This document shows, in pieces, positions 1 to 64,000 of a stretch of 64,000 bases of DNA (its first letter is position 1; every line of letters begins with the position of its first letter). The position numbers and the translations under genes are program-made. The notes beneath the pieces were generated by a model, which was given only the letters and a program-made list of their open reading frames with translations, had not been told where the DNA came from and ran no database searches. Location: the NCBI RefSeq assembly GCF_001955715.1, contig NZ_CP019239.1, forward strand, positions 1,240,001 through 1,304,000, given 5' to 3'. Origin of the DNA: Rhodoferax saidenbachensis (lineage in GTDB: Bacteria > Pseudomonadota > Gammaproteobacteria > Burkholderiales > Burkholderiaceae_C).

Positions 1-241
1 CGATGGCTTTGATGTCGTCGGTGAGTTCTACGCCGTCGACGATGAGGTTGCCTTGTTGGTGTTCTTCAAGGCGGTTGATGCAGCGGATTAGCGTGGACTT
101 GCCCGAGCCGGACGGGCCGCAGATGACGATGCGTTCGCCTTTGGTGACGGTCAGGTCAATGTCGCGCAACACATGGAAGTTGTTGCCATACCATTTGTTG
201 ACTTTGTTAAAAGTGATGATGGGTTCAGAGGTTTCGGACAT
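1..241 (-). CDS. aapP: General L-amino-acid ABC transporter ATP-binding protein (partial, C-terminus off window)
   Basis: This is the cytoplasmic ATPase of a polar amino-acid importer. Only the first 80 codons are present, because the gene runs off the left edge. The Walker A motif GPSGSGKST is at residues 42-50, after the usual N-terminal KWYG nucleotide-contact segment. The ATG at 241 follows an AGGA ribosome site. It lies 21 bp after the stop of the permease gene and so ends the aapJQMP order. ATPases of the Aap, Glt and Gln subfamilies are hard to separate by sequence, so the symbol rests on the neighbouring permeases and binding protein. Confidence 0.88.
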   Translation of the reverse strand, partial: MSETSEPIITFNKVNKWYGNNFHVLRDIDLTVTKGERIVICGPSGSGKSTLIRCINRLEEHQQGNLIVDGVELTDDIKAI

Positions 242-262
242 GGTGTTTCCTGGACGCAATAT

Positions 263-1363
263 TTAACGCAATTTGGACTTGTTGACCTGCTTCTCGATCC
301 ACAGGCTGTAACGCGACATGGAGAAGCAGAACACGAAATAAATCATGGCAATGAACAAGTAGCCTTCGATCTTGAACGGGCGCCAATTGGCATCCGAGTT
401 CAGGGCCAGGCTCATCGCACCGGTGAGTTCGTACAGGCTCACGATGGTCACCAGCGAGGTGTCCTTGAAGGTGGAGATGAAGTTGTTCATGATGCCGGGC
501 ACGACCATGGCCAGGGCCTGGGGCAGCACGATCTTGCGCTGGGTCTGCCAGTACGACAGGCCCAATGTGGCGGCGGCTTCGATCTGGCCCTTGGGGATGG
601 CTTGCAGGCCACCGCGGATCACCTCGGCCATATAGGCCGCAGCAAACAGCGTGATACCGGCCAGCACCCGCACCAGCACGTCGATGCTGAAGCCCTGGGG
701 CATGAGCAGCGGGAACATGAAGGACGCCATGAACAGCACCGAGATCAGCGGCACACCGCGGATCAGCTCCACATACACGGTGCAGACGCTGCGAATGGCG
801 GGCAGACTGGAGCGGCGCCCCAGCGCAATCACCAGCGCAATCGGGAAGGCCATGGCCATGGAGAGCGAAGCCAGCAGCAGGGTCAGCGGCAGGCCGCCCC
901 AGCGGTCAGTTTCCACGCGGGACAGGCCCAGCACGCCACCGTACATCACGGTGAAGAAGAAGCCGAGCACGCCGATCCAGAGGATGGCCAGCCAGGGCTT
1001 CCAAAAGGCACGCATGCAACTGGCGACCAGCAGGCTCAGCAGCAGCAGGGTGGATATCAGCGGGCGCCATTGTTCTTCAAACGGGTAACGCCCGAAGATG
1101 ATGATGCGGTACTTCTCACCGACCACACCCCAGCAGGCACCGGCAGCGGTGTGGCAGGCTTCGTAATCGGTGGTCCAGACGGCGTTGATAAACGCCCAGT
1201 GGAAGAAGCGGGGCAGCACGGCCAGCAGGATCGCAGCGATGACCAGCGTGCCAATGGTGGTGGGCAGGTTGCCAAACAGGTTGCTGCGGATCCAGGCCAC
1301 CAAACCGGTGCTTTTGACCGGGGCGGGGCGGGCTGCGATAGGTTGAAAGGTTGTAGCGCTCAT
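263..1363 (-). CDS. aapM: General L-amino-acid ABC transporter permease AapM
   Basis: This 366-aa inner-membrane permease belongs to the polar amino-acid (His/Glu/Gln/Arg/opine) family. It has an N-terminal membrane segment (about residues 35-55), a long family-specific insertion, and a C-terminal transmembrane core. The core carries the ATPase-contact loop EAAATLGLSYWQTQRKIVLP. Length and insertion match AapM, which is much longer than GltK/GltJ-type permeases (220-250 aa). The ATG at 1363 has AGGA five bases upstream and follows the aapQ stop by 7 bp, so the two are co-transcribed. It should form the channel together with AapQ. Confidence 0.9.
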   Translation of the reverse strand: MSATTFQPIAARPAPVKSTGLVAWIRSNLFGNLPTTIGTLVIAAILLAVLPRFFHWAFINAVWTTDYEACHTAAGACWGVVGEKYRIIIFGRYPFEEQWRPLISTLLLLSLLVASCMRAFWKPWLAILWIGVLGFFFTVMYGGVLGLSRVETDRWGGLPLTLLLASLSMAMAFPIALVIALGRRSSLPAIRSVCTVYVELIRGVPLISVLFMASFMFPLLMPQGFSIDVLVRVLAGITLFAAAYMAEVIRGGLQAIPKGQIEAAATLGLSYWQTQRKIVLPQALAMVVPGIMNNFISTFKDTSLVTIVSLYELTGAMSLALNSDANWRPFKIEGYLFIAMIYFVFCFSMSRYSLWIEKQVNKSKLR

Positions 1364-1370
1364 GGCAGTC

Positions 1371-2546
1371 CTAACGTTCCTTGATGGCCGAACGGGTGTT
1401 GTACCAGTTCATCAGGATGGAAGTGAAAAGCGAAGTGCTCAGGTAGATCACCATGATGATGGCGATACATTCCACCGCGCGGCCGGTCTGGTTGAGCGCC
1501 GTGTTGGCGATCGACACCACATCGGGGTAACCAATCGCCACCGCGAGCGAAGAGTTCTTGGTCAGGTTGAGGTACTGGTTGGTCACGGGCGGGATGATCA
1601 CGCGCAGTGCCTGCGGCAGCATCACCAGGCGCATGGTGTGGCCGCGTGAGAGGCCCAGCGCAGCAGCAGCCTCTGACTGGCCCAGTGCGACGGACTGGAT
1701 ACCACCACGCACCACTTCAGACACAAAGGCGGCGGTGTAGACGGTCAGGCCCAACAGCACCGACAGGAATTCGGGGGTCAGCGCGCCGCCGTTTTCAATG
1801 GCGAACTCACCCAGCACCGGGCGGTTCAGCGCGGTGGGCGCACCACCGAGCAACCAGCCCAATACACCAAAGGCCAGGACCAGCGCGATGGGCGCCAGCA
1901 GCATGCTTTTGGCCACGCCGGTTTTCTCGAACGAGATGCGGGCAAAGTGGCGGTACGCAAAAGCAGCGACCACGCCCACCAGCAGACCCCAGGCGCCCCA
2001 CACGTGGCCACTGGCCCATACGGGAACGGGGAAACTCAGGCCCCCTTTGCTGAGAAACAGCGGTCCCAGTGCCCAGGGTTCGGATGCGGCGGGCAGCAAC
2101 TCGGTAAACATCAGGTACCACATCAGCAGTTGCAGCAGGACGGGGATGTTGCGGAAAAATTCGACGTAGACGGTGCAGAAGCCGCGCACCAGGGCGTTGC
2201 GCGAGAAGCGGCCGACGCCGATCAGGGTGCCCAGGATGGTGGTCAGGATGATGCCCAGCACGGCCACACGCAGGGTGTTGGTCAGGCCGACCAGAAAGGC
2301 GCGCCAGTAGGGTTCGCCGGAATCAAAGGCAAACAGGCTTTCACCGATGTCAAAGCCTGCAGAGCCGGTCAGGAAGTCGAAGCCGCTCTGGATGCCGCGC
2401 AGCTTCATGTTGGTGATGGTGTTGTTCGCCAGGTACCACACGGCCAGCGCGATCAGCGCGATGGTGATCACTTGGTAAATCAGGCCGCGGAATGCCTGGC
2501 TGCGCCAGGACCACGATTTTTTGGGGGCGGTGGGCGGTGTGGACAT
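1371..2546 (-). CDS. aapQ: General L-amino-acid ABC transporter permease AapQ
   Basis: This 391-aa integral membrane permease is the partner of AapM. I chose the start at 2546 (MSTPPTAPKKSW). The frame stays open for another 29 codons, but that part is arginine-rich and overlaps the hairpin after aapJ. The first membrane helix is at about residues 20-40. The C-terminal core holds the EAA loop EAAAALGLSRGHTMRLVMLP. The roughly 390-aa length with a large loop between the first helices is characteristic of AapQ. It is separated from aapJ by a 111-bp gap holding a strong hairpin, so its level may be lower than that of the binding protein. Confidence 0.9.
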   Translation of the reverse strand: MSTPPTAPKKSWSWRSQAFRGLIYQVITIALIALAVWYLANNTITNMKLRGIQSGFDFLTGSAGFDIGESLFAFDSGEPYWRAFLVGLTNTLRVAVLGIILTTILGTLIGVGRFSRNALVRGFCTVYVEFFRNIPVLLQLLMWYLMFTELLPAASEPWALGPLFLSKGGLSFPVPVWASGHVWGAWGLLVGVVAAFAYRHFARISFEKTGVAKSMLLAPIALVLAFGVLGWLLGGAPTALNRPVLGEFAIENGGALTPEFLSVLLGLTVYTAAFVSEVVRGGIQSVALGQSEAAAALGLSRGHTMRLVMLPQALRVIIPPVTNQYLNLTKNSSLAVAIGYPDVVSIANTALNQTGRAVECIAIIMVIYLSTSLFTSILMNWYNTRSAIKER

Positions 2547-2589
2547 GGTTTCCCTTGTGGGGCTAAGAGTCGCAAGAGGAGCAAGAGAA

Positions 2590-2622
2590 AAGGGGCAGGG
2601 CAACTGGTTGCGCCTGCCCCTT
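2590..2622 (-). terminator. Intra-operon hairpin after aapJ (attenuator or mRNA-stabilising stem)
   Basis: Read on the minus strand, AAGGGGCAGG and CCTGCCCCTT form a long GC-rich stem with an inner GCAA/TTGC pairing. It is followed by TTTTCTCTT. Its place between the binding-protein gene and the first permease gene is the classic position for partial termination, or for protection of the aapJ message. Confidence 0.75.
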
Positions 2623-2657
2623 CGGTCAATCAAGGAGCCAGGCCCCTTGCACGAGGA

Positions 2658-3692
2658 TCAGCGTACGGGGTAGGCGTACTGAATGCCACCCTTGTTCCAC
2701 AGGTTGTTCAGACCACGGGGTAGTTGCAGTGCCGACTTGGGGCCCACATTGCGTTCGAAGATTTCGCCGTAGTTGCCGGTGGCCTTGACAGCACGTGCCA
2801 GCCATTCCTTGTCCAGACCCAGCAGCTTGCCGGTGTCTTCGGTGGAGCCCAGCAGGCGGCCAACGACGGGGTCTTTGCTGGAGGATTTCAGCTCGTCCAC
2901 GTTGGCAGAGGTCACACCGTATTCTTCGGCTTCCAGCAGACCGTAGACAGTCCATTTGACGATGGCGAACCACTCGTCATCACCGCGGCGCACCAGTGGG
3001 CCCAGGGGCTCTTTGGAGATCAGCTCGGGCAGGATGAGGTGGTCAGCCGGGTTCTTGGCAACCTTGTTACGGGTGGATGCGAGGCCGGATGCGTCAGTGG
3101 TGTAGGCAATGCAACGACCGGCGAAGTACGCGCCTTCAGCAGCTTCGAGCTTTTCAAACACGATGGGTTTGATGCCCAGGCCGGAGGCCTTGGAGTAGTC
3201 GGTCAGGTTCTTTTCAGTGGTGGTGCCGGATTGCACACACACGGTCTGGCCCTTGAGCTGCTTGGCGCTCTTGATCTTGCTCTTGACGGGGACCATGAAG
3301 CCCTGACCGTCGTAGTAGGTCACGGCGGTCTGGTTCAGGCCCAGGGATGCGTCACGGGTCAGGGTGAACGTGGTGTTGCGCGACAGGATGTCGACTTCAC
3401 CAGATTGCAGTGCGGTGAAACGGGCTTGTGCGTTCAGGGGAACGTATTTCACCTTCTCAGCATCGCCCAGGGTGGCAGCAGCCACGGCGCGGCACACGTC
3501 CACGTCCAGGCCGGTCCATTTGCCACTGGAGTCGGCTGCGCTGAAACCGGCCAGACCGGTATTCACGCCACAAACCACCTGACCACGTGCCTTGATGCCG
3601 TCCAAGGTTTTGCCGGCGTGGGCTGTGGCGCTCCAGAGGGCACCCAAGGCCACCATGACGGCGGCCGCTGTTTTGAGTTGAGGGTATTTCAT
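2658..3692 (-). CDS. aapJ: General L-amino-acid ABC transporter substrate-binding protein
   Basis: This 344-aa periplasmic binding protein has a clear signal peptide (MKYPQLKTAAAV..., cleavage near AHA-G at about residue 26). A SBP_bac_3-type domain follows. It reads GVNTGLAGFSAADSSGKW in the first lobe, and GVTSANVDEL and RLLGSTEDTGKLLGLD nearer the end, typical of the AapJ/BztA group. I used the ATG at 3692 because the residues upstream of it are not signal-peptide-like. The gene lies 54 bp downstream of gltL, so the glt and aap groups may share a transcript. It should deliver a broad set of L-amino acids to AapQM-AapP. Confidence 0.92.
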   Translation of the reverse strand: MKYPQLKTAAAVMVALGALWSATAHAGKTLDGIKARGQVVCGVNTGLAGFSAADSSGKWTGLDVDVCRAVAAATLGDAEKVKYVPLNAQARFTALQSGEVDILSRNTTFTLTRDASLGLNQTAVTYYDGQGFMVPVKSKIKSAKQLKGQTVCVQSGTTTEKNLTDYSKASGLGIKPIVFEKLEAAEGAYFAGRCIAYTTDASGLASTRNKVAKNPADHLILPELISKEPLGPLVRRGDDEWFAIVKWTVYGLLEAEEYGVTSANVDELKSSSKDPVVGRLLGSTEDTGKLLGLDKEWLARAVKATGNYGEIFERNVGPKSALQLPRGLNNLWNKGGIQYAYPVR

Positions 3693-3746
3693 TGTCTGGT
3701 ACTCCAAGTGGGTTGGGTTGAACGATGGGGACAAAATCGACGAGGC

Positions 3747-4484
3747 TCAGTGCTGAAGAATCTTGCTGAGAAAGTCCTTGGTGCGGGGTTGGCGGTTTTC
3801 AGGGTGGCTGAAGAATTCGTCCTTGCCGCAATCTTCCAGAATATGCCCGCCCACGTCAATGAAGATAACCCGGTTGGCCACTTTGCGGGCGAAGCCCATT
3901 TCGTGGGTGACCACCATCATGGTCATGCCTTCCTTGGCCAGGCCAACCATCACGTCCAGCACTTCGCCCACCATCTCGGGGTCCAGTGCCGACGTGGGTT
4001 CGTCGAACAGCATGACGATGGGATCCATGGACAGTGCGCGGGCAATCGCCACACGCTGCTGCTGCCCACCGGACAACTGACCGGGGAATTTGTCCTTGTG
4101 TGCGGTCAGACCGACGCGGTCCAGCATCTTCAGGCCGCGCACCTTGGCCTCGTCGGCGCTGCGGCCCAGTACCTTGATCTGCGCAATGGTCAGGTTTTCG
4201 GTCACGCTGAGGTGCGGGAACAGCTCGAAGTGCTGGAACACCATGCCCACGCGACTGCGCAGCTTGGGCAGGTCGGTGCTGGGCGCGTTGACGCGGGTGC
4301 CGTCCACGGTGATCTCGCCCTGCTGGATGGGTTCCAGGGCGTTGACAGTCTTGATGAGGGTGGATTTGCCGGAACCCGACGGCCCGCACACCACCACCAC
4401 ATCTCCCTTTTTGATACTTACCGAGCAGTCGGTGAGCACCTGCACCGGGCCATACCACTTGGACACGTTCTTCATTTCAATCAT
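3747..4484 (-). CDS. gltL: Glutamate/aspartate ABC transporter ATP-binding protein
   Basis: This 245-aa ABC ATPase of the polar amino-acid family has Walker [10 protein letters not shown], the signature [15 protein letters not shown], Walker [15 protein letters not shown] and the switch histidine in [10 protein letters not shown] picked the ATG at 4484 because GGAG lies seven bases upstream. Two in-frame alternatives, at 4502 and at the fourth codon, lack that support. It powers the GltJK permease pair encoded just upstream. A 126-bp gap to gltK contains a family-type intergenic repeat. Confidence 0.9.
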
Positions 4485-4524
4485 GTGGATTCTCCAGATC
4501 AATTCAATTCAATTTATGCAATAC

Positions 4525-4603
4525 CGTTGCCGCTGGGCCGCCCCAAGGCGACGACGACCCCCTCCGGGGGCAGCGCAGCACACGCAGTGGCAAGCGTGGG
4601 GGT
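4525..4603. repeat. Intergenic repeat with CCCCCTCCGGGGG hairpin
   Basis: This block lies between gltK and gltL. It contains GGGCCGCCCCAAGGCGACGA, a perfect short stem around CCCCCTCCGGGGG, and the tail CACACGCAGTGGCAAGCG. From memory, very similar blocks recur between genes in Comamonadaceae genomes. That statement is recall, not a search result. There is only one copy in this window. It could act as a stem in the glt message. Confidence 0.55.
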
Positions 4604-4610
4604 CATATCT

Positions 4611-5300
4611 TCAGCGAATGATGGCGATCTTCTTGTGCAACTGCTTGACCGCAAAAGACAGGCTGTAGCAGATCACGAAATACACCACGGCGGCCAGCAG
4701 GTAGGACTCAATCGGGCGGCCGTAGTTTTTGCCCGCTGCATCGAAGCCCTTGAGCAGGTCATAGGCACCAATGGCGTACACCAGCGATGTGTCCTGGAAC
4801 AGGATGATGGTTTGCGTCAGCAGCACCGGCAGCATGTTGCGGAAAGCCTGCGGCAGGATGACGAAGCGCATGTTCTGGCCATAGGTCATGCCCACCGCCT
4901 GACCTGCATACACCTGGCCGCGTGAAATGGACTGAATGCCCGCGCGCATGATCTCGCTGAAGTAGGCCGCCTCGAAGGCCACAAAAGTGATGACAGCCGA
5001 TATTTCCGAGCGGTAGTTTTCACCCAGTTTCCAGGGGATAGCGGAGTAGAACGAGCCGGGCACCAGCAGGTAGAACCACAAAATCACCATGACCAGCGGA
5101 ATGCTGCGCATGCTGTTGACATAGATGGTGGCGGGATAGTCCAGCCACTTCACGCCGCTAAGCCGCATCATCGCCAGCAGGGTCCCAAAAATCACCCCGC
5201 CCAAGGTGGCAACGATGGTCAGCAGTACGCTGAAATAGAGGCCCTTGAGGATGAAGGTGCTGACGATTTCCCAGTTGTAAAAGGAGAGGTCGAGATTCAT
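4611..5300 (-). CDS. gltK: Glutamate/aspartate ABC transporter permease GltK
   Basis: This 229-aa inner-membrane permease has about five membrane helices and the EAA-type loop QAVGMTYGQNMRFVILPQAF. I selected the start at 5300 (MNLDLSFYNWE), which gives the usual GltK length and sits 1 bp after the gltJ stop (TGA-C-ATG). The longer frame would add 30 residues inside gltJ. Tight spacing implies translational coupling with gltJ, its heterodimer partner. Confidence 0.9.
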   Translation of the reverse strand: MNLDLSFYNWEIVSTFILKGLYFSVLLTIVATLGGVIFGTLLAMMRLSGVKWLDYPATIYVNSMRSIPLVMVILWFYLLVPGSFYSAIPWKLGENYRSEISAVITFVAFEAAYFSEIMRAGIQSISRGQVYAGQAVGMTYGQNMRFVILPQAFRNMLPVLLTQTIILFQDTSLVYAIGAYDLLKGFDAAGKNYGRPIESYLLAAVVYFVICYSLSFAVKQLHKKIAIIR

Positions 5301-5301
5301 G

Positions 5302-6027
5302 TCAATGACCTCCGCCGCCACTGGCTTTGACAATGGTGCCTGGTATGCGGGTTTTCTTCTCGATGTAGGCCATGATGCGATTGATGGCAAAGGCCGAGAC
5401 CATGTAGCAGGCCGTCACGGCCAGGTAGACCTCAACACCGCGCGATGTTTCTTCCTGGGCCTGCATGGCGAACATGGTCAGCTCGGAAATGGACACTGCG
5501 AACGCCACGGAGGAGTTCTTGAAGATGTTCATTGACTCACTGGTCAGGGGCGGAATGATGATGCGGTAGGCCATGGGCAGGAGCACATAGCGGTAGTACT
5601 GGGCTGTGGTGAAGCCCATGGCCATGCCGGCATAGCGCTGGCCTTTGGGCAGGGTCTGGATGCCGGCGCGCACCTGCTCGGCAATGCGGGCCGAGGTAAA
5701 AAAACCCAGCGCGAATATCACCAGATAAAAGCCATGTACATCTTTCATCGGCGGGATCAACGCAGGGATCACGTGGTACCACAGGAATATCTGGACCAGC
5801 AGCGGTATGTTGCGAAACAGTTCCACCCAGGCATTGCCAAAACGCACCAGCCACGGGCTGTCAGGCAGGGTACGCAGAATACCGACGATGGAGCCTATGC
5901 TCAAGGCCACCAACAGCGACAGTAGTGATACGGAGACGGTCCAACCCCAGGCGGACATCATCCACTCCCAGTAGGTCGCTTGTTTGCCCCCTGGGTCTTG
6001 TAAAAAGATTTCCCATTGCCAATTCAT
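5302..6027 (-). CDS. gltJ: Glutamate/aspartate ABC transporter permease GltJ
   Basis: This 241-aa permease begins MNWQWEIFLQDP, close to the conserved N-terminus of GltJ proteins. It contains the helices and loop (GMAMGFTTAQYYRYVLLPMA) that dock on the ATPase. It starts 134 bp after the gltI stop, and the gap carries a terminator-like hairpin. It is followed immediately by gltK. With GltK and GltL it should import acidic amino acids captured by GltI. Confidence 0.9.
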   Translation of the reverse strand: MNWQWEIFLQDPGGKQATYWEWMMSAWGWTVSVSLLSLLVALSIGSIVGILRTLPDSPWLVRFGNAWVELFRNIPLLVQIFLWYHVIPALIPPMKDVHGFYLVIFALGFFTSARIAEQVRAGIQTLPKGQRYAGMAMGFTTAQYYRYVLLPMAYRIIIPPLTSESMNIFKNSSVAFAVSISELTMFAMQAQEETSRGVEVYLAVTACYMVSAFAINRIMAYIEKKTRIPGTIVKASGGGGH

Positions 6028-6102
6028 TCAGGCAGCTCCTCAACGTTTGATGGTGTCGTGTTTGACGCGCAGCACCGGTGCAGTGCTACGCATCCGGCCC
6101 TT

Positions 6103-6135
6103 GAAAAAAGCCCGCGACCTGGGTGGTGCGGGCTT
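6103..6135 (-). terminator. Intra-operon hairpin after gltI (attenuator)
   Basis: On the minus strand, AAGCCCGC and GCGGGCTT form an eight-base stem followed by TTTTTTC. That is a canonical Rho-independent shape placed just after the binding-protein gene and before gltJ. Partial read-through would give more GltI than GltJKL. Confidence 0.8.
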
Positions 6136-6161
6136 GTGTTCATGCCAATTCCTTGGCGGAA

Positions 6162-7073
6162 TTATTTCTTGGCGTAGTCTTCGGCAGGCTTGTCGTTCGG
6201 ATTGGCCCAGGCAGCCTTGGTTGCCTCGCTGGCTGGCAGGCCGACGCGGGTGTTCTTGGGGGGGATGGGCTGCACAAACCACTTGTCGTAAATCTTGGCC
6301 AGCTCACCCGTCTTGATCAGGTCTTTCACGGTGTCGTCAGCCAGCTTCTTGAAGGCGGCGTCGTCCTTGTGGACCATGATGGCGATGGGCTCGACGTTCA
6401 GCACTTCACCGACGATCTTGTAGTCAGCAGGTGACTTGGAAGTGGCGATGTTGCCAGCCAGGATCTGGCCATCCATCACAAACGCATCGGCACGGCCGGA
6501 TTCGAGCAGCAAGAAGCTGTCGGCGTGGTCCTTGCCAAAGACTTCCTTGAAATCAATGCCGGTGGCGCGTTCATGCTTGCGCAACAGCTGCACCGAAGTT
6601 GTGCCCGTGGTGGTGGCCACGTTCTTGTCCTTGAGCTGGTTGATGGAAGTGATGCCAGATGCGGCCTTGACCGCGATGCGCACTTCTTCCACATAGGTGG
6701 TCACGACAAAGGACACGTCCTTCTGGCGCGTGGCATTGTTGGTGGTAGAGCCGCATTCGATATCGACCGTGCCGTTTTGGATCAGCGGGATGCGGTTTTG
6801 CGAGGTCACTGCCAGGTACTTGACTTCCAGCTTTTTGCCAGCGGCTTTTTCCAGGTTGCCCACAATGCGTTGGCAGACTTCGACATGGTAGCCCCCGTAT
6901 TTGCCGTCACCCAGGGTGTAAGACAGTGCGCCGGACGAGTCACGTACGCCCATGGTGACGGTGCCGGAAGCCTTGACTTTGGCGATGGTATCCGTGGCCT
7001 GTGCCTGGGCGCTCAAAGGTGTGAGGGACGCGGCGATGGACGCGACGGCGAGGGCAAGCAGATGTTTTTTCAT
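6162..7073 (-). CDS. gltI: Glutamate/aspartate ABC transporter substrate-binding protein
   Basis: This 303-aa periplasmic solute-binding protein has a signal peptide ending near AQA-Q (about residue 25). A SBP_bac_3 domain follows. Hallmarks are MGVRDSSGALSYTLGDGKYG, IPLIQNGTVDIECGSTTNN and the lobe-two segment DGQILAGNI, typical of GltI. It is the first gene of the minus-strand transport block, and the hairpin behind it should keep its expression above that of the permeases. The paralogous AapJ further along is only distantly similar. Confidence 0.92.
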   Translation of the reverse strand: MKKHLLALAVASIAASLTPLSAQAQATDTIAKVKASGTVTMGVRDSSGALSYTLGDGKYGGYHVEVCQRIVGNLEKAAGKKLEVKYLAVTSQNRIPLIQNGTVDIECGSTTNNATRQKDVSFVVTTYVEEVRIAVKAASGITSINQLKDKNVATTTGTTSVQLLRKHERATGIDFKEVFGKDHADSFLLLESGRADAFVMDGQILAGNIATSKSPADYKIVGEVLNVEPIAIMVHKDDAAFKKLADDTVKDLIKTGELAKIYDKWFVQPIPPKNTRVGLPASEATKAAWANPNDKPAEDYAKK

Positions 7074-7412
7074 ATCTTTTCCTAATAAGTCTTTGGTTTA
7101 TGTGGATGGAAAGCGGATTGCGCCTTGTAAAACTCGGCTAGGACCCACGAGTCGTTGATATTAGCCTCTGGCCTGCAATCAGACCCATGGGTTTACACCG
7201 GGACTTTATACGAAGTACGCATAGGTCCATACCGGTGGTTAACCGCCTGAATTTTTCACAGCAATTTCTGTGCCGCGTGTGAAGTGCTTGAAGGCGGCCC
7301 GGAGGTGCAGGCGTCGCGCTGGTGACGGAATACTGCTTGTGTTGGGGCCTTCCCGGATGCGGCTTGTCTGCCGAGGCGATAGGCTTGGACAGTCCACTTT
7401 TTTAGGAATCCC
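7074..7412. other. Gene-free divergent intergenic region
   Basis: These 339 bp separate divergently read gltI and the acyl-CoA synthetase gene. I see the inverted repeat at 7201-7228 and a weak ribosome site (AGGAATCC) before the GTG at 7413. I see no convincing RNA gene or small ORF. Promoters for both directions must lie here. Confidence 0.6.
7201..7228. promoter_or_regulatory. Inverted repeat upstream of gltI (candidate operator)
   Basis: GGAC-TTTATAC-GAA-GTACGCATA-GGTCC is an imperfect palindrome with GGAC/GTCC ends and TATAC/GTA-ATA inner matches. It lies about 130 bp upstream of the gltI start, in an otherwise gene-free stretch. The position fits a regulator site. Which regulator is unknown. 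Confidence 0.35.
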
Positions 7413-9101
7413 GTGCGCGCCCATTACAAAGTCTGGCCCAAACGGCTGCCCCACACCATTACCGTGCCCGCCACCTCCTTATGGGACAACCTGGCCACCA
7501 GCGCGCGCCGTTACCCGGACAAGCCGGCCATGGTGTTTTTCGGGCGCAGCATCAGCTACGCCGAGCTGCACGAAAAAGCAGAACGGGTGGCGGCCTGCCT
7601 GCATGCGCTGGGTGTAAAAAAGGGCGACCGTGTGTTGCTCAGCATGCAGAACTGCCCGCAACTGGTCATCGCCCACTTTGGCATCCTGCGGGCCAACGCG
7701 GTGGTGGTGCCGGTCAACCCCATGAACCGGGCCGAAGAGCTCAAACACTACATCACCGACCCGGACGCCCGGGTGGCCATTACCACCGCAGATCTGGCGG
7801 CCGAGCTGGCACAGGCCAACAGCGCGCTGGAGCCCGCCCAGCGGTTGCAGCACCTGCTGGTGACCCACTTTACGGATTGTTTTGACGGCGCAGTCGACGG
7901 CCCGGACGCACCGCCCGACACCTGGCGCGACTGGCTGCTGACGCAACATGCAGCCCCCGTTCTGGACGGGGGCCAGGTGCACCACTGGGAGGCGGTGATG
8001 GGCACTCCTGGTGCGCCGCCCGCGCTCACGGTGGGGTCTGCGGACCTGGCCGTGCTGCCCTACACCAGCGGCACCACGGGCCTGCCCAAGGGCTGCATGC
8101 ACACCCACGCCAGCATCATGCACAACGCGGTGGCCAGCGGCTTGTGGGGCAATGGCACCATGGAAAACGTCACACTGATGGTGGTGCCCATGTTCCACAT
8201 CACCGGCATGGTGAGCCTGATGCACACCAACATCTGCGCCGGTGCGACCATGGTCATCATGCCGCGCTGGGACCGTGACCTGGCGGGGCGGCTGATCTCG
8301 CGCTACCAGGTGACGCACTGGACGAATATCCCCACCATGGTCATCGACCTGATGGCCAGCCCGAACTTTGCGCTGTACGACCTGTCCAGCATGGTCTACA
8401 TCGGTGGCGGTGGCGCGGCCATGCCGCAGGCCGTGGCGCAGCGCCTGCTGGAGCAGTTTGGCCTGCGGTATGTGGAAGGGTATGGGCTGACCGAAACCGC
8501 GGCCCCCTCCCACAGCAACCCGCCCGATGCACCCAAGCAGCAATGTCTGGGCATTCCTTTCATGGGCGTGGATGCGCGGGTCGTGGACCCGGACACGCTG
8601 AAAGAACTGCCGGTGGGTGAGCAGGGCGAAATACTGATTTGCGGCCCACAGGTCTTCCAGGGCTATTGGAAGCGGCCCGATGCGACCGCCGCCGTGTTTG
8701 TGCAGATCGACGGCAAACGTTTCTTCCGTTCGGGGGATCTGGGCCACGTGGATGCGGATGGTTATTTCTTTTTGACCGACCGGCTCAAACGCATGATCAA
8801 CGCATCGGGCTTCAAGGTCTGGCCCGCTGAGGTGGAGGCACTGATGTTTCGCCACCCCGCCATCCAGGAGGCCTGCATCATCTCCACCAAAGACAGCTAC
8901 CGCGGCGAGTCGGTCAAGGCGGTGGTGGTTTTGCGTGCTTCGCACAAGGGGCAAGTTAGTGAGCAGAACCTGATCGACTGGTGCCGTGAGAACATGGCGG
9001 TTTACAAAGTGCCGCGCAGCGTGCAGTTTGTTGATGCCCTGCCCAAGAGTGGTGCGGGCAAAGTCATGTGGCGCAAGCTGCAGGAAGCAGAAAACCCATG
9101 A
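7413..9101 (+). CDS. Long-chain-fatty-acid-type acyl-CoA synthetase (AMP-dependent)
   Basis: This 562-aa ANL-superfamily enzyme would activate a carboxylic acid through an acyl-AMP to its CoA thioester in the cytoplasm. It carries the phosphate loop YTSGTTGLPKGCMH (about residue 215), the adenine motif YGLTETAAPSHSN and the hinge DRLKRMINASGFKVWPAEVE. The catalytic lysine region SGAGKVMWRK is at the C-terminus. Length and motifs are complete. The start is GTG with AGGA upstream. The acyl chain cannot be read from sequence. Its stop overlaps the start of the next gene (ATGA), so the channel gene is translationally coupled. Confidence 0.85.
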   Translation: MRAHYKVWPKRLPHTITVPATSLWDNLATSARRYPDKPAMVFFGRSISYAELHEKAERVAACLHALGVKKGDRVLLSMQNCPQLVIAHFGILRANAVVVPVNPMNRAEELKHYITDPDARVAITTADLAAELAQANSALEPAQRLQHLLVTHFTDCFDGAVDGPDAPPDTWRDWLLTQHAAPVLDGGQVHHWEAVMGTPGAPPALTVGSADLAVLPYTSGTTGLPKGCMHTHASIMHNAVASGLWGNGTMENVTLMVVPMFHITGMVSLMHTNICAGATMVIMPRWDRDLAGRLISRYQVTHWTNIPTMVIDLMASPNFALYDLSSMVYIGGGGAAMPQAVAQRLLEQFGLRYVEGYGLTETAAPSHSNPPDAPKQQCLGIPFMGVDARVVDPDTLKELPVGEQGEILICGPQVFQGYWKRPDATAAVFVQIDGKRFFRSGDLGHVDADGYFFLTDRLKRMINASGFKVWPAEVEALMFRHPAIQEACIISTKDSYRGESVKAVVVLRASHKGQVSEQNLIDWCRENMAVYKVPRSVQFVDALPKSGAGKVMWRKLQEAENP

Positions 9102-9973
9102 ACATCCACCGGGCCGCGCCCGACACCCTTGGCAAGCCCCTGGCGGGCTGGCGCCTGCGCCTGTACACCATCATTTTTGAGGCAGACACCCGCGCGGGCC
9201 GCCTGTTTGACCAGTGGCTGATCGCCGTCATTCTGTTGAGCGTGGTGGCGGTCATCGTCGACAGCGTGCAGGGCATGGGCACGCGTTACCACCTGTGGTT
9301 TACCGTGCTGGAGTGGGTGTTCACCGTGGCCTTCACGCTGGAGTACCTGGCGCGTCTGGCCTGTGTGCGGCATCCGATGCGGTATGCACTGAGTTTCTTT
9401 GGCGTGATTGACCTGCTGGCCCTGTTGCCGACCTACATTGCCCTGCTGGTGCCGGAGGTGCATGCGCTGATCGATGTGCGCGTGCTGCGTCTGCTGCGCG
9501 TGTTTCGGGTTTTCAAGCTCACGGCGTATGTGTCCGAGTACCAGTCGCTGGGGCGTGCGCTGGCAGCCAGCCGGCGCAAGATACTGGTGTTTCTGTCGGC
9601 CGTGCTCATGATCGTGCTGGTGATGGGCACGCTGATGTATGTGGTTGAAGGGCCGGCCCATGGCTTTACCAGCATTCCCACGTCGGTCTATTGGGCTATC
9701 ACCACCATGACCACGGTGGGCTTTGGCGACATCACGCCCAAGACCGATCTGGGCCGCCTGATTTCCTCAGCCATGATGCTGTTGGGTTGGGGCACGCTGG
9801 CGGTGCCTACGGGCATCGTCACGGCCGAGATGACGGCCCGCCGTGCTGTCGAACCGCTGCCCACCACCCGCACCTGCCACGAGTGTCTGACCGAAGGCCA
9901 TTTGCCCGAGGCCCGTTACTGTCTGCACTGCGGTGCCCATTTGTCCGCCTACCTGCACGAAACCACCCGTTAA
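9098..9973 (+). CDS. Voltage-gated potassium channel with C-terminal zinc ribbon
   Basis: This 291-aa inner-membrane protein has six predicted helices. S4 is arginine-rich (RVLRLLRVFRVFK, about residues 128-140) and the pore signature TTMTTVGFGDITP is near residue 205, so it is a Kv-type K+ channel. The cytosolic tail holds CHEC and CLHC pairs 15 residues apart, a likely zinc ribbon not needed for the pore. The ATG at 9098 overlaps the preceding stop. The longer frame from 9068 lies wholly inside the synthetase gene. Co-translation with an acyl-CoA synthetase is unexpected. Confidence 0.85.
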   Translation: MNIHRAAPDTLGKPLAGWRLRLYTIIFEADTRAGRLFDQWLIAVILLSVVAVIVDSVQGMGTRYHLWFTVLEWVFTVAFTLEYLARLACVRHPMRYALSFFGVIDLLALLPTYIALLVPEVHALIDVRVLRLLRVFRVFKLTAYVSEYQSLGRALAASRRKILVFLSAVLMIVLVMGTLMYVVEGPAHGFTSIPTSVYWAITTMTTVGFGDITPKTDLGRLISSAMMLLGWGTLAVPTGIVTAEMTARRAVEPLPTTRTCHECLTEGHLPEARYCLHCGAHLSAYLHETTR

Positions 9974-9997
9974 CCCGCTCCAAGGAAACACCACACC

Positions 9998-11026
9998 ATG
10001 TTCGAAACCGCCATCGCCGGTAGCCTGCCCAAACCTTCCTGGCTCTCTGAGACCGAAAAACTCTGGCCCCAGTGGAAGCTGGCCGGCCCTGAGCTGCAGC
10101 AGGCCAAGGCCGATGCCACTCTCTTGTGGATCAAGGCGCAGGAGGATGCGGGGCTGGACGTGGTGGGCGACGGCGAGCAAAGCCGCCAGCACTTTGTGCA
10201 TGGCTTTCTGGAGCAGGTGGAGGGCATCGACTTTGAGAACAAGGTCACCATGGGCATCCGCAACAACCGCTACGACGCCCAGGTGCCGCAGGTGATTGCC
10301 GCGCTGCGCCTCAAGGGCCGAGTGCATGCGTTCGAGGCCCAACTGGCCCGCGCCCACACCAAAAAGAAACTCAAGTTCACCTTGCCCGGCCCGCTGACCA
10401 TTGTGGACACCGTGGCCGACCGCTTCTATGGCGACAAGAAAAAAATGGCGTTTGCGTTTGCCGAGCTGCTGAACCAGGAAGCCCTGGCCCTGCAGGCCGA
10501 TGGCGTAGACATCATCCAGTTCGACGAGCCGGGCTTCAACGTCTACATGCAGGACGCCGTGGACTGGGGCGTGCAGGCGCTGGAGATTGCCGCGCGTGGG
10601 CTGACCTGCACCACCGCCGTGCACATTTGTTACGGCTACGGCATCAAGGCCAACAACGACTGGAAAGAGACGCTGGGCCAGGAGTGGCGTCAGTACGCGC
10701 AGGTGTTCCCCGCGCTGGCCGCCAGCAGCATCCAGCAGGTGAGCCTGGAGTGTTACCACTCGCATGTGCCGCCCGACCTGATGGCGCTGCTCAAGGGCAA
10801 GGATGTGATGGTGGGCGTGATCGATGTGGCCAGCGACGTGATCGAGACGCCCGAACAGGTGGCCGACACCATTGGCATCGCACTGCAACATGTGCCCCTG
10901 AACCGCATATTTCCTTGCACCAACTGCGGTCTGGCACCCATGATCCGTGAGGTCGCGGTGAAGAAACTGGAGGCGCTTGCCAAAGGCGCGGCCCTGGCAC
11001 GCCAGCGTTACGGAGCCTCTGCATGA
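9998..11026 (+). CDS. Core (catalytic-domain-only) cobalamin-independent methionine synthase family protein
   Basis: This 342-aa protein matches only the C-terminal catalytic half of MetE. The expected zinc ligands are visible: His and Cys in VHICYGYG, Glu in SLECYHSH, and Cys in FPCTNCGLAP. The N-terminus MFETAIAGSLPKPSWL starts at the catalytic barrel, so the folate-binding N-terminal half is absent by nature, not by truncation. Stand-alone core MetE proteins are known. Their methyl donor may be a corrinoid protein or another small donor, not methyl-tetrahydrofolate-polyglutamate. AAGGA precedes the ATG. It overlaps the next gene by 4 bp. Confidence 0.85.
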   Translation: MFETAIAGSLPKPSWLSETEKLWPQWKLAGPELQQAKADATLLWIKAQEDAGLDVVGDGEQSRQHFVHGFLEQVEGIDFENKVTMGIRNNRYDAQVPQVIAALRLKGRVHAFEAQLARAHTKKKLKFTLPGPLTIVDTVADRFYGDKKKMAFAFAELLNQEALALQADGVDIIQFDEPGFNVYMQDAVDWGVQALEIAARGLTCTTAVHICYGYGIKANNDWKETLGQEWRQYAQVFPALAASSIQQVSLECYHSHVPPDLMALLKGKDVMVGVIDVASDVIETPEQVADTIGIALQHVPLNRIFPCTNCGLAPMIREVAVKKLEALAKGAALARQRYGASA

Positions 11027-12225
11027 CGCAAAGCCCGAGCTGGTCCGCAGTGCCGCCCCACAGCGTGGGTTTTGACGGAAAGCGCACCGAGGCACTGGTG
11101 CAGCGGCTGGCACGCGACGTGGCCCAGGCCCGCCTGCCTGGCGCTGTGGTGCTGGTAGCGCGCCACGGGCAGCTTGCGCTGCACACAGCCATCGGCCAGC
11201 AGAACCCGGCAGATGGCACACCCATGGCACTGGACAGCATCTTTCGCATCTATTCCATGACTAAGCCCATCGTGTCGGTGGCGATCATGCAGTTGATGGA
11301 GCAGGGCGATCTGCTATTGAGTGACCCGGTGTCCAAGTATTTGCCCGCGTTTGCCAATGTGCCAGTGGTTGCTGACGAAGCCGGTACCGCCGTGCGCGCA
11401 CCGCAGCGCCCACCCACCGTGCAGGACCTGCTGCGCCACACGGCAGGCCTCACCTACGACATCCTGGGTGATGATCCCATCCAGCAGCGCTACACGCAGG
11501 CAGGCCTGGGCAGCCGCACGCGCAACAACGCCGCGTTTGCGGATGCGTTGGCCGCCATTCCGTACCGTTATGAGCCGGGCAGCATCTGGCAATACAGCCG
11601 TGCCACTGACCTGCTGGGTGCGTTGCTGGAGGCCGTTACGGGCCAGACGCTGGGCGACTACCTGCAGCAGCACATCCTTGGGCCACTGGGCATGGTCGAC
11701 ACCAGCTTTGTGCTGCCACCCGACAAACATCAGCGCATGGCCCATGCCTTTGCCCACGATCCCGATGGGGGCGAGCAAATGCCTTTGATGGACCTGCGTG
11801 AGGCCGTGCCCCTGCAGGCTGGCGGCGCGGGCCTGGGCTCCACCGCGATCGACTACGCGCGCTTTCTGCAATGCCTGCTCAATGGTGGCACGCTGGGCGA
11901 CGCCCGCATTCTCAGCCCCGCATCGGTGCGCCTGATGACTTCCGACCATCTGGGTAGCATCCCCGTCAACCGCACAGGCCGCGCGGCAGACCTGCTGCCT
12001 CCGGGGCACGGCTTTGGTTTGGGCTTCGCAGTACGGCTGGAAGATGGTCTGGCGAATCAGTTGGGCAGCAAAGGCATGTATTACTGGAGTGGCATCTCGG
12101 GCACCGTGTTTTTTGTGGACCCGGTCAAAGACTTCTTTGCGCTGATGCTCACCCAGGCGCCCAACCAGCGCACCTTTTACCGCCCGCTGTTTCGCAACCT
12201 GGTTTACGCTGCGCTGCAGGACTGA
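11023..12225 (+). CDS. Serine hydrolase, class C beta-lactamase/EstB family
   Basis: This 400-aa protein has the S-x-x-K active site in YSMTKPIVSV (about residue 83) and the second-motif tyrosine in QYSRATD. The fold order is that of class C beta-lactamase-like esterases and D-aminopeptidases. It has no signal peptide, so it probably acts in the cytoplasm as an esterase and is unlikely to confer antibiotic resistance. The ATG overlaps the stop of the core MetE gene (ATGA). The cupin gene follows 14 bp later, so three genes form one unit with no obvious shared pathway. Confidence 0.8.
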   Translation: MTQSPSWSAVPPHSVGFDGKRTEALVQRLARDVAQARLPGAVVLVARHGQLALHTAIGQQNPADGTPMALDSIFRIYSMTKPIVSVAIMQLMEQGDLLLSDPVSKYLPAFANVPVVADEAGTAVRAPQRPPTVQDLLRHTAGLTYDILGDDPIQQRYTQAGLGSRTRNNAAFADALAAIPYRYEPGSIWQYSRATDLLGALLEAVTGQTLGDYLQQHILGPLGMVDTSFVLPPDKHQRMAHAFAHDPDGGEQMPLMDLREAVPLQAGGAGLGSTAIDYARFLQCLLNGGTLGDARILSPASVRLMTSDHLGSIPVNRTGRAADLLPPGHGFGLGFAVRLEDGLANQLGSKGMYYWSGISGTVFFVDPVKDFFALMLTQAPNQRTFYRPLFRNLVYAALQD

Positions 12226-12239
12226 ACAGGAGCACCGCC

Positions 12240-12737
12240 ATGGGCCACGACCATTCGCACCCCCACGACCACCCCCATACCGACTGGAAACACGACGGCG
12301 TGCGCGTGGTGCCCGGCAACCAGCTCGATGGCAATGTGCCGTCCACGCCGGGCATGGACCGCAAGGCCGCCATCAACTTTGCCCGCGTGGGTGCGCAAAA
12401 GCTGTGGGCCGGTACCGTCACCATCCACGCCAATGCCAAGACCGGCGCCCACCACCATGGCCCACTGGAGAGCGTGATCTATGTTGTCAAGGGCCGTGCC
12501 CGTATGCGCTGGGGTGAACACCTGGAATTCACCGCCGAAGCCGGCCCGGGCGACTTCATCTACGTGCCGCCCTATGTGCCGCACCAGGAAATCAACGCCA
12601 GCGCCACCGAAGTGCTGGAATGCGTGCTGTGCCGCAGCGACGGCCAGGCCGTGGCGGTGAATCTGGACATCGAGCCCGTGGAGAAGCCGGAGAACGTGTT
12701 GTGGGTAGACCCCACGCACCCGAACGGGGGCGTATGA
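12240..12737 (+). CDS. Cupin-domain protein with His-rich N-terminus
   Basis: This 165-aa single-cupin protein has metal-binding motif 1 around GAHHHGPLESVIYVVKGRAR and motif 2 around GDFIYVPPYVPHQEINAS, the standard spacing. The first 17 residues (MGHDHSHPHDHPHTDWK) carry five histidines and may bind metal or be a flexible tag. No substrate can be inferred. AGGAG lies before the ATG and the gene ends the 9.1-12.7 kb plus-strand run. Confidence 0.78.
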   Translation: MGHDHSHPHDHPHTDWKHDGVRVVPGNQLDGNVPSTPGMDRKAAINFARVGAQKLWAGTVTIHANAKTGAHHHGPLESVIYVVKGRARMRWGEHLEFTAEAGPGDFIYVPPYVPHQEINASATEVLECVLCRSDGQAVAVNLDIEPVEKPENVLWVDPTHPNGGV

Positions 12738-12803
12738 ACAGCTTTCACCCGCACGGGGGCGATTGAACCCTCTTCACCTGCGTGGCAAGGAGATTTAGGA
12801 ATC

Positions 12804-12860
12804 AAATAGGCCTCTATCCCGCATGGAATATGCGCAGGCAGCTCCTGAAAACATAGCGTT
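12804..12860 (+). repeat. Dispersed ~60-bp repeat, copy A
   Basis: It reads AAATAGGCCTCTATCCCGC, then ATGGAATATGCGCAGGCAGC, then TCCTGAAAACATAGCG. Compared with the other copies, the consensus is an AAATAGGCCTCTAGCCC start, a TGCGCAAGCAGCTAT core and an ATAGTAGCGG end. The core GCTAT...ATAG-AGC can form a stem. Confidence 0.8.
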
Positions 12861-13008
12861 TCTGCGTGTAGCACATACATGCGACATACAGGCGTGCCCA
12901 TTGTTCCGAGAATCGCGCATCGCAGGGCACTTCGCCCCACCAGATCACACGTCGTGCGCGTGGCACTGGCGCCGCATAACGCACGCACTTTTTCTTCAGG
13001 AATCCACC

Positions 13009-13515
13009 ATGTACCGCACCAAGGCCTTGTTGGCCGTTTGTCTGTTGGCTGCCGCTGGTATGAGCCAGGGTCAGCAGGGCACCGGCATAGCGCTCCCCAA
13101 TCTCCAACCCATCAGGGACATACAAATCAGTGAATTGAACCAATCGATTCAGTCGACCAATGGGGCCATCGCCCAACTGAGGGCGGTCCTGGCCGCCGCC
13201 ATGAACTTGCGTGTCACCGTTCCTGCCAATGCCCCGCCAGCAACGGCTACCCCCGCCGGTGCTCAGAAAACAGCGCTGGAGGTGGCCTCCAGAAATTTTG
13301 GCACCACATTGCCCATCGCCACGGTGGGCGAGCTTGACCTCGCGATGCTGCAATGGCGGAAAACCATAGATGGCCTCAGCGGTAACGTGCAAATGATGAT
13401 GCTGCGCATTCAAAGTCTGGCGAACAAGAACAACGACGGCGGCACTGTCCTCATCACCAACTCCGAGAAGAAAATACAAGCGACCCGGCCCGGCGACCTC
13501 AACGGCATGCGCTGA
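13009..13515 (+). CDS. Small secreted protein of unknown function
   Basis: This 168-aa protein has a signal peptide (MYRTKALLAVCLLAAAGMSQ, cleavage near GQ-QG). The mature part is rich in Gln, Asn, Ala and Thr, with helical repeats such as SELNQSIQSTNGAIAQLRAV. I recognise no family. The start at 13009 is supported by CAGGAATCC just upstream and by the signal peptide. The frame upstream of it is coding-like only by chance and crosses the dispersed repeat. The gene stands alone between the repeat and the IS30 element. Confidence 0.65.
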   Translation: MYRTKALLAVCLLAAAGMSQGQQGTGIALPNLQPIRDIQISELNQSIQSTNGAIAQLRAVLAAAMNLRVTVPANAPPATATPAGAQKTALEVASRNFGTTLPIATVGELDLAMLQWRKTIDGLSGNVQMMMLRIQSLANKNNDGGTVLITNSEKKIQATRPGDLNGMR

Positions 13516-13571
13516 GGCGCATCCCGGGATCGGCCGCCTCGTTCAGGGCCGCCCATTGAGATTTTTAAGAA

Positions 13572-13589
13572 AAATAGGCCTCTAGCCCC
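13572..13589 (+). repeat. Dispersed ~60-bp repeat, copy B, left part (interrupted by IS30)
   Basis: AAATAGGCCTCTAGCCCC is the first 18 bases of the repeat. The remainder resumes directly after the IS element at 14713. Confidence 0.85.
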
Positions 13590-14712
13590 GGCTCGCTCAA
13601 AAGTGAAGTGCAACACACCGATTGAAACTTCAATAAGGTGTGTCCATGAAACTGAACCAAGAGTACAAACAGCTCGATTACAAAGAGCGCCAGACCATTG
13701 CTGTATGCCTTGAGCTCGGATTGAGTATCCGGGCGGTAGCCCGAGTACTGGGTCGTGCCCCCTCCACGGTGAGTCGTGAGATCAACCGAAACAGCGGTGC
13801 TGGTGCCTATAGTTGCCGATTCGCACAACAGCGCTTTGTGCGCAGGCGTCGCCACAGCAGACCGCCCCCGAAGCTGGTGGCGGGCAATGCCCTCTTCGCC
13901 TCTGTGCACGCCTTATTGCAACTGCGTTGGTCACCCCAGCAAATTGCCTCTCGCCTAGCTACACTGCATCCGCATGAGGCGCACCAACGCGTCTCTCACG
14001 AAACCATCTACAACGTCATCTACGCCCAACCCCGGGGTGAGCTGCGCCGCGAGCTCATTGCCTGTTTGCGTCTGGCCCGCACCAAGCGCTGGCCCCGTTC
14101 ACGTGGCGAAGACCGCCGCGGTCAGATCGCTGATCTCTTGAGCATCCATGTACGTCCCCCGCAGGTTGAGGATCGACTGTTCCCTGGTCACTGGGAAGGT
14201 GACTTGATCAAAGGAGCAGGCAACCTCAGTGCTGTGGGCACCCTGGTAGAGCGCAGCACCCGGCTCCTGATGTTGGTAAAGCTGCCGCATCCCAACCCAG
14301 CCACTGCAGCCCACGTGCTGCAAGCGTTTACGGACAAGCTCAACGGTATTGCCAAGCCTATGCGCCAAACACTGACTTATGACCGGGGGCGTGAGATGGC
14401 TCACCATGCGCAATTGACAGCCAACACCGGGGTTGCCGTGTATTTCTGTGATCCGCACAGTCCTTGGCAGCGTGGCACCAATGAGAACACCAACGGTTTG
14501 GTACGACAGTTCCTGCCAAAGGGGACAGACCTGTCGGGTTACAGCCAGGAGCAACTCGACGGGATTGCTGACTTGATGAATGGACGGCCTCGCAAGACGC
14601 TGGGCTGGTTGACTCCGCTGGAGGTGTACGGCCAGTGGCTGGCCAAGCTTGAGCACTCTCCTGACTCCATCCAATAAACTCAGCTTGTGTTGCACTTGGA
14701 TTTGACTCCGCC
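13590..14712 (+). mobile_element. IS30-family insertion sequence inserted in a dispersed repeat
   Basis: This is a 1,123-bp element with one transposase gene. The ends match imperfectly over about 27 bp. The left end reads GGCTCGCTCAAAAGTG then AAGTGCAACACA. The right end, reverse-complemented, reads GGCGGAGTCAAATCC then AAGTGCAACACA. The element splits a repeat: AAATAGGCCTCTAGCCCC on the left, CCCCGTGGAATATGCGC on the right. If the uninterrupted repeat has five Cs here, the target duplication is CCC (13587-13589 and 14713-14715). That fits the 2-3 bp duplications of IS30. Confidence 0.85.
13646..14677 (+). CDS. IS30-family transposase
   Basis: This 343-aa DDE transposase has an N-terminal helix-turn-helix (LDYKERQTIAVCLELGLSIR, then VARVLGRAPSTVSREINRN), which is the IS30 signature. 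The catalytic acidic residues are in HWEGDLIKGAGN, LTYDRGREM and the E of QRGTNENTNG, so the catalytic triad looks intact. I use the ATG at 13646 (AAGG upstream) over the GTG two codons earlier. No frameshift is seen, so the element may still move. Confidence 0.92.
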   Translation: MKLNQEYKQLDYKERQTIAVCLELGLSIRAVARVLGRAPSTVSREINRNSGAGAYSCRFAQQRFVRRRRHSRPPPKLVAGNALFASVHALLQLRWSPQQIASRLATLHPHEAHQRVSHETIYNVIYAQPRGELRRELIACLRLARTKRWPRSRGEDRRGQIADLLSIHVRPPQVEDRLFPGHWEGDLIKGAGNLSAVGTLVERSTRLLMLVKLPHPNPATAAHVLQAFTDKLNGIAKPMRQTLTYDRGREMAHHAQLTANTGVAVYFCDPHSPWQRGTNENTNGLVRQFLPKGTDLSGYSQEQLDGIADLMNGRPRKTLGWLTPLEVYGQWLAKLEHSPDSIQ

Positions 14713-14756
14713 CCCCGTGGAATATGCGCAGCCAGCTATTGAAAAAATAGCAAGTT
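14713..14756 (+). repeat. Dispersed ~60-bp repeat, copy B, right part
   Basis: CCCCGTGGAATATGCGCAGC followed by CAGCTATTGAAAAAATAGCA completes the repeat cut by the IS30 element. It also lies just 3' of the oxidoreductase gene on the other strand. Confidence 0.85.
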
Positions 14757-14781
14757 GCGTATCTCCCACGCACTGGATGCG

Positions 14782-15822
14782 TCAGTCCTTGGCGACTTCC
14801 AGCACCAGCTTGCCGAAGTTCTCGCCGTTGAACAGCTTGAGCAGCGTGTCGGGGAAGGTGTTCAGGCCCACCACCACGTCTTCCTTGCTCTTCATGCGGC
14901 CGTCCTTCAGGTAGCCCGCCATCTCGGCCACGGCCAGGTGGTAGCGGTCGGCGTAGTCGAACACCACAATACCCTCCATACGCGCGCGGTTGACCAACAG
15001 GCTCAGGTAGTTCTTGGGGCCTTGCACGGCGGTCGTGTTGTTGTACTGGCTGATCGCGCCGCAGATGATGATGCGTGCGCCGCGTGTGATCTTGGCCAAA
15101 ACGTCGTCGAGGATTTCGCCGCCCACGTTGTCAAAGTAAATATCCACGCCCTTGGGGCAGTGTTCTTTCAGTCCCGCACGCACACTGCCTGCGCCAGCCT
15201 TGTAGTCGATGCAGGCGTCAAAGCCCAGCTCTTTCACGACCCATTCGCACTTGGCCGCACCACCGGCAATGCCGACCACGCGGCAACCCTTGATCTTGGC
15301 CATCTGGCCCACGGTCTGGCCCACGGCACCGGCAGCACCCGACACCACCACGGTTTCACCGGCCTTGGGCAGACCCACATCCATCAGACCAAAGTAGCCG
15401 GTCATGCCGGGCATACCCAATACGTTGAGCCATTGAGTGGGCGTGCCTACGCGCAGATCAATCTTGAACAGGCCGTTGCGCTTCATCTCGTCCTGCGCCA
15501 CGGTGATGTACTCCTGAATGCCGAAGCCGGCGCTCACATAGTCGCCCACGGCAAAAGCGGGGTTCTTGGACGCAATGACCTTGCCCACGCCACCGGCGCG
15601 CATGACTTCACCAATGCCCACGGGCGGGATATAACTTTTGCCTTCGTTCATCCAGCCGCGCATGGCCGGGTCCAGCGACAGCGCCAGCGTCTTGAGCGTG
15701 ACGCCGCCTTCGGCAGGTTCGGCCACCGCCTCGGTGGTGTGGCTCCAGTTGGCAGCCGTGGGCATGCCCACAGGGCGGGCGGCGAGGCGGATCTGGTGGT
15801 TGACGAGATTGGCGAGGGACAT
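14782..15822 (-). CDS. NADP-dependent oxidoreductase (MDR family, curcumin/alkenal reductase type)
   Basis: This 346-aa zinc-free medium-chain dehydrogenase/reductase has the nucleotide-binding segment VVSGAAGAVGQTVGQMAKIKG and the ICGAISQYNN element typical of the CurA / prostaglandin reductase / leukotriene B4 dehydrogenase group. These enzymes reduce alpha,beta-unsaturated aldehydes or ketones with NADPH. The start at 15822 (MSLANLVNHQIRLA) gives normal length. The frame upstream is arginine-rich and non-conserved in character. The exact substrate is unknown. Confidence 0.85.
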   Translation of the reverse strand: MSLANLVNHQIRLAARPVGMPTAANWSHTTEAVAEPAEGGVTLKTLALSLDPAMRGWMNEGKSYIPPVGIGEVMRAGGVGKVIASKNPAFAVGDYVSAGFGIQEYITVAQDEMKRNGLFKIDLRVGTPTQWLNVLGMPGMTGYFGLMDVGLPKAGETVVVSGAAGAVGQTVGQMAKIKGCRVVGIAGGAAKCEWVVKELGFDACIDYKAGAGSVRAGLKEHCPKGVDIYFDNVGGEILDDVLAKITRGARIIICGAISQYNNTTAVQGPKNYLSLLVNRARMEGIVVFDYADRYHLAVAEMAGYLKDGRMKSKEDVVVGLNTFPDTLLKLFNGENFGKLVLEVAKD

Positions 15823-15994
15823 GACAAAACTCCGGTCTGAAATAGGGGGCACCCGCCTGGGGGCGGTACAGGAGGCGCATCGTAGCCTGCCTGGGGGTGT
15901 ACCGGCGTAGCCTGCGCGACAGACACTGTTGGCCAAAGGACTGCCGCTTCTGGCGTTTGGGTCTATCCTGTGCTTTCACTTCGAGGATCTCGCA

Positions 15995-17221
15995 ATGTCG
16001 GCACTTTCACCCTCCCGCCCGTTTGATGTCGTGCTCTACGGCGCCAGTGGTTTTGTCGGGCGCCAGACCGTGGCGTACTTCGCAAAACATCCCGATGTGC
16101 AATCGTCCGGGCTGCGTTGGGCGCTGGCCGGGCGTTCTGCCCGCAAGCTCGAAGCGGTGCGGGCTGACTGTGGTGCATTCGACGCGGGCATTGTGGTCGC
16201 CGATGCGCAGGATGCTGCGGCACTGGATGCACTGGCGCGTAATGCCAGGGTGGTGCTCAGCACGGCTGGCCCGTTTGCGCTGTATGGCAGTGAACTGGTG
16301 GCGGCCTGCGTGCGCCACGGCACGCACTATGTGGACATCACGGGTGAGACACCCTGGGCCAAAGGATTGATCGACCGTCACCATGCGGACGCGCAGCACA
16401 AGGGTGCACGCATCATCCCGTTTTGCGGTTTTGATTCCATCCCTTCCGACCTCAGCGCCCTGTTGGCCAACCAGACGATGTGGGCACGGCATGGCGAGAA
16501 GTGCACGGAGGTGAAGGCAGCGTTCAGCATCCGGGGTGGTTTCAACGGTGGCACGCTGGCTTCCTTGTTCAACATCCTGGCGACCGGGCAGGACAAGGCG
16601 CTGGCCGATCTGTTTTTGTTGAACCCCGAGGGCACACGCCCCGCGCGGCCGCAGGACCATGCGGATCCGCGCGGGCCACGCCACGATGCGGATTTTTCTG
16701 CCTGGCTGGGGCCGTTTTTCATGGCCGCGATCAACACCCGCGTGGTGCGCCGCAGTGCAGCATTGCTGGGGTATGCCCCCGACTTCAGTTACCAGGAATA
16801 TTTGCGCCTGGGCCGTGGCCCGGGTGCTGCAGTCGCTTCGTCGCTGCTCAGCGCCGGTTCGTTGGCGTCCAACGCTGCACTGCGCCTGGCCCCCGTGCGT
16901 CGTCTCGCCGAGAAGTGGTCACCACCGCCTGGTGCAGGCCCGTCCGAGGCCAGCATGGACGGTGGTTCTTTCCGCTGTCAGTGGGTAGGCACCAGCGCCA
17001 GCGGCCAGCAGGTGCGCGGCAGCATTGCCGACCAGGGCGACCCCGGCAACCGCGCGACCACCAAGATGGTGTGTGAGTCGGCACTGGCGCTGGCGTTACA
17101 ACTGGAAGAACTGCCCGGTGGCTCTGGGCATGGTGGTTTGTTGACACCAGCCAGCGGTCTGGGTGATGTGCTGGTGCAGCGGCTGCGCGCTGCGGGAATG
17201 AAGCTGGAGATCCAGCCCTAG
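15995..17221 (+). CDS. Saccharopine-dehydrogenase-like / trans-acting enoyl reductase family protein
   Basis: This 408-aa protein has an N-terminal Rossmann domain (VVLYGASGFVGRQTVAYF, about residues 11-28) and the segment YVDITGETPWAKGLIDRHH found in saccharopine-dehydrogenase-fold reductases. Those include the mycobacterial trans-acting enoyl reductase family. The C-terminal half is large and mostly alpha/beta. The start at 15995 was chosen because the upstream extension has no homology-like features and a divergent gene begins at 15822. A lipid-related NAD(P)H reductase role is plausible but not shown. Confidence 0.75.
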   Translation: MSALSPSRPFDVVLYGASGFVGRQTVAYFAKHPDVQSSGLRWALAGRSARKLEAVRADCGAFDAGIVVADAQDAAALDALARNARVVLSTAGPFALYGSELVAACVRHGTHYVDITGETPWAKGLIDRHHADAQHKGARIIPFCGFDSIPSDLSALLANQTMWARHGEKCTEVKAAFSIRGGFNGGTLASLFNILATGQDKALADLFLLNPEGTRPARPQDHADPRGPRHDADFSAWLGPFFMAAINTRVVRRSAALLGYAPDFSYQEYLRLGRGPGAAVASSLLSAGSLASNAALRLAPVRRLAEKWSPPPGAGPSEASMDGGSFRCQWVGTSASGQQVRGSIADQGDPGNRATTKMVCESALALALQLEELPGGSGHGGLLTPASGLGDVLVQRLRAAGMKLEIQP

Positions 17222-17226
17222 TTTTT

Positions 17227-17832
17227 TTAGTAGGGTAGCTTGAATCCGTTTTTGCCCGCATTGATGCGTTGCACCGTGGGTTTGCCATCCACCAGTTGGG
17301 CTGACAGCGAAACACTGGCGCCGGGCACCAGCAGGCTGCGGTCGCCCGGCCGGAAGGTCACCACCGGCGCGTCTTCGGGCACCACGATCAGCATCGCGCC
17401 GTCCTTGTATTTCAACTGCAGGCGCCGTCCGTTGGCGGCGGCGCTGACTTCGGCCACGGTGGCATTGGTCATGGTGCTTTGCGGTAGCAGGTCAAATGGG
17501 CGGTGGCCCTCACCCGCACCGCGCGCCGATTCGGGAAACACCGTCACGGCGATGGCGCGCTGGCTGCCGTCGGCCTGGGGCAAGGCGGCCGTGCCAATGA
17601 AGCTGCCGGGCTGGATGTCGGCCAGCGCAATCGGGTAGACCTCGGTGACCACCAGCGCTGCAGGTAATAGCAACTCGACCACTTCACCGCTGCGGTCTTT
17701 CACGGTCAATGTGCTGGCGCTGACGGATTGCACGGTGCCGCGCATGCGCACGGTGGCTGGTGCCTGGGCCCATGCGGCGCTAGCGGCGCAGTACAGGATG
17801 GATAGGAGTGCGGCGTGCAGGCGGGTCATCAT
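17227..17832 (-). CDS. Secreted protein of unknown function with small beta-domains
   Basis: This 201-aa protein has a signal peptide (LHAALLSILYCAASAAWAQA). Two similar short beta-rich segments follow: VRMRGTVQSVSASTLTVKDR and later ATVAEVSAAANGRRLQLKYK. They look like repeated OB- or DUF5666-type units. No catalytic motif is seen, and it is convergent with the preceding gene (5-bp gap). Two adjacent Met codons make the first start uncertain by one residue. Confidence 0.6.
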   Translation of the reverse strand: MMTRLHAALLSILYCAASAAWAQAPATVRMRGTVQSVSASTLTVKDRSGEVVELLLPAALVVTEVYPIALADIQPGSFIGTAALPQADGSQRAIAVTVFPESARGAGEGHRPFDLLPQSTMTNATVAEVSAAANGRRLQLKYKDGAMLIVVPEDAPVVTFRPGDRSLLVPGASVSLSAQLVDGKPTVQRINAGKNGFKLPY

Positions 17833-18015
17833 GGCAATGGGCTCCGTGGGGGACTGTGATGCAGTCTACAGCGCGCCCACGGCGCTTCGTAAATATACGT
17901 AAACCCGGTCAACGGGTATTTCGCTGTTCCGTTGGAGGTGTAAGCCCGGGATATCTCTGGCTCGCTCAACAAGGTCGGAGCACATGCGGCCTTTGTGTAT
18001 GCGGGAAAATAAACC

Positions 18016-18240
18016 ATGTTGAATATCAAAACTCTGATCGTTGCCACCCTGATGACCGGCGCTGCCGCTGCTTCGTTTGCCCAGGCTGCGCCTGCTGCAC
18101 CGGCCAAACCTGCGGCTCCCGCAGTGGCGGCCACACCGGCGGCAGCACCTGTCGCCGCAGCCACACCGGCCGCCAAGAAAAAGGCCCATGTGGCCAAAGC
18201 CAAGAAGGCCAAAGCCAAAAAGGCCGCTATGCCAGCGTAA
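18016..18240 (+). CDS. Small Ala/Pro/Lys-rich secreted protein
   Basis: This 74-aa protein has a signal peptide (MLNIKTLIVATLMTGAAAAS, cleavage after FAQA). The mature part is low complexity: alternating AAP/ATP repeats, then a basic tail rich in AKKAK. Such short basic proteins occur widely in Burkholderiales and are of unknown role, possibly binding polyanions outside the cell. A strong terminator follows 27 bp after the stop, which supports a real single-gene transcript. Confidence 0.65.
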   Translation: MLNIKTLIVATLMTGAAAASFAQAAPAAPAKPAAPAVAATPAAAPVAAATPAAKKKAHVAKAKKAKAKKAAMPA

Positions 18241-18267
18241 TACGCTGATTTCGCGCAAAGCGACCAA

Positions 18268-18296
18268 GGCACCCGGGAAACCGGGTGCCTTTTTTC
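18268..18296 (+). terminator. Rho-independent terminator after the small basic protein
   Basis: GGCACCCGG and CCGGGTGCC form a perfect nine-base stem with a short loop, followed by TTTTTTC. Being near-symmetric, it may also act on minus-strand transcripts. Confidence 0.9.
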
Positions 18297-18316
18297 ATGC
18301 GGCCGCCACTGTTAGC

Positions 18317-18814
18317 TTATGCGGCTTCACCACAACCGCCGCCACAGCCGTGTATCGCTTGCAGAGGCAGGTGTTCGTGCTGGCTGAGCGCGCCGGTTTC
18401 GGGGTCGTAACCGGCTGATCGCAGGTGCAAGGCCAGCGATGCGTCCATGCTTTGCGCATGCTGCGGAAACCACAGGCCCAGTTCACGCGCCATGTGGCGT
18501 ACTACCGCCAGATCGCCGCCGTGCCCGCTGGCCTCACCCTCACGCATCACCTGCAGGATGACCTTGTGCTGGGTAGCGTGGCAGTTGCCCGCAGCAAAGC
18601 CGGTGTCCTGCATCCACTGGTCTTCGCGGTCAAAGTGCTCCTGGGTGTGGGCAATCAGGGCCGACCAACTGGGCAGCAGCACCTCGTCGGTTGCGTGCAC
18701 CACCTCGGCCAGCAAGGCCACAAACTCCTGGTGGGTGGCGTCCATCACCGGCATGTCCAGCACCAGGGCGTCGCTCCACTGCAGGGTGTCGGGATGGTTG
18801 GCGGTGGTCATCAT
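18317..18814 (-). CDS. Hemerythrin-domain protein with Cys-rich tail
   Basis: This 165-aa bacteriohemerythrin-like protein has candidate iron ligands in DATHQEF (about residue 26), IAHTQEHFDREDQW and NCHATQHKVI, plus a late PQHAQSMD, in the order of the family. It would bind O2 or act as an O2/NO sensor. The C-terminus HGCGGGCGEAA adds two cysteines in a glycine run, not part of the fold. The start at 18814 has GGAG eight bases upstream. The long frame that extends to 19324 is an overlap with the opposite gene. Confidence 0.82.
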   Translation of the reverse strand: MMTTANHPDTLQWSDALVLDMPVMDATHQEFVALLAEVVHATDEVLLPSWSALIAHTQEHFDREDQWMQDTGFAAGNCHATQHKVILQVMREGEASGHGGDLAVVRHMARELGLWFPQHAQSMDASLALHLRSAGYDPETGALSQHEHLPLQAIHGCGGGCGEAA

Positions 18815-18978
18815 GGCGGTTTCTCCAAATAGGGAAGGCCAGATTACCCAGTGACGCCGTCGGGCGTCTTGACCCACATCAGTCGGCGTGCAGTCTTCTC
18901 GGTTGATAATGCCGCGCAGCCCGTGTGTGGCTGGACTTTGGTGCCTTGTTCCCAGCCTTACTCTGCTTGACGCCCGCC

Positions 18979-19725
18979 ATGACCCTGTCTTTCTCGCCTC
19001 CCGCCATCGCCAGCCCCCAGGATCTGGACGCCACCCTGCGTACCCAGGGTTATGCGGTGGTGGCGCCGCAGCATGTGGCCCAGTTGGCAAGGCTGGATCT
19101 GGCGGCACTACTGGCCTGGCGCCCGCTGTGGGACGACCTGCCGCCCGATGCCTATCTGCGTGATGGCGGCCGCTACCGCCGCCGCCGCCATGCCTGTTTT
19201 GTGGTGGAAGGCGCTGCCGTGGCGCTGGCCCCGCACCGCCCGCACTGGCAGCCGGTCGAGTACAACGCCCTGCATGGTGGCATGCAACGCCACTTTGAAC
19301 CCATGCAGGCCGCGCTGGTGGCACAACCCGCCTGGCAGCAACTGCTGGTTTGGCTGGGCCAGGTGGCCAGTGCGCTCAAAGGCCCGCAGACCTGGTACAC
19401 CGAGGCGCACCAGTTCCGCATTGACACCACCGACGGCATTGGCCGCCCCACACCCGAAGGTGCGCACCGCGACGGCGTGGACCTGGTGGCGGTGTTTCTG
19501 GTGGGCCGCGAGGGCGTGAAGGGCGGCGAAACGCGCGTCTTCGAGGCCGATGGCCCCAATGGACAGCGCTTCACGTTGACCGAGCCCTGGTCCCTGCTGT
19601 TGCTGGACGACCCGCGTGTGGTCCACGAGTCCACCCCCATCCAGCCAGTGGCCGAAGGCGGCCACCGTGATACGCTGGTGGTGACCCTGCGTGCCGGTAA
19701 TTTTCAGGGCGAACCCGCGCGCTGA
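18979..19725 (+). CDS. 2OG-Fe(II) dioxygenase-family protein
   Basis: This 248-aa protein resembles the BsmA-like 2-oxoglutarate/Fe dioxygenase family. The expected iron ligands His and Asp are in EGAHRDGVDLVAVFLV, and the distal His in VVHESTPIQPV. The basic residue for 2OG would be the Arg in HRDTLVVTLR. Members hydroxylate amino acids, and the substrate here is unknown. The start at 18979 lies in a 164-bp gap from the divergent hemerythrin gene. The response-regulator gene follows 18 bp later. Confidence 0.72.
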   Translation: MTLSFSPPAIASPQDLDATLRTQGYAVVAPQHVAQLARLDLAALLAWRPLWDDLPPDAYLRDGGRYRRRRHACFVVEGAAVALAPHRPHWQPVEYNALHGGMQRHFEPMQAALVAQPAWQQLLVWLGQVASALKGPQTWYTEAHQFRIDTTDGIGRPTPEGAHRDGVDLVAVFLVGREGVKGGETRVFEADGPNGQRFTLTEPWSLLLLDDPRVVHESTPIQPVAEGGHRDTLVVTLRAGNFQGEPAR

Positions 19726-19743
19726 ACCCCAGGTAACCCTTCC

Positions 19744-21383
<1,640 letters not shown>

Positions 21384-21390
<7 letters not shown>

Positions 21391-21443
21391 GCCTCTAGCC
21401 CCCGTGGATGTTGCGCAAACAGCTCCTGAATAGATAGCGGTTT
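21384..21443 (+). repeat. Dispersed ~60-bp repeat, copy C (supplies the stop codon of the cyclase gene)
   Basis: The copy reads AAAATAGGCCTCTAGCCCCC, GTGGATGTTGCGCAAACAGC, then TCCTGAATAGATAGCGGTTT. It lies between convergent genes, and its first TAG terminates the diguanylate cyclase ORF. Confidence 0.88.
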
Positions 21444-21452
21444 GACGGTGGC

Positions 21453-22688
21453 TCAGACGGCTGCCACGCCCAGTTGGGCCACGCCGGGTGTCAGCAGGCG
21501 CTGCACCAGTTCGCGCACGGTCTTGATCTGGCTGCCAAAGGGCAGCTCGCCCGCACCGCGGAAGAACAGGCCTTTTTTGGAATCACCACGCAGCGCTGCC
21601 GCCAACTGGTTGTCAATGCAGAACTGGCCCCAGCCCGGCAGGCCATCCCGCAGGCCACATTGGGCCAGGCAGTCGAAGCTCTTGGTGCAGCGCGCTTTCA
21701 CATGGGCCACGGCCTGCAGCCTGGGTTCGATCTTCAGGTAGGCACGCAGCCACGGTGTGCCAACGGCGCGTGCGGGCAGGCCGGCCACGCTGGTGAATTC
21801 CACCATGTCTTCCGGGCGCGCTTCGGCCAGCACGCGCTTGAACTCGGCATGAGCATCGCTCTCTTCCGTCACCGCAAAGGCGGTGCCCAACTGCACTGCA
21901 TCCGCCCCCAGCGCCTGCAGACGGGCGATGTCCTCAAAGCTGCGGATGCCACCGGCCACGATCAGCGGAATGTGCTGCTCGTAACCTGCATCCTTGAAAA
22001 ACTGGCGCACCTGCGGGATCACGTTTTCAAAATCAAAACGGGGGTCCTGCAGATCCGCAATTTTGGCCGCACCCAGGTGGCCACCGGCCAGGCGCGGGTG
22101 TTCGATGACGATGGCGTCGGGCAGGCGTTTCTTGCGCTCCCATTTTTTCACCAGCAACTGCACGCCGCGCGCGTCGGACAGGATGGGAATCAGCGCTGCT
22201 TGGGGATGGTCTTTGGCCAGATCGGGCAGGTCCAGCGGCAGGCCCGCGCCCACCACCACGGCGTCAATGCCGCACTCCAGCGCTTTCGTCACATTGGCCG
22301 CGTATTCGCTCACCGCGCGCATCACGTTGATGGCCAGCATGCCTTTGCCGCCCGTGCGGGCGCGGGCGGCCTGGATTTCGCGGTCCATGGCGATCAGGTT
22401 GGCCGCATTGATGCCGGTTTTCGCGGCATCGCCCGGCGCCAACTCGCGGGTCTGGTCCATCAGATCAGGATGGTGGCGCCGTAGGTCCACGCTGGACAGC
22501 GTGCCTATACCGCCAAGTGCCGCCACGCTGCCGGCCAGCCGGTTGCCCGAGATGCCGATGCCCATGCCGCCTTGCACGATGGGCAGCAGCGTGCGCCTGG
22601 CCAGGCACAAAGCTTGCAAGCCGCTACGGCGTAGCCAATCGCGAGAATCCCCGTCTATATGTGGCAATTCAGTGCTTGCGTGGGTCAT
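21453..22688 (-). CDS. Nitronate monooxygenase (2-nitropropane dioxygenase) family flavoprotein
   Basis: This 411-aa TIM-barrel FMN enzyme begins its core with LPIVQGGMGIGISGNRLAGS. It carries the family glycine-rich FMN loops PLIVAGGIRSFEDIARLQAL and GADAVQLGTAFAVTEES. Nitronate monooxygenases detoxify propionate-3-nitronate and related compounds. Some relatives are enoyl-ACP reductases or other FMN oxidases, so the substrate is not certain. The gene is transcribed toward repeat copy C and has 138 bp upstream before a divergent cyclase gene. Confidence 0.82.
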   Translation of the reverse strand: MTHASTELPHIDGDSRDWLRRSGLQALCLARRTLLPIVQGGMGIGISGNRLAGSVAALGGIGTLSSVDLRRHHPDLMDQTRELAPGDAAKTGINAANLIAMDREIQAARARTGGKGMLAINVMRAVSEYAANVTKALECGIDAVVVGAGLPLDLPDLAKDHPQAALIPILSDARGVQLLVKKWERKKRLPDAIVIEHPRLAGGHLGAAKIADLQDPRFDFENVIPQVRQFFKDAGYEQHIPLIVAGGIRSFEDIARLQALGADAVQLGTAFAVTEESDAHAEFKRVLAEARPEDMVEFTSVAGLPARAVGTPWLRAYLKIEPRLQAVAHVKARCTKSFDCLAQCGLRDGLPGWGQFCIDNQLAAALRGDSKKGLFFRGAGELPFGSQIKTVRELVQRLLTPGVAQLGVAAV

Positions 22689-22826
22689 GGCGTGCTCTAA
22701 GATAGTAGGCGTTGGACAGTCGCACAGCTTAGGACGGGCTGGGCGAACTGGCTTTGAGGTGGGTCAACTTGCCGCGTAATCGGCTGCGACCACCGATGCA
22801 TGACACAAAAAAGGTAAACACCAAGA

Positions 22827-23864
22827 ATGAACGCGCTTGTGCGAAGTCTGGCGGCCATGAGTGGTCTGCGTGACCGCGAGGCTCTGGATGCGGCGCTGGT
22901 GCGTTTGGTGATCAGCAGCGGCGAGGGCATGGTGCACAGTGCCTGCCTGATCCGTGTGGTGGGTGAGGGGGACGACCGGCGTTGCCTGGTGCTGGCCCGT
23001 GTGGACGCAGCCTCCGCCCCGCTCAGCCGCGACCTGCTCTGGACCGACTGGACCATCTTGCCCCATGTGCACGACTTTCCGCTGCGCCAGCAGGCGGTGG
23101 AGTCAGGGCATGCGGTGCATGCCGCAACATCTCCCCGCACCACTGTGGTTCCCTTGGTCACTCCGCAAGGTATCTGGGGCCTGCTGGAAATCGGCACGGA
23201 CCAGGCCCTGTCGGCACAGGCGCTGGAGCTGGTGGACGGTATTTTGCTGACCTACAACAACCTGCGGGGCTTGCTGGACTACGGCGAAAAAGACGCGTTG
23301 ACCGAACTGCTGAACCGCAAGAGCTTTGACGGCGCCTTTTTCAGGGCCACAGCCGAGCAGCATGATGACAGCCTGCCCGAAGGCGGTGATCGCCGCCATC
23401 TCCATTCCGAGGCGGGTGTGTGGCTGGCCGTACTGGACATTGACCACTTCAAACACGTGAATGACACCTTTGGTCACCTGATCGGTGATGAGGTGCTGCT
23501 GTTGCTGGCCCGCCTGATGCGCAGTTGTTTCCGCTTCCACGACCAGCTCTATCGCTTTGGAGGCGAAGAGTTTGTGGTGCTGATGCGCTGCGACAGCGTG
23601 GACCACGCCGAGGCGGCGCTGGAGCGTCTGCGTGAACGGGTGCAGGCCTATGCGTTCCCGCAGGTGGGCACCATCACGGTGAGCATCGGCTTCTCAATTC
23701 TGCTGCCGCACGACACCCCCAGCGATGCTTTTGGCCGTGCCGACAAGGCCGTGTACCACGCCAAGGAACATGGCCGCAACCAGGTCTGCAGCTACCAGGC
23801 TCTGGTCGCCTCGGGTGACCTGAAGGACCAGGTCGCCGAGGGCATGGACGTGGACCTGTTTTAA
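22827..23864 (+). CDS. Diguanylate cyclase with GAF-like sensor
   Basis: This 345-aa protein has an N-terminal domain (about residues 1-140) that looks GAF-like: VVGEGDDRRCLVLARVDA and the strand TVVPLVTPQGIWGLLEIG. A complete GGDEF domain follows, with active site YRFGGEEFVVLM and I-site RFHD five residues before it. It lacks membrane helices and receiver motifs, so it is probably a cytosolic ligand- or redox-controlled c-di-GMP synthase. It converges on the thiolase gene with a 4-bp overlap of the ends. Confidence 0.85.
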   Translation: MNALVRSLAAMSGLRDREALDAALVRLVISSGEGMVHSACLIRVVGEGDDRRCLVLARVDAASAPLSRDLLWTDWTILPHVHDFPLRQQAVESGHAVHAATSPRTTVVPLVTPQGIWGLLEIGTDQALSAQALELVDGILLTYNNLRGLLDYGEKDALTELLNRKSFDGAFFRATAEQHDDSLPEGGDRRHLHSEAGVWLAVLDIDHFKHVNDTFGHLIGDEVLLLLARLMRSCFRFHDQLYRFGGEEFVVLMRCDSVDHAEAALERLRERVQAYAFPQVGTITVSIGFSILLPHDTPSDAFGRADKAVYHAKEHGRNQVCSYQALVASGDLKDQVAEGMDVDLF

Positions 23865-25048
23865 CGCGCGCGTTCGAAAATGGCGGCAATGCCCTGGCCG
23901 CCACCAATACACATGGTCACCAGCGCGTAACGGCCATTGATGCGCTCCAGCTCGTACAGTGCCTTGACGGTGATCAGCGTGCCGGTGGCACCGATGGGGT
24001 GACCCAGCGAGATGCCGGATCCATTGGGGTTGACCTTGGCCGGGTCCAGGCCCAGATCGCGCGTCACGGCGCAGGCTTGGGCCGCGAAGGCTTCGTTGGC
24101 TTCGATCACGTCCAGGTCCTGCACGGTCAGGCCGGCTTTTTTCAGCGCGGCTTGCGTGGCAGGTACCGGGCCGATACCCATGTATTTGGGGTCCACACCG
24201 GCGTGGGCGTAGGCCACCAGGCGCGCCAGGGGTTGGAGTCCGCGCGCCTTGGCAGTCGCTGCATCCATCAGCACCACGGCGGCTGCGGCGTCGTTGATGC
24301 CGGAGGCATTGCCGGCGGTCACGGTGCCGTTTTCTTTCAGGAAGGCAGGTTTGAGCTTGGCCATGTCCGCCATGGAAACATCACTGCGGAAGTGTTCGTC
24401 TGTTTCGTAGGCCACATCGCCTTTCTTGCTTTTGAGCATGACCGGCATGATCTGGCTCTTGAAGTAACCGGCCTCGGTGGCCTTCTGTGCGCGGTGGTGG
24501 CTTTCCACGGCAATCGCGTCCTGTTCTTCGCGGCTGATGCCCCACTTGGCGGCGATGTTCTCGGCCGTCACACCCATGTGAATGGTCTGGAACGGGTCGT
24601 GCAGCGCACCAATCATCATGTCCACCATCTTGGTGTCGCCCATGCGCGAACCCCAGCGCATGTTCAGGCTGGCGAATGGTGCACGGCTCATGTTTTCGGC
24701 ACCACCGCCAATGGCAATGTCGGCGTCGCCCAGCAGAATCGTCTGCGCGGCATTCACGATGGCCTGCAGGCCCGAGCCGCACAGGCGGTTGACGTTGTAG
24801 GCCGGGGTGGTTTCTGCGCAACCGCCGTTGATGGCGGCCACACGGCTGAGGTACATGTCTTTGGGTTCGGTGTTGACCACATGGCCGAAGACCACATGGC
24901 CCACATCCTTGCCGTCCACGTTGGCGCGCTTGAGCGATTCACGCACCACCTGCGCGCCCAGCTCGGTGGGGGCGATGTCTTTGAGGCTGCCGCCAAAGGT
25001 ACCAATGGCGGTGCGCACAGCGCTGACAACAACAACTTCACGGGACAT
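23861..25048 (-). CDS. Acetyl-CoA C-acyltransferase (thiolase)
   Basis: This 395-aa thiolase has nucleophile Cys in [11 protein letters not shown] (about residue 89), His in GNGSG...[10 protein letters not shown] near 350, and the second Cys in [10 protein letters not shown]. It fits the PhaA/BktB/AtoB group that condenses two acyl-CoAs or cleaves beta-ketoacyl-CoA. In this lineage it would serve PHB synthesis or short-chain beta-oxidation. There is no phaC or phaB next to it, so the pathway is open. A phasin-like gene exists near 56.5 kb. The start [12 protein letters not shown] at 25048 is typical. Confidence 0.9.
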
Positions 25049-25116
25049 GGAAATACTCCTTCAAGGGATAAAACAAAAATGGGATGCCGCGGGCAGGCGC
25101 CTTCATAGGCCGAAGG

Positions 25117-25677
25117 TCAAAGAGGCAAAAAGCCGCTGTTTTTTTGTTGTGCCACCAGGTCGGCTAGCACGATGCTGGATTCCTGCAGGCGGCCCGACAG
25201 GATGCGCGCAATGTTGCGGTAGATCACGTGGGCGATCTCGGGGTTGCCGTCGACCCGCTCGCGTTCGAAACGCATGGTCACACTGTCACGTGTGGCCACC
25301 ACACCGGCCGAGCGCACGTCGTTGCGCACCAGCGCCATTTCACCGAAGCATTCACCCGTGCCCAGGGTTGCCAGAACCACGGATTCGCCATTGCGCTGTG
25401 TCTGCACCACCACCTCGCCCGAGATGACAACGTAGAAAGCGCTGCCGATGTCGCCTTCGTTGAACACGGCTTCCCCGGCCTTGAGGGGGTAATGGTCGGC
25501 ACTGGCCAGGGTTTGCATCAGGCAGTTGGAGGTCATGCCGGAAAACACAGGCACACGCTGGGCGATCTTCTGCACGATTTGCGGGTCCAGCTTCATGCCG
25601 GGGGCGGGCGTCAGGATCTGGGCGCGCACGTTCTCGGCCAGGATCTGGACGATGGCGGGATCAATTTTGGAGGACAT
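25117..25677 (-). CDS. Cyclic-nucleotide-binding-domain protein without DNA-binding domain
   Basis: This 186-aa protein has one cNMP/CRP-type effector fold (about residues 35-150). It includes PLKAGEAVFNEGDIGSAFYV and the phosphate-cassette-like region GECFGEMALVRNDVRSA. It has no helix-turn-helix after the fold. It may be a stand-alone sensor or partner of a kinase or the c-di-GMP proteins nearby. The sequence does not say which ligand binds. Confidence 0.8.
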   Translation of the reverse strand: MSSKIDPAIVQILAENVRAQILTPAPGMKLDPQIVQKIAQRVPVFSGMTSNCLMQTLASADHYPLKAGEAVFNEGDIGSAFYVVISGEVVVQTQRNGESVVLATLGTGECFGEMALVRNDVRSAGVVATRDSVTMRFERERVDGNPEIAHVIYRNIARILSGRLQESSIVLADLVAQQKNSGFLPL

Positions 25678-25749
25678 GGATACGGTTTCAATAACACGCG
25701 GCCCTTGTCAGGCGGCGCGAGACGTATCGTACACGCGCCACCCCGTCAT

Positions 25750-27054
25750 TCAGGTAACGGTCTGAAACAGCTGGACCCGGTCGCGACCGGCCTCTTTGGC
25801 GACGTACATCGCGTCGTCGGCGTTGCGCAGGAGTGCTTCGGCGGTATGGCCATGCTCTGGGTACAGGGCAATGCCGATACTGCACGCAATCTGCGCCAGA
25901 TGGGCATCTGCCAGTGCGAAAGGCTGGTTGATGGCGTTGCGGATTTTTTCGGCCACTGCCACGGCGTCCTGTGCCTGCTCAATGGGCGAGAGCAGCAGCA
26001 CAAATTCATCGCCCCCCATGCGCGAGACCGTGTCCGAGGCACGCACACATTCCTGCAGGCGCAGGGCCACCGCGCGCAGCAACTGGTCACCGGCCTCATG
26101 GCCCCAGGCGTCGTTGACGGGTTTGAAGCGGTCCAGGTCCATGAACAACACGGCCAGGCGGGTCTGGTTGCGCTGGGCACGCAGCAGCGCCTGCTCCAGC
26201 CGGTCCGACAACAGCCCGCGGTTGGGCAGGTCGGTCAGCAGGTCGTGGTGCGCCATGTGGCGGATGCGTGCGTCCTGCTCCTTGCGAGCCGTGATGTCCT
26301 GGGTAGTGGCGACAAAGTAGTCGGGCTTGCCCTGTGCATTGCGCGCGCAGTGCACGTCCACCGCTGCATGGATCACACTGCCGTTGCGGTGGATGAATCG
26401 CTTTTCCTGCGTGTAACCATCGGTATCGCCGCGCAGCACACTTTCGAATGCAGCGCGCGAGCTGGCCAGGTCTTCGGGGTGCGTGAGTTCTTCCCAGCCG
26501 CGCAGTAGCAATTCTTCACGGCTGTAGCCCAGCATCTCGCAGAGCTTGTCGTTGACCTTGATGCGTTTGCGCGTCAGCGGGTCGGTGATGGACATGCCGA
26601 CAAACGGCAGGTTGTAGAACAGCTGGATCAGCTCGGCCTGCTTTTGGGCCTCCAGTTCGGCCAGCTTGCGTTCGGTGATGTTGGTGGTGATCAGGATGAC
26701 GCTGCGTACCGCCCCGTCGCGCACCACGGGTGAGAGGCGTGACTCGTACCAGCGTGCATCGCCCAGCAAGCCCATGCTCTGGGTCTGGTACCAGGCGGAT
26801 TCCCCGCTGGTGAAAACTTTCTCCAGCGTGTCGCGCATGAGGGCATGTTCGGCCGGGGATGCCCACTCGCCAAAGTCGCGACCGAGCAGGTCTTCCATGT
26901 CAAAGCCGGTCAGCGTCTTGCTGACAAACAGGATGCTGCCACTGCGGTCCAGTTCCAGAATGACATCGTTCAGGCTGGACAGGATCGTCTGTACGCTGCT
27001 CTCGAGCTTGCGCCGTCCTATGCGTTGCTGCGGATCACGTCGGTCTTGGTCCAT
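25750..27054 (-). CDS. PAS-PAS diguanylate cyclase
   Basis: This 434-aa cytosolic protein has a first PAS fold at about residues 20-130 (NDVILELDRSGSILFVSKTL), a second at 145-260 with its PAC motif, then GGDEF. The active site SRMGGDEFVLLL and an RASD inhibitory site five residues before it are intact. The ATG at 27054 is preceded by GGAGG at ideal spacing, so it is preferred over the GTG at 27066. No membrane helices, so the input is probably cytosolic. It stands next to the cyclic-nucleotide protein gene, in the same direction. Confidence 0.87.
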   Translation of the reverse strand: MDQDRRDPQQRIGRRKLESSVQTILSSLNDVILELDRSGSILFVSKTLTGFDMEDLLGRDFGEWASPAEHALMRDTLEKVFTSGESAWYQTQSMGLLGDARWYESRLSPVVRDGAVRSVILITTNITERKLAELEAQKQAELIQLFYNLPFVGMSITDPLTRKRIKVNDKLCEMLGYSREELLLRGWEELTHPEDLASSRAAFESVLRGDTDGYTQEKRFIHRNGSVIHAAVDVHCARNAQGKPDYFVATTQDITARKEQDARIRHMAHHDLLTDLPNRGLLSDRLEQALLRAQRNQTRLAVLFMDLDRFKPVNDAWGHEAGDQLLRAVALRLQECVRASDTVSRMGGDEFVLLLSPIEQAQDAVAVAEKIRNAINQPFALADAHLAQIACSIGIALYPEHGHTAEALLRNADDAMYVAKEAGRDRVQLFQTVT

Positions 27055-27126
27055 GGTTTCCTCCACCGTGTTGGCTTGCTTTTTCGGGTCAGTTTAGCGG
27101 GTTCCCGGAGCACGCAGCAGGCGTTT

Positions 27127-27882
27127 TTACTGCCGCACGTCGGCCACGGCCTCCGTCCCAAAGTCCTTGCGTGCCAGAAAGGCCAGCACCCGCTGGGCAG
27201 CTTCTGCGGGGCTGGTGAGTTGTCCTTGGCGGTGCAGGCCGGCAAAACTGTCGCGGTCGGGAAAGGCGTCGCCATCCGCATTGCGCAGTTGCACCTGCAT
27301 GTCGGTGTCAATCACGCCCGGGGCCAGCGAACACACGCGGGCACCGTTGCTGCGCGTGGCTTCGTCCAGCGCCAGGCAGCGGGTGAAGTGGTCCATGCCG
27401 GCCTTGGCCGCACAGTAGGCCGATTGCGAGGCCATGGCGCGCCGCCCCAGACCCGAGGAGATGTTCAGCACCTTGCGCGGCACCGTCCAGTCCTGCGTGG
27501 CACCCAGAAAGGCGGCGCTGAGCTGCATGGGTGCCTCCAGCCCCACACGCAGTGCATGGGCCAGCTCCGCCGGGTCGGCCTGGCGCAGCGGCACCACAGC
27601 GGGAATTACCCCGGCGTTGTTGATCAGTGTGGCACTGGCTAGCAACTGCGGGTCTTGTGCCAGCAACCAGGTGCGCAGGCGGGCGGCCACTGTGGCGCAG
27701 TCCGCCAGATCGGCGGTCCATTGCGTCAGTGTGCTCTGGCTGCGCTGCGCCAGCACAGTCAGGCCAGGGTTGGCCGAACGTGAAATGCACAACAGCGTGG
27801 TCGTGGTGGCCAGCAATTGCTCGGCCATGGCAAGGCCCATGCCACGCGAGGCGCCGGTGAGGATGGTGAGGTGGGTCTTCAT
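27127..27882 (-). CDS. Short-chain dehydrogenase/reductase
   Basis: This 251-aa SDR has the cofactor motif TGASRGMGLAMAEQ, the NAG element in LINNAGVIPAV and the catalytic YxxxK in SAYCAAKAGMDH. The sequence is of the sepiapterin-reductase / BenC-like classical type. Function beyond NAD(P)H-dependent carbonyl reduction cannot be stated. The ATG at 27882 is used because upstream codons would need a GTG start with no ribosome site. Confidence 0.85.
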   Translation of the reverse strand: MKTHLTILTGASRGMGLAMAEQLLATTTTLLCISRSANPGLTVLAQRSQSTLTQWTADLADCATVAARLRTWLLAQDPQLLASATLINNAGVIPAVVPLRQADPAELAHALRVGLEAPMQLSAAFLGATQDWTVPRKVLNISSGLGRRAMASQSAYCAAKAGMDHFTRCLALDEATRSNGARVCSLAPGVIDTDMQVQLRNADGDAFPDRDSFAGLHRQGQLTSPAEAAQRVLAFLARKDFGTEAVADVRQ

Positions 27883-27969
27883 GGTCTGCACTTTACTGCG
27901 GTGGCGTGAAAAGATTCCAAGGTCGGATGCGGTTATTACCTAGGCCGACCGACATGGGCGCAGAGTAAT

Positions 27970-28752
27970 ATGTCCTATATGCAGATTCATATAAGACGTT
28001 GGACCCTGATCGGCATGTCGCTGGTGGCGGTGTTGTGCGCTGCATCGTGGGCGCACGCAGCGACCACCACGGTACGCATTGGTATTGGCGAGTACCCGCC
28101 CTTCAAGGTGGAGTCGGAGCTGGGTGGTGGTGCGTTGACCGAGATCGTGGTGGAGTCTTTCAAGGCCAAAAATATCACCGCCAGTGTGGATTGGGTGCCC
28201 AACAACCGTGCCATTGCGGGTGTGATGGCCGGATATTTTGACGGCAGTTTTGGTTGGGCGCACAGCCCGGAGCGCGATGAAGCGCTGCTGTTTTCCAGCA
28301 AACCCATCTACACCTACCGCATGGTGTTTGTGCAGCGCGCGGGCGAGCAGCGGGACTGGAATTCGCTGGCTGATCTGGCCGGCATGCGCATCGGCATTAC
28401 GCGCGGTAACTTCTACTCCCAGCCCTTTGCTGACCTCAAGGCCCAGGGCGTTTTGACCACCGATGAAGCCTCGGACGACACCAACAGCCTGCAAAAGCTG
28501 CTGCGCAAACGCATTGACCTGTTTCCGCTGGAATATTCGGTGGCGCGTTACCTGATGGCCAGCAAACTCGATGCGGGCGAAGGCGCCCAACTGACCGTGC
28601 AAGACAAACCGTTCTGGACCGTTCCCATCCACTTTGTGGTGTCCAAAAAAGTGCCCAATGCGCAGGAACTGATAGACGCGTTTGATGCAGGTTACCGTGA
28701 GCTGCAGCGCACCAAGCGCATCGACGTGCTGGAGCGCAAGTTGCGCCGCTAG
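27970..28752 (+). CDS. Periplasmic solute-binding protein, SBP_bac_3 type
   Basis: This 260-aa protein has a signal peptide ending near AHA-A (about residue 33) and one bilobed family-3 domain: RIGIGEYPPFKVES, then LAGMRIGITRGNFYSQPF. No permease or ATPase genes are nearby, so it could be an orphan binding protein, a sensor-associated protein, or a partner of a transporter encoded elsewhere. The signal region has two further Met codons, so the start may be at 27979. The dispersed repeat copy D follows the stop. Confidence 0.75.
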   Translation: MSYMQIHIRRWTLIGMSLVAVLCAASWAHAATTTVRIGIGEYPPFKVESELGGGALTEIVVESFKAKNITASVDWVPNNRAIAGVMAGYFDGSFGWAHSPERDEALLFSSKPIYTYRMVFVQRAGEQRDWNSLADLAGMRIGITRGNFYSQPFADLKAQGVLTTDEASDDTNSLQKLLRKRIDLFPLEYSVARYLMASKLDAGEGAQLTVQDKPFWTVPIHFVVSKKVPNAQELIDAFDAGYRELQRTKRIDVLERKLRR

Positions 28753-28760
28753 GCTTCTCT

Positions 28761-28820
28761 TTTTGCTACTGTTTTGGTAGCTGCTTGCGCAATATCCACG
28801 AGGGCTAGGGCCCTAAAACG
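28761..28820 (-). repeat. Dispersed ~60-bp repeat, copy D (minus orientation)
   Basis: On the minus strand it reads TTTTAGGGCCCTAGCCCTCG, then TGGATATTGCGCAAGCAGC, then TACCAAAACAGTAGC. It sits between a plus-strand gene and a minus-strand gene whose ends converge. Confidence 0.87.
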
Positions 28821-28864
28821 CTTAAATTTTCACGCTCTCCACTGGAAAGTTGCGCCGGAGTGGT

Positions 28865-29731
28865 TCAGCGCATGGATGGCAAAAGCCCCAGACCCTGGGC
28901 GAGCGAGGCGGCCGCATCGGCGGTGAACGCTCCCTGCTGTATCCGCTGCACCACCTCGGCGGGCGCCAGGCACATGAATTCCTGCACCTCGCCATCCTGG
29001 TTGTGCGGCACCACATCGATTGCCAGCGTGAGGTTAAAGACCAGCAGGGTTTCATCGTGCCAGCCTTCTTCTTCGGGGCGTGTGGTGCGTCGCACACCCG
29101 CAGCTACCAGTGCAGTGGCATCCAGATGCAGCCCCGCTTCTTCCTGCAATTCGCGCAGCGCACAGGTCTGCGCCGTTTCGCCTGCGGGCAGTCCGCCCGC
29201 TGTGACGTTGTCCAGCAACCCGGGGTCAGTCGCCTTGCTGGCCGCGCGGCGCCCGCACCAGAGCCGTCCATCCGGCGTAAAGCCGTTGATGTGAACCGCG
29301 TGGCTCATCAAACCCAGGTAACGAAACCCGGCCCGCTCCACGGTCAAAAAGGGTTCTTGCGCCAGCAGGGGGGCGTCGCACCCGGTGTGCCAGAACGCAA
29401 ACGCTTCACCGCGCCATCCGGGCAACAGCCCCAGGGCCTGGGCGTGCTCCAGCAGGCCTTGCACCGCAGCGCTGCGTTGGGTGCCCGTCCAGTGGTCGCT
29501 GTGCCAGACCAGGCCGTCGGAGTCCGCGAAACAATCGGTCAATTCGGCCTGCACTGTGTGGGCCCGCGTCGCTGGCAACCAGCCCAAATGCCGGGATGGG
29601 CTGCGCCATGCAACCCAGCCCGGCGCAGGAGTCTGCACGCAGGGAAACTGCGCCAGAACGTTGCGTTCCGCCGTGCTGAGCTGTGCCAGAAATGCTTGCG
29701 CCCCAGGAGGGTGCGGATGGGGTGTATTCAG
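28865..29731 (-). CDS. NUDIX hydrolase, DUF4743 type (start uncertain, possibly CTG)
   Basis: This protein of about 288 aa has an N-terminal DUF4743-like region, then a NUDIX box (GGLPAGETAQTCALRELQEE, then AGL, about residues 168-190) and TTRPEEEGWHDETL. Related proteins are nucleoside-diphosphate-linked hydrolases of unclear substrate. There is no ATG or GTG where homology would begin. The in-frame CTG at 29731 overlaps the phnX stop as CTGA, which resembles the common ATGA coupling. The frame also reads into phnX, which is probably chance. It is the last gene of the phosphonate transcript. Confidence 0.68.
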   Translation of the reverse strand: MNTPHPHPPGAQAFLAQLSTAERNVLAQFPCVQTPAPGWVAWRSPSRHLGWLPATRAHTVQAELTDCFADSDGLVWHSDHWTGTQRSAAVQGLLEHAQALGLLPGWRGEAFAFWHTGCDAPLLAQEPFLTVERAGFRYLGLMSHAVHINGFTPDGRLWCGRRAASKATDPGLLDNVTAGGLPAGETAQTCALRELQEEAGLHLDATALVAAGVRRTTRPEEEGWHDETLLVFNLTLAIDVVPHNQDGEVQEFMCLAPAEVVQRIQQGAFTADAAASLAQGLGLLPSMR

Positions 29732-30534
29732 GGGTGTTCGCCGTTGTGGATACGAGCCTCTATGGTACGCAAGGCCTGGTCCAGCGTTGCAACCGAAGAA
29801 ATCACTACGTGGGCACCGGCCATGCGCAGTTGGGCGCTGGCCGCCTGTACCGCGACATCCCGCTCGCCCTCGCTGGCCCGCTGCCACTCGTCCCAGGACC
29901 AGCCCAGTGCATTGCCGCTGGCGGCCACGCCGACGGTCCAGCAGCCGGCGTTGCGTCCTTCCTGAATGCCAGGCGCGGTGTCGTCCACTTTCACCACAGA
30001 GGAGGGTGTGTCGCCCAAGCCCAATGCCGCCATGCACAGCTGCATGCCCAGGGGGCTGGGCCGGCTGTGTGCCACGTCGTCACAGCACACCACCTGTGCG
30101 GGGGCAAAACCCGCAGCGTGGGCCAGGGTGATCAGCGGCTCCATGATTTTTCGGGTGTAGCCAGTGGTGGTGGCCACCCCAATGCCCTGGGCCTTCAGCT
30201 GGGCGTAGGTGTCCATGAAGCCGGGAATGAAGTCGTTGCGCTCCAGTGCGGCCTGCGCGCTCATGGGTTCAAACTCTTCCAGCAGCGCCTGCGCATCTGC
30301 GTCGGTGAAGGACTGTCCTTTCGCGGCCTGCCATTGCGCTGCCACTTCAGGCATGGCACCCAGCGCCTTGATGTGCGCCAGCTTGGGCAGGCCCATGGGC
30401 ACGCGGGCCTGCGCGATGCTGATGGTCACACCGTGGTTGGCGAACAGAGTGACAAAAGCGCCCATGGGTGCCAGGCTGCCAAAGTCAATGATGGTGCCTG
30501 CCCAGTCGAACACCACGCCGCGAATTGCTGTCAT
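29728..30534 (-). CDS. phnX: Phosphonoacetaldehyde hydrolase (phosphonatase)
   Basis: This 268-aa HAD enzyme cleaves the C-P bond of phosphonoacetaldehyde to acetaldehyde and phosphate. The nucleophile motif is VFDWAGTIIDFGS (about residues 7-19) and the Schiff-base lysine is in MGLPKLAHIKALG. Both are diagnostic for PhnX. The ATG at 30534 has GGAA upstream and overlaps the FAD-oxidoreductase end by 4 bp. Neighbours are all phosphonate genes. No PhnW transaminase is present to make its substrate, so an oxidase probably does. Confidence 0.93.
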   Translation of the reverse strand: MTAIRGVVFDWAGTIIDFGSLAPMGAFVTLFANHGVTISIAQARVPMGLPKLAHIKALGAMPEVAAQWQAAKGQSFTDADAQALLEEFEPMSAQAALERNDFIPGFMDTYAQLKAQGIGVATTTGYTRKIMEPLITLAHAAGFAPAQVVCCDDVAHSRPSPLGMQLCMAALGLGDTPSSVVKVDDTAPGIQEGRNAGCWTVGVAASGNALGWSWDEWQRASEGERDVAVQAASAQLRMAGAHVVISSVATLDQALRTIEARIHNGEHP

Positions 30535-31655
30535 ATCGTTTCCTTCCCGGTTAAACATTCTTCTGCCAGGGCAAACGCGGTGCTCATGCCGGTGCCGCTG
30601 GTCACACTCATCAGTTGCACGCCAGGCAGTACGGTTTCAATAAACGCGTCGGTATTACCACTGGGGTAGATGCCGGTCCAGCGCTCTTCCACCTGGTAGC
30701 TGCCCAGGCACAACAAGCGTTGCATCTCGGCCAGGATCAGCGTGTCTACCTGGGCGGAGGCAAAGGGAGGCATGGCGGCGCCGTAGTGGTGCGAGTCGCC
30801 GACCACCAGCGAGCCATCTGCGCTTTGCACCACGATCAGGTGGATGCCGTGGTGCAGTTCAGAGGGGCACTCCAGCCGCAAGCGGTCTTCCAGCATTTGG
30901 GAGCCGGGAAGCTCCCTGTAGCCGCGGTAGCGCACCAGGCTCAGGTCGCTCATCACGCCGCTGCCCAGCTGGTAGCCCTGTGGCGGGCGCACACGCAGCA
31001 TTTGCAACTGGCACTGTTGCGTCTGGTAGCGCGCAAACACGTCGGGAAACAGGCTGCGGATATCGGGTCCCGGGCACACCACCACGCGTTCTGCGCGGTA
31101 GACGCTGGCACCACACACCACGCGCCCGGTAGCAACCTGGTGGACGGTCTGCTCCATGCGGAACTGGACGCCCTGAGTGGCCAGCCACTGGCGCAAGCGT
31201 TCGATGGTGTGGCGCGCCTCAATGCGCAGTTCGTGGGGGCTGTACAGAGCGCCACGGATATGCGCATGGGCCAGATGGGGCGCGCGTTCCTGCAATTGGG
31301 TGGGTGCTAACCACTCCAGTTGCTCCCCCTCTTCGGTTAGCAACAGTTCCTGCAACACGGACTCTGCCTGCTGGCGTTGTGCCAGCAACAGCAAGCCCGT
31401 GTGTTCTATCGGGATGCCGGCCAGCGGCGCAACCGTGGCCCAAATATCGCGTGAGCGCCGCGCGCGCCGCCAGGTGGCGCCGCTGCCCTGGCCGGTCACG
31501 GTCACAAAGCCAAAGTTGCGGATCGACGCGCCCACGCAAAACGGGTCGCGGTCAATGACTTGTACTGTCAGGCCCTGGCGCAGGCCGGCGTAAGCGCAGG
31601 CCAGGCCGACGATGCCGCTGCCGACAACCAGCAGGTCGGTTTTAGTGGTTTCCAA
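30531..31655 (-). CDS. FAD-dependent oxidoreductase of the phosphonate-cluster family (TIGR03364-like)
   Basis: This 374-aa DAO-type flavoprotein has the dinucleotide motif LLVVGSGIVGLACAYAGLRQ at the N-terminus and a long substrate-binding half. It resembles the FAD oxidoreductases that recur next to phosphonatase genes. Some of those have been reported to oxidise aminoethylphosphonate or N-alkyl analogues, which I recall but did not check. The start is TTG at 31655 with GGGAG eight bases upstream, since no ATG is suitable. It overlaps the alcohol dehydrogenase gene by 14 bp and phnX by 4 bp. Confidence 0.83.
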   Translation of the reverse strand: METTKTDLLVVGSGIVGLACAYAGLRQGLTVQVIDRDPFCVGASIRNFGFVTVTGQGSGATWRRARRSRDIWATVAPLAGIPIEHTGLLLLAQRQQAESVLQELLLTEEGEQLEWLAPTQLQERAPHLAHAHIRGALYSPHELRIEARHTIERLRQWLATQGVQFRMEQTVHQVATGRVVCGASVYRAERVVVCPGPDIRSLFPDVFARYQTQQCQLQMLRVRPPQGYQLGSGVMSDLSLVRYRGYRELPGSQMLEDRLRLECPSELHHGIHLIVVQSADGSLVVGDSHHYGAAMPPFASAQVDTLILAEMQRLLCLGSYQVEERWTGIYPSGNTDAFIETVLPGVQLMSVTSGTGMSTAFALAEECLTGKETI

Positions 31656-32739
31656 TGAAGTTTCTCCCACGGGCGGACTGCAATGCCTCCGCCAGTTGTT
31701 GGCGCCCTTCGGCGGTGTCGCGCAGTTCGCGTGTGGTGATGCCCAAGGCGTGCAGCCAGTCGCCCAGCAATCGCACACCGTCTTCGGGTGGGGTGTTGAA
31801 CACTTGGCCCAAGTGGTGGTCGCACTGCGTGTCTTGACCCAGTGCCAGGGACCAGGCCATAGGCAGCCAGAGTGCACAGGCCTGTCCATGCTGCATGCCC
31901 TCCTGCAGGGTGACGGCGTAAGACAGGGCGTGTGCCAGTGCGGTCTGGGTGTGCGACATGGCAGTACCCGCCAGCCAACTGGCGCGGCACAGGGCGGTGC
32001 GGGCTTCCAGGTCTTGCGGGTCTTGCAGCACCTGGGGCAGGTAGGCCAGCACATCGCGCGCGGCCGTCACGGCCAAGGATGCGGTGAGTGCGTTGCAGCG
32101 CCGATTCCAGAGGACTTCCAGCGCATGGGCCAGTGTGTCCAGCGCGCAGTCTCGCGTCACGGATGCGGGGCAGCTTAGCGTCAGCAGCGGGTCTATCCAC
32201 GCGGCATCGGCAAAGCCGTCCGGTGGTGTCCAGGCCAGTTTGTGGCCGGGTGGTGTGTCGGTGTCCCACACCGTGGCGCTGCGGCTGACTTCGCTGCCTG
32301 TGCCGGCGGTGGTGGGTACTGCCCAAAGCGTGTGGCGTTGGGCATCATCGGGCAGGGTGTTGTTGCGCCAGGCGAGGGCGGTCGTGTCACTATGGCTATC
32401 TTGTACAAAGCAATAACGCACCACCTTGGCCAAGTCCAGCGTAGAGCCACCGCCGATGGCCAGCACTACAGCATCGGGTGCCAAGCGCATCGCAGGCCAC
32501 AGGGCGGCACAGTGGCTGCGTGCCTGGTCCAGGCTGGCCAATCCGGGTTGCATCCATTGCCAGGCCAGGCAACCGGTGCCCAGGCGCATGCGCAATGCGA
32601 CTTCCTGCGCGGTAGACAGCGCAGCGCGGTCGGCGAGCACCACCACGGCAGGGGCGGCGGGAATGCTCTCCCACACACCCGCACCAAAGTGCACACGAAC
32701 CGGGTTGTGCCAGCTCAGATGAAGCGCTTGCGCAGCCAT
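31642..32739 (-). CDS. Iron-containing alcohol dehydrogenase, phosphonate-cluster type
   Basis: This 365-aa type III ADH has NAD-binding [15 protein letters not shown] and metal ligands in [17 protein letters not shown] and [15 protein letters not shown] distinct ADH subfamily is associated with phosphonate metabolism operons (TIGR03405-like), and this gene's position fits. It may oxidise 2-hydroxyethylphosphonate to phosphonoacetaldehyde or the reverse; this is inference. The ATG at 32739 overlaps the phnE end by 25 bp. Confidence 0.85.
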
Positions 32740-33515
32740 GCAGAAAACACGTCAATCACCGAGACCGTGACGATGAGCATCAGCAATACGGCACAGGTTT
32801 GCGCGTACTGGAAGCCGCGAATCACCTCAAACAAAATCACGCCAATGCCGCCCGCACCCACCATGCCCACGACGGACGCCGAACGCACATTGGATTCAAA
32901 ACGGTACAGCGAATACGACAGCCACAGCGGCATGACCTGCGGAATCACGCCATAGGCCAACTCGGCCAATTTGTGGGCACCGGTGGCGCGTATGCCTTCC
33001 ACCGGGCGCGGGTCAATCGCCTCCACGGCTTCGGAGAACAGTTTGCCCAGCGTACCGGTGGTGTGTACAAACAGAGCCAGCACGCCGGCAAACGGGCCCA
33101 AGCCCACGGCCACGATAAACAGCATCGCAAACACCATTTCATTGGTGGCGCGGCAGGCATCCATGACACGGCGCACCGGTTGGTGCAACCAGATGGGAGC
33201 GACATTGGAGGCACTCATCAAACCCAGTGGAACGGCTGCAATGACCGCCAGCACCGTGCCCCAGATGGCAATGTGCAGGGTGATCACCATCTCTTTCAGG
33301 TAGATGCGCCAGTCGTGAAAATTGGGCGGGAAAAAGTCTCTGGCGTACGTCGCCATATTTCCCGAGTCGCGTATCAAATCCAGGGGGCGGATTTCGGCCC
33401 CCTGCCAGGCCCAGGCCAGCAGGGCGATGGCAGCCACCCACCCCGCAGAGTGCATCCAGCCCGTGCGGCTGGATACGGACTCCCGGGCCAATTGTTCGAG
33501 GCGGGTGTCTGCCAT
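32715..33515 (-). CDS. phnE: Phosphonate ABC transporter permease
   Basis: This 266-aa permease has five to six helices. The PhnE-type cytoplasmic loop is [20 protein letters not shown] (about residues 170-190). The N-terminus [13 protein letters not shown] is a short cytosolic tail. It follows phnD with a 3-bp gap, and PhnC should dock on it. Together these import a phosphonate or phosphite-like oxyanion. The substrate range is not readable. Confidence 0.87.
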
Positions 33516-33518
33516 GGC

Positions 33519-34469
33519 TTATTTGCCCAGCGCGGCCAGTTTCTTGTCGATATCAGCCAATTGCTTGGCCTTGTCTGCGGCTGCCAACTGTTCATCGTTT
33601 TCCACCTTACGGCGGTCCTTGAACAGCTCCAACTGACGCGTGGGGATGAGTTGGTCGTTATTGGATTCGCGGAATCCGCCGTAGTTCAGGATGTTCTTGA
33701 GCACCAATTTCTCAGCGGCATCGGTCTTGGCATAACCCAGAACGAAGTTTTTGATCTTGGCCTTGACGGCGGGGTCCAGGTCCTTGCGGTACACCAATGG
33801 GTCGCTCGGGATCAGGGGGCTCTTCCAGATCACGCGCAGTTTTTCGAACATCTCGGGTTTGGTGGCTTCGAGTTTGTCGATTTCCTCGGTGTTGTTGGTG
33901 GCGACGTCGAGCTGGTTGGCCAGTACGGCCTGGATGTTGGCGCCGTGGCTGGCATTGCGAATCGATTTGAACGCGGTACGGGGGTCCACGCCGTTCTGGG
34001 CGAACACGTAGTAGCTGGGCACCAGGAAGCCGGAGGTGGAGTTGGGGTCGCCAATGCCGAAGTTGATGGACTTGCTGTTCTTCAGCACGTCGTCCAGGCT
34101 CTTGTACGGGCTGTCTTTCTGCGTGATCAGCAGTGCACGGTAGCCAAAGGTGCCGTCGGCATACATGAGTTGGGCAAACACCTCGCCGTTGGCGCGGTCC
34201 ACCGCTTCGAGGGCGGCCTTGTTGCCATACCAGGCCACCTGGATCTTGTTGAAACGCATGCCTTCGATCACGCCGGCGTAATCCGGGGAGTAGAAGGACT
34301 TGACGGTCAGGCCGGTCTTCTTCTCCATGTCGCGGAAGAAGGGCTCCCAGCGCTCGCGTTGCACGCTGGCCGAGTCGGTGGCGATGATGCCAAAACTGAT
34401 TTCCTGCGCGAAAGCGCTGAAGCTGGTGGCGGCAAGCACGGTGGCTGCCAGGATGCGGGACAAAGTCAT
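33519..34469 (-). CDS. phnD: Phosphonate ABC transporter substrate-binding protein
   Basis: This 316-aa periplasmic protein has a signal peptide ending in FAQE (about residue 23). It shows the PhnD-type motifs MEKKTGLTVKSFYSPDYAGV, FNKIQVAWYGNKAALEA and DPNSTSGFLVPSYYV. The latter two contribute to phosphonate oxygen contacts in the family. It sits between phnC and phnE, in the order of a complete importer. Confidence 0.9.
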   Translation of the reverse strand: MTLSRILAATVLAATSFSAFAQEISFGIIATDSASVQRERWEPFFRDMEKKTGLTVKSFYSPDYAGVIEGMRFNKIQVAWYGNKAALEAVDRANGEVFAQLMYADGTFGYRALLITQKDSPYKSLDDVLKNSKSINFGIGDPNSTSGFLVPSYYVFAQNGVDPRTAFKSIRNASHGANIQAVLANQLDVATNNTEEIDKLEATKPEMFEKLRVIWKSPLIPSDPLVYRKDLDPAVKAKIKNFVLGYAKTDAAEKLVLKNILNYGGFRESNNDQLIPTRQLELFKDRRKVENDEQLAAADKAKQLADIDKKLAALGK

Positions 34470-34504
34470 GAAAGTCTCCTTGGGTGAAAAATCAGGCTGA
34501 AAAG

Positions 34505-35317
34505 TCAGGTTGCCAGTTCGGCCGGGTCCATCAGCAGCTCTTCCGAGCTGGCGCCATACAGGTGGCGCAAACGTGTGTCGTCCAGCTCCAGCGGTGGGCC
34601 GTCAAACACCAGTTCGCCACCCCGCAGGGCAACGATGCGGTCGCAGTACTTGCGCGCCATGGCCACGTTGTGCAGACTGACCACCAGCGTCATGCCCTGG
34701 CTGCGGTTGAGGTGGTGCATCAAATCCATGACGCGGCGGGCGCTCTCCGGATCCAGCGAGGACACGGGTTCGTCTGCCAGCAGAATGCGTGCGCCTTGCA
34801 CCAGCGCACGTGCCACAGCGGCGCGCTGCTGCTGCCCACCGGACAGCGTGGAGGCGCGCTGCAAGGCGTAGTCCGCCAGGCCGACCGCGTCCAGCGCCTG
34901 CACGGCCTGCAGGCGTTCGGCATGGGTGAACCGGCCCGACAGGCTGCGCCACAGGGGCATGCGCGGCAGCAAGCCGGTCAGCACATTGCTGAGCACGTTC
35001 ATGCGACCTACCAGGTTGAACTGCTGAAAAATAATGCCGGTGTGCCGGCGCATGGCGCGTATGTTGGAACTCAGTGCACCGGCCGACTGCAGGGGACTGC
35101 CAAAGATGCTGACCTCGCTGTGCTGGCCATCGAGCCGTTCCAGCCCGCAAATGCTGCGCAGCAGGGTCGACTTTCCGGAACCGGAGGCGCCCAGCAGACC
35201 GACACACTCACCAGGCTGTATGGTGAGGTTGATGTCGTTCAGGGCCTGGGTCTTGCGGTTGAAGGATTTACTGGCGTGGGCAATGCGGATAGCGGGGGCA
35301 ACGGTCATGCCCGGCAT
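34505..35317 (-). CDS. phnC: Phosphonate ABC transporter ATP-binding protein
   Basis: This 270-aa ABC ATPase has Walker [10 protein letters not shown] (about residue 43), signature [15 protein letters not shown], Walker B ILLADEPVSSLDPE and switch histidine in VVSLHNVAMA. The usual VVTHD-type glutamate-histidine segment is replaced by LHN. The first gene of the minus-strand phosphonate unit, it starts at 35317 or the second ATG at 35308. Neither has a strong ribosome site. A divergent regulatory region separates it from the HD-domain gene. Confidence 0.88.
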   Translation of the reverse strand: MPGMTVAPAIRIAHASKSFNRKTQALNDINLTIQPGECVGLLGASGSGKSTLLRSICGLERLDGQHSEVSIFGSPLQSAGALSSNIRAMRRHTGIIFQQFNLVGRMNVLSNVLTGLLPRMPLWRSLSGRFTHAERLQAVQALDAVGLADYALQRASTLSGGQQQRAAVARALVQGARILLADEPVSSLDPESARRVMDLMHHLNRSQGMTLVVSLHNVAMARKYCDRIVALRGGELVFDGPPLELDDTRLRHLYGASSEELLMDPAELAT

Positions 35318-35403
35318 TGTTGACAGACTGTGTGACCTCTTTGTGACAGGGCTGACGCGGCGTTGTCACACAACTGGCAAATGGTTGCGGCACCATTGGA
35401 ACC
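35318..35403. promoter_or_regulatory. Divergent control region of the phosphonate cluster
   Basis: This 86-bp gap between phnC and the HD gene holds TGTGACA (35342) and its exact inverse TGTCACA (35364). The second copy is part of GTTGTCACACAAC, a 13-bp palindrome. Another direct TGTGAC lies at about 35331. The layout is typical for a dimeric repressor or activator. No regulator gene is seen in the cluster. Confidence 0.55.
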
Positions 35404-35961
35404 ATGCAAGAACATGCCATGGTCCTCCTCTTTCGCGCGCACGGTCACTTGAGTTACGACGGAGAAGGGGTGACCCAGTTGGAACATGCCTGGCAGTGCG
35501 GCCAGTTGGCATTGCAGGCCAACGCCTTGCCCGCATTGCAACTGGCAGCCTGGTTGCATGACGCGGGCCACCTGGTCACGGGTCTGGGCGACACGCCGAC
35601 ACTGCAAGGTGTGGACGACCGGCACGAGGAGTCCGGTGCGCGTTTGTTATCCAGCCATTTTCCGGAAGCGGTGTTCGAGCCGGTGCGCTGGCATGTGGAG
35701 GCCAAGCGCTACATGGTGGCCAGCATTCCGGGCTATCGCGCGAGGCTTTCCGCGGACTCCGTTCGCAGTCTGGCCCTGCAGGGTGGGCCCATGTCGCCCG
35801 AGGAGTGCCAGCGGTTTGAAGCCAATCCCCACTGCATGGATGCCCAGCGGCTGCGTGTCTGGGACGATGTGTCCAAACGCATGGATTGGCCGCTGGTGGA
35901 CGAGGAAAGAATCTGCGGCGAGTTGCAGACCTTGATTGCGCGGGTGTTGCAGGCGGCCTAA
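35404..35961 (+). CDS. HD-domain protein, phosphonate-degradation associated (PhnZ/TmpB-like)
   Basis: This 185-aa HD-fold protein has ligands in QLEHAWQCG (His), LAAWLHDAGHLV (HD pair) and later RWHVEAKRY. PhnZ-type relatives are mixed-valence di-iron oxygenases that cleave the C-P bond of 1-hydroxylated aminophosphonates. A dedicated phosphonate-associated HD family (TIGR03276-like) exists. No 2OG dioxygenase partner (PhnY/TmpA) is next to it. TTGGAACC precedes the ATG at 35404. It is divergent from phnC and ends on the opposite strand to recJ. Confidence 0.8.
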   Translation: MQEHAMVLLFRAHGHLSYDGEGVTQLEHAWQCGQLALQANALPALQLAAWLHDAGHLVTGLGDTPTLQGVDDRHEESGARLLSSHFPEAVFEPVRWHVEAKRYMVASIPGYRARLSADSVRSLALQGGPMSPEECQRFEANPHCMDAQRLRVWDDVSKRMDWPLVDEERICGELQTLIARVLQAA

Positions 35962-37667
35962 ATTTCCGCGCCTTCCACGAGGAAGCGCACACGCCGCACG
36001 CCATTCCATTCGTCCGCATCCAGCCGGAACGCCAGCGTCACCTTGGCTGGCAGCGGATCGGTGTGGCCAAACCAGATGCCATCCACGGGCTGGCCCTGGT
36101 GTTTGAGCTTCAAGGCCAGGTGCTTCTCGCCGACCAGGCGTTGTGACACCACTTCCACTTCTTCGCTGAAGGTGGGCGCGGCAAAGCCCTGGCCCCAGAC
36201 TTCCTTGTGCAGGGTGTCGACCAGGTCCACGCGGCGGTATTCCGGGTTCAGCGGGCCATCGGTTTCCAGGCGGCGCGTGAGTGTGGCGGCGTCCAGCCAT
36301 TCCTGCGCCACCTCGTTGAGGCCTTGCTCGAAATCGTCGAAATGTTCTTCCGCAATGGTGCAGCCTGCCGCCATGGCGTGGCCGCCGAAGCGCAACAGCA
36401 CGCCGGGATACCGCTTGGCCACCAGGTCCAGTGCATCGCGCAGATGGAAGCCAGGGATGCTGCGGCCCGAGCCTTTGAGCTCATGCTCCTTGCCCGGTGC
36501 GGCGCTGGCCGCAAACACAAAGCTCGGACGGTGCAGCTTGTCCTTGATGCGGCTGGCTACGATGCCGACCACACCTTCGTGGAAATCGGGGTCAAACACA
36601 CAGATCGCGGGGGGCGGCTCGTCGCCTTCGTCAAACAGGCTCTCGGCAATCATCATGGCCTGCTCGCGCATGTCGCCTTCGATCACGCGGCGCTCGCGGT
36701 TGATACCGTCCAGCGTTTTGGCCAGTTCGTCGGCGCGGCCCGTATCGTCGGTCAGCAGGCATTCAATGCCCAGTGTCATGTCGCTCAAACGGCCGGCGGC
36801 GTTGATGCGCGGGCCCAGTGCAAAACCAAAATCAAAGGTGGTGGCTACGGCCGCTACCCGGCTGGATGCTACAAAAAGGCTAGCTAGTCCCGCAGGCAGG
36901 GAGCCGGCCCGGACCCGTTTTAGGCCTTGAGCGACGAGGCGGCGGTTGTTCGCGTCCAGCTTCACCACATCGGCCACGGTGCCCAGTGCCACCAGCGGCA
37001 GCAGCGTGTCCAGCTTGGGCTGGCTCGCGGCATCAAACACACCACGGGCGCGCAGCTCGCTGCGCAGGGCCAACAGTGTGTAGAACATCACGCCGACACC
37101 GGCGATGGATTTGCTCTCAAATGGGCAGCCGGGCTGGTTCGGGTTGACGATCACATTGGCATCCGGCAGCGCAGGCCCGGGCAAATGGTGGTCCGTCACC
37201 AGCACCTGCAGCCCCAGTGCTTTGGCTTTGGCCACACCGTCCACGCTGGCGATGCCGTTGTCCACGGTGATCAGCACATCCGCGCCCTGGTCTTTCACGC
37301 GCTGGGCGATGGGGGCAGTCAGGCCATAGCCGTCGACCACGCGGTCGGGCACCAGGTAGTTGACATGCTGCGCGCCCAGCAGGCGCAGGCCGCGCATGGC
37401 CACGGCACAGGCGGTGGCGCCATCGCAGTCGTAGTCGGCCACGATGCACAGGCGTTTGTTGGCGGCAATCGCATCGGCCAGCAACACGGCGGCGCGGTCC
37501 AGGCCCAGCATGGTGGCGGGCGGCAGCAGCTTGCCCAGCGCGTCGTCGAGTTCGTCGGTACCGGTCACGCCGCGTGCGGCGTACAGGCGTGCCAGCAGCG
37601 GGTGGATGCCGGCCTGCTCCAGTGCCCAGACGGAGCGTGGAGGGATGTCGCGGGGGACGATGTTCAT
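35958..37667 (-). CDS. recJ: Single-stranded-DNA exonuclease RecJ
   Basis: This 569-aa 5'-3' ssDNA exonuclease acts in recombination and mismatch repair. DHH motifs are visible: VADYDCDGATACAV (about residue 78), VTDHHLPG (about 157), and later FGGHAMAAGC, followed by the OB-like C-terminal domain. Its ATG overlaps the preceding stop (ATGA). Residues near 262-270 (GLASLFVASSRVAAV) are encoded by a stretch that resembles the dispersed repeat. The HD-domain gene converges on it. Confidence 0.93.
   Translation of the reverse strand: MNIVPRDIPPRSVWALEQAGIHPLLARLYAARGVTGTDELDDALGKLLPPATMLGLDRAAVLLADAIAANKRLCIVADYDCDGATACAVAMRGLRLLGAQHVNYLVPDRVVDGYGLTAPIAQRVKDQGADVLITVDNGIASVDGVAKAKALGLQVLVTDHHLPGPALPDANVIVNPNQPGCPFESKSIAGVGVMFYTLLALRSELRARGVFDAASQPKLDTLLPLVALGTVADVVKLDANNRRLVAQGLKRVRAGSLPAGLASLFVASSRVAAVATTFDFGFALGPRINAAGRLSDMTLGIECLLTDDTGRADELAKTLDGINRERRVIEGDMREQAMMIAESLFDEGDEPPPAICVFDPDFHEGVVGIVASRIKDKLHRPSFVFAASAAPGKEHELKGSGRSIPGFHLRDALDLVAKRYPGVLLRFGGHAMAAGCTIAEEHFDDFEQGLNEVAQEWLDAATLTRRLETDGPLNPEYRRVDLVDTLHKEVWGQGFAAPTFSEEVEVVSQRLVGEKHLALKLKHQGQPVDGIWFGHTDPLPAKVTLAFRLDADEWNGVRRVRFLVEGAEI
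36866..36893 (-). repeat. Possible degenerate dispersed repeat inside recJ
   Basis: The stretch GCGGGACTAGCTAGCC then TTTTTGTAGCAT on the minus strand matches the repeat's GCG-AGCTA-AAA-TAGC core with several mismatches. It encodes a weakly conserved part of RecJ. This is less convincing than the lolD copy. Confidence 0.35.
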
Positions 37668-38626
37668 AGAGACTTCAATAGATCAATGGCAGATAGCGGC
37701 AGCATGCGTCGGCGCAGCCGCTCCCAGGTGGAAAGAGGATGGGGTTCGAGGGTCAGCGCCTGGGTTTCACCACACAGGGTGAGCCGCACGGCTTCGCCGT
37801 TTTGCAGACGCTGTACATCGTGCGCCAGCGTCGTGGCGTCCAGCGCGTGCCAGGCAGTGACCCAGGCCGCAGCATCGTCGTTGAGCGCGGGAATACGCAA
37901 GGCGTCGCGCACCGAACACACGCTGTCTTGCTGCGCCGTGCTGGTTGCGTCTTGCAGCGTGCCGGTGCCGCTGACCCAGAAGGCGTTGACGCTGGGCAAC
38001 TGCGTGTTGTGGCGGTGCTCGTTGACGGTGTGGGTGTAAAGCAGCATCTGCATTTCGTTTTGCAGGCGGCGCATGGGCTGCGCTTGCGGTTGGCGTGGCA
38101 TCCAGGCATCCACCGTGTGGCCCGCCACCCGGTCCAGCGATGCGGTGGGCAGATTGGCAAATACCGCGCCGTGCGCCAGCCAGCGCGTGTAGGCATGGCC
38201 CAGCGGATGCGGGAACAGGGTGATGCCGTCCTCGGCAAAGTAGGGCTGCATGGCCAGGTAGAGGGTTTCTGCGTCACGCGGCGTGAGGCTGAGCTTTTGC
38301 GGATCGGCCATGGCCACGTGGTCGCTGTGTACGTCCCAGTGGCAGGGCGTGACCCAGGCCCATCCGTCGGGGCCATGCAGCGCGGTCAGGCCCAGGCGGT
38401 GTGCATCCTGCGCGGCCCAGGGCAGCAGGCCATCGGCGCCTGCCAGGCCCATGGCATTTGCCAGCACGCGCTCGTGGATGGGCGTGTGATCGCCGGCTTG
38501 GCCCTGCAGCCGCTCACCGGGCGTGAGCACCTGCAGCAGGCGGCCCAGATGGGGCAGGGCCAGATGTGCCAGCGCCTGCTGGCACTGGGGGCCGGCAGGT
38601 GCCGCATGGGTGATCAAGGTGTGCAT
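37664..38626 (-). CDS. Phosphoglycerate-mutase-like protein of unknown function
   Basis: This 320-aa protein has the ends MHTLITHAAPAGPQCQQALA and ERLRRRMLPLSAIDLLKSL. It belongs to a family annotated as cofactor-independent phosphoglycerate mutase-like in Burkholderiales and usually lying beside recJ. No full metal-binding motif set of iPGM is visible, so catalysis in glycolysis is unlikely. The start at 38626 (MHTLITH) has 36 bp to the divergent lolC, so the promoters overlap. It is co-transcribed with recJ. Confidence 0.65.
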   Translation of the reverse strand: MHTLITHAAPAGPQCQQALAHLALPHLGRLLQVLTPGERLQGQAGDHTPIHERVLANAMGLAGADGLLPWAAQDAHRLGLTALHGPDGWAWVTPCHWDVHSDHVAMADPQKLSLTPRDAETLYLAMQPYFAEDGITLFPHPLGHAYTRWLAHGAVFANLPTASLDRVAGHTVDAWMPRQPQAQPMRRLQNEMQMLLYTHTVNEHRHNTQLPSVNAFWVSGTGTLQDATSTAQQDSVCSVRDALRIPALNDDAAAWVTAWHALDATTLAHDVQRLQNGEAVRLTLCGETQALTLEPHPLSTWERLRRRMLPLSAIDLLKSL

Positions 38627-38662
38627 GGGGCGATTGTCCCGCATGGATGCCACAATTCAAGG

Positions 38663-39922
38663 GTGAAACAAATTCCTTACGAACTCCGCATCGGCTGGCG
38701 CTACACCCGCGCCGGCCGCGCCACCCGGCGCAACGGTTTTATCTCTTTCATCTCGGGTGTCTCCATGCTGGGCATTGCGCTGGGGGTGGCGGCGCTGATC
38801 ATTGTGCTCAGTGTGATGAACGGCTTCCAGAAGGAAGTGCGTGACCGCATGCTGGGCGTGGTCTCGCACATCGAGATCTACGCCGCAGGTGGCCAGGCAC
38901 TGCCCGATGTGCAGCAGACGCTGGCCCAGGCCAAGGCGAATCCGCAGGTGATTGGTGCTGCACCGTTCATCGCCGCGCAGGCCTTGCTGGCGCGCGGGGA
39001 AGACATGCGTGGCGTGATGGTGCGTGGCATTGACCCGGCGCTGGAGCATGAGGTGACTGACCTCGCGTCGGGCGCCCAGGCGGCCGTGCTGGCGCAATTG
39101 GTGCCGGGCGAATTTGGGGTGGTGCTGGGGGCCGAGCTGGCGCGTTCTCTGGGCGTGCGCGCTGGCGACAAGGTCACGCTGGTGGCGCCCAGCGGGCAGG
39201 TCACACCGGCTGGTGTGGTGCCGCGGCTCAAGCAGATGTCGGTGGTGGGCACGTTTGACTCGGGCCACTTTGAATACGACTCGGCCATGGCCTTTGCCCA
39301 TGTGGAAGACACGGCCAAGATATTCCGGCTCGAAGGCCCCTCGGGCGTGCGCCTGAAACTGCGCGACCTGCACCAGGCGCGCCAGGTGGCCGACGAGCTG
39401 AGCAAGACCATGACCGGCGACCTGCTGCTGCGCGACTGGACACGCCAGAACCGCACCTGGTTTGCCGCGGTGCAGGTGGAAAAACGCATGATGTTCATCA
39501 TCCTCACGCTGATCGTGGCCGTGGCCGCGTTCAACCTGGTGTCCACGTTGGTGATGACGGTGACCGACAAACGTGCCGACATTGCCATCCTACGCACGCT
39601 GGGTGCCAGCCCGGGCAGCATCATGGGGATTTTTGTGGTGCAGGGCGCCATGGTCGGTGTGATCGGCACGCTGGCCGGGCTGCTGCTGGGCTTGGGTGTT
39701 GCGTTCAACATTGATGTGATCGTGCCCGCGCTGGAGCATGCGCTGGGCGCGAGCTTCTTGCCGAAAGACATTTACCTGATCAGCCGCATGCCCAGCGACC
39801 CGCAGCAGGCCGATATCGTGCCCGTGGCGCTGATTTCCCTGTTGATGGCTTTTGTGGCCACGCTGTACCCGAGCTGGCGTGCCAGCCAGGTCAACCCTGC
39901 GGAGGCCTTGCGTTATGAGTGA
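38663..39922 (+). CDS. lolC: Lipoprotein-releasing ABC transporter permease LolC/E
   Basis: This 419-aa inner-membrane protein extracts outer-membrane lipoproteins for LolA. It has a first helix after [20 protein letters not shown], the conserved [20 protein letters not shown], a large periplasmic domain, and three C-terminal helices with the LolD-contact loop [11 protein letters not shown]. The start is GTG at 38663 ([11 protein letters not shown]). A long frame upstream runs through the antisense of the neighbouring gene and is not coding. Only one permease is present, as usual outside gammaproteobacteria. Confidence 0.9.
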
Positions 39923-40712
39923 TACCACCAACACGCCCCAGGTGCCAGGTGCCCTGGCGGCCGCGCACTACCAATGGGTGGCCGATATGGGCAAATCACC
40001 CGCTGCCAGTGCGGGCCAAGGAGAACTGCTCATGCAGGTGCGCGGTCTGACCAAGCGCTTTCATGAAGGGCGCCTGGATGTGACGGTGCTGCAGGGCGTG
40101 GACCTGGATGTGCGTCGGGGTGAAACCCTGGCCATCGTGGGTGCCTCGGGCTCTGGCAAAAGCACCTTGCTGCACTTGATGGGTGGTTTGGATGCGCCCA
40201 CCAGCGGCAGTGTGGTGTTGCACGGCAAGCCCTTGGCAGGCCTAAGCGCTGCCGAACAGGGCCGTTTGCGCAACCGCCATCTGGGTTTTGTCTACCAGTT
40301 CCACCACCTGTTGCCGGAGTTCAGCGCGCTGGACAACGTCGCCATGCCATTGACAATTCGGCGTGTAGCCCCCGCCGATGCTGCGCAAGCAGCTATGAAA
40401 ATGCTAGCGGCTGTAGGACTGAAAGACCGCGCCCACCACCGGCCGGCCGAGCTGTCGGGCGGGGAGCGCCAGCGTGTGGCGATAGCCCGGGCACTGGTCA
40501 CCAACCCCGACTGTGTGCTGGCCGATGAGCCCACGGGCAACCTAGACCGCAGCACCGCTGACGGCGTGTTTGCGCTGATGCTGCAACTGGCGCGTGACCA
40601 GGGCACGGCCTTTGTGCTGGTCACCCACGACGGCACGCTGGCCGCGCGCTGCAGCCGCCAGTTGCACCTGGAAACCGGGCGACTGGTGCCGGACCACACG
40701 CTTGCCGCTTAA
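39915..40712 (+). CDS. lolD: Lipoprotein-releasing ABC transporter ATP-binding protein
   Basis: This 265-aa ATPase has Walker [10 protein letters not shown], signature [16 protein letters not shown], Walker [11 protein letters not shown] and switch VLVTHD. It overlaps lolC by 8 bp. An N-terminal extension of about 40 residues precedes the usual start. Residues about 151-165 ([15 protein letters not shown]), between the Q-loop and the signature, are encoded by a near-perfect copy of the dispersed repeat, yet the family pattern A-MLAAVGL is kept. Confidence 0.93.
40366..40410 (+). repeat. Dispersed repeat copy embedded in lolD coding sequence
   Basis: TAGCCCCCGCCGATGC, then TGCGCAAGCAGCTATGAAAA, then TGCTAGCGG. 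Compared with the intergenic consensus only a few positions differ, and the reading frame stays open through it. Confidence 0.75.
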
Positions 40713-40721
40713 GGGCGCGCC

Positions 40722-41567
40722 GTGCGCTGGATCGACACCCACTGCCATCTCGATGCATGGGAGTTTGGGCCACTAGCCCAGGAGGTACGTGCGCGGGCTG
40801 CTATCAAAGGTGTAGCGTATTGCGTGATTCCAGCGGTTGAAGTGGGCAATTTCGATGCGGTGCGCACCCTGGCCCACGCCACGGGTGACAGCTATTGCCT
40901 GGGCATTCACCCGCTGTACGTGCCACGCGCCAACCCCGGTGATCTGGCGCTGCTGGAGGCGGAATTGGCCGCACGCCACAGTGACCCACGCTTGGTGGGC
41001 GTCGGGGAGATCGGGCTGGACTACTTTGTGCCCGCGCTGCAGCAGGAGCCGCAGCGCACCCAACAGGAAAATTTTTACCGCGCCCAGCTCCGGCTTGCGC
41101 GCCAGTACGGCCTGCCGGTGGTGCTGCATGTGCGCCGCTCGGCCGATCGGCTGCTCAAACACCTGCGCGATCTGTCACGCCACGGCCCGGCGTGGACGGG
41201 CATTGCCCATGCATTCAACGGCAGCGAAGTGCAGGCGCAGGAGTTCATCCGCCTGGGGTTCAAGCTGGGCTTTGGCGGCGCGGTGACGTTTGAGCGTGCA
41301 TTGCAACTGCGCCATCTGGCCAAGACCTTGCCGCTGGAGTCCATCGTGCTGGAAACCGATGCGCCCGATATCCCGCCGCATTGGCTGTACGCCACGGCAG
41401 AGCAGCGCGCCCAGGGCCAGCCACAAGGGCGCAATGAACCCGGCGAGTTGCCGCGTATTGCCGAGGTGGTGGCCCAGTTGCGTGGCATGCCGGTGGAAGC
41501 GCTGGCAGAGGCCACCACGCAAAACGCCTGTGCGGCGCTGCCGCGTCTTGGCGCGCTGCTGGTATAA
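40722..41567 (+). CDS. TatD-family metal-dependent hydrolase
   Basis: This 281-aa metallo-beta/alpha barrel has DTHCHLDAW at the N-terminus (metal ligands H-x-H), Glu in VGEIGLDYFV, His in VVLHVRRSADR, His in HAFNGS, and Asp in ETDAPDIPP. TatD enzymes are DNases or related hydrolases. The start is GTG at 40722, 9 bp after lolD. Residues 16-32 overlap a stretch that looks like the dispersed repeat, between the first and second metal motifs. Confidence 0.88.
   Translation: MRWIDTHCHLDAWEFGPLAQEVRARAAIKGVAYCVIPAVEVGNFDAVRTLAHATGDSYCLGIHPLYVPRANPGDLALLEAELAARHSDPRLVGVGEIGLDYFVPALQQEPQRTQQENFYRAQLRLARQYGLPVVLHVRRSADRLLKHLRDLSRHGPAWTGIAHAFNGSEVQAQEFIRLGFKLGFGGAVTFERALQLRHLAKTLPLESIVLETDAPDIPPHWLYATAEQRAQGQPQGRNEPGELPRIAEVVAQLRGMPVEALAEATTQNACAALPRLGALLV
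40768..40817 (+). repeat. Degenerate dispersed repeat inside the tatD-like gene
   Basis: GGCCACTAGCCCAGGAGG, then TACGTGCGCGGGCTGCTAT, then CAAAGGTGTAGCG. Compared with consensus, GGCC-CTAGCCC, TGCGC, GCTAT-AAA and TAGCG are retained. It codes for part of an early helix in the enzyme. Confidence 0.55.
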
Positions 41568-41573
41568 ATCCCT

Positions 41574-42332
41574 ATGCCCAGAAAAGAACCCATCCAACAC
41601 CCCGAAGTGAATTTCTCCGAAGAGGGGCCGATACGGCACCTGCACCTGGGCAGTGAATGGATTCAGGGCTCCATGCTGGTGGATGCGCCGACGGTGCTGG
41701 TGCACGAGTACATCCAGCGCATGATGGCCTGGCTGTTGTTTGTCGACCCAGCGACGGTTGGCAAACGCCAGGCGCTGCAGTTGGGGCTGGGCGCGGGCTC
41801 GCTCACCAAGTTCTGCCACAAGGAACTGAAGATGAAGACCACGGCGATTGAACTCAACCCACAGGTGTTGCATGCGTGCCGCGGCTGGTTCAAGCTGCCG
41901 GCCGACAACGCACGCATGCAGGTGGTGCTGGGCGACGCCGCACAGGAAATCCGCCAGCCGCATTGGCTGGGTGCAGTGGACGCGCTGCAGGTGGACTTGT
42001 ATGACGAAGAGGCCGCAGCGCCCGTGCTCGACAGCACCGACTTCTACGCCGACTGCCGCAACACGCTGACGGAGGAGGGTTGCATGACGGTAAACCTGTT
42101 TGGCCGCAGCTCCAGTTACCAGAAGAGTGTGGACAAGATCTCTGCAGCGTTTGGCAAAGACGCTTTGTGGGCGTTTAAATCCACCCGCGAGGGCAATACC
42201 GTCGTGCTGGCCCAGCGCACACCCTCGCGCCCCAAGCGGGCCCTCTGGGCCGAGCGGGCTGAAGTCATCAAGGCCCAATGGGGCTTGCCCGCAGACAAAT
42301 GGATTCGTGTTTTCAAGCCGGTGACACCATGA
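41574..42332 (+). CDS. Spermidine-synthase-like aminopropyltransferase-fold protein
   Basis: This 252-aa class I methyltransferase-fold protein has the nucleotide motif LQLGLGAGSLTKFCHKEL and acidic loop TAIELNPQVLHACRGWF. The N-terminal tetramer domain of classic spermidine synthase is short or missing. It may be a polyamine or unusual methyl/aminopropyl transferase. It starts 6 bp after the TatD-type gene and overlaps the ATPase gene start by 4 bp, so it is part of a plus-strand run. Confidence 0.72.
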   Translation: MPRKEPIQHPEVNFSEEGPIRHLHLGSEWIQGSMLVDAPTVLVHEYIQRMMAWLLFVDPATVGKRQALQLGLGAGSLTKFCHKELKMKTTAIELNPQVLHACRGWFKLPADNARMQVVLGDAAQEIRQPHWLGAVDALQVDLYDEEAAAPVLDSTDFYADCRNTLTEEGCMTVNLFGRSSSYQKSVDKISAAFGKDALWAFKSTREGNTVVLAQRTPSRPKRALWAERAEVIKAQWGLPADKWIRVFKPVTP

Positions 42333-44116
42333 GTACAAGCCCTAAACGTCCCGCAGCAACTGCCGCCGTGTACTCCGGGCCCCTGGACTGGCGCAAGCTG
42401 GTGGAGTGGCTGCACCACGATGCCGTCATTTCTGACGAAGAGGCTCAGCGCACCATTGCCCGCTGCTCCCAGGCCGAGAGTGCGCAGCATCCGCTGGTGC
42501 GCCTGGCCAGTGTCTCCATGCGGCGTGTCTCCGACGGCAAGGCGCTGGATATCGAGACACTCACGCAGTGGTTGGCAGGACGCGCGGGGTTGAACTATCT
42601 GCGCATCGATCCGCTCAAGGTCGATGTGGGCAAAGTGGCCGACGCCATGGGCGCGGCTTATGCCGAGCGCCACAAGATTTTGCCGGTGGTGGTGACCTCC
42701 ACCGAAATCACCGTGGCCACGGCTGAGCCGTTTATTGCCGACTGGGTGGCCGAGGTAGAGCGCCAATCGCGCCGCGGCGTGCGCCGCGTAGTGGCCAGCC
42801 CGCAAGAGATTCACCGCTACACCGCCGAGTTTTATGCACTGGCCAAGTCGGTGCGCGCGGCCAGCAAGTCGGGTGTGAACAACGGCGCGAGTTTTGAGCA
42901 ACTGGTGGAGTTGGGCAAGAGCAATAAACAGCTCGACGCCAATGACCAGGGCGTGGTGCAGGTGGTGGACTGGCTGTGGCAATACGCCTTTGACCAGCGC
43001 GCCAGTGATATCCACCTGGAGCCGCGCCGCGAGCAGGGCGTGATCCGCTTCCGCATCGACGGTGTGCTGCACCCGGTGTACCAGATGCCCATGGGCGTTC
43101 TCAACGCGATGACGGCACGCATCAAGCTGCTGGGCCGCATGGACGTGATTGAAAAACGCCGCCCGCAGGATGGCCGCATCAAGACGCGCAACCCGCGCGG
43201 TGATGAAATTGAAATGCGGATTTCCACCTTGCCCACCGCCTTTGGCGAGAAGATGGTGATGCGTATTTTTGACCCCGACAACGCGGTGAAGGACCTGGAT
43301 GCGCTGGGCTTCACCTCCCACGACGCCACGCGCTGGGAAGCGCTGGTGAAACGCCCGCACGGCATCATCTTGGTGACCGGTCCCACGGGCTCCGGCAAAA
43401 CCACCACGCTGTACTCGACGCTCAAACGCGTCGCCACCGAAGAGGTCAACGTCAGCACGGTGGAAGACCCGATTGAAATGATCGAGCCGGCCTTTAACCA
43501 GACCCAGGTGCAGCCGCAACTGGATTTTGGTTTCCCCCAGGGCCTGCGTGCGCTGATGCGGCAGGACCCGGACATCATCATGGTCGGCGAAATCCGCGAT
43601 CTGGAAACCGCCGAGATGGCGGTGCAGGCCGCGCTGACCGGCCACCTGGTGTTTTCTACCCTGCACACCAACGACGCGCCCTCGGCCGTCACGCGCCTGA
43701 TGGAGCTGGGCATTCCACCTTACCTGATCAATGCCACGCTCCTGGGCGTGCTGGCGCAGCGCCTGGTGCGCACCCTGTGCAAGCAATGCCGGGTGCGTGA
43801 CGAAGAGACACCGCGCGAGGCATTGGGCGAGCTGGTCAAGCCCTGGCAGATCAATGGTGGTTACAAGCCGTACAAGCCGGTGGGTTGTGTGGATTGCCGC
43901 ATGACCGGTTTCATGGGCCGCATGGGCCTGTACGAGCTGCTGGTGGTCACCGAAGGCTTCAAATCCAAGGTCAGTGCAGACCCCAGCATGGATGCCCTGC
44001 GCCGCCAGGCCGTGGCTGACGGCATGCGCCCCTTGCGTCTGGCGGGTGCTTTGCGCGTGGCCGAAGGCCAGACGGTTATTGAAGAAGTATTGACGTCCAC
44101 ACCACCCCTGAGTTGA
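42329..44116 (+). CDS. GspE/PilB-type secretion or pilus assembly ATPase
   Basis: This 595-aa ATPase has an N-terminal GspE-N domain, then IDGVLHPVYQMPMGVLNAMT, Walker A GPTGSGKTTTLYST, the Asp-box VEDPIEM, Walker B DIIMVGEIRDLET and His box STLHTNDAPSA. A zinc cluster CKQC...CVDC lies near the C-terminus. It drives either type IV pilus extension or type II secretion. No other gsp/pil genes are nearby, so the machine is not identified. The ATG overlaps the previous stop (ATGA). Confidence 0.88.
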   Translation: MSTSPKRPAATAAVYSGPLDWRKLVEWLHHDAVISDEEAQRTIARCSQAESAQHPLVRLASVSMRRVSDGKALDIETLTQWLAGRAGLNYLRIDPLKVDVGKVADAMGAAYAERHKILPVVVTSTEITVATAEPFIADWVAEVERQSRRGVRRVVASPQEIHRYTAEFYALAKSVRAASKSGVNNGASFEQLVELGKSNKQLDANDQGVVQVVDWLWQYAFDQRASDIHLEPRREQGVIRFRIDGVLHPVYQMPMGVLNAMTARIKLLGRMDVIEKRRPQDGRIKTRNPRGDEIEMRISTLPTAFGEKMVMRIFDPDNAVKDLDALGFTSHDATRWEALVKRPHGIILVTGPTGSGKTTTLYSTLKRVATEEVNVSTVEDPIEMIEPAFNQTQVQPQLDFGFPQGLRALMRQDPDIIMVGEIRDLETAEMAVQAALTGHLVFSTLHTNDAPSAVTRLMELGIPPYLINATLLGVLAQRLVRTLCKQCRVRDEETPREALGELVKPWQINGGYKPYKPVGCVDCRMTGFMGRMGLYELLVVTEGFKSKVSADPSMDALRRQAVADGMRPLRLAGALRVAEGQTVIEEVLTSTPPLS

Positions 44117-44184
44117 AAAGCCTGAGGAATCGAGGGGTTTTCCGTGCAAAATGCGCAACTGGTCAAAATTTGAGGAGACACGTT

Positions 44185-44673
44185 TTGAATATAAAAAGCC
44201 AAAAAGACTTTTTTTCAGGTCTTATGTTTATGGGCGTTGGAGTGGCCTTTGCGTGGGGTGCGACAGGCTACACCCTGGGTAACGGTGCACGCATGGGGCC
44301 CGGTTACTTTCCCCTGGTGCTCGGCATCCTGCTGGCATTTCTGGGTGGGGTGATCACCTTTACGGCCCTGGTGGTGGAAACCGTGGACGGTGACAAGGTC
44401 GGCAAGTTCGCCTGGAAGCCGCTGTTTTTCATCATCATGGCCAATCTGGTGTTTGGCGTCTGCATCGGTGGCCTGCCCAGTATTGGCTTGCCTCCCCTGG
44501 GGCTGATCATTGGCATCTTCCTGTTGACTTTCATCTCCAGCAATGCCGGTGATGAGTTCAAGTTCAAGGAAGTCGTCGTTCTGGCCACCATACTGGCCGT
44601 GATGAGCTACCTCGCCTTTATCGTGCTGCTCAAGCTGCAGTTCCCGGTATGGCCCGTTTTGTCCAAATTCTGA
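44185..44673 (+). CDS. tctB: Tripartite tricarboxylate transporter small permease subunit
   Basis: This 162-aa inner-membrane subunit has four helices, the typical TctB pattern (FFSGLMFMGVGVAFAWGATG, then GARMGPGYFPLVLGILLAFL). I use the TTG at 44185 since GAGGAGA lies at ideal distance and the upstream 24 codons run back into the ATPase end. It functions with TctA and a periplasmic TctC. tctA follows 12 bp later. Confidence 0.88.
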   Translation: MNIKSQKDFFSGLMFMGVGVAFAWGATGYTLGNGARMGPGYFPLVLGILLAFLGGVITFTALVVETVDGDKVGKFAWKPLFFIIMANLVFGVCIGGLPSIGLPPLGLIIGIFLLTFISSNAGDEFKFKEVVVLATILAVMSYLAFIVLLKLQFPVWPVLSKF

Positions 44674-44685
44674 GAGAGCCCCACC

Positions 44686-46197
44686 ATGGATCTGTTTAAT
44701 AACCTCGCGCTCGGATTTGGTGTTGCGTTCACCGTTCAGAACCTGATTTACGCCTTCGTCGGCTGTCTGCTGGGTACCCTCATTGGCGTGCTCCCTGGCA
44801 TCGGGCCTCTGGCCACCATTGCCATGCTGCTGCCTGCCACCTACGCACTGCCACCCGTGGCCGCGCTGATCATGCTGGCCGGTATCTACTACGGCGCCCA
44901 GTACGGTGGCTCCACCACGGCGATTCTGGTGAACCTCCCAGGCGAATCGTCTTCCGTCGTCACGGTGATTGACGGCTACCAGATGGCGCGCAATGGCCGG
45001 GCCGGTCCCGCGCTGGCAGCCGCCGGTCTGGGTTCGTTCTTTGCTGGCTGCGTCGGTACGCTGATCCTGGCGGCCTTTGCGGCCCCGCTGACCGAGTTGG
45101 CCTTCAAGTTCGGCCCAGCAGAGTATTTCTCGCTGATGATTCTGGGCCTGATCGGCGCTGTGGTGCTGGCTTCCGGTTCCCTGCTCAAAGCGGTGGCCAT
45201 GATTGTGCTGGGCTTGCTCATGGGCATGGTCGGCACCGACGTGAACTCGGGCGTGGCCCGTTTCAGCTTTGACATCCCCGAACTCACTGACGGCATTGGC
45301 TTCATCGTCATTGCCATGGGCGTTTTCGGCTACGGTGAAATCATCAGCAACCTGTCCAAACATGAGAGCGAACGCGAGGTCTTTACGGCCTCCGTCTCGG
45401 GACTCATGCCGACCAAGGAAGACTTCAAGAACATGATTCCAGCGGTGCTGCGCGGTACGGCCCTGGGCTCGATCCTGGGTATCCTGCCCGGTGGCGGTGC
45501 CGTGATGGCGGCCTTTGCGGCCTACACCCTGGAGAAGAAGACCAAGTTGCGTCCGGGTGAAGTGCCGTTTGGCAAGGGCAACATCCGCGGCGTGGCAGCC
45601 CCTGAGGCGGCCAACAACGCAGGTGCACAAACCTCTTTCATCCCCTTGCTGACCCTGGGTATTCCACCCAATGCGGTGATGGCGCTGATGGTCGGTGCCA
45701 TGACGATCCACAACATCCAGCCCGGTCCGCAGGTCATGACCAGCAACCCCGAGTTGTTCTGGGGCCTGATTGCCTCGATGTGGATCGGCAATCTGATGCT
45801 GGTCGTGCTGAACCTGCCGCTGATCGGCATCTGGATCAAGCTGCTGACCGTGCCTTATCGCTGGTTGTTCCCGTCCATCGTGCTGTTCTGCGCGATTGGC
45901 GTGTACTCGACCAACAACAACACCTTTGACATCTGGATGGTGGGCATCTTTGGCTTCATCGGATACCTGTTCATCAAGCTGGGTGCGGAGCCTGCGCCGT
46001 TGTTGCTGGGCTTTATTCTGGGGCCGATGATGGAAGAGTATCTGCGCCGGGCCCTGCTGCTCAGCCGCGGTGACTGGAGCGTGTTCCTGACACGTCCGCT
46101 GTCTGCCGGTCTGCTGGCTGCTGCGGTGCTGCTGCTGGCAGTGGTGCTCATGCCGTCTGTCAAATCGAAGCGGGAAGAGGCGTTTGTCGAGGATTGA
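44686..46197 (+). CDS. tctA: Tripartite tricarboxylate transporter large permease subunit
   Basis: This 503-aa channel subunit has about 12 helices and the two family signature stretches VGCLLGTLIGVLPGIGPLAT and LGILPGGGAVMAAFAAYTLE. The VNLPGESSSVVTVIDG segment is also typical. It imports a carboxylate by proton or sodium coupling after delivery by a TctC-type binding protein, which is not encoded in the window. Many TctC genes are scattered in this lineage. A clean terminator follows. Confidence 0.92.
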   Translation: MDLFNNLALGFGVAFTVQNLIYAFVGCLLGTLIGVLPGIGPLATIAMLLPATYALPPVAALIMLAGIYYGAQYGGSTTAILVNLPGESSSVVTVIDGYQMARNGRAGPALAAAGLGSFFAGCVGTLILAAFAAPLTELAFKFGPAEYFSLMILGLIGAVVLASGSLLKAVAMIVLGLLMGMVGTDVNSGVARFSFDIPELTDGIGFIVIAMGVFGYGEIISNLSKHESEREVFTASVSGLMPTKEDFKNMIPAVLRGTALGSILGILPGGGAVMAAFAAYTLEKKTKLRPGEVPFGKGNIRGVAAPEAANNAGAQTSFIPLLTLGIPPNAVMALMVGAMTIHNIQPGPQVMTSNPELFWGLIASMWIGNLMLVVLNLPLIGIWIKLLTVPYRWLFPSIVLFCAIGVYSTNNNTFDIWMVGIFGFIGYLFIKLGAEPAPLLLGFILGPMMEEYLRRALLLSRGDWSVFLTRPLSAGLLAAAVLLLAVVLMPSVKSKREEAFVED

Positions 46198-46222
46198 TAT
46201 CCACGCATTCGGACTCACCAAC

Positions 46223-46252
46223 AAAAGGCACCTTCGGGTGCCTTTTGTTTTT
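46223..46252 (+). terminator. Rho-independent terminator of tctBA
   Basis: AAAAGGCACC and GGTGCCTTTT form a perfect ten-base stem with a TTCG tetraloop, followed by GTTTTT. Confidence 0.93.
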
Positions 46253-46369
46253 AGGGCTCATAGGAAAAACCAATGCGCTTCATTGGATCAATCAAACCAA
46301 AACATGGTGCGCAGGGCCTAAGATTCAACCTGTTCATGTTTGGAACAGCAACTTCAAGAGGAAATCACC

Positions 46370-46933
46370 ATGTCTTTGATCAACACCCAAGTTCAGCCCT
46401 TCAAGACGGAAGCCTTTCACAACGGCAAGTTCGTGACCGTGTCCAACGAAAGCCTCAAGGGCAAATGGTCTGTGCTGATTTTCATGCCTGCCGCTTTCAC
46501 CTTCAACTGCCCCACCGAAGTGGAAGACGCCGCTGACAACTACGCCGAGTTCCAAAAGGCCGGTGCTGAGGTCTACATCGTCACCACCGACACCCACTTC
46601 GCACACAAGGTGTGGCATGAGACTTCCCCAGCCGTTGGCAAGGCCAAGTTCCCACTGGTGGGCGACCCCACCCATGCGCTGACACGCGCCTTTGACGTGC
46701 ATATCGACGAAGAAGGCCTGGCACTGCGCGGCACCTTCATCATCAACCCCGAAGGCACGATCAAGACGCTGGAAATCCATTCCAACGAAATCGCCCGTGA
46801 CGTCAAGGAAACCCTGCGCAAGCTCAAGGCTGCCCAGTACACCGCCGCTCACCCCGGTGAAGTGTGCCCAGCCAAATGGAATGACGGCGCAAAGACCATC
46901 ACTCCGTCGCTGGATCTGGTCGGCAAGATCTGA
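46370..46933 (+). CDS. ahpC: Alkyl hydroperoxide reductase, peroxiredoxin subunit
   Basis: This 187-aa 2-Cys peroxiredoxin reduces H2O2 and organic peroxides. Peroxidatic Cys47 is in FTFNCPTEVEDA, resolving Cys166 in GEVCPAKWNDG. FMPAAFTF replaces the more common PADFTFVCP wording, but the key cysteine, Thr44 and Arg positions remain. The ATG at 46370 has AGAGGAAA upstream. AhpF, encoded downstream, should re-reduce it. A strong terminator lies between them, so they may not be fully co-transcribed. Confidence 0.93.
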   Translation: MSLINTQVQPFKTEAFHNGKFVTVSNESLKGKWSVLIFMPAAFTFNCPTEVEDAADNYAEFQKAGAEVYIVTTDTHFAHKVWHETSPAVGKAKFPLVGDPTHALTRAFDVHIDEEGLALRGTFIINPEGTIKTLEIHSNEIARDVKETLRKLKAAQYTAAHPGEVCPAKWNDGAKTITPSLDLVGKI

Positions 46934-46968
46934 TTGATACCACCGAAGCTACTGCGCGAGTCATGCGC

Positions 46969-47041
46969 GGCGTTGGGCGGTGCTCGGAATCCTCACGTAC
47001 GGGTGTACGTTCCGGTTCCTGTGCTCCGTCCGCCTAACGCC
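46969..47041. repeat. Large imperfect palindrome between ahpC and ahpF
   Basis: GGCGTTGGGCGG pairs with CCGCCTAACGCC (one mismatch), with CACGTAC/GTACGTT as an inner match. The stem spans 73 bp. It resembles a type of extended hairpin I recall between Burkholderiales genes. There is only one such copy here. Confidence 0.6.
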
Positions 47042-47078
47042 TGACCCGCTCGCTACGCTTCAGCGGCATCAATCGTTG

Positions 47079-47124
47079 GCCGGACAGCGTCAAGGCGTGT
47101 TGCGCCTTGCCGTCCGGCTTTTTT
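47079..47124 (+). terminator. Rho-independent terminator of ahpC
   Basis: GCCGGAC pairs with GTCCGGC around an inner CAAGGCG/CGCCTTG stem, followed by TTTTTT. Confidence 0.88.
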
Positions 47125-47130
47125 ACGCCA

Positions 47131-47186
47131 AAAATGGCTGTAGCCCGCATGGAATGTGCGCAAGCAGCTACCAAATTTATAGTAAA
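47131..47186 (+). repeat. Dispersed ~60-bp repeat, copy E
   Basis: AAAATGGCTGTAGCCCGCAT, then GGAATGTGCGCAAGCAGC, then TACCAAATTTATAGTAAAT. It ends 15 bp before the ahpF start and just after the ahpC terminator, so it lies in the ahpF leader. Confidence 0.83.
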
Positions 47187-47201
47187 TAGAAGGAATTCAC
47201 C

Positions 47202-48782
47202 ATGCTCGACGACACACTCAAAGCCCAACTCGCTGCCTACCTGGAACGCGTGACGCTGCCTATCGAGATCGTGGCGTCCCTCGGTGACGACGACAACTCC
47301 GTGCAGATGCGCGAGTTGCTGCAAACCATCCAGACGGCGCGCGCCGACAAGATCACCGTGGCCTATGACGGCCAGGACGCACGCAAGCCTTCGTTCACGC
47401 TCAAGCGCGCTGGCACTGCCACCAGCCTGCGTTTTGCCGGCTTGCCGCTGGGCCATGAATTCACCTCGCTGGTGCTGGCCTTGCTGTGGAGCGGCGGCCA
47501 TCCGCCCAAGGTGGAGCAGGATGTGATTGATCAGATCAAAGCTTTGTCTCCTGTTGATGGCGGAGACTTCAACTTTGAGGTCTACATGAGCCTCACCTGC
47601 CACAACTGCCCCGACGTGGTGCAGGCGCTAAGCCTGATGGCGGTCTTGAACCCCAAAGTGAAAACCACCGTGATCGAAGGCGGCGCGTTCCAGGATGAAG
47701 TCAACGCCCGTGAAATCATGGCCGTGCCCAGCGTTTACCTCAATGGCGCGCTGTTCGGCAATGGCCGCATGCTGGTCGAAGAAATCGTGGCCAAGCTCGA
47801 CACTGGCGCGGCCGACAAGGACGCCGCCAAGCTCAATGCCAAGGATCCGTTTGACGTGTTGATCGTCGGCGGCGGTCCCGCCGGTGCGGCGGCTGCCGTC
47901 TACGCCGCACGCAAGGGCATCCGCGTGGGTGTGGCTGCAGAGCGTTTTGGTGGCCAGGTGAATGACACCATGTCTATCGAAAACTATATCTCGGTGCAAG
48001 AGACGGACGGCCCCAAGTTTGCTGCCGCACTGGAGGCGCAAACCCGCTCCTACGGCGTGGACATCATGAACCTGCAACGCGCCGACAAGATCATCCCGGC
48101 CTCAGAGCCCGGCGGCTTGGCCGAAGTGGTGCTCGCCAACGGTGGCAGCCTCAAGGCGAAGACCATCATCCTCTCCACCGGCGCGCGTTGGCGCAATGTC
48201 AACGTACCCGGCGAACAGGAGTACAAGAACAAAGGCGTGGCCTACTGCCCGCATTGCGATGGCCCGCTGTTCAAGGGCAAAGATGTGGCTGTGATCGGTG
48301 GCGGCAACTCCGGTGTGGAAGCGGCCATTGATTTGGCCGGCCTGGTGCGCCACGTGACCGTGTTTGAGTTCATGCCCGAACTCAAGGCCGACGCCGTGCT
48401 GGTGAAAAAACTGCACAGCTTGCCCAACGTCACCGTGCACACCAACACGCAGACCACCGAGATCACCGGTGCGGACGGCAAGGTCAACGGCATCAAGTAC
48501 AAGAACCGCGAGACGGGCACAGAGTCCCTGCTGCCGCTGGAAGGCGTGTTTGTACAGATTGGTCTGGTGCCCAACACGGAGTGGCTGAAGGGCACCGTGG
48601 ACCTGAGCAAGTTCGGCGAGATCGAAGTCGACGCCAAGGGCCACACCAATGTGCCGGGTGTGTTCGCTGCGGGCGATTGCACCACCGTGCCGTTCAAGCA
48701 GATCGTGATTGCGGCGGGGGATGGGTCCAAGGCGGCGCTGAGTGCGTTTGACCATTTGATTCGCTCGCCTATCGCGGCATAG
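47202..48782 (+). CDS. ahpF: Alkyl hydroperoxide reductase flavoprotein subunit
   Basis: This 526-aa FAD/NAD(P)H enzyme re-reduces AhpC. The N-terminal tandem thioredoxin-fold domain has the active CxxC in [10 protein letters not shown] (about residue 130). The thioredoxin-reductase-like half has [14 protein letters not shown] and the redox pair [11 protein letters not shown] (about residue 350), then [15 protein letters not shown]. Length and motifs are complete. AAGGAATT lies before the ATG. A terminator follows at 48897. Confidence 0.94.
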
Positions 48783-48789
48783 TCTTCGT

Positions 48790-48896
48790 CCCGTTCGGGC
48801 GGAGCACCTTCCGTTCGGGTTGAACAATCCCCGTTCAGGCCGCCCCACCCGCCCGTACGGGCTGAATACTCCCACCCGTTCGGGCTGAGCCTGTCG
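48790..48896 (+). repeat. Array of five degenerate CCGTTCGGGC units
   Basis: Units CCCGTTCGGGC, CCGTTCGGGT, CCGTTCAGGC, CCCGTACGGGC and CCCGTTCGGGC recur at roughly 20-24-bp spacing after ahpF. The last continues as TGAGCCTGTCGAAG. Several units are self-complementary. A related block in the other orientation lies at about 51613. Confidence 0.7.
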
Positions 48897-48932
48897 AAGC
48901 CTTTGAGTTCTTTTGAATTCAAAGGCTTTTTT
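48897..48932 (+). terminator. Rho-independent terminator of ahpF
   Basis: AAGCCTTTGA and TTCAAAGGCTT pair across a short AT-rich loop, followed by TTTTTTC. Confidence 0.88.
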
Positions 48933-49272
48933 CTTTGCACCCGCAGCAGCCCCGGGGTAAGCCCCTCCGCGAATGTCCTCCGCCCTGCGGGCTCCCCCTT
49001 TATTTCGCTGCGGGACTCACCCCGCGTCTGCTGCTCCATGTTTGGGCACAGAGTCGCTACTTTCAGTTTGCAAAATCACCCAAACGGGGGATGCCCAAAG
49101 CACAGTAATCGGGTCAGAATCACCTCGTGGCTAAGTCAAGCTACATCGGTCACAGTGCGGGGTTTGTCGCTATTTTTAATAGAGCAAACTATTCAATAGA
49201 GGTAAGGGGAAAGGTCGCTTCATATGGTTAGTCTCGCCACGTTATCTCGCAGTACCTTGCGGTATAAATTAC
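48933..49272. other. Gene-free stretch before the cassette pair
   Basis: I see no convincing gene in these 340 bp. TTTGGGCA (about 49045) and its inverse TGCCCAAA (about 49092) form an inverted repeat. The second half is noticeably lower in GC than the surroundings. No integrase or attI could be recognised. Confidence 0.5.
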
Positions 49273-49273
49273 G

Positions 49274-49639
49274 TTAGCCATCATGAAACGACCGCGTCTA
49301 GTTCGAGCCATGGGAGCTTTGGGTGTTGTGCTTTCCGTCATCGCAGGAGCCGTCGCGCTCGTCATGACACTTGGCTTTTCGTGCCACTACTTCCCGCGAA
49401 ATTCGCTCCAGAGCATGTATCGGGACCTCGGCGTCGTTTGGATGGCGTCGCTGTACTCGGTCGCCGTTCTGGTTTCCGGTTCAGTTCTACCTTGGCGTCC
49501 TGCCCGCAATCCGAAGGTCGGCGGATCGGATGGCTAACTTGTCGGTCGACACGGACACGTTGCGGCAAGGGGCCGCACGGCGCCGTTGGAAATCGTGCAC
49601 CGCGCGGCCCCTTGCCGCAACGCGCCGGTCACCTTCACG
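49274..49639 (+). mobile_element. Integron gene cassette 1
   Basis: This 366-bp unit is bounded by core sites G-TTAGCC (49273) and G-TTATGT (49639). The R'' box of its attC, GGCTAAC (49532), is the exact inverse of the leading GTTAGCC. This is the rule for a cassette that was once a circle. It contains the 84-aa ORF, whose stop lies in the R'' box. No integrase gene is in the window, so it would be a cassette cluster lacking integrase (CALIN) or the far end of an array. Confidence 0.8.
49283..49537 (+). CDS. Cassette-encoded small membrane protein
   Basis: This 84-aa protein has two hydrophobic helices: LGVVLSVIAGAVALVMTLGF near the N-terminus and VVWMASLYSVAVLVSGSVLP later, with a basic start (MKRPRLVRAMG). 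I recognise no family, as is usual for cassette ORFs. The stop TAA lies in the R'' box (GGCTAAC) of the attC site, and the start is 10 bp after the cassette junction. There is no clear ribosome site, also common in cassettes. Confidence 0.65.
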   Translation: MKRPRLVRAMGALGVVLSVIAGAVALVMTLGFSCHYFPRNSLQSMYRDLGVVWMASLYSVAVLVSGSVLPWRPARNPKVGGSDG

Positions 49640-49645
49640 TTATGT
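49532..49645 (+). other. attC recombination site 1
   Basis: This 114-bp site has R'' GGCTAAC, a 5-base spacer, L'' GGTCGAC, then an 18-bp perfect inverted repeat (GTTGCGGCAAGGGGCCGC at 49559, inverse at 49604). Next come L' (reading GGTGACC on the other strand), 5 bases, and R' GTTATGT. L'' has one extra base relative to L' (GGT-C-GAC against GGT-GAC), the extrahelical base that sets strand choice in attC sites. No T-run, so it is not a terminator. Confidence 0.82.
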
Positions 49646-50567
49646 TCCCGTTCCACTGAGGTTTTAAAAATGTTGTTCCGCCCGCCGCGTGCTTTGATTT
49701 CAAGGCTTGAAGCCGCTCTCCTTTTATGCATTTCGCTCTGCGCTAGCCATGTAGTGCACGCACAGGCACCGGCCGAGGCAGGCCCACCCAAATCGATCTG
49801 GCTGGTAAAGCAGCTTTCTTGCAATGGCTTTGTGGCGCACGAGATGGCCCGTAGTCCTGACGCCGCCGAAATTGGACGCACTGGCATCGTGAAGATTCCG
49901 AACCTGCAGATGGAATTCATTGTTCCGAGTATTCCGGAGTTGGCGGTGAGCTCGGTCAAGCTGGCTTTTGATGACCGTGGGCGGAAGGTCGTGGATCACT
50001 ACGTGCTTCTCTCTCGGAATGACTTGGATGATCCAGTGGCGGCGGTGATGGTGACCGAACTTCCTTCTTCGGTTGACACACCTCAAAAGGCATTGGGAGC
50101 GGCGGTAGCTGGTGAACGTGACAACCTGCGGGGCACGTCCGCTCAACCGACGCTTGAGCGTATTAGTACTTCTTGGGGTGAAGGCTTGGATATCTTCGTA
50201 CCGAACCGCATTGGTTCGCCCTGCTTCCCGGCAGCGCGTTTCAAATTGACCGCTGATTCGGAAACGAAGCCTACCATTAGCTTGAGCCGATTCGTCACTC
50301 TGCCAGGGCGACTGATTCAGTTTGCTCTTATCCTACCTGTCACGCCGGGAACACCGCTTGAGGCGCAAAAGGCGAATGCACGCCGGATAATGGAAATCTA
50401 TGCAGCAGGACTGAGAGCGCGGTAGGTGCTCTACTAGGCTAGGCTTGATACCTCAGATGAGACATAACAGGTCGTTCGACGCGGATACGCAGCGCCATCG
50501 CGCTGATCAACGATGACGCTAAAGCATTCTTATCTACACGCGCCCAGACCAAACCAGATCAGAATGG
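49640..50567 (+). mobile_element. Integron gene cassette 2 (3' end less certain)
   Basis: This cassette starts with TTATGT directly after attC 1. ACATAAC at 50462 is the exact inverse of the leading GTTATGT and marks its R'' box. A GTTAGGC core lies at 50567. It carries the 251-aa ORF. The right arm of its attC does not pair well with the left, so the 3' boundary may be rearranged. Confidence 0.65.
49670..50425 (+). CDS. Cassette-encoded secreted protein of unknown function
   Basis: This 251-aa protein has a signal peptide (LEAALLLCISLCASHVVHAQ, cleavage near residue 32). The mature domain contains SCNGFVAHEMARSPDAAEIG and a later stretch GTPLEAQKANARRIMEIYAA. No known family was recognised. 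It lies 31 bp after the attC 1 core, with its stop 36 bp before the R'' box of site 2. The start at 49670 is chosen because the open frame upstream passes through attC 1. Confidence 0.65.
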   Translation: MLFRPPRALISRLEAALLLCISLCASHVVHAQAPAEAGPPKSIWLVKQLSCNGFVAHEMARSPDAAEIGRTGIVKIPNLQMEFIVPSIPELAVSSVKLAFDDRGRKVVDHYVLLSRNDLDDPVAAVMVTELPSSVDTPQKALGAAVAGERDNLRGTSAQPTLERISTSWGEGLDIFVPNRIGSPCFPAARFKLTADSETKPTISLSRFVTLPGRLIQFALILPVTPGTPLEAQKANARRIMEIYAAGLRAR

Positions 50568-50573
50568 TTAGGC
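50462..50573 (+). other. Putative partial attC site 2
   Basis: ACATAAC, AGGTC, GTTCGACGCGG form a plausible R''-spacer-L'' arm. CAGCGC/GCGCTG (loop CATC) makes a central hairpin. GTTAGGC at 50567 fits the GTTRRRY core. The expected L' complement of GTTCGAC is not seen before GTTAGGC, so the site may be degenerate or a hybrid. Confidence 0.5.
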
Positions 50574-50600
50574 GTTCTTCGATGTGACGAAATTTAGATA

Positions 50601-50659
50601 AAAAATGCCTGTAGCCCTCGTAGGTATTGTGCAACCAGCTATGAATTACATAGCAATCG
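50601..50659 (+). repeat. Dispersed ~60-bp repeat, copy F
   Basis: AAAAATGCCTGTAGCCCTCG, then TAGGTATTGTGCAACCAGCT, then ATGAATTACATAGCA. It lies immediately after the cassette region and ends 7 bp before the NUDIX stop codon. Confidence 0.8.
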
Positions 50660-50665
50660 AAGCCT

Positions 50666-51520
50666 CTAAGACCACAAACGCTCCAACCCACCCTCCGGCA
50701 AAAACCGCTTGTTGCGGATATACAGCCGCGTAGGGCCGGGCAGGGCGCGTTGGTGCACCGAGTGCTGCGGGTCGCCGGGGTAGCAAAGAAAAACTTCGCC
50801 GTTGTCCGTGTAGTTCTCCGGGCAGATACAAGGCGGCATCTGTTGCCGTGCGGCATGCAACACATCTGCAGCATTGTCAAAACGTGCCAGGTGCGCCAGG
50901 CTCATGATTTGCGGCGGGGCCATTTCGATCTCGCCGCGGTCGTAGCGTTGCAAGGCTTCCTTGGGTGTGAGCCACACGCTGGCGGTGGTTTCAAAGTTGT
51001 CGTGGCTGGCGACTTGGTTTGCAGGGGCCAGGGCGAGGAAGAAGCGGGTGTCGAAGCGCTTCTTGCTCAGCGCCGCCATGCGCGGTGTGACCCAGCGGCT
51101 CCAGGGCACCAGTTGGCTGGCTTGCAGTTGGGTTTCGGGGCTGGCCAGCCAGGCTTGCCAGTCGCCTGACGTGGCTCCGCAGGGGCGGCTGTTGCCTTGG
51201 GCCAGCAGCACGCCAGCTTCTTCAAACATTTCGCGCAGCGCCGCCACAAACAGACCAGCGGCGACGCTGCCTTCCAGTTCCGGTTCGCCCAGATGCTGCA
51301 CCAATGTGCCCAAGGGGGTGTCCAGCGCGGCCAGCGCGGTGGGTGACTGGTCGTGGGCGTCGAGCTTGCCGCCGGGGAATACATAGGCTTCACCAAAGGT
51401 GTCGGACAGGCCACTGCGTTTCATCAGAAATACTTCAAGCCCTGAAGCGCCATCGCGCAGCAGGACAACGGTGGCGGCGTCGCGGGGTTGGCCGTCGGCG
51501 GGTTGCAGGGTGGCTTGCAT
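50666..51520 (-). CDS. NUDIX hydrolase, acyl-CoA diphosphatase-like (NUDT19 type)
   Basis: This 284-aa protein has a NUDIX core in two parts: YVFPGGKLDAHDQ, then after an insertion AALREMFEEAGVLLA (about residues 87-101). The split, long insertion and C-terminal extension CICPENY..LPGPTRLYIRN are like mammalian NUDT19/RP2p, which hydrolyse CoA esters. The start at 51520 (MQATLQPAD) is used. It is divergent from a hydroxyacyl-CoA-dehydrogenase-like gene, so a CoA-ester link is plausible but inferred. Confidence 0.78.
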   Translation of the reverse strand: MQATLQPADGQPRDAATVVLLRDGASGLEVFLMKRSGLSDTFGEAYVFPGGKLDAHDQSPTALAALDTPLGTLVQHLGEPELEGSVAAGLFVAALREMFEEAGVLLAQGNSRPCGATSGDWQAWLASPETQLQASQLVPWSRWVTPRMAALSKKRFDTRFFLALAPANQVASHDNFETTASVWLTPKEALQRYDRGEIEMAPPQIMSLAHLARFDNAADVLHAARQQMPPCICPENYTDNGEVFLCYPGDPQHSVHQRALPGPTRLYIRNKRFLPEGGLERLWS

Positions 51521-51612
51521 GGGGGGTCTTTTCTGCTTTGCTTTTTGGTGAGCGATTGCTTGAATTAAAGTACGTCCAGCGGGCAAGGGCTATACGCACA
51601 AGCCCCTATGGC

Positions 51613-51658
51613 TTCGCCCTTCGGCAAGCTCAGGACAGGCCAAGCTCAGCCCGAACGG
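51613..51658 (-). repeat. Inverted copy of the CCGTTCGGGC-type repeat
   Basis: On the minus strand it reads CCGTTCGGGCTGAGCTTGGC, then CTGTCCTGAGCTTGCCGAAG. It matches the unit that ends the array near 48.9 kb. It lies in the gap between divergent genes and so may affect their shared promoter region. Confidence 0.65.
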
Positions 51659-51688
51659 CTGTATATCAACGACAAAGAGGAAATAGCG

Positions 51689-52597
51689 ATGAATCTGGAT
51701 TTCAAAGGCCGTGTAGCCATTGTGACGGGCGCGGGCGGTGGCCTGGGTCGCCAACATGCCTTGGCGCTCGCAGCGCGGGGCGCCAAAGTGGTAGTCAATG
51801 ACCTGGGCGGTGCGCGGGATGGCTCCGGCGGCTCGCTCAGTGCGGCCGAATCGGTAGTCGCGGAAATCCGTGCCGCGGGTGGTGAGGCCATGGCCAACGG
51901 CGCATCGGTGACTGACTTTGACGCGGTGCAAGCGATGGTGCAGCAGGCCGTGGACACTTGGGGCCGGGTGGACATTCTGGTGAACAACGCGGGCATCTTG
52001 CGCGACAAATCGTTTGCCAAGATGGAGCTGGCCGATTTCCGCCTGGTGATGGACGTGCACCTGATGGGCGCGGTGCATTGCTGCAAAGCTGTCTGGCCGC
52101 ACATGAACGCACAGAAGTACGGCCGCATTCTGATGACCACTTCGTCCTCCGGTCTGTACGGCAACTTTGGCCAGAGCAACTACGGCGCGGCCAAGCTGGC
52201 GCTGGTGGGCCTGATGCAGACGCTGTCGATTGAAGGCGCCAAGAACAACATTTGTGTCAACAGCCTGGCGCCCACCGCCGCCACACGCATGACCGAAGAC
52301 CTGATGCCACCTGCCGTGCTGGAGGCGCTCAAGCCCGAAGCCGTGGTGCCTGCCATGCTGGTGCTGGTGGCTGAGAGCGCGCCTACGCGCACCATCCTGT
52401 GCGCGGGTGCCGGCAGTGTCGAAGCCGCCCACATCACGCTGACCCAGGGCGCCTGGATTGGGCTGGACGCACAGTCGCCCGAGCGCCTGGCTGAGCAGTT
52501 GGCGCAGGTGCGTGACCGTTTGGGTGAAGCTGTGCCCGAGAGTGGTGCCGCACAGGGCTCTTTGGAAATTGCCCGCGCCACGGCCAAGCTCGGCTAA
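51689..52597 (+). CDS. SDR-family hydroxyacyl-CoA dehydrogenase-like protein
   Basis: This 302-aa SDR has TGAGGGLGRQHALALAARGA, the VVNDLGGARDGSGGS signature of 17-beta-HSD4 / MFE-2 type enzymes, NNAGIL and active-site SNYGAAK. In peroxisomal-type beta-oxidation this domain converts (R)-3-hydroxyacyl-CoA to 3-ketoacyl-CoA. No fused hydratase domain is present, so a partner may be elsewhere. AGAGGAAA lies before the ATG at 51689. Confidence 0.85.
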   Translation: MNLDFKGRVAIVTGAGGGLGRQHALALAARGAKVVVNDLGGARDGSGGSLSAAESVVAEIRAAGGEAMANGASVTDFDAVQAMVQQAVDTWGRVDILVNNAGILRDKSFAKMELADFRLVMDVHLMGAVHCCKAVWPHMNAQKYGRILMTTSSSGLYGNFGQSNYGAAKLALVGLMQTLSIEGAKNNICVNSLAPTAATRMTEDLMPPAVLEALKPEAVVPAMLVLVAESAPTRTILCAGAGSVEAAHITLTQGAWIGLDAQSPERLAEQLAQVRDRLGEAVPESGAAQGSLEIARATAKLG

Positions 52598-52611
52598 GCC
52601 CTACGACAGGT

Positions 52612-53811
52612 TCAGTGGCTCTCGCTGGGCGGCTGGTCCAGCGGCCCCAAATCAGAGGCCAGCGCCATGCGCTCGGCCTCGTCAATCACGGCGGCCGGGT
52701 CTGCGCTGCTGGCGGTCACCATCACAATGCCAATGCTGAAGCGTGGGCTGAAAGTGTGGTGGCCTTCGTCCATGCCCACCACGCCCAGTGGTTTGGCCAT
52801 CAGGTAACGCAGGCGTGACACCGTGCGCAACACCAGCTTGGGGTGTTTGATGCTGGACACCACCACCACGAAACAACGTGGGTGGTACAGCCCCACCACA
52901 CTGCGAAAACCCACAGCGCGGCGCACCCGTGCAGTCAACGCGGCCAGGATTTGCTGGTCCACATGGTGGCCCGCCACCTCGCCCAGTTCATACAGGTTGC
53001 GCAGGTGCAGACAGATCACCGCACATTGGGTGTTCATGCGCGCGCTGCGCCAGAAGGCGTCATCCACCTTGGACAGCAGGATGGAACCCTTGGGCAAACC
53101 GGTGGCCGGGTCCACTCCTTGCGCCAGCCCGGCCAGGCGCTCCAGCCGCCGGTTCATGCGGCCACGCCGGATGCTCAGCGAGGTCACGATCAAAAAGTAA
53201 GACACGGTGGAAACGGCAGTCAAGATCTGTAACGGCAGGCCAAGTGCGCCTGGCCGCAGTGCGTGACCGTACAGGCCTGCAATCATGAGCGCGAGGAACA
53301 GGCAGGCCAGCACCATCCAGCGTGCCAGCCGGTCCCCCAGCAGCGCCGCACGTACCGAGGCCAGTGTGGACAGCAACACGGCCACGCAACTGATCGCAGC
53401 GGTGACCACCATCAAACCCGCCGCATCGTGGGCGGAATACCCCAGTGAGAGCACGGCCAGAAAAACCGCTGCGATGACCATCAGCGTGGAGCCCCAGACG
53501 ATGGTGTAGTGCACCACCGGGTCTTCTGCCGCCACACCCAGCCAGAGCCCGAGGTAGGTGAGTGCCAATGCGCCACACAGCGGCCCCAGGCTGACCTTGA
53601 AAACCAGCACCGGTATGGCGGGCAATTCAGGCAGCAGGAATTCGGGCAGCCCGGTCATCAGACCACAGCTGGTGCCCGTGAGCACGATAAAGATCAACCC
53701 GCGCCAGGAGCCAACGCTACGGCTGATGAGCACATCCGAGATCGCCATGGCCGCCAGGGTCAGCAGGCCCCCCAACATGGCACACCAGACGACAAGCTCG
53801 GAAGTGATCAT
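52612..53811 (-). CDS. Membrane protein with degenerate GGDEF domain
   Basis: This 399-aa protein has about seven N-terminal helices (residues 1-215, e.g. WCAMLGGLLTLAAMAISDVL). A soluble domain follows whose start (DPATGLPKGSILL) matches the GGDEF fold. The expected active-site loop is GLYHPRCFVVVV, so GG(D/E)EF is lost and cyclase activity is unlikely. No I-site is seen. It may bind c-di-GMP or GTP or act as a scaffold. It is followed upstream by a 37-bp MITE relic. Confidence 0.75.
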   Translation of the reverse strand: MITSELVVWCAMLGGLLTLAAMAISDVLISRSVGSWRGLIFIVLTGTSCGLMTGLPEFLLPELPAIPVLVFKVSLGPLCGALALTYLGLWLGVAAEDPVVHYTIVWGSTLMVIAAVFLAVLSLGYSAHDAAGLMVVTAAISCVAVLLSTLASVRAALLGDRLARWMVLACLFLALMIAGLYGHALRPGALGLPLQILTAVSTVSYFLIVTSLSIRRGRMNRRLERLAGLAQGVDPATGLPKGSILLSKVDDAFWRSARMNTQCAVICLHLRNLYELGEVAGHHVDQQILAALTARVRRAVGFRSVVGLYHPRCFVVVVSSIKHPKLVLRTVSRLRYLMAKPLGVVGMDEGHHTFSPRFSIGIVMVTASSADPAAVIDEAERMALASDLGPLDQPPSESH

Positions 53812-53848
53812 GGTGCGGATTATTGCCCTGTGGCGGGGATTGGGCTAG

Positions 53849-53885
53849 GGCCTGTTCACACAAATTTCCCGCGTGTGAACAGGCC
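53849..53885. mobile_element. 37-bp MITE relic (solo terminal repeats)
   Basis: GGCCTGTTCACAC and its exact inverse GTGTGAACAGGCC flank 11 bases and are bordered by CTAG on each side (53845 and 53886). The same ends and CTAG flanks bound the 264-bp element at 58678. The right-hand flank supplies the stop codon of the esterase gene. Confidence 0.75.
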
Positions 53886-54560
53886 CTAGTGCTTGGTCGG
53901 TTCCGGCTTCAGTGCGTCCGCCCAGACACGGTGTGAGATATGGGTGCCCAGTTTGTCCAGTATCAAAGGCACAAACTCCGGGTGCACCTCATGGCCGATG
54001 AACGGCAATACTTCGGCCGTGATGTCGGTGTCCAGATCGCGCAGGTGGTGCGCCGCCAGGACGGTGTGGCTGTAAGGGATGACAGCATCCTGTTTGCCGT
54101 GCAAAAAATGGATGGTGCCGGGGTAGGTGCTGTGCGATGGAAGCTGGGCAAAACGGCCACTGATGGCCACCACCCGGCTCGCCAGTGCCGGTGGCACCTG
54201 GGTGGACTCCAGCGCCATGATGGCGCCTTGCGAGAACCCGATGAGCGCCGTGGCTTCGGGCCCCAGGCCTGCTTGCGCCTGCCAATGCTGGATGCAGTCG
54301 ATAAATGCGGGCATGGCATCCGCAATGCGGCCGAGCCGGTTGTCTTCGGTGATACCGGCCACGCTGAACCACTGAAAGCCGCCGGGTGCGTGGCTGGGGT
54401 AGGGCGAATTCACAGAAACTACCATGGCCTGCGGAAAACGTTCGGCCAGTTGCTGGCCCAGCGGTCCCATGGACCGGGCGTTCGAGCCTACGCCGTGGAA
54501 CAACAGGATCAGTTGTGCCGGCTGGGCGGGGTTTTGAAGGATGAGTGCGTCCTGGGGCAT
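53886..54560 (-). CDS. Alpha/beta-hydrolase esterase (YpfH-like)
   Basis: This 224-aa carboxylesterase/phospholipase-type hydrolase has nucleophile Ser in GFSQGAIMAL, an oxyanion loop LFHGVGSNARSMG near the N-terminus and the catalytic His in FIGHEVHPEF. The pattern matches YpfH-like proteins. The stop codon TAG is supplied by the CTAG flank of the MITE relic, so the last few residues may differ from homologues. The start MPQDALIL is at 54560, divergent from gshA. Confidence 0.8.
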   Translation of the reverse strand: MPQDALILQNPAQPAQLILLFHGVGSNARSMGPLGQQLAERFPQAMVVSVNSPYPSHAPGGFQWFSVAGITEDNRLGRIADAMPAFIDCIQHWQAQAGLGPEATALIGFSQGAIMALESTQVPPALASRVVAISGRFAQLPSHSTYPGTIHFLHGKQDAVIPYSHTVLAAHHLRDLDTDITAEVLPFIGHEVHPEFVPLILDKLGTHISHRVWADALKPEPTKH

Positions 54561-54676
54561 TGAAATCTCCGCTTTGACTGCAATCTACAACGAATATGGC
54601 AATGGTCCGGGCTGTGTGCAGAAAATTTCAGCCTGTGTTACCTTTGCGCCGCACAAAACGTAGAAGGGCCATTGGC

Positions 54677-56206
54677 ATGGACAGTTTCACAGAGGCCCTT
54701 GGCACTCTTACCCCCCAGCGCCTGCTGGGTATTCGCCGCGGGGTGGAGAAAGAAAGTTTGCGCGCACTACCCACAGGGGCGTTGGCCATGACACCGCACC
54801 CGGTGGCGCTGGGCTCGGCGCTCACGCATCCGCATATCACCACGGACTTCAGCGAATCGCAGGTGGAGCTGATCACCGGCGTGCACGCGGGCGTACAGGA
54901 GTGTGTGGACGAGCTCACGCAGGTGCAGCAGTTCACTATGGCCGCATTGGGCGAGGAAATGTTGTGGGTGTCCAGCATGCCCTGTGGCCTGCCCACCGGT
55001 GAACAGATCCCGATTGGCCAGTACGGTGTGTCCAATGTGGGGCAGTCCAAAAGTGTCTACCGCATGGGGCTTGGCTACCGCTACGGGCGTCGCATGCAGA
55101 CCATTTCCGGCATCCACTACAACTGGTCGTTGCCCGATGTGTCCAGCGATGCCTACTTCGGGCTGATCCGCAACTTCCGCCGCCACGCCTTTTTGCTGCT
55201 GTACCTGTTTGGCGCTTCACCAGCCGTGTGTTCTACCTTTGTGGCGGGACGCCCGCACCAGTTGCAGGCGCTCAGCGCCAACACCATGTATTTACCCTAT
55301 GCCACCTCGCTGCGCATGGGCCGATTGGGCTACCAGAGTGATGCACAAACATCGCTCGCGGTGAGTTACAACAACCTCGAAGGGTATGGCGACTCCCTTC
55401 AGGATGCGTTGACGCGGCCGTATGCGCCGTACCAGTCCATCGGTGTGCGCGGCCCGGACGGCGCCTACCGCCAGTTGGGCACCAGCCTGCTGCAGATCGA
55501 GAACGAGTTCTACGGAACCATCCGCCCCAAGCGCGTGATCTTCCCAGGCGAGCGGCCGCTGCATGCGCTGCGCGAGCGCGGTGTGGAGTATGTGGAAGTG
55601 CGCCTGATGGACCTGGACCCGTTTGAGCCTGTGGGCATCAACAGCCAGACCATGCGTTTTCTCGATGTGTTCCTGCTGCACTGCCTGACCGCGGAGAGCC
55701 CCAAGGACACACCTTCCGAAATTGCGGCATTGGCGCGCAACCAGCACCGCGTGGCCGAGCGCGGGCGCGAGCCGGGGCTGCAACTGGAGCGCGGCGACAG
55801 CACCATCGGCCTGCAGGACTGGGGGCTGGAGCTGGTCAAGGCGCTGACACCCATTGCCCACCAATTGGACGCGGCCCATGGTGGCACGGACTATGCGGCT
55901 GCGGTGGATGCAGCGTGGCAGTCCTTGCACCACCCCGAAACACTGCCTTCTGCGCGCGTGTTGCGTGTCATGCAGGAACAGTTTGACGGCTCGTTTGTCG
56001 CGTTTGCACGGGCCCAGTCGGTGGCAACCCGCCAGGCTGTGCTGGATGCACCGCTGGATGCCGGTGTGCGCGCTAAGTTTGAACAGCAATCGCGCAAGTC
56101 CCTCGAAGAGCAGCGCGCCGTGGAAGCGGCAGACACCATGCCTTTTGATATCTACCTGCAGGAATACCTCTCGCCCCGGCGCCTGGTGGCGGGCAAGGGT
56201 CGCTAG
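54677..56206 (+). CDS. gshA: Glutamate-cysteine ligase
   Basis: This 509-aa enzyme catalyses the first step of glutathione synthesis. Class I (gammaproteobacterial) GshA features are visible: GIRRGVEKESLRA, DFSESQVELITG, GLGYRYGRRMQTISGIHYNW and EVRLMDLDPFEPVGI. The start at 54677 (MDSFTEALGTLTPQ) was chosen because the upstream frame is basic and unlike the family. A bidirectional terminator lies after it. Confidence 0.93.
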   Translation: MDSFTEALGTLTPQRLLGIRRGVEKESLRALPTGALAMTPHPVALGSALTHPHITTDFSESQVELITGVHAGVQECVDELTQVQQFTMAALGEEMLWVSSMPCGLPTGEQIPIGQYGVSNVGQSKSVYRMGLGYRYGRRMQTISGIHYNWSLPDVSSDAYFGLIRNFRRHAFLLLYLFGASPAVCSTFVAGRPHQLQALSANTMYLPYATSLRMGRLGYQSDAQTSLAVSYNNLEGYGDSLQDALTRPYAPYQSIGVRGPDGAYRQLGTSLLQIENEFYGTIRPKRVIFPGERPLHALRERGVEYVEVRLMDLDPFEPVGINSQTMRFLDVFLLHCLTAESPKDTPSEIAALARNQHRVAERGREPGLQLERGDSTIGLQDWGLELVKALTPIAHQLDAAHGGTDYAAAVDAAWQSLHHPETLPSARVLRVMQEQFDGSFVAFARAQSVATRQAVLDAPLDAGVRAKFEQQSRKSLEEQRAVEAADTMPFDIYLQEYLSPRRLVAGKGR

Positions 56207-56227
56207 GGTCGGTTCACAGACCCCAGT

Positions 56228-56262
56228 AAAAAAGCGCCGCTTGCGTAAGCAAGGGCGCTTTT
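56228..56262. terminator. Bidirectional terminator between gshA and the phasin-like gene
   Basis: AAAGCGCC and GGCGCTTT pair around an inner TTGC/GCAA. There is an A-run before and a T-run after, so both converging transcripts can stop here. Confidence 0.9.
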
Positions 56263-56298
56263 TCTTTCAGGCCACACAGGGTGGCCTGTGGGTGCGAC

Positions 56299-56823
56299 TT
56301 AGGCAGCCTTGCGAGCGGTGCGAACCACTTTCTTGACAGCGCGCTTGACCGTGGCCTTGACCTTCTTGCCGGCAATCTTGTCAGCCAGGGTGGCGGACTG
56401 GGCTTCCAGCTTGGCAGCCGCCTTGGTCAGGCTTTCCGCGGCAGGCACAGCGGCCACAGCCAAGCTGTGCAGGGCGGTCACGCCCAGGGCCTTTTCGAAA
56501 CGGCTGGCGTTGGCGGCAACTTGTTGCACGCCCTTGCCGGCCAGTTCCACTGCCTTGTTCACGGCGGTGTCAGCACCGTCGGTGGTCAGGGTCACGCCTT
56601 GGGCGTAAACCGAAGTCACTTTCTTCTGGGCAGCCAGGGCGTTGCCACGCACTTCGGCGCTCAGGCGGGTACCGGCTTTGCTCACAGCAGTGGCCCAGCT
56701 CTGGTCCACGTAACCCACAGCGCGGGCATTGCCGACGCGGTAGGCGTTGATCACGTTCTTGGCGGTGTTGCCGTAGGAAGCGATCAGTTCGTTGGTGACG
56801 GTGGAGAGTTTCTTGTTAGCCAT
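56299..56823 (-). CDS. Phasin-like protein with histone-H1-like basic tail
   Basis: This 174-aa helical Ala-rich protein carries repeated amphipathic helices (QQVAANASRFEKALGVTALH). It ends in a Lys/Arg tail (GKKVKATVKRAVKKVVRTAR, then KAA). The body resembles phasins that coat PHA granules. The tail resembles H1-like or PhaM-type DNA-contact tails, so it may link granules to the nucleoid. It is not certain that it is a true phasin. Confidence 0.7.
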   Translation of the reverse strand: MANKKLSTVTNELIASYGNTAKNVINAYRVGNARAVGYVDQSWATAVSKAGTRLSAEVRGNALAAQKKVTSVYAQGVTLTTDGADTAVNKAVELAGKGVQQVAANASRFEKALGVTALHSLAVAAVPAAESLTKAAAKLEAQSATLADKIAGKKVKATVKRAVKKVVRTARKAA

Positions 56824-56929
56824 GGTGATGTCCTGGGAGTTGAGGGAAAAACGGGAGAACGAAACGGATTCTCACGATTCACCCTAGTGGGGACACCTTA
56901 AATCCCGTGCATTTCCTAGAGCTACGCCC

Positions 56930-58657
56930 CTAGGTTGTGCGGCTCGACAACCAGCCGGCCACCTCTTCGGCAGGCATGGGTTTGCCATGCAGGTAGCCCT
57001 GAATCTCTTCACAGCCCATCTCTTCGAGCAGGGCGTGTTGCTCTGCCGTCTCCACACCTTCGGCAATCACGGAGAGCCCCAGGCTGTGGGCCAGAGAGAT
57101 GATGGCGCCCGCAATGACGCGGTCATCACGGTCGGTGCAGATCTGGCGCACAAAGGACTGGTCGATCTTCAGCACATCCAGTGGGAAGCGTTTGAGGTAG
57201 GCCAGGCTGGAGTAGCCGGTGCCAAAGTCATCAATGGCCAGTTTGAGTCCCATGGCCTTGAACTGGCGCAGCAGGTTCAGCGTGTGCTGCATGTCCAGCA
57301 TGGCCGTGCCTTCGGTGATCTCCAGCTCCAGTTGTTCGGGTGGCAGGCCGGTGCTGTCCAGTGCCTGCTGCACGTGGCGCGCCAGGTGCGGATCACCAAA
57401 CTGCCGCAAGGACAGGTTGACCGCCACGCGCAATGGGGTGGTGTGTGTGGCTTGCCAGCGCACCGCCTGCTGGCAGGCCTCCTGCAGCATCCAGGCACCC
57501 ATGCGGACAATCTGCCCGTTGTCTTCGGCGAGCGGAATGAACTTGGCCGGCGATACCAGCCCCAGCGTGGGATGTCGCCAGCGCATCAGCGCTTCAAACC
57601 CTTTGATGGCTGCGCCTTGGGCCGTGACCTGTGGCTGGAAAAAAGCCGCCAGTTCGCCCCGATCCACGGCGCGGTGCAGGTCATTGTGCAAACGAAAGGT
57701 CGAGGTCTGATCGGGCGTCGCACTCGCGTCGTGCAGGGCAATGCGCGGGCCGGTCTGGGCGCGTGCTGCGGCCAATGCCAGGTCCAGCCGCGCCAGAACC
57801 ACTTCGGCACGCTCGCCGGTCTGCAACTGGTTGCAGATGGCCACGGAGATGGTTGGGAAATGTTCCTCACCGGCAACGCGTACCGGCAGGCTCATGCCTG
57901 CCAGCAGGTGGGCAGCGATTTCGCGGTGGGCCAGTGCGGCGGGCCAGCGGGGTGTGAGCACGGCCAAGCGGTCATCACCCAGGCGTGCAATGCTGCAGCG
58001 CCCGGCGCTGACCAGTGGCTCGGCTTGGGTGAGTGTTGTGAGGCGCTGTGCGAGCAGGCCCAAGCATTCGTCCACCGGCCCGGCGCCCAGCACCTGGGCA
58101 ATCTGCGCCAGGTTGTCCAGCCCGATGGCCAGTAACGTGATTTCTTCGCCCGTGTCGGGTGCAATGCTCAGTGCATCCTGCAGCAAGAGCAGAAAGTGCG
58201 CGCGGTTGGGCAGGTCGGTGACCTTGTCGTAATGCAGCAGGTGGTGGGCCTGCTCTACGGCACGGCGGCTGGCGATGTGTTGCAGGGCGGCCTTTTCCAG
58301 TTGGGCCTGGATGCAGGTCAGCAGTTCGTCGCGCTGGAATGGTTTGGTCAGGTAGTCGTCTGCGCCCAAGTTCATGCCTTCGCGCACGTCGACGCGGTCG
58401 GCCTTGGCCGTGAGCAGGACGACGGGGGTATGGGCGGTGGCTGGGTCGCTGCGCAGGGCGCGCACCAACTGGTGACCTGTCATGCGCGGCATCATCACGT
58501 CGCTCAGGACGATGTCCGGCTGGTGGGCGCGCACCAGGGCGAGGGCTTCCTCGCCGTTGGGCGCGGCAAATACCGTAAAGCCCTCCATGCCCAGCAGCAA
58601 GGACAGGTTGCTGCGGATATCGGGCTCGTCTTCCGCAATCACAATGGTGGCGCTCAC
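56930..58657 (-). CDS. Response regulator with degenerate GGDEF and active-looking EAL domain
   Basis: This 575-aa protein has an N-terminal receiver (IVIAEDEPDIRSN, Asp in VLSDVMMP, Lys in LTKPF). A GGDEF domain follows with its loop changed to ARLGDDRLAVL, then an EAL domain with EALMRWRHP, ELEITEG, AIDDFGTGYSSLAYLKRF, KIDQSF and AEGVETAEQ all present. It is likely a phosphorylation-controlled c-di-GMP phosphodiesterase. The start is 58657. The kinase and small regulator upstream are its probable partners; a MITE lies between them. Confidence 0.9.
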   Translation of the reverse strand: MSATIVIAEDEPDIRSNLSLLLGMEGFTVFAAPNGEEALALVRAHQPDIVLSDVMMPRMTGHQLVRALRSDPATAHTPVVLLTAKADRVDVREGMNLGADDYLTKPFQRDELLTCIQAQLEKAALQHIASRRAVEQAHHLLHYDKVTDLPNRAHFLLLLQDALSIAPDTGEEITLLAIGLDNLAQIAQVLGAGPVDECLGLLAQRLTTLTQAEPLVSAGRCSIARLGDDRLAVLTPRWPAALAHREIAAHLLAGMSLPVRVAGEEHFPTISVAICNQLQTGERAEVVLARLDLALAAARAQTGPRIALHDASATPDQTSTFRLHNDLHRAVDRGELAAFFQPQVTAQGAAIKGFEALMRWRHPTLGLVSPAKFIPLAEDNGQIVRMGAWMLQEACQQAVRWQATHTTPLRVAVNLSLRQFGDPHLARHVQQALDSTGLPPEQLELEITEGTAMLDMQHTLNLLRQFKAMGLKLAIDDFGTGYSSLAYLKRFPLDVLKIDQSFVRQICTDRDDRVIAGAIISLAHSLGLSVIAEGVETAEQHALLEEMGCEEIQGYLHGKPMPAEEVAGWLSSRTT

Positions 58658-58677
58658 GGGGTGGGTTCTTTCTCTAG

Positions 58678-58941
58678 GGCCTGTTCACACTATTTTTGCA
58701 AGTGCGAACGTCGTTAAAACAGCGCCAATCTAGGCGCGCGACGACGCCCAGACTGGCCGTCTGGGCTAGGAGTGCAACAACGATTGGCACTGTTTTAACC
58801 CCGTTCCCTTCGGGTTGTGGCCAAAACTGCCATGCGCGGCGTTGCAAAACCTTGCCGGGGGGATACCCCGGCTGTGTTTCGCGCCTTGCGCATGACAGTT
58901 TTGATCCGCAACGCATCTTGTAAAAATAGTGTGAACAGGCC
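58678..58941. mobile_element. 264-bp MITE-like element with nested hairpins
   Basis: The 25-bp terminal inverted repeats (GGCCTGTTCACACTATTTTT, then GCAAG; 24 of 25 match) are flanked by CTAG (58674 and 58942). Inside are two more inverted pairs: GTTAAAACAGCGCCAATC (58713) with 58782, and CAAAACTGCCATGCGC (58822) with 58888. The first encloses a perfect GCCCAGAC/GTCTGGGC stem. There is no transposase, and its short ORFs are not convincing. A 4-bp CTAG duplication would fit the YTAR targets of IS5-type transposases, which is inference. Confidence 0.8.
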
Positions 58942-58964
58942 CTAGTGTGCGGGATGTTGGCATG

Positions 58965-61610
58965 TCAGACCTTGACGATGAAGCGGGTGCCCTTGCCGGT
59001 GCCGCTGTGCACCTGGATTCTGCCGCCGTGCAGGTCCACCGAGTTTTTGACGATGGCCAGGCCCAAGCCGGTGCCCTGGATATCGCCCACATTGCTGGCG
59101 CGGTGGAAGGATTCAAACAAGTGCGGGATTTCTTCGGCCGGAATACCGATGCCCTGGTCCGACACTTCCATGACCCATTGCCCGTCTTCGCGTGTCACCC
59201 GGAAGCGCACTTCTCCGCCTTCGGGCGAATACTTTATGGCGTTGGAGAGCAGGTTGCCAAAAATGTGGCGCAGCAGCTTTTCGTCAAACAGGCCGACGGA
59301 GGGCAGATCGACAAAGTCGCTGACCAGGGTGCAGTGGGTCTTGGGGTGCTGGGTGCGTGCATCGTCCATGAGGGCGTGGCACAGCGGGATCAGGTCGATC
59401 TCACGGGGCTGGAACTCCAGCATCTGCGCATCGACTTTGCCCAGCAGCAACACGCGGTCCAGCATGCGGGTCATGCGGTGTACGCTGTTTTCAATGGTTT
59501 GCACCACCTCGGCCTTGTCGGCCGCGGGCAGGCGGTCGCCGTAGTATTTGAGCAGTTCGGCCGACGACAGGATGGTGGCCAGTGGCGTGCGGAACTCGTG
59601 GCTGGTCATGGCCACAAACCGCGAGCGAAGTTCGTTCAGCTCTTTTTGCTGCTCCAGCGCGGCCCGGGTGCTCTGTTCGGCCTTGATGCGCTCGGTGATG
59701 TCCAGAAAGGTCCAGATGATGCCGGAGTCCGGGTCGCGGTCGCGCACACAGCGCCCGGCCATTTGTACCCAGAGGATTTCGCCGTTGCGCCGCTTGAGCG
59801 GGCGCTCGTTGGTGTAGGTGCCGCTAGAGACCATGGCCGCGCGCTGCTCTTCGCCCCAGCGTTCCCAGGTCTCGCGGTCGGAGTGCACCATCAGGGTGGA
59901 CTGGCCGATCAGCTCTTCGCGCGTGTAGTCCACCATCTCGGCAAACTTGTCATTGACCCACTGGTGTTTGCGGTCCACCGACAGCACGATGCCGACCAGC
60001 GCACTTTGCAGGATGGCTTCACGTTCGGAGGAGGTGCGTTGCAGGTCGGCCTCGCCCTGTTTGCGTTCGGTGATGTCGGAGAAGAAGGTCAGCGTGGCGG
60101 GGGTGCCGTCCCAGGGGACGACGGTAACGCCTATATCAATCCAGCGCACCACGTTGTCTGGCAGCAGCAGGCGAATTTCATAGCGGTTGGGAATTTCCTC
60201 GCCCGCCAGCCGGCGCTTGCGCCGGTCGTCCACCATGGCGTGGTCATCGGGGTGGATGCGGTGCAGGTAGCCCTCGCGCAGCAAGTCCTCGCGTGTCATT
60301 TGCAGCAGCTCGGCTGCGCGGAAGTTGGCAAACACAAAGCGTGCGTCCTGCACCACCAGCATGCCTTCGCCGGAGTGCTCGATCACCGCGCGGTAACGTT
60401 CTTCCGAGCGGTGCAGGGCCTGTGTCATGGCCTTGCGTTCGGTCACATCGGAGAAGAAGGTGATGGTGGCAGGCTGGCCATTCCAGGGCACGACCGACAC
60501 ACCCAGCTCGATCCAGCGCACGCTGCCGTCGTCAAACAGCAGGCGCACCTCGTAACGGCTGGGCACTTCTTCACCCGCCAGGCGGCGGTTGCGGCGCTCC
60601 TGGATCAACTTATGGTCATCGGGGTGCACGCGGTGCAGGAAGCCCACTTTCAGAATGGTCTCGGGGTCCATGTGGGTGAGTTCGGCCGCGCGCCGGTTGG
60701 CATACACCAGCCGGTCACCTTGCAGCACCACCATGCCCGAGTCCACATGTTCGATCACCGCGCGGTAGCGTTCTTCGGAGCGCTGCAGCGCTTCCTGAAT
60801 CTGTTTGCTTTCGGTGATTTCGGAAAAGAAGGTCAGCGTGGCCATACCCCCTTCCCAGAACACTGGCTTGGGGCGGATGTCGAGCCAGCGCTCTACACCG
60901 TCGCGGCCGACGTGGCGTGCCTCGTAGTGGGTGGCGATGGTGCGGCCCTGGGCCAGGTTGGCGCGCAGCTCCAACACGGCGGCGCGGTCATCCGGGTGGA
61001 TCCAGTCCACCGGGTCGGAGCCAATGATGTCCTCATTGGGAATACGCAGGATGTCGCTGGCCTGGCGGTTGGCAAACACGATGCGGTTGGCCTTGGCCAC
61101 AAACATGCCTTCACCCAGGTGTTCCACCACAGAGCGGTAGCGCTCCTCGGAGGTGCGCAGGGACTCCTGGGCGCGGTGGCGTTCGGACACATCACGCACC
61201 GAGGCGCCGAAGCCTCCACCCAGTTCTCTGGAGATGTTCCAGATCGAGAGCTCGATGGGGAAGATGCGCCCATCCTTGTGCTGGGCCTCGATCTCGATGA
61301 TGCGGTTGAGCACCCGGGCCTCCCCGGTCTGTACGAAGCGGCGCATCCCCTTTTCATGGGCCTCACGGTACTGCGCGGGAATGATCAGGTCCGACATGCG
61401 CTTGCCCATGGCTTCTTCGCGCGCCCAGCCCAGCACACGTTCGGCGCCGGGGTTCCAGTCGGTCACCATGCCTTCGGTGTCCATGCCCAGAATGGAGTCG
61501 GGCGCTGACCCCAGCAGGCCTTCGAGATGGTTTTCGCGTGCCTGCAACTGGCGCACGGTGTCAGCCAGTGTGCTCGGGTTCTGCGGCGGCTGGCTGTTGT
61601 TGGGGTGCAT
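58965..61610 (-). CDS. Hybrid-length PAS-rich histidine kinase
   Basis: This 881-aa cytosolic kinase (no membrane helices) has five PAS/PAC units from about residue 25 to 645. Units 3 and 4 are nearly parallel (SEERYRAVIEH, then RRLAGEE-P-RYE, then VPW-G-PAT-TFFSD). HisKA follows with SHEFRTPLATIL (about residue 670), and an ATPase domain with GNLLSNAIKYSPEGG, DQGIGIP and GTGLGLAI. It starts 24 bp after the small receiver gene, so the two are one unit. The EAL regulator downstream is a plausible output. Confidence 0.92.
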   Translation of the reverse strand: MHPNNSQPPQNPSTLADTVRQLQARENHLEGLLGSAPDSILGMDTEGMVTDWNPGAERVLGWAREEAMGKRMSDLIIPAQYREAHEKGMRRFVQTGEARVLNRIIEIEAQHKDGRIFPIELSIWNISRELGGGFGASVRDVSERHRAQESLRTSEERYRSVVEHLGEGMFVAKANRIVFANRQASDILRIPNEDIIGSDPVDWIHPDDRAAVLELRANLAQGRTIATHYEARHVGRDGVERWLDIRPKPVFWEGGMATLTFFSEITESKQIQEALQRSEERYRAVIEHVDSGMVVLQGDRLVYANRRAAELTHMDPETILKVGFLHRVHPDDHKLIQERRNRRLAGEEVPSRYEVRLLFDDGSVRWIELGVSVVPWNGQPATITFFSDVTERKAMTQALHRSEERYRAVIEHSGEGMLVVQDARFVFANFRAAELLQMTREDLLREGYLHRIHPDDHAMVDDRRKRRLAGEEIPNRYEIRLLLPDNVVRWIDIGVTVVPWDGTPATLTFFSDITERKQGEADLQRTSSEREAILQSALVGIVLSVDRKHQWVNDKFAEMVDYTREELIGQSTLMVHSDRETWERWGEEQRAAMVSSGTYTNERPLKRRNGEILWVQMAGRCVRDRDPDSGIIWTFLDITERIKAEQSTRAALEQQKELNELRSRFVAMTSHEFRTPLATILSSAELLKYYGDRLPAADKAEVVQTIENSVHRMTRMLDRVLLLGKVDAQMLEFQPREIDLIPLCHALMDDARTQHPKTHCTLVSDFVDLPSVGLFDEKLLRHIFGNLLSNAIKYSPEGGEVRFRVTREDGQWVMEVSDQGIGIPAEEIPHLFESFHRASNVGDIQGTGLGLAIVKNSVDLHGGRIQVHSGTGKGTRFIVKV

Positions 61611-61634
61611 GCGTCAAACCTGTGGAGGCGATGG

Positions 61635-62036
61635 TCAGGGCGTAGGAACCGGGGGCAGGTCCAGCACGGTGCGAATGCGGTGCTCCAGCAGAGCCGCGGT
61701 AAAGGGCTTGATGATGAAGTCCGTCACGCCGCCAGCGATAGCGCTCTTGACCTGGTCCGTGGCGTTCTCGCCGGTGATCATGACGAAAGGCATGGTGGCG
61801 TACTTCTCATGGCGGCGCACGGTTTCCAGCAGCTCTCGCCCCGACATCTTGGGCATGTTCCAGTCACACAGCACCAGGTCATAACCATGCGCCTGGATCA
61901 GTGACCAGGCTTCTTCACCGTTGCGGGCAATGGTGACTTTGGTAAATCCCATAGCGCCGAGCAGACGGCGCACGATGTTGCGCATCTCCTCCATGTCTTC
62001 CACCAGCAGCAGGCTGGCATTCAAAGGTGTGTTCAC
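61635..62036 (-). CDS. CheY-like single-domain response regulator
   Basis: This 133-aa receiver alone has acidic pocket residues in LLVEDMEEM, phospho-acceptor Asp in LVLCDWNMPKMSG, Thr in MITGENATD and Lys in IIKPF. There is no output domain, so it acts by protein contact or passes phosphate between the kinase and other receivers. It is first in the minus-strand kinase unit. Confidence 0.9.
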   Translation of the reverse strand: MNTPLNASLLLVEDMEEMRNIVRRLLGAMGFTKVTIARNGEEAWSLIQAHGYDLVLCDWNMPKMSGRELLETVRRHEKYATMPFVMITGENATDQVKSAIAGGVTDFIIKPFTAALLEHRIRTVLDLPPVPTP

Positions 62037-62191
62037 GTCAGGGGGTTCCCGTCAAAATAAGACCCGTGGGAGAAGCCGGTTGCGCAAATTCTGGTTCAGG
62101 CCAAAAGTGTAGCCGCAACGGTGTGGGGCGCCGCCCCAATCTGCCCGACAATCGCGTACTCAGTTTCCCTCCCCCAAGAAAGAGCAAAGGC

Positions 62192-63172
62192 ATGGCCATT
62201 CAGTGGTTCCCAGGGCATATGCACCTGACCCGCAAGGCAATTCAGGAACGCATCAAGGACATTGATGTGGTGATTGAATTGCTGGACGCACGCCTGCCCG
62301 GCTCCAGCGCCAACCCCATGCTGGCCGACATGACCGCTGGCAAACCTGCGCTAAAGGTCTTGAATAAGCAAGATCTGGCCGATCCAGCGCGCACGGCGAT
62401 ATGGTTGGCGCATTTCAATGCCCAGCCCGGTACACGTGCTTTGGGGCTGGACGCCAGCATGACCACGCCCGCCAAGGCCCTGGTGGAGGCCTGCTTTGCC
62501 CTCGCCCCCACGCGGGGCGGCAGCATGGCCAAGCCCATGCGGGTGCTGATCTGCGGCATTCCCAATGTGGGTAAGTCCACCCTGATCAACACGCTCAAAG
62601 GCAAACGCTCGGCCAAGACCGGCGATGAGGCCGGCGTGACCAAGATCGAGCAGCGCATCGTGCTGCAAGACGCTTTCTACCTGTTCGACACGCCCGGCGT
62701 GTTGTGGCCGCGCATCATCGTGGCCAAGAGCGGCTACAACCTGGCGGCCAGCGGTGCCATTGGCAAAAACGCCTTCGACGAAGAAGAGGTGGCGCTGGAA
62801 CTGCTGGACTACCTGCGCCAGCACTACCCCGCCGCCGTGGAGGCACGCTACAAGCTCAGCGGTGTGGCGGATATGACCGACGAAGAATTATTGGCCGCCA
62901 TCGGCCGCAAGCGTGGCGCGTTGCAAAGCGGCGGCAAGATCAATCTGCAAAAAGCGGCCGAGATCGCTATCCACGATTTCCGCTCGGCTGTGCTGGGCCG
63001 CATCACGCTGGAAACCCCCGAGCAGTTTGCCCAGTGGCTGGCAGCGGGCCAGAAGATAGACGCCGAGCGCCAGGTCAAGAAAGACGCCATTGAACTGGAC
63101 CGCCAGATCCGCTTCAAGAAGGTTCCACGGCCACCGCGCAAGCCCGAGCCGGAAGACGAGATTTCAGACTAA
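62192..63172 (+). CDS. rbgA: Ribosome biogenesis GTPase RbgA/YlqF
   Basis: This 326-aa circularly permuted GTPase helps build the large ribosomal subunit. The motif order is permuted: G4 NKQDLA first, then G1 GIPNVGKSTLINTL, the G2 threonine in AGVTKIEQ and G3 DTPGVL. The N-terminus MAIQWFPGHMHLTRKAI is typical. The start at 62192 was used over an upstream frame that crosses the regulator gene's leader. The repeat copy G begins right at the stop codon. Confidence 0.92.
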   Translation: MAIQWFPGHMHLTRKAIQERIKDIDVVIELLDARLPGSSANPMLADMTAGKPALKVLNKQDLADPARTAIWLAHFNAQPGTRALGLDASMTTPAKALVEACFALAPTRGGSMAKPMRVLICGIPNVGKSTLINTLKGKRSAKTGDEAGVTKIEQRIVLQDAFYLFDTPGVLWPRIIVAKSGYNLAASGAIGKNAFDEEEVALELLDYLRQHYPAAVEARYKLSGVADMTDEELLAAIGRKRGALQSGGKINLQKAAEIAIHDFRSAVLGRITLETPEQFAQWLAAGQKIDAERQVKKDAIELDRQIRFKKVPRPPRKPEPEDEISD

Positions 63173-63231
63173 ATCGGCCTCCAGCCCTTGTGGAGGTTGC
63201 GCAAGCAGCTATGAAAATAGTAGCGGTTTGA
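63171..63231 (+). repeat. Dispersed ~60-bp repeat, copy G
   Basis: AAATCGGCCTCCAGCCCTTG, then TGGAGGTTGCGCAAGCAGC, then TATGAAAATAGTAGCGG. It begins within the rbgA stop codon (TAA) and is one of the copies closest to consensus. Confidence 0.9.
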
Positions 63232-63322
63232 GCGACTGCAGGCGTAGACCAACGCCCCGAAGGTGACAATTGCGCGGGCAGCGCTTAGCATGCGCACACT
63301 TCCACCCACCCAAGGCAGACCG

Positions 63323-64000
63323 ATGGCCAAAGACTTCACCCCCAGCACCCAGTGGCAAGAGCAGGTGGAGGCCGATGAAGCCCAGCGCTTCACCGCTTAC
63401 GGCCAGCAGTTTGTTGCCATCCAGGCGCGCAAGTCCGCCAAATTCGGCCCTGGCCGTGCGCTGCACCGCAAACAACTGGTAGCGGCCAAGGGCACGCTGG
63501 AGGTGCTCAGCAACATTCCGAAGTTTGCGCAGCATGGCCTGTTTGCCACACCCGGAACCCATGATGTGCAGGTGCGGCTGTCCAACGGCGGCATGGACCG
63601 TGCGCCCGACAAGATGCCCGATATACGCGGTTTTTCCTTGCGTGTGTTTGGCGTACACGGCGACTCGGCACTGGGCCTCGGTCCGGCCAAGAGCCAGGAC
63701 TTCACGCTGATCAACCAGGAGCAGTTCGCCTTTCCCAAAAGCGCGGAGTTTGTGGACTTTGTGGTGGCGGCATCCGGTGGCAATGGCAACCTGCTGAAAT
63801 TCCTGTTGAAACGCTACGGCCTGCTGGGTGGACCGGCGCGTTTACTCAAGTTGCTCAAGTCCGTGGGCCGCTCGTTTGGTGGTTTTGCCACTGAACCGGT
63901 GTTCAGCGCCGTGCCTATCGCTTGCGGCCCTTACGCTGTGCGCGTGCGTCTGCTGCCGTCGGACGGCAATGGCAAGGCTACGCCCGGTGCCAATGCCGAC
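63323..64000 (+). CDS. Catalase-family heme protein (partial, 3' end off window)
   Basis: The first 226 codons are visible. MAKDFTPSTQWQEQVEADEA is followed by an alpha/beta region with VRLSNGGMDRAPD then KMPDIRGFSLRVFG, which matches the small-catalase/catalase-like fold (compare D-IRGFA-K in true catalases). The usual N-terminal heme-distal His cluster is not evident, so it may be a peroxidase-like relative and not a catalase. The ATG at 63323 lies 150 bp after rbgA, with repeat copy G in the gap. The reading frame stays open to the edge. Confidence 0.75.
   Translation, partial: MAKDFTPSTQWQEQVEADEAQRFTAYGQQFVAIQARKSAKFGPGRALHRKQLVAAKGTLEVLSNIPKFAQHGLFATPGTHDVQVRLSNGGMDRAPDKMPDIRGFSLRVFGVHGDSALGLGPAKSQDFTLINQEQFAFPKSAEFVDFVVAASGGNGNLLKFLLKRYGLLGGPARLLKLLKSVGRSFGGFATEPVFSAVPIACGPYAVRVRLLPSDGNGKATPGANAD

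Follow-up and report, generated by a model that had tools for sequence, protein, structure and literature searches.

A probable remnant of a chromosomal integron, with two gene cassettes and no integrase, downstream of ahpF in Rhodoferax saidenbachensis

Integrase-free cassettes and the locus beside ahpF

In the accessible part of the IntegronFinder 2.0 paper, a cluster of attC sites lacking an integron-integrase is called a CALIN, and CALINs are proposed to be degraded integrons (PMC9024848). The same text sets the default CALIN threshold at two attC sites and states that single-attC cases can be true (PMC9024848). The available sections of a study on Xanthomonas describe an integron at ilvD with an inherited place, repeated loss of intI, cassettes left behind and attC clusters elsewhere in the genome (PMC12444791). 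Loss of intI and intI pseudogenes are frequent according to the excerpted text of another report (PMC2426708). No paper on an integron at ahpF was found in the open-licence literature.

The window of this study is the whole stretch of R. saidenbachensis DNA that was analysed, 64,000 nucleotides long. Within it, the region from 49255 to about 50505 is very probably the remnant of a sedentary chromosomal integron that has lost its intI, at a place which is often beside ahpF in the genus. Two cassettes lie there between ahpF and a NUDIX-domain gene (Table 1). Decay of this kind, in which integrase loss leaves a remnant behind, is known from other bacteria.

Like a CALIN, the locus has attC-bearing cassettes and no intI nearby. 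It differs from the CALIN of the accessible text in that it keeps one complete attC plus the left arm of another, and an attI-like site. Because only one attC is complete, the locus falls short of the default CALIN definition and below the default threshold of IntegronFinder 2.0. An earlier note on this DNA had expected the cassettes to be invisible to standard annotation. As far as the available sections allow the comparison, the ilvD integron shares with our locus the single chromosomal place, the loss of intI, the retained cassettes and the attC matches elsewhere; the differences are that the anchor here is ahpF, that the genus belongs to Comamonadaceae, and that intI adjoins this anchor in only 10 of 22 assessable genomes. 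Single cassettes of the attG type, in the accessible parts of two papers (PMC12901181, PMC12444791), lie outside any integron, as do the attC matches found elsewhere in this genome and the ORF2 relatives in Limnohabitans parvus and Comamonadaceae bacterium OS-4, whereas the junction in the window resembles attI and not a random target. Two integrons of the genus, in genomes G306 and G319, have the same flanks and attC arms of a similar type, and G306 is identical to the window over 18 nt around the core, but both keep intI, dus and other cassettes.

Table 1. Features of the locus between ahpF and the NUDIX-domain gene (positions in the window)
Feature	Position	Strand	Evidence
ahpF, left flank	47202..48782	+	NCBIfam TIGR03140 AhpF, 762.6 bits; synteny
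Terminator-like hairpin 3' of ahpF	48896..48929	+	weak: 1 found vs shuffle mean 1.9
attI-like site, retained, ends in core GTTA	49255..49276	+	attI model, 26.0 bits
Leading core of cassette 1, GTTAGCC	49273..49279	+	exact inverse of R'' at 49532
ORF1, cassette 1, 84 aa, two hydrophobic stretches	49283..49537	+	no relative found
attC1 of cassette 1, complete R''-L''-stem-L'-R'	49532..49645	+	34.3 bits; fold z -8.95
Terminal stem of attC1, 19-bp perfect arms 49558-49576 and 49604-49622	49558..49622	none	
Junction core GTTATGT	49639..49645	+	attC1 R' and leading core of cassette 2
ORF2, cassette 2, 251 aa, signal-like start	49670..50425	+	relatives 88, 84, 82%; dN/dS 0.10-0.27
attC2 left arm (R''-L'') without right arm	50462..50505	+	likeness to G319 attC; 14.5 bits
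NUDIX-domain gene, right flank	50666..51586	-	PF00293, 31.8 bits, cut-off 21.1; syntenic in genus

In our layout the gap between ahpF (47202-48782) and ORF1 is 473 bp. Several short GTTCGGGC-type repeats were seen by eye at 48790-48905, between ahpF and the terminator-like hairpin. A promoter Pc for the cassettes was sought, and the scan, which covered one promoter type, gave no sigma-70-like site in 48780-50680.

The ORF1 product is predicted to be a membrane-like protein, with hydrophobic stretches beginning near residues 12 and 51. No relatives of ORF1 were found, including in viral contigs and plasmids, and the search of 103 genus genomes showed it to be absent from the other 102. Around its core and start codon, 49271-49288 is identical over 18 nt to positions 3837-3854 of locus L096 (G306). 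The G306 gene with this leader is a different cassette gene of 144 aa, and the leader is common to both. Relatives of ORF2 were absent from viral contigs and plasmids. Neither ORF had a Pfam or NCBIfam match above the curated cut-off, or any match in PHROGs. ORF2 had one weak PADLOC match (E 0.019), and the search of solved structures gave a best E of 0.079. The AlphaFold model of ORF2, made from 4 sequences, had a mean pLDDT of 38.6 and was too poor for a structure search. On our own reading the ORF2 N-terminus may be a signal-like segment. The dN/dS of ORF2 was 0.10-0.27 in six pairs, which speaks for selection on the protein.

One complete attC, one attC arm and an attI-like site

The earlier note had pointed out that each cassette begins with a core exactly inverse to its own R'', and this was confirmed for both: GTTAGCC (49273) is the exact inverse of GGCTAAC (49532-49538), and GTTATGT (49639) of ACATAAC (50462-50468). 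It had also held that two such 7/7 matches are hard to get by chance. This argument is weaker alone than claimed. Among the 83 GTTA cores on both strands of the window, three distinct pairs have the exact inverse 150-1200 nt downstream; two are the cassette pairs and the third, at 28547, is presumably due to chance. Exact inverse cores alone are therefore not decisive.

The whole attC architecture is rarer. attC1, 114 bp long between ORF1 and ORF2, has the described anatomy: R'' GGCTAAC (49532-49538), a 5-nt spacer TTGTC, L'', a perfect stem, L', a 5-nt spacer TTCAC and R' GTTATGT (49639-49645). The stem is perfect as the earlier note had said, but measures 19 bp and not 18 bp; unpaired bases exist in L'' as predicted, but the fold contains three single ones instead of one. 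When the bottom strand of 49532-49645 was folded, the L arms paired, leaving these three L'' bases single, at -49.9 kcal/mol versus a shuffle mean of -25.5 (z = -8.95), and none of 200 shuffles folded as well. In a scan of the 64 kb for the architecture, which allowed one mismatch per R box and required complementary arms, 49532-49645 was the sole site, with a score of 11.2, barely above the threshold of 11; the mirror match on the opposite strand is the same site. This single site in 64 kb is why we regard the whole architecture as rarer than inverse cores alone. A first arm-alignment scanner had missed the window site, had given 10 matches (5 sites, each on both strands) in 59.4 kb of background, and was replaced. 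The Rfam search gave no attC family and three sub-threshold matches to microRNA hairpins.

Covariance models of attC were built from the cassette sides of 20 integrase loci in other genera of the same family, many of which contain attC arrays. The first model, R1, was trained on 37 attCs of 57-63 nt. It missed attC1 (no match at E ≤ 10; a partial match of 8.8 bits in another run) being intolerant of the long terminal stem, and R2 took its place. Searching the 20 integrase loci with R1 gave 152 matches at E ≤ 0.1, and the 139 at E ≤ 0.0025 were used to train R2; the 13 weaker ones, several of which were the opposite strand of stronger ones, were omitted. The training rows of R2 were 33-126 nt long, some of them partial, and R2 copes with long terminal stems. 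It matched attC1 at 34.3 bits over model positions 1-59 of 59, with E-values of 2.7e-8 (2.1 kb, filters off), 2.2e-6 (169 kb) and 5.5e-5 (genome). Cassette 1 thus consists of one ORF with a complete attC and its own core inverse to R''.

With default filters, the sole further window match of R2 at E ≤ 5 was attC2 (14.5 bits, E 0.66). The earlier note had placed an R' core of this second attC at 50567-50573 and the end of the cassette pair at 50573; we found no support for it, and only the left arm, from 50462 to about 50505, is recognisable. Its fold does not stand out (z = -1.86), with 10 of 200 shuffles doing as well. G319 has a complete attC whose left arm is 86% identical, over 43 nt, to the stretch 50463-50505, and no right arm comes after this stretch in the window. 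The OS-4 locus (L015) has the same attC2 left arm, likewise without a recognisable right arm after it. Cassette 2 keeps the left attC arm only, and so lacks the complete attC that a cassette has besides its ORF.

Upstream of the first cassette beside intI, sites of the genus have a common pattern ending in GTTA. A weighted attI model was built from 15 such intI-adjacent sites in other genomes of the genus; G590 (like G580) and G314 (131 nt, no site seen) were omitted, and the training set was kept free of L013, L015 and the window. Under this model the core at 49273 scored 26.0 bits and was first of the 83 GTTA sites, followed by the R' of attC1 with 13.3, in a test that is partly unblinded, because the expression locating the sites was written after inspection of the window, and with a short model. 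Without the four core columns, 49273 ranked 1 of 127,956 positions, by the modest margin of 18.0 versus 15.9 for the next. The best of 134 attC right arms reached 16.0 bits. Some training sites fit poorly (G599 and G633 9.3 bits, G306 and G584 13.8 bits); for three attI types of the training set the fit, at 9.3-13.8 bits, does not exceed part of the background. By its sequence, the first junction resembles an attI joined to cassette 1, and we count a putative site before the first cassette as present.

When 48900-49300 was aligned to one attI stretch and to the intI leaders from 11 genomes, the similarity was weak, and the best score, to G306, was discarded as being due to the common cassette leader. 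With the core excluded, a likeness to the intI leader of G332 appeared in the 36-nt stretch 49156-49191 (p 0.004 for this one among 10 leaders compared); it was not used. Attention may be drawn to attI-like stretches before the ORF2 cassette at L013 458-482 (24.7 bits) and L015 5953-5977 (15.5 bits, which is not above the best attC arms), where intI was undetected.

Integrase, the ahpF place and movement of the second cassette

The earlier note's reading of integron cassettes without an integrase was upheld. No intI was found in the 4.26-Mb single-contig genome, and a complete integron with an intI gene is thus not present in it. The best TIGR02249 matches had 81.2 and 64.8 bits against a cut-off of 265, and none occurred at 1e-40. 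These two were rejected as intI, as NCBIfam ranks the genes as XerD (over its cut-off) and XerC (322.9, cut-off 335.15). Neither an intI relic nor a reading-frame trace was found between ahpF and the attI-like site.

In the genus, intI was detected at E ≤ 1e-40 in 23 of 103 genomes, 21 of them above the TIGR02249 cut-off. One of the 23, G331, was not assessable, as its contig ends after 123 bases. Of the 22 others, 10 have ahpF on the 3' side of intI: the two genes are direct neighbours in 8, and dus separates them in 2. The other 12 have no ahpF in the 3.7-4 kb fetched beside intI, so the ahpF place is not universal and the genus has more than one integron place. Loci with intI away from ahpF are L164/L171 (G583), L163/L173 (G599), L181 (G308) and nine others.

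The window locus is syntenic with intI-bearing relatives. From ahpF to the NUDIX gene, G306 has intI and one attC, and G319 combines intI with two attCs, a third match there being weak (17.0 bits). G300, which is strain OS-4, shows an intermediate state: intI is absent at E ≤ 1e-40, two attCs are present, and the attI stretch is almost the same as in G319. G333 and G328 have neither intI nor attC. All five compared relatives have dus between the integron stretch and the NUDIX gene. The window locus lacks it, and the best-matching dus in R. saidenbachensis, 64% identical, lies elsewhere in the genome. A 215-aa protein encoded between ahpF and dus is nearly identical in L097 (G333), L099 (G319) and L100 (G300), with attC sites around it or none; by our own reading it resembles the dihydrofolate-reductase/RibD type.

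ORF2 has relatives in a Rhodoferax MAG (L013, genome G314; 88%), in Limnohabitans parvus (L014; 84%) and in OS-4 (L015; 82%). It was found in three of the 103 genus genomes, R. saidenbachensis included, and the other two carry it among different genes; among 300 genomes of the order it was found in the R. saidenbachensis genome only. Its neighbour in L. parvus is moaC. In OS-4 the ORF2 cassette stands alone between trpA-like and accD-like (acetyl-CoA carboxylase beta-type) genes. Other genes of the window locus were absent from the first 4 kb of the L013 contig and from 8 kb around L015. The identity of L013 to the window rises from 44% (49600-49638) to 90% (49639-49669) at the core and falls from 73% (50463-50492) to 25% (50493-50520) inside attC. 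The same edges were seen in L015 (33 to 71% at the core, 93 to 36% inside attC) and in L. parvus (31 to 61%, 73 to 36%), where the leading core is not recognisable. Core and R'' agree with the window at 7/7 in L015 and 6/7 in L013, and L013 has a complete attC behind ORF2 (31.3 bits). Since the relatives lie at other loci, with homology beginning near the core and ending inside attC, these comparisons indicate that ORF2 is a mobile cassette, moving between loci with boundaries at the core.

The dS of ORF2 to G314 is 0.22, versus 0.87 (ahpF), 0.62 (ahpC) and 1.01 (tctA) for chromosomal genes, and its dS to Limnohabitans, another genus, is 0.39. To G300 it is 1.00, versus 0.80, 0.52 and 0.93 for chromosomal genes; as this is not below the chromosomal values, the G300 pair gives no sign of recent transfer.

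R2 found nine matches at E ≤ 0.003 at seven places of the R. saidenbachensis genome, the window site included. Those outside the window lie near 809, 957.5, 1238.8, 2339.5, 2634-2635 and 2869 kb (L124-L128, L130-L132, L134), with pairs near 957.5 and 2634-2635 kb and another match 1.1 kb left of the window. Small ORFs and a suitable leading core accompany some of them; for the match at 957817, the leading core is exact and lies 262 nt upstream, with an ORF of 81 aa in the interval. All genome-wide counts are lower bounds, with 150 of 3377 candidates scored here and 46 per genome in the genus survey, and at E ≤ 0.001 this genome gave at least 5 matches in the survey and at least 8 in the single-genome search. 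At the same E-value, at least 61 of the 103 genus genomes, many of them incomplete assemblies, have an attC match; among these are 21 of the 23 with intI and 40 of the 80 without it. In the genus it is common for attC sites to occur without intI.

Origin of the locus and its meaning

In our preferred explanation, an integron integrase was once encoded between ahpF and attI. IntI would have captured circular cassettes by recombination at the core GTT, between attI and the bottom strand of attC in its folded form. Two captures would have left attI, cassette 1 with its complete attC1, and then cassette 2. Later intI would have been lost, and also the right arm of attC2, perhaps by a deletion that removed dus too. 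The past activity and this order of the losses are what we infer; the att sites, the mobility of the ORF2 cassette, the absence of intI and the synteny with relatives that carry intI are seen in the sequence itself. Given an integrase in trans, cassette 1 should stay excisable, and cassette 2 should be frozen. This reading draws on the model match and fold of attC1, the first rank under the attI model, intI beside ahpF in 10 of 22 genomes, the G300 intermediate, the mobility of ORF2, the attC2 left arm matching a complete attC of G319, and the lack of intI in the genome. Against it stand the missing trace of intI, the 12 of 22 genomes with intI not near ahpF, the weaknesses of the attI model, the failure of R1 to see attC1, and the dS of 1.00 between the ORF2 genes of the window and OS-4.

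A distant integrase could instead have inserted both cassettes at a secondary attG-type site downstream of ahpF, with intI never present here in the lineage. Insertion at attG sites is an activity described in the accessible parts of two papers (PMC12901181, PMC12444791), and this explanation would suit the attC matches at seven genome places without intI, the lone ORF2 cassette of OS-4 and the locus free of any intI relic. We consider it improbable, given the attI-like stretch before cassette 1 and the intI carried at the same chromosomal place in 10 genus genomes. It is much less probable still that the cell contains an intI which escaped detection, perhaps carried by a plasmid that the assembly lacks, making the locus a live part of an integron working in trans. 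In favour of this, the search covered the one-contig record alone; against it, this contig is rated 100% complete, and the TIGR02249 matches are far below the cut-off, the two best in XerD- and XerC-type genes.

We give the least credit of all to the idea that an ordinary hairpin lies between two inherited genes and that its core-like letters arose by chance. Exact inverse cores do occur once more in the window, and a hairpin alone would fold as well. However, an independent attC model accommodates the arms, spacers and cores, the ORF2 relatives at other loci have the same boundaries, and in none of the compared relatives is either ORF inherited at this place, which already contradicts this explanation. 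Consistently, the two ORFs were not seen here without core sites in any of the 103 genus genomes, an outcome which the earlier note had named as the sign of an ordinary inherited locus.

The remnant reading places R. saidenbachensis in a decay series at one place of the genus: loci that still have intI and attC, then one that keeps attI and two attCs but lacks intI, then attI followed by one and a half attCs, and finally loci where nothing was found. The ORF2 cassette has reached another genus. A remnant that has just one attC lies under the default threshold of a common finder, in the accessible text describing it, and such loci are probably undercounted. It is possible, though we hold it to be rather unlikely, that the genus hosts an undescribed ahpF-anchored integron lineage which repeatedly loses its integrase while attI and attC cassettes stay and spread. 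If this were true, the R. saidenbachensis genome, with attC matches at seven places, would be an integrase-free distributed reservoir of cassettes, still able to give and take them once an integrase arrives in trans.
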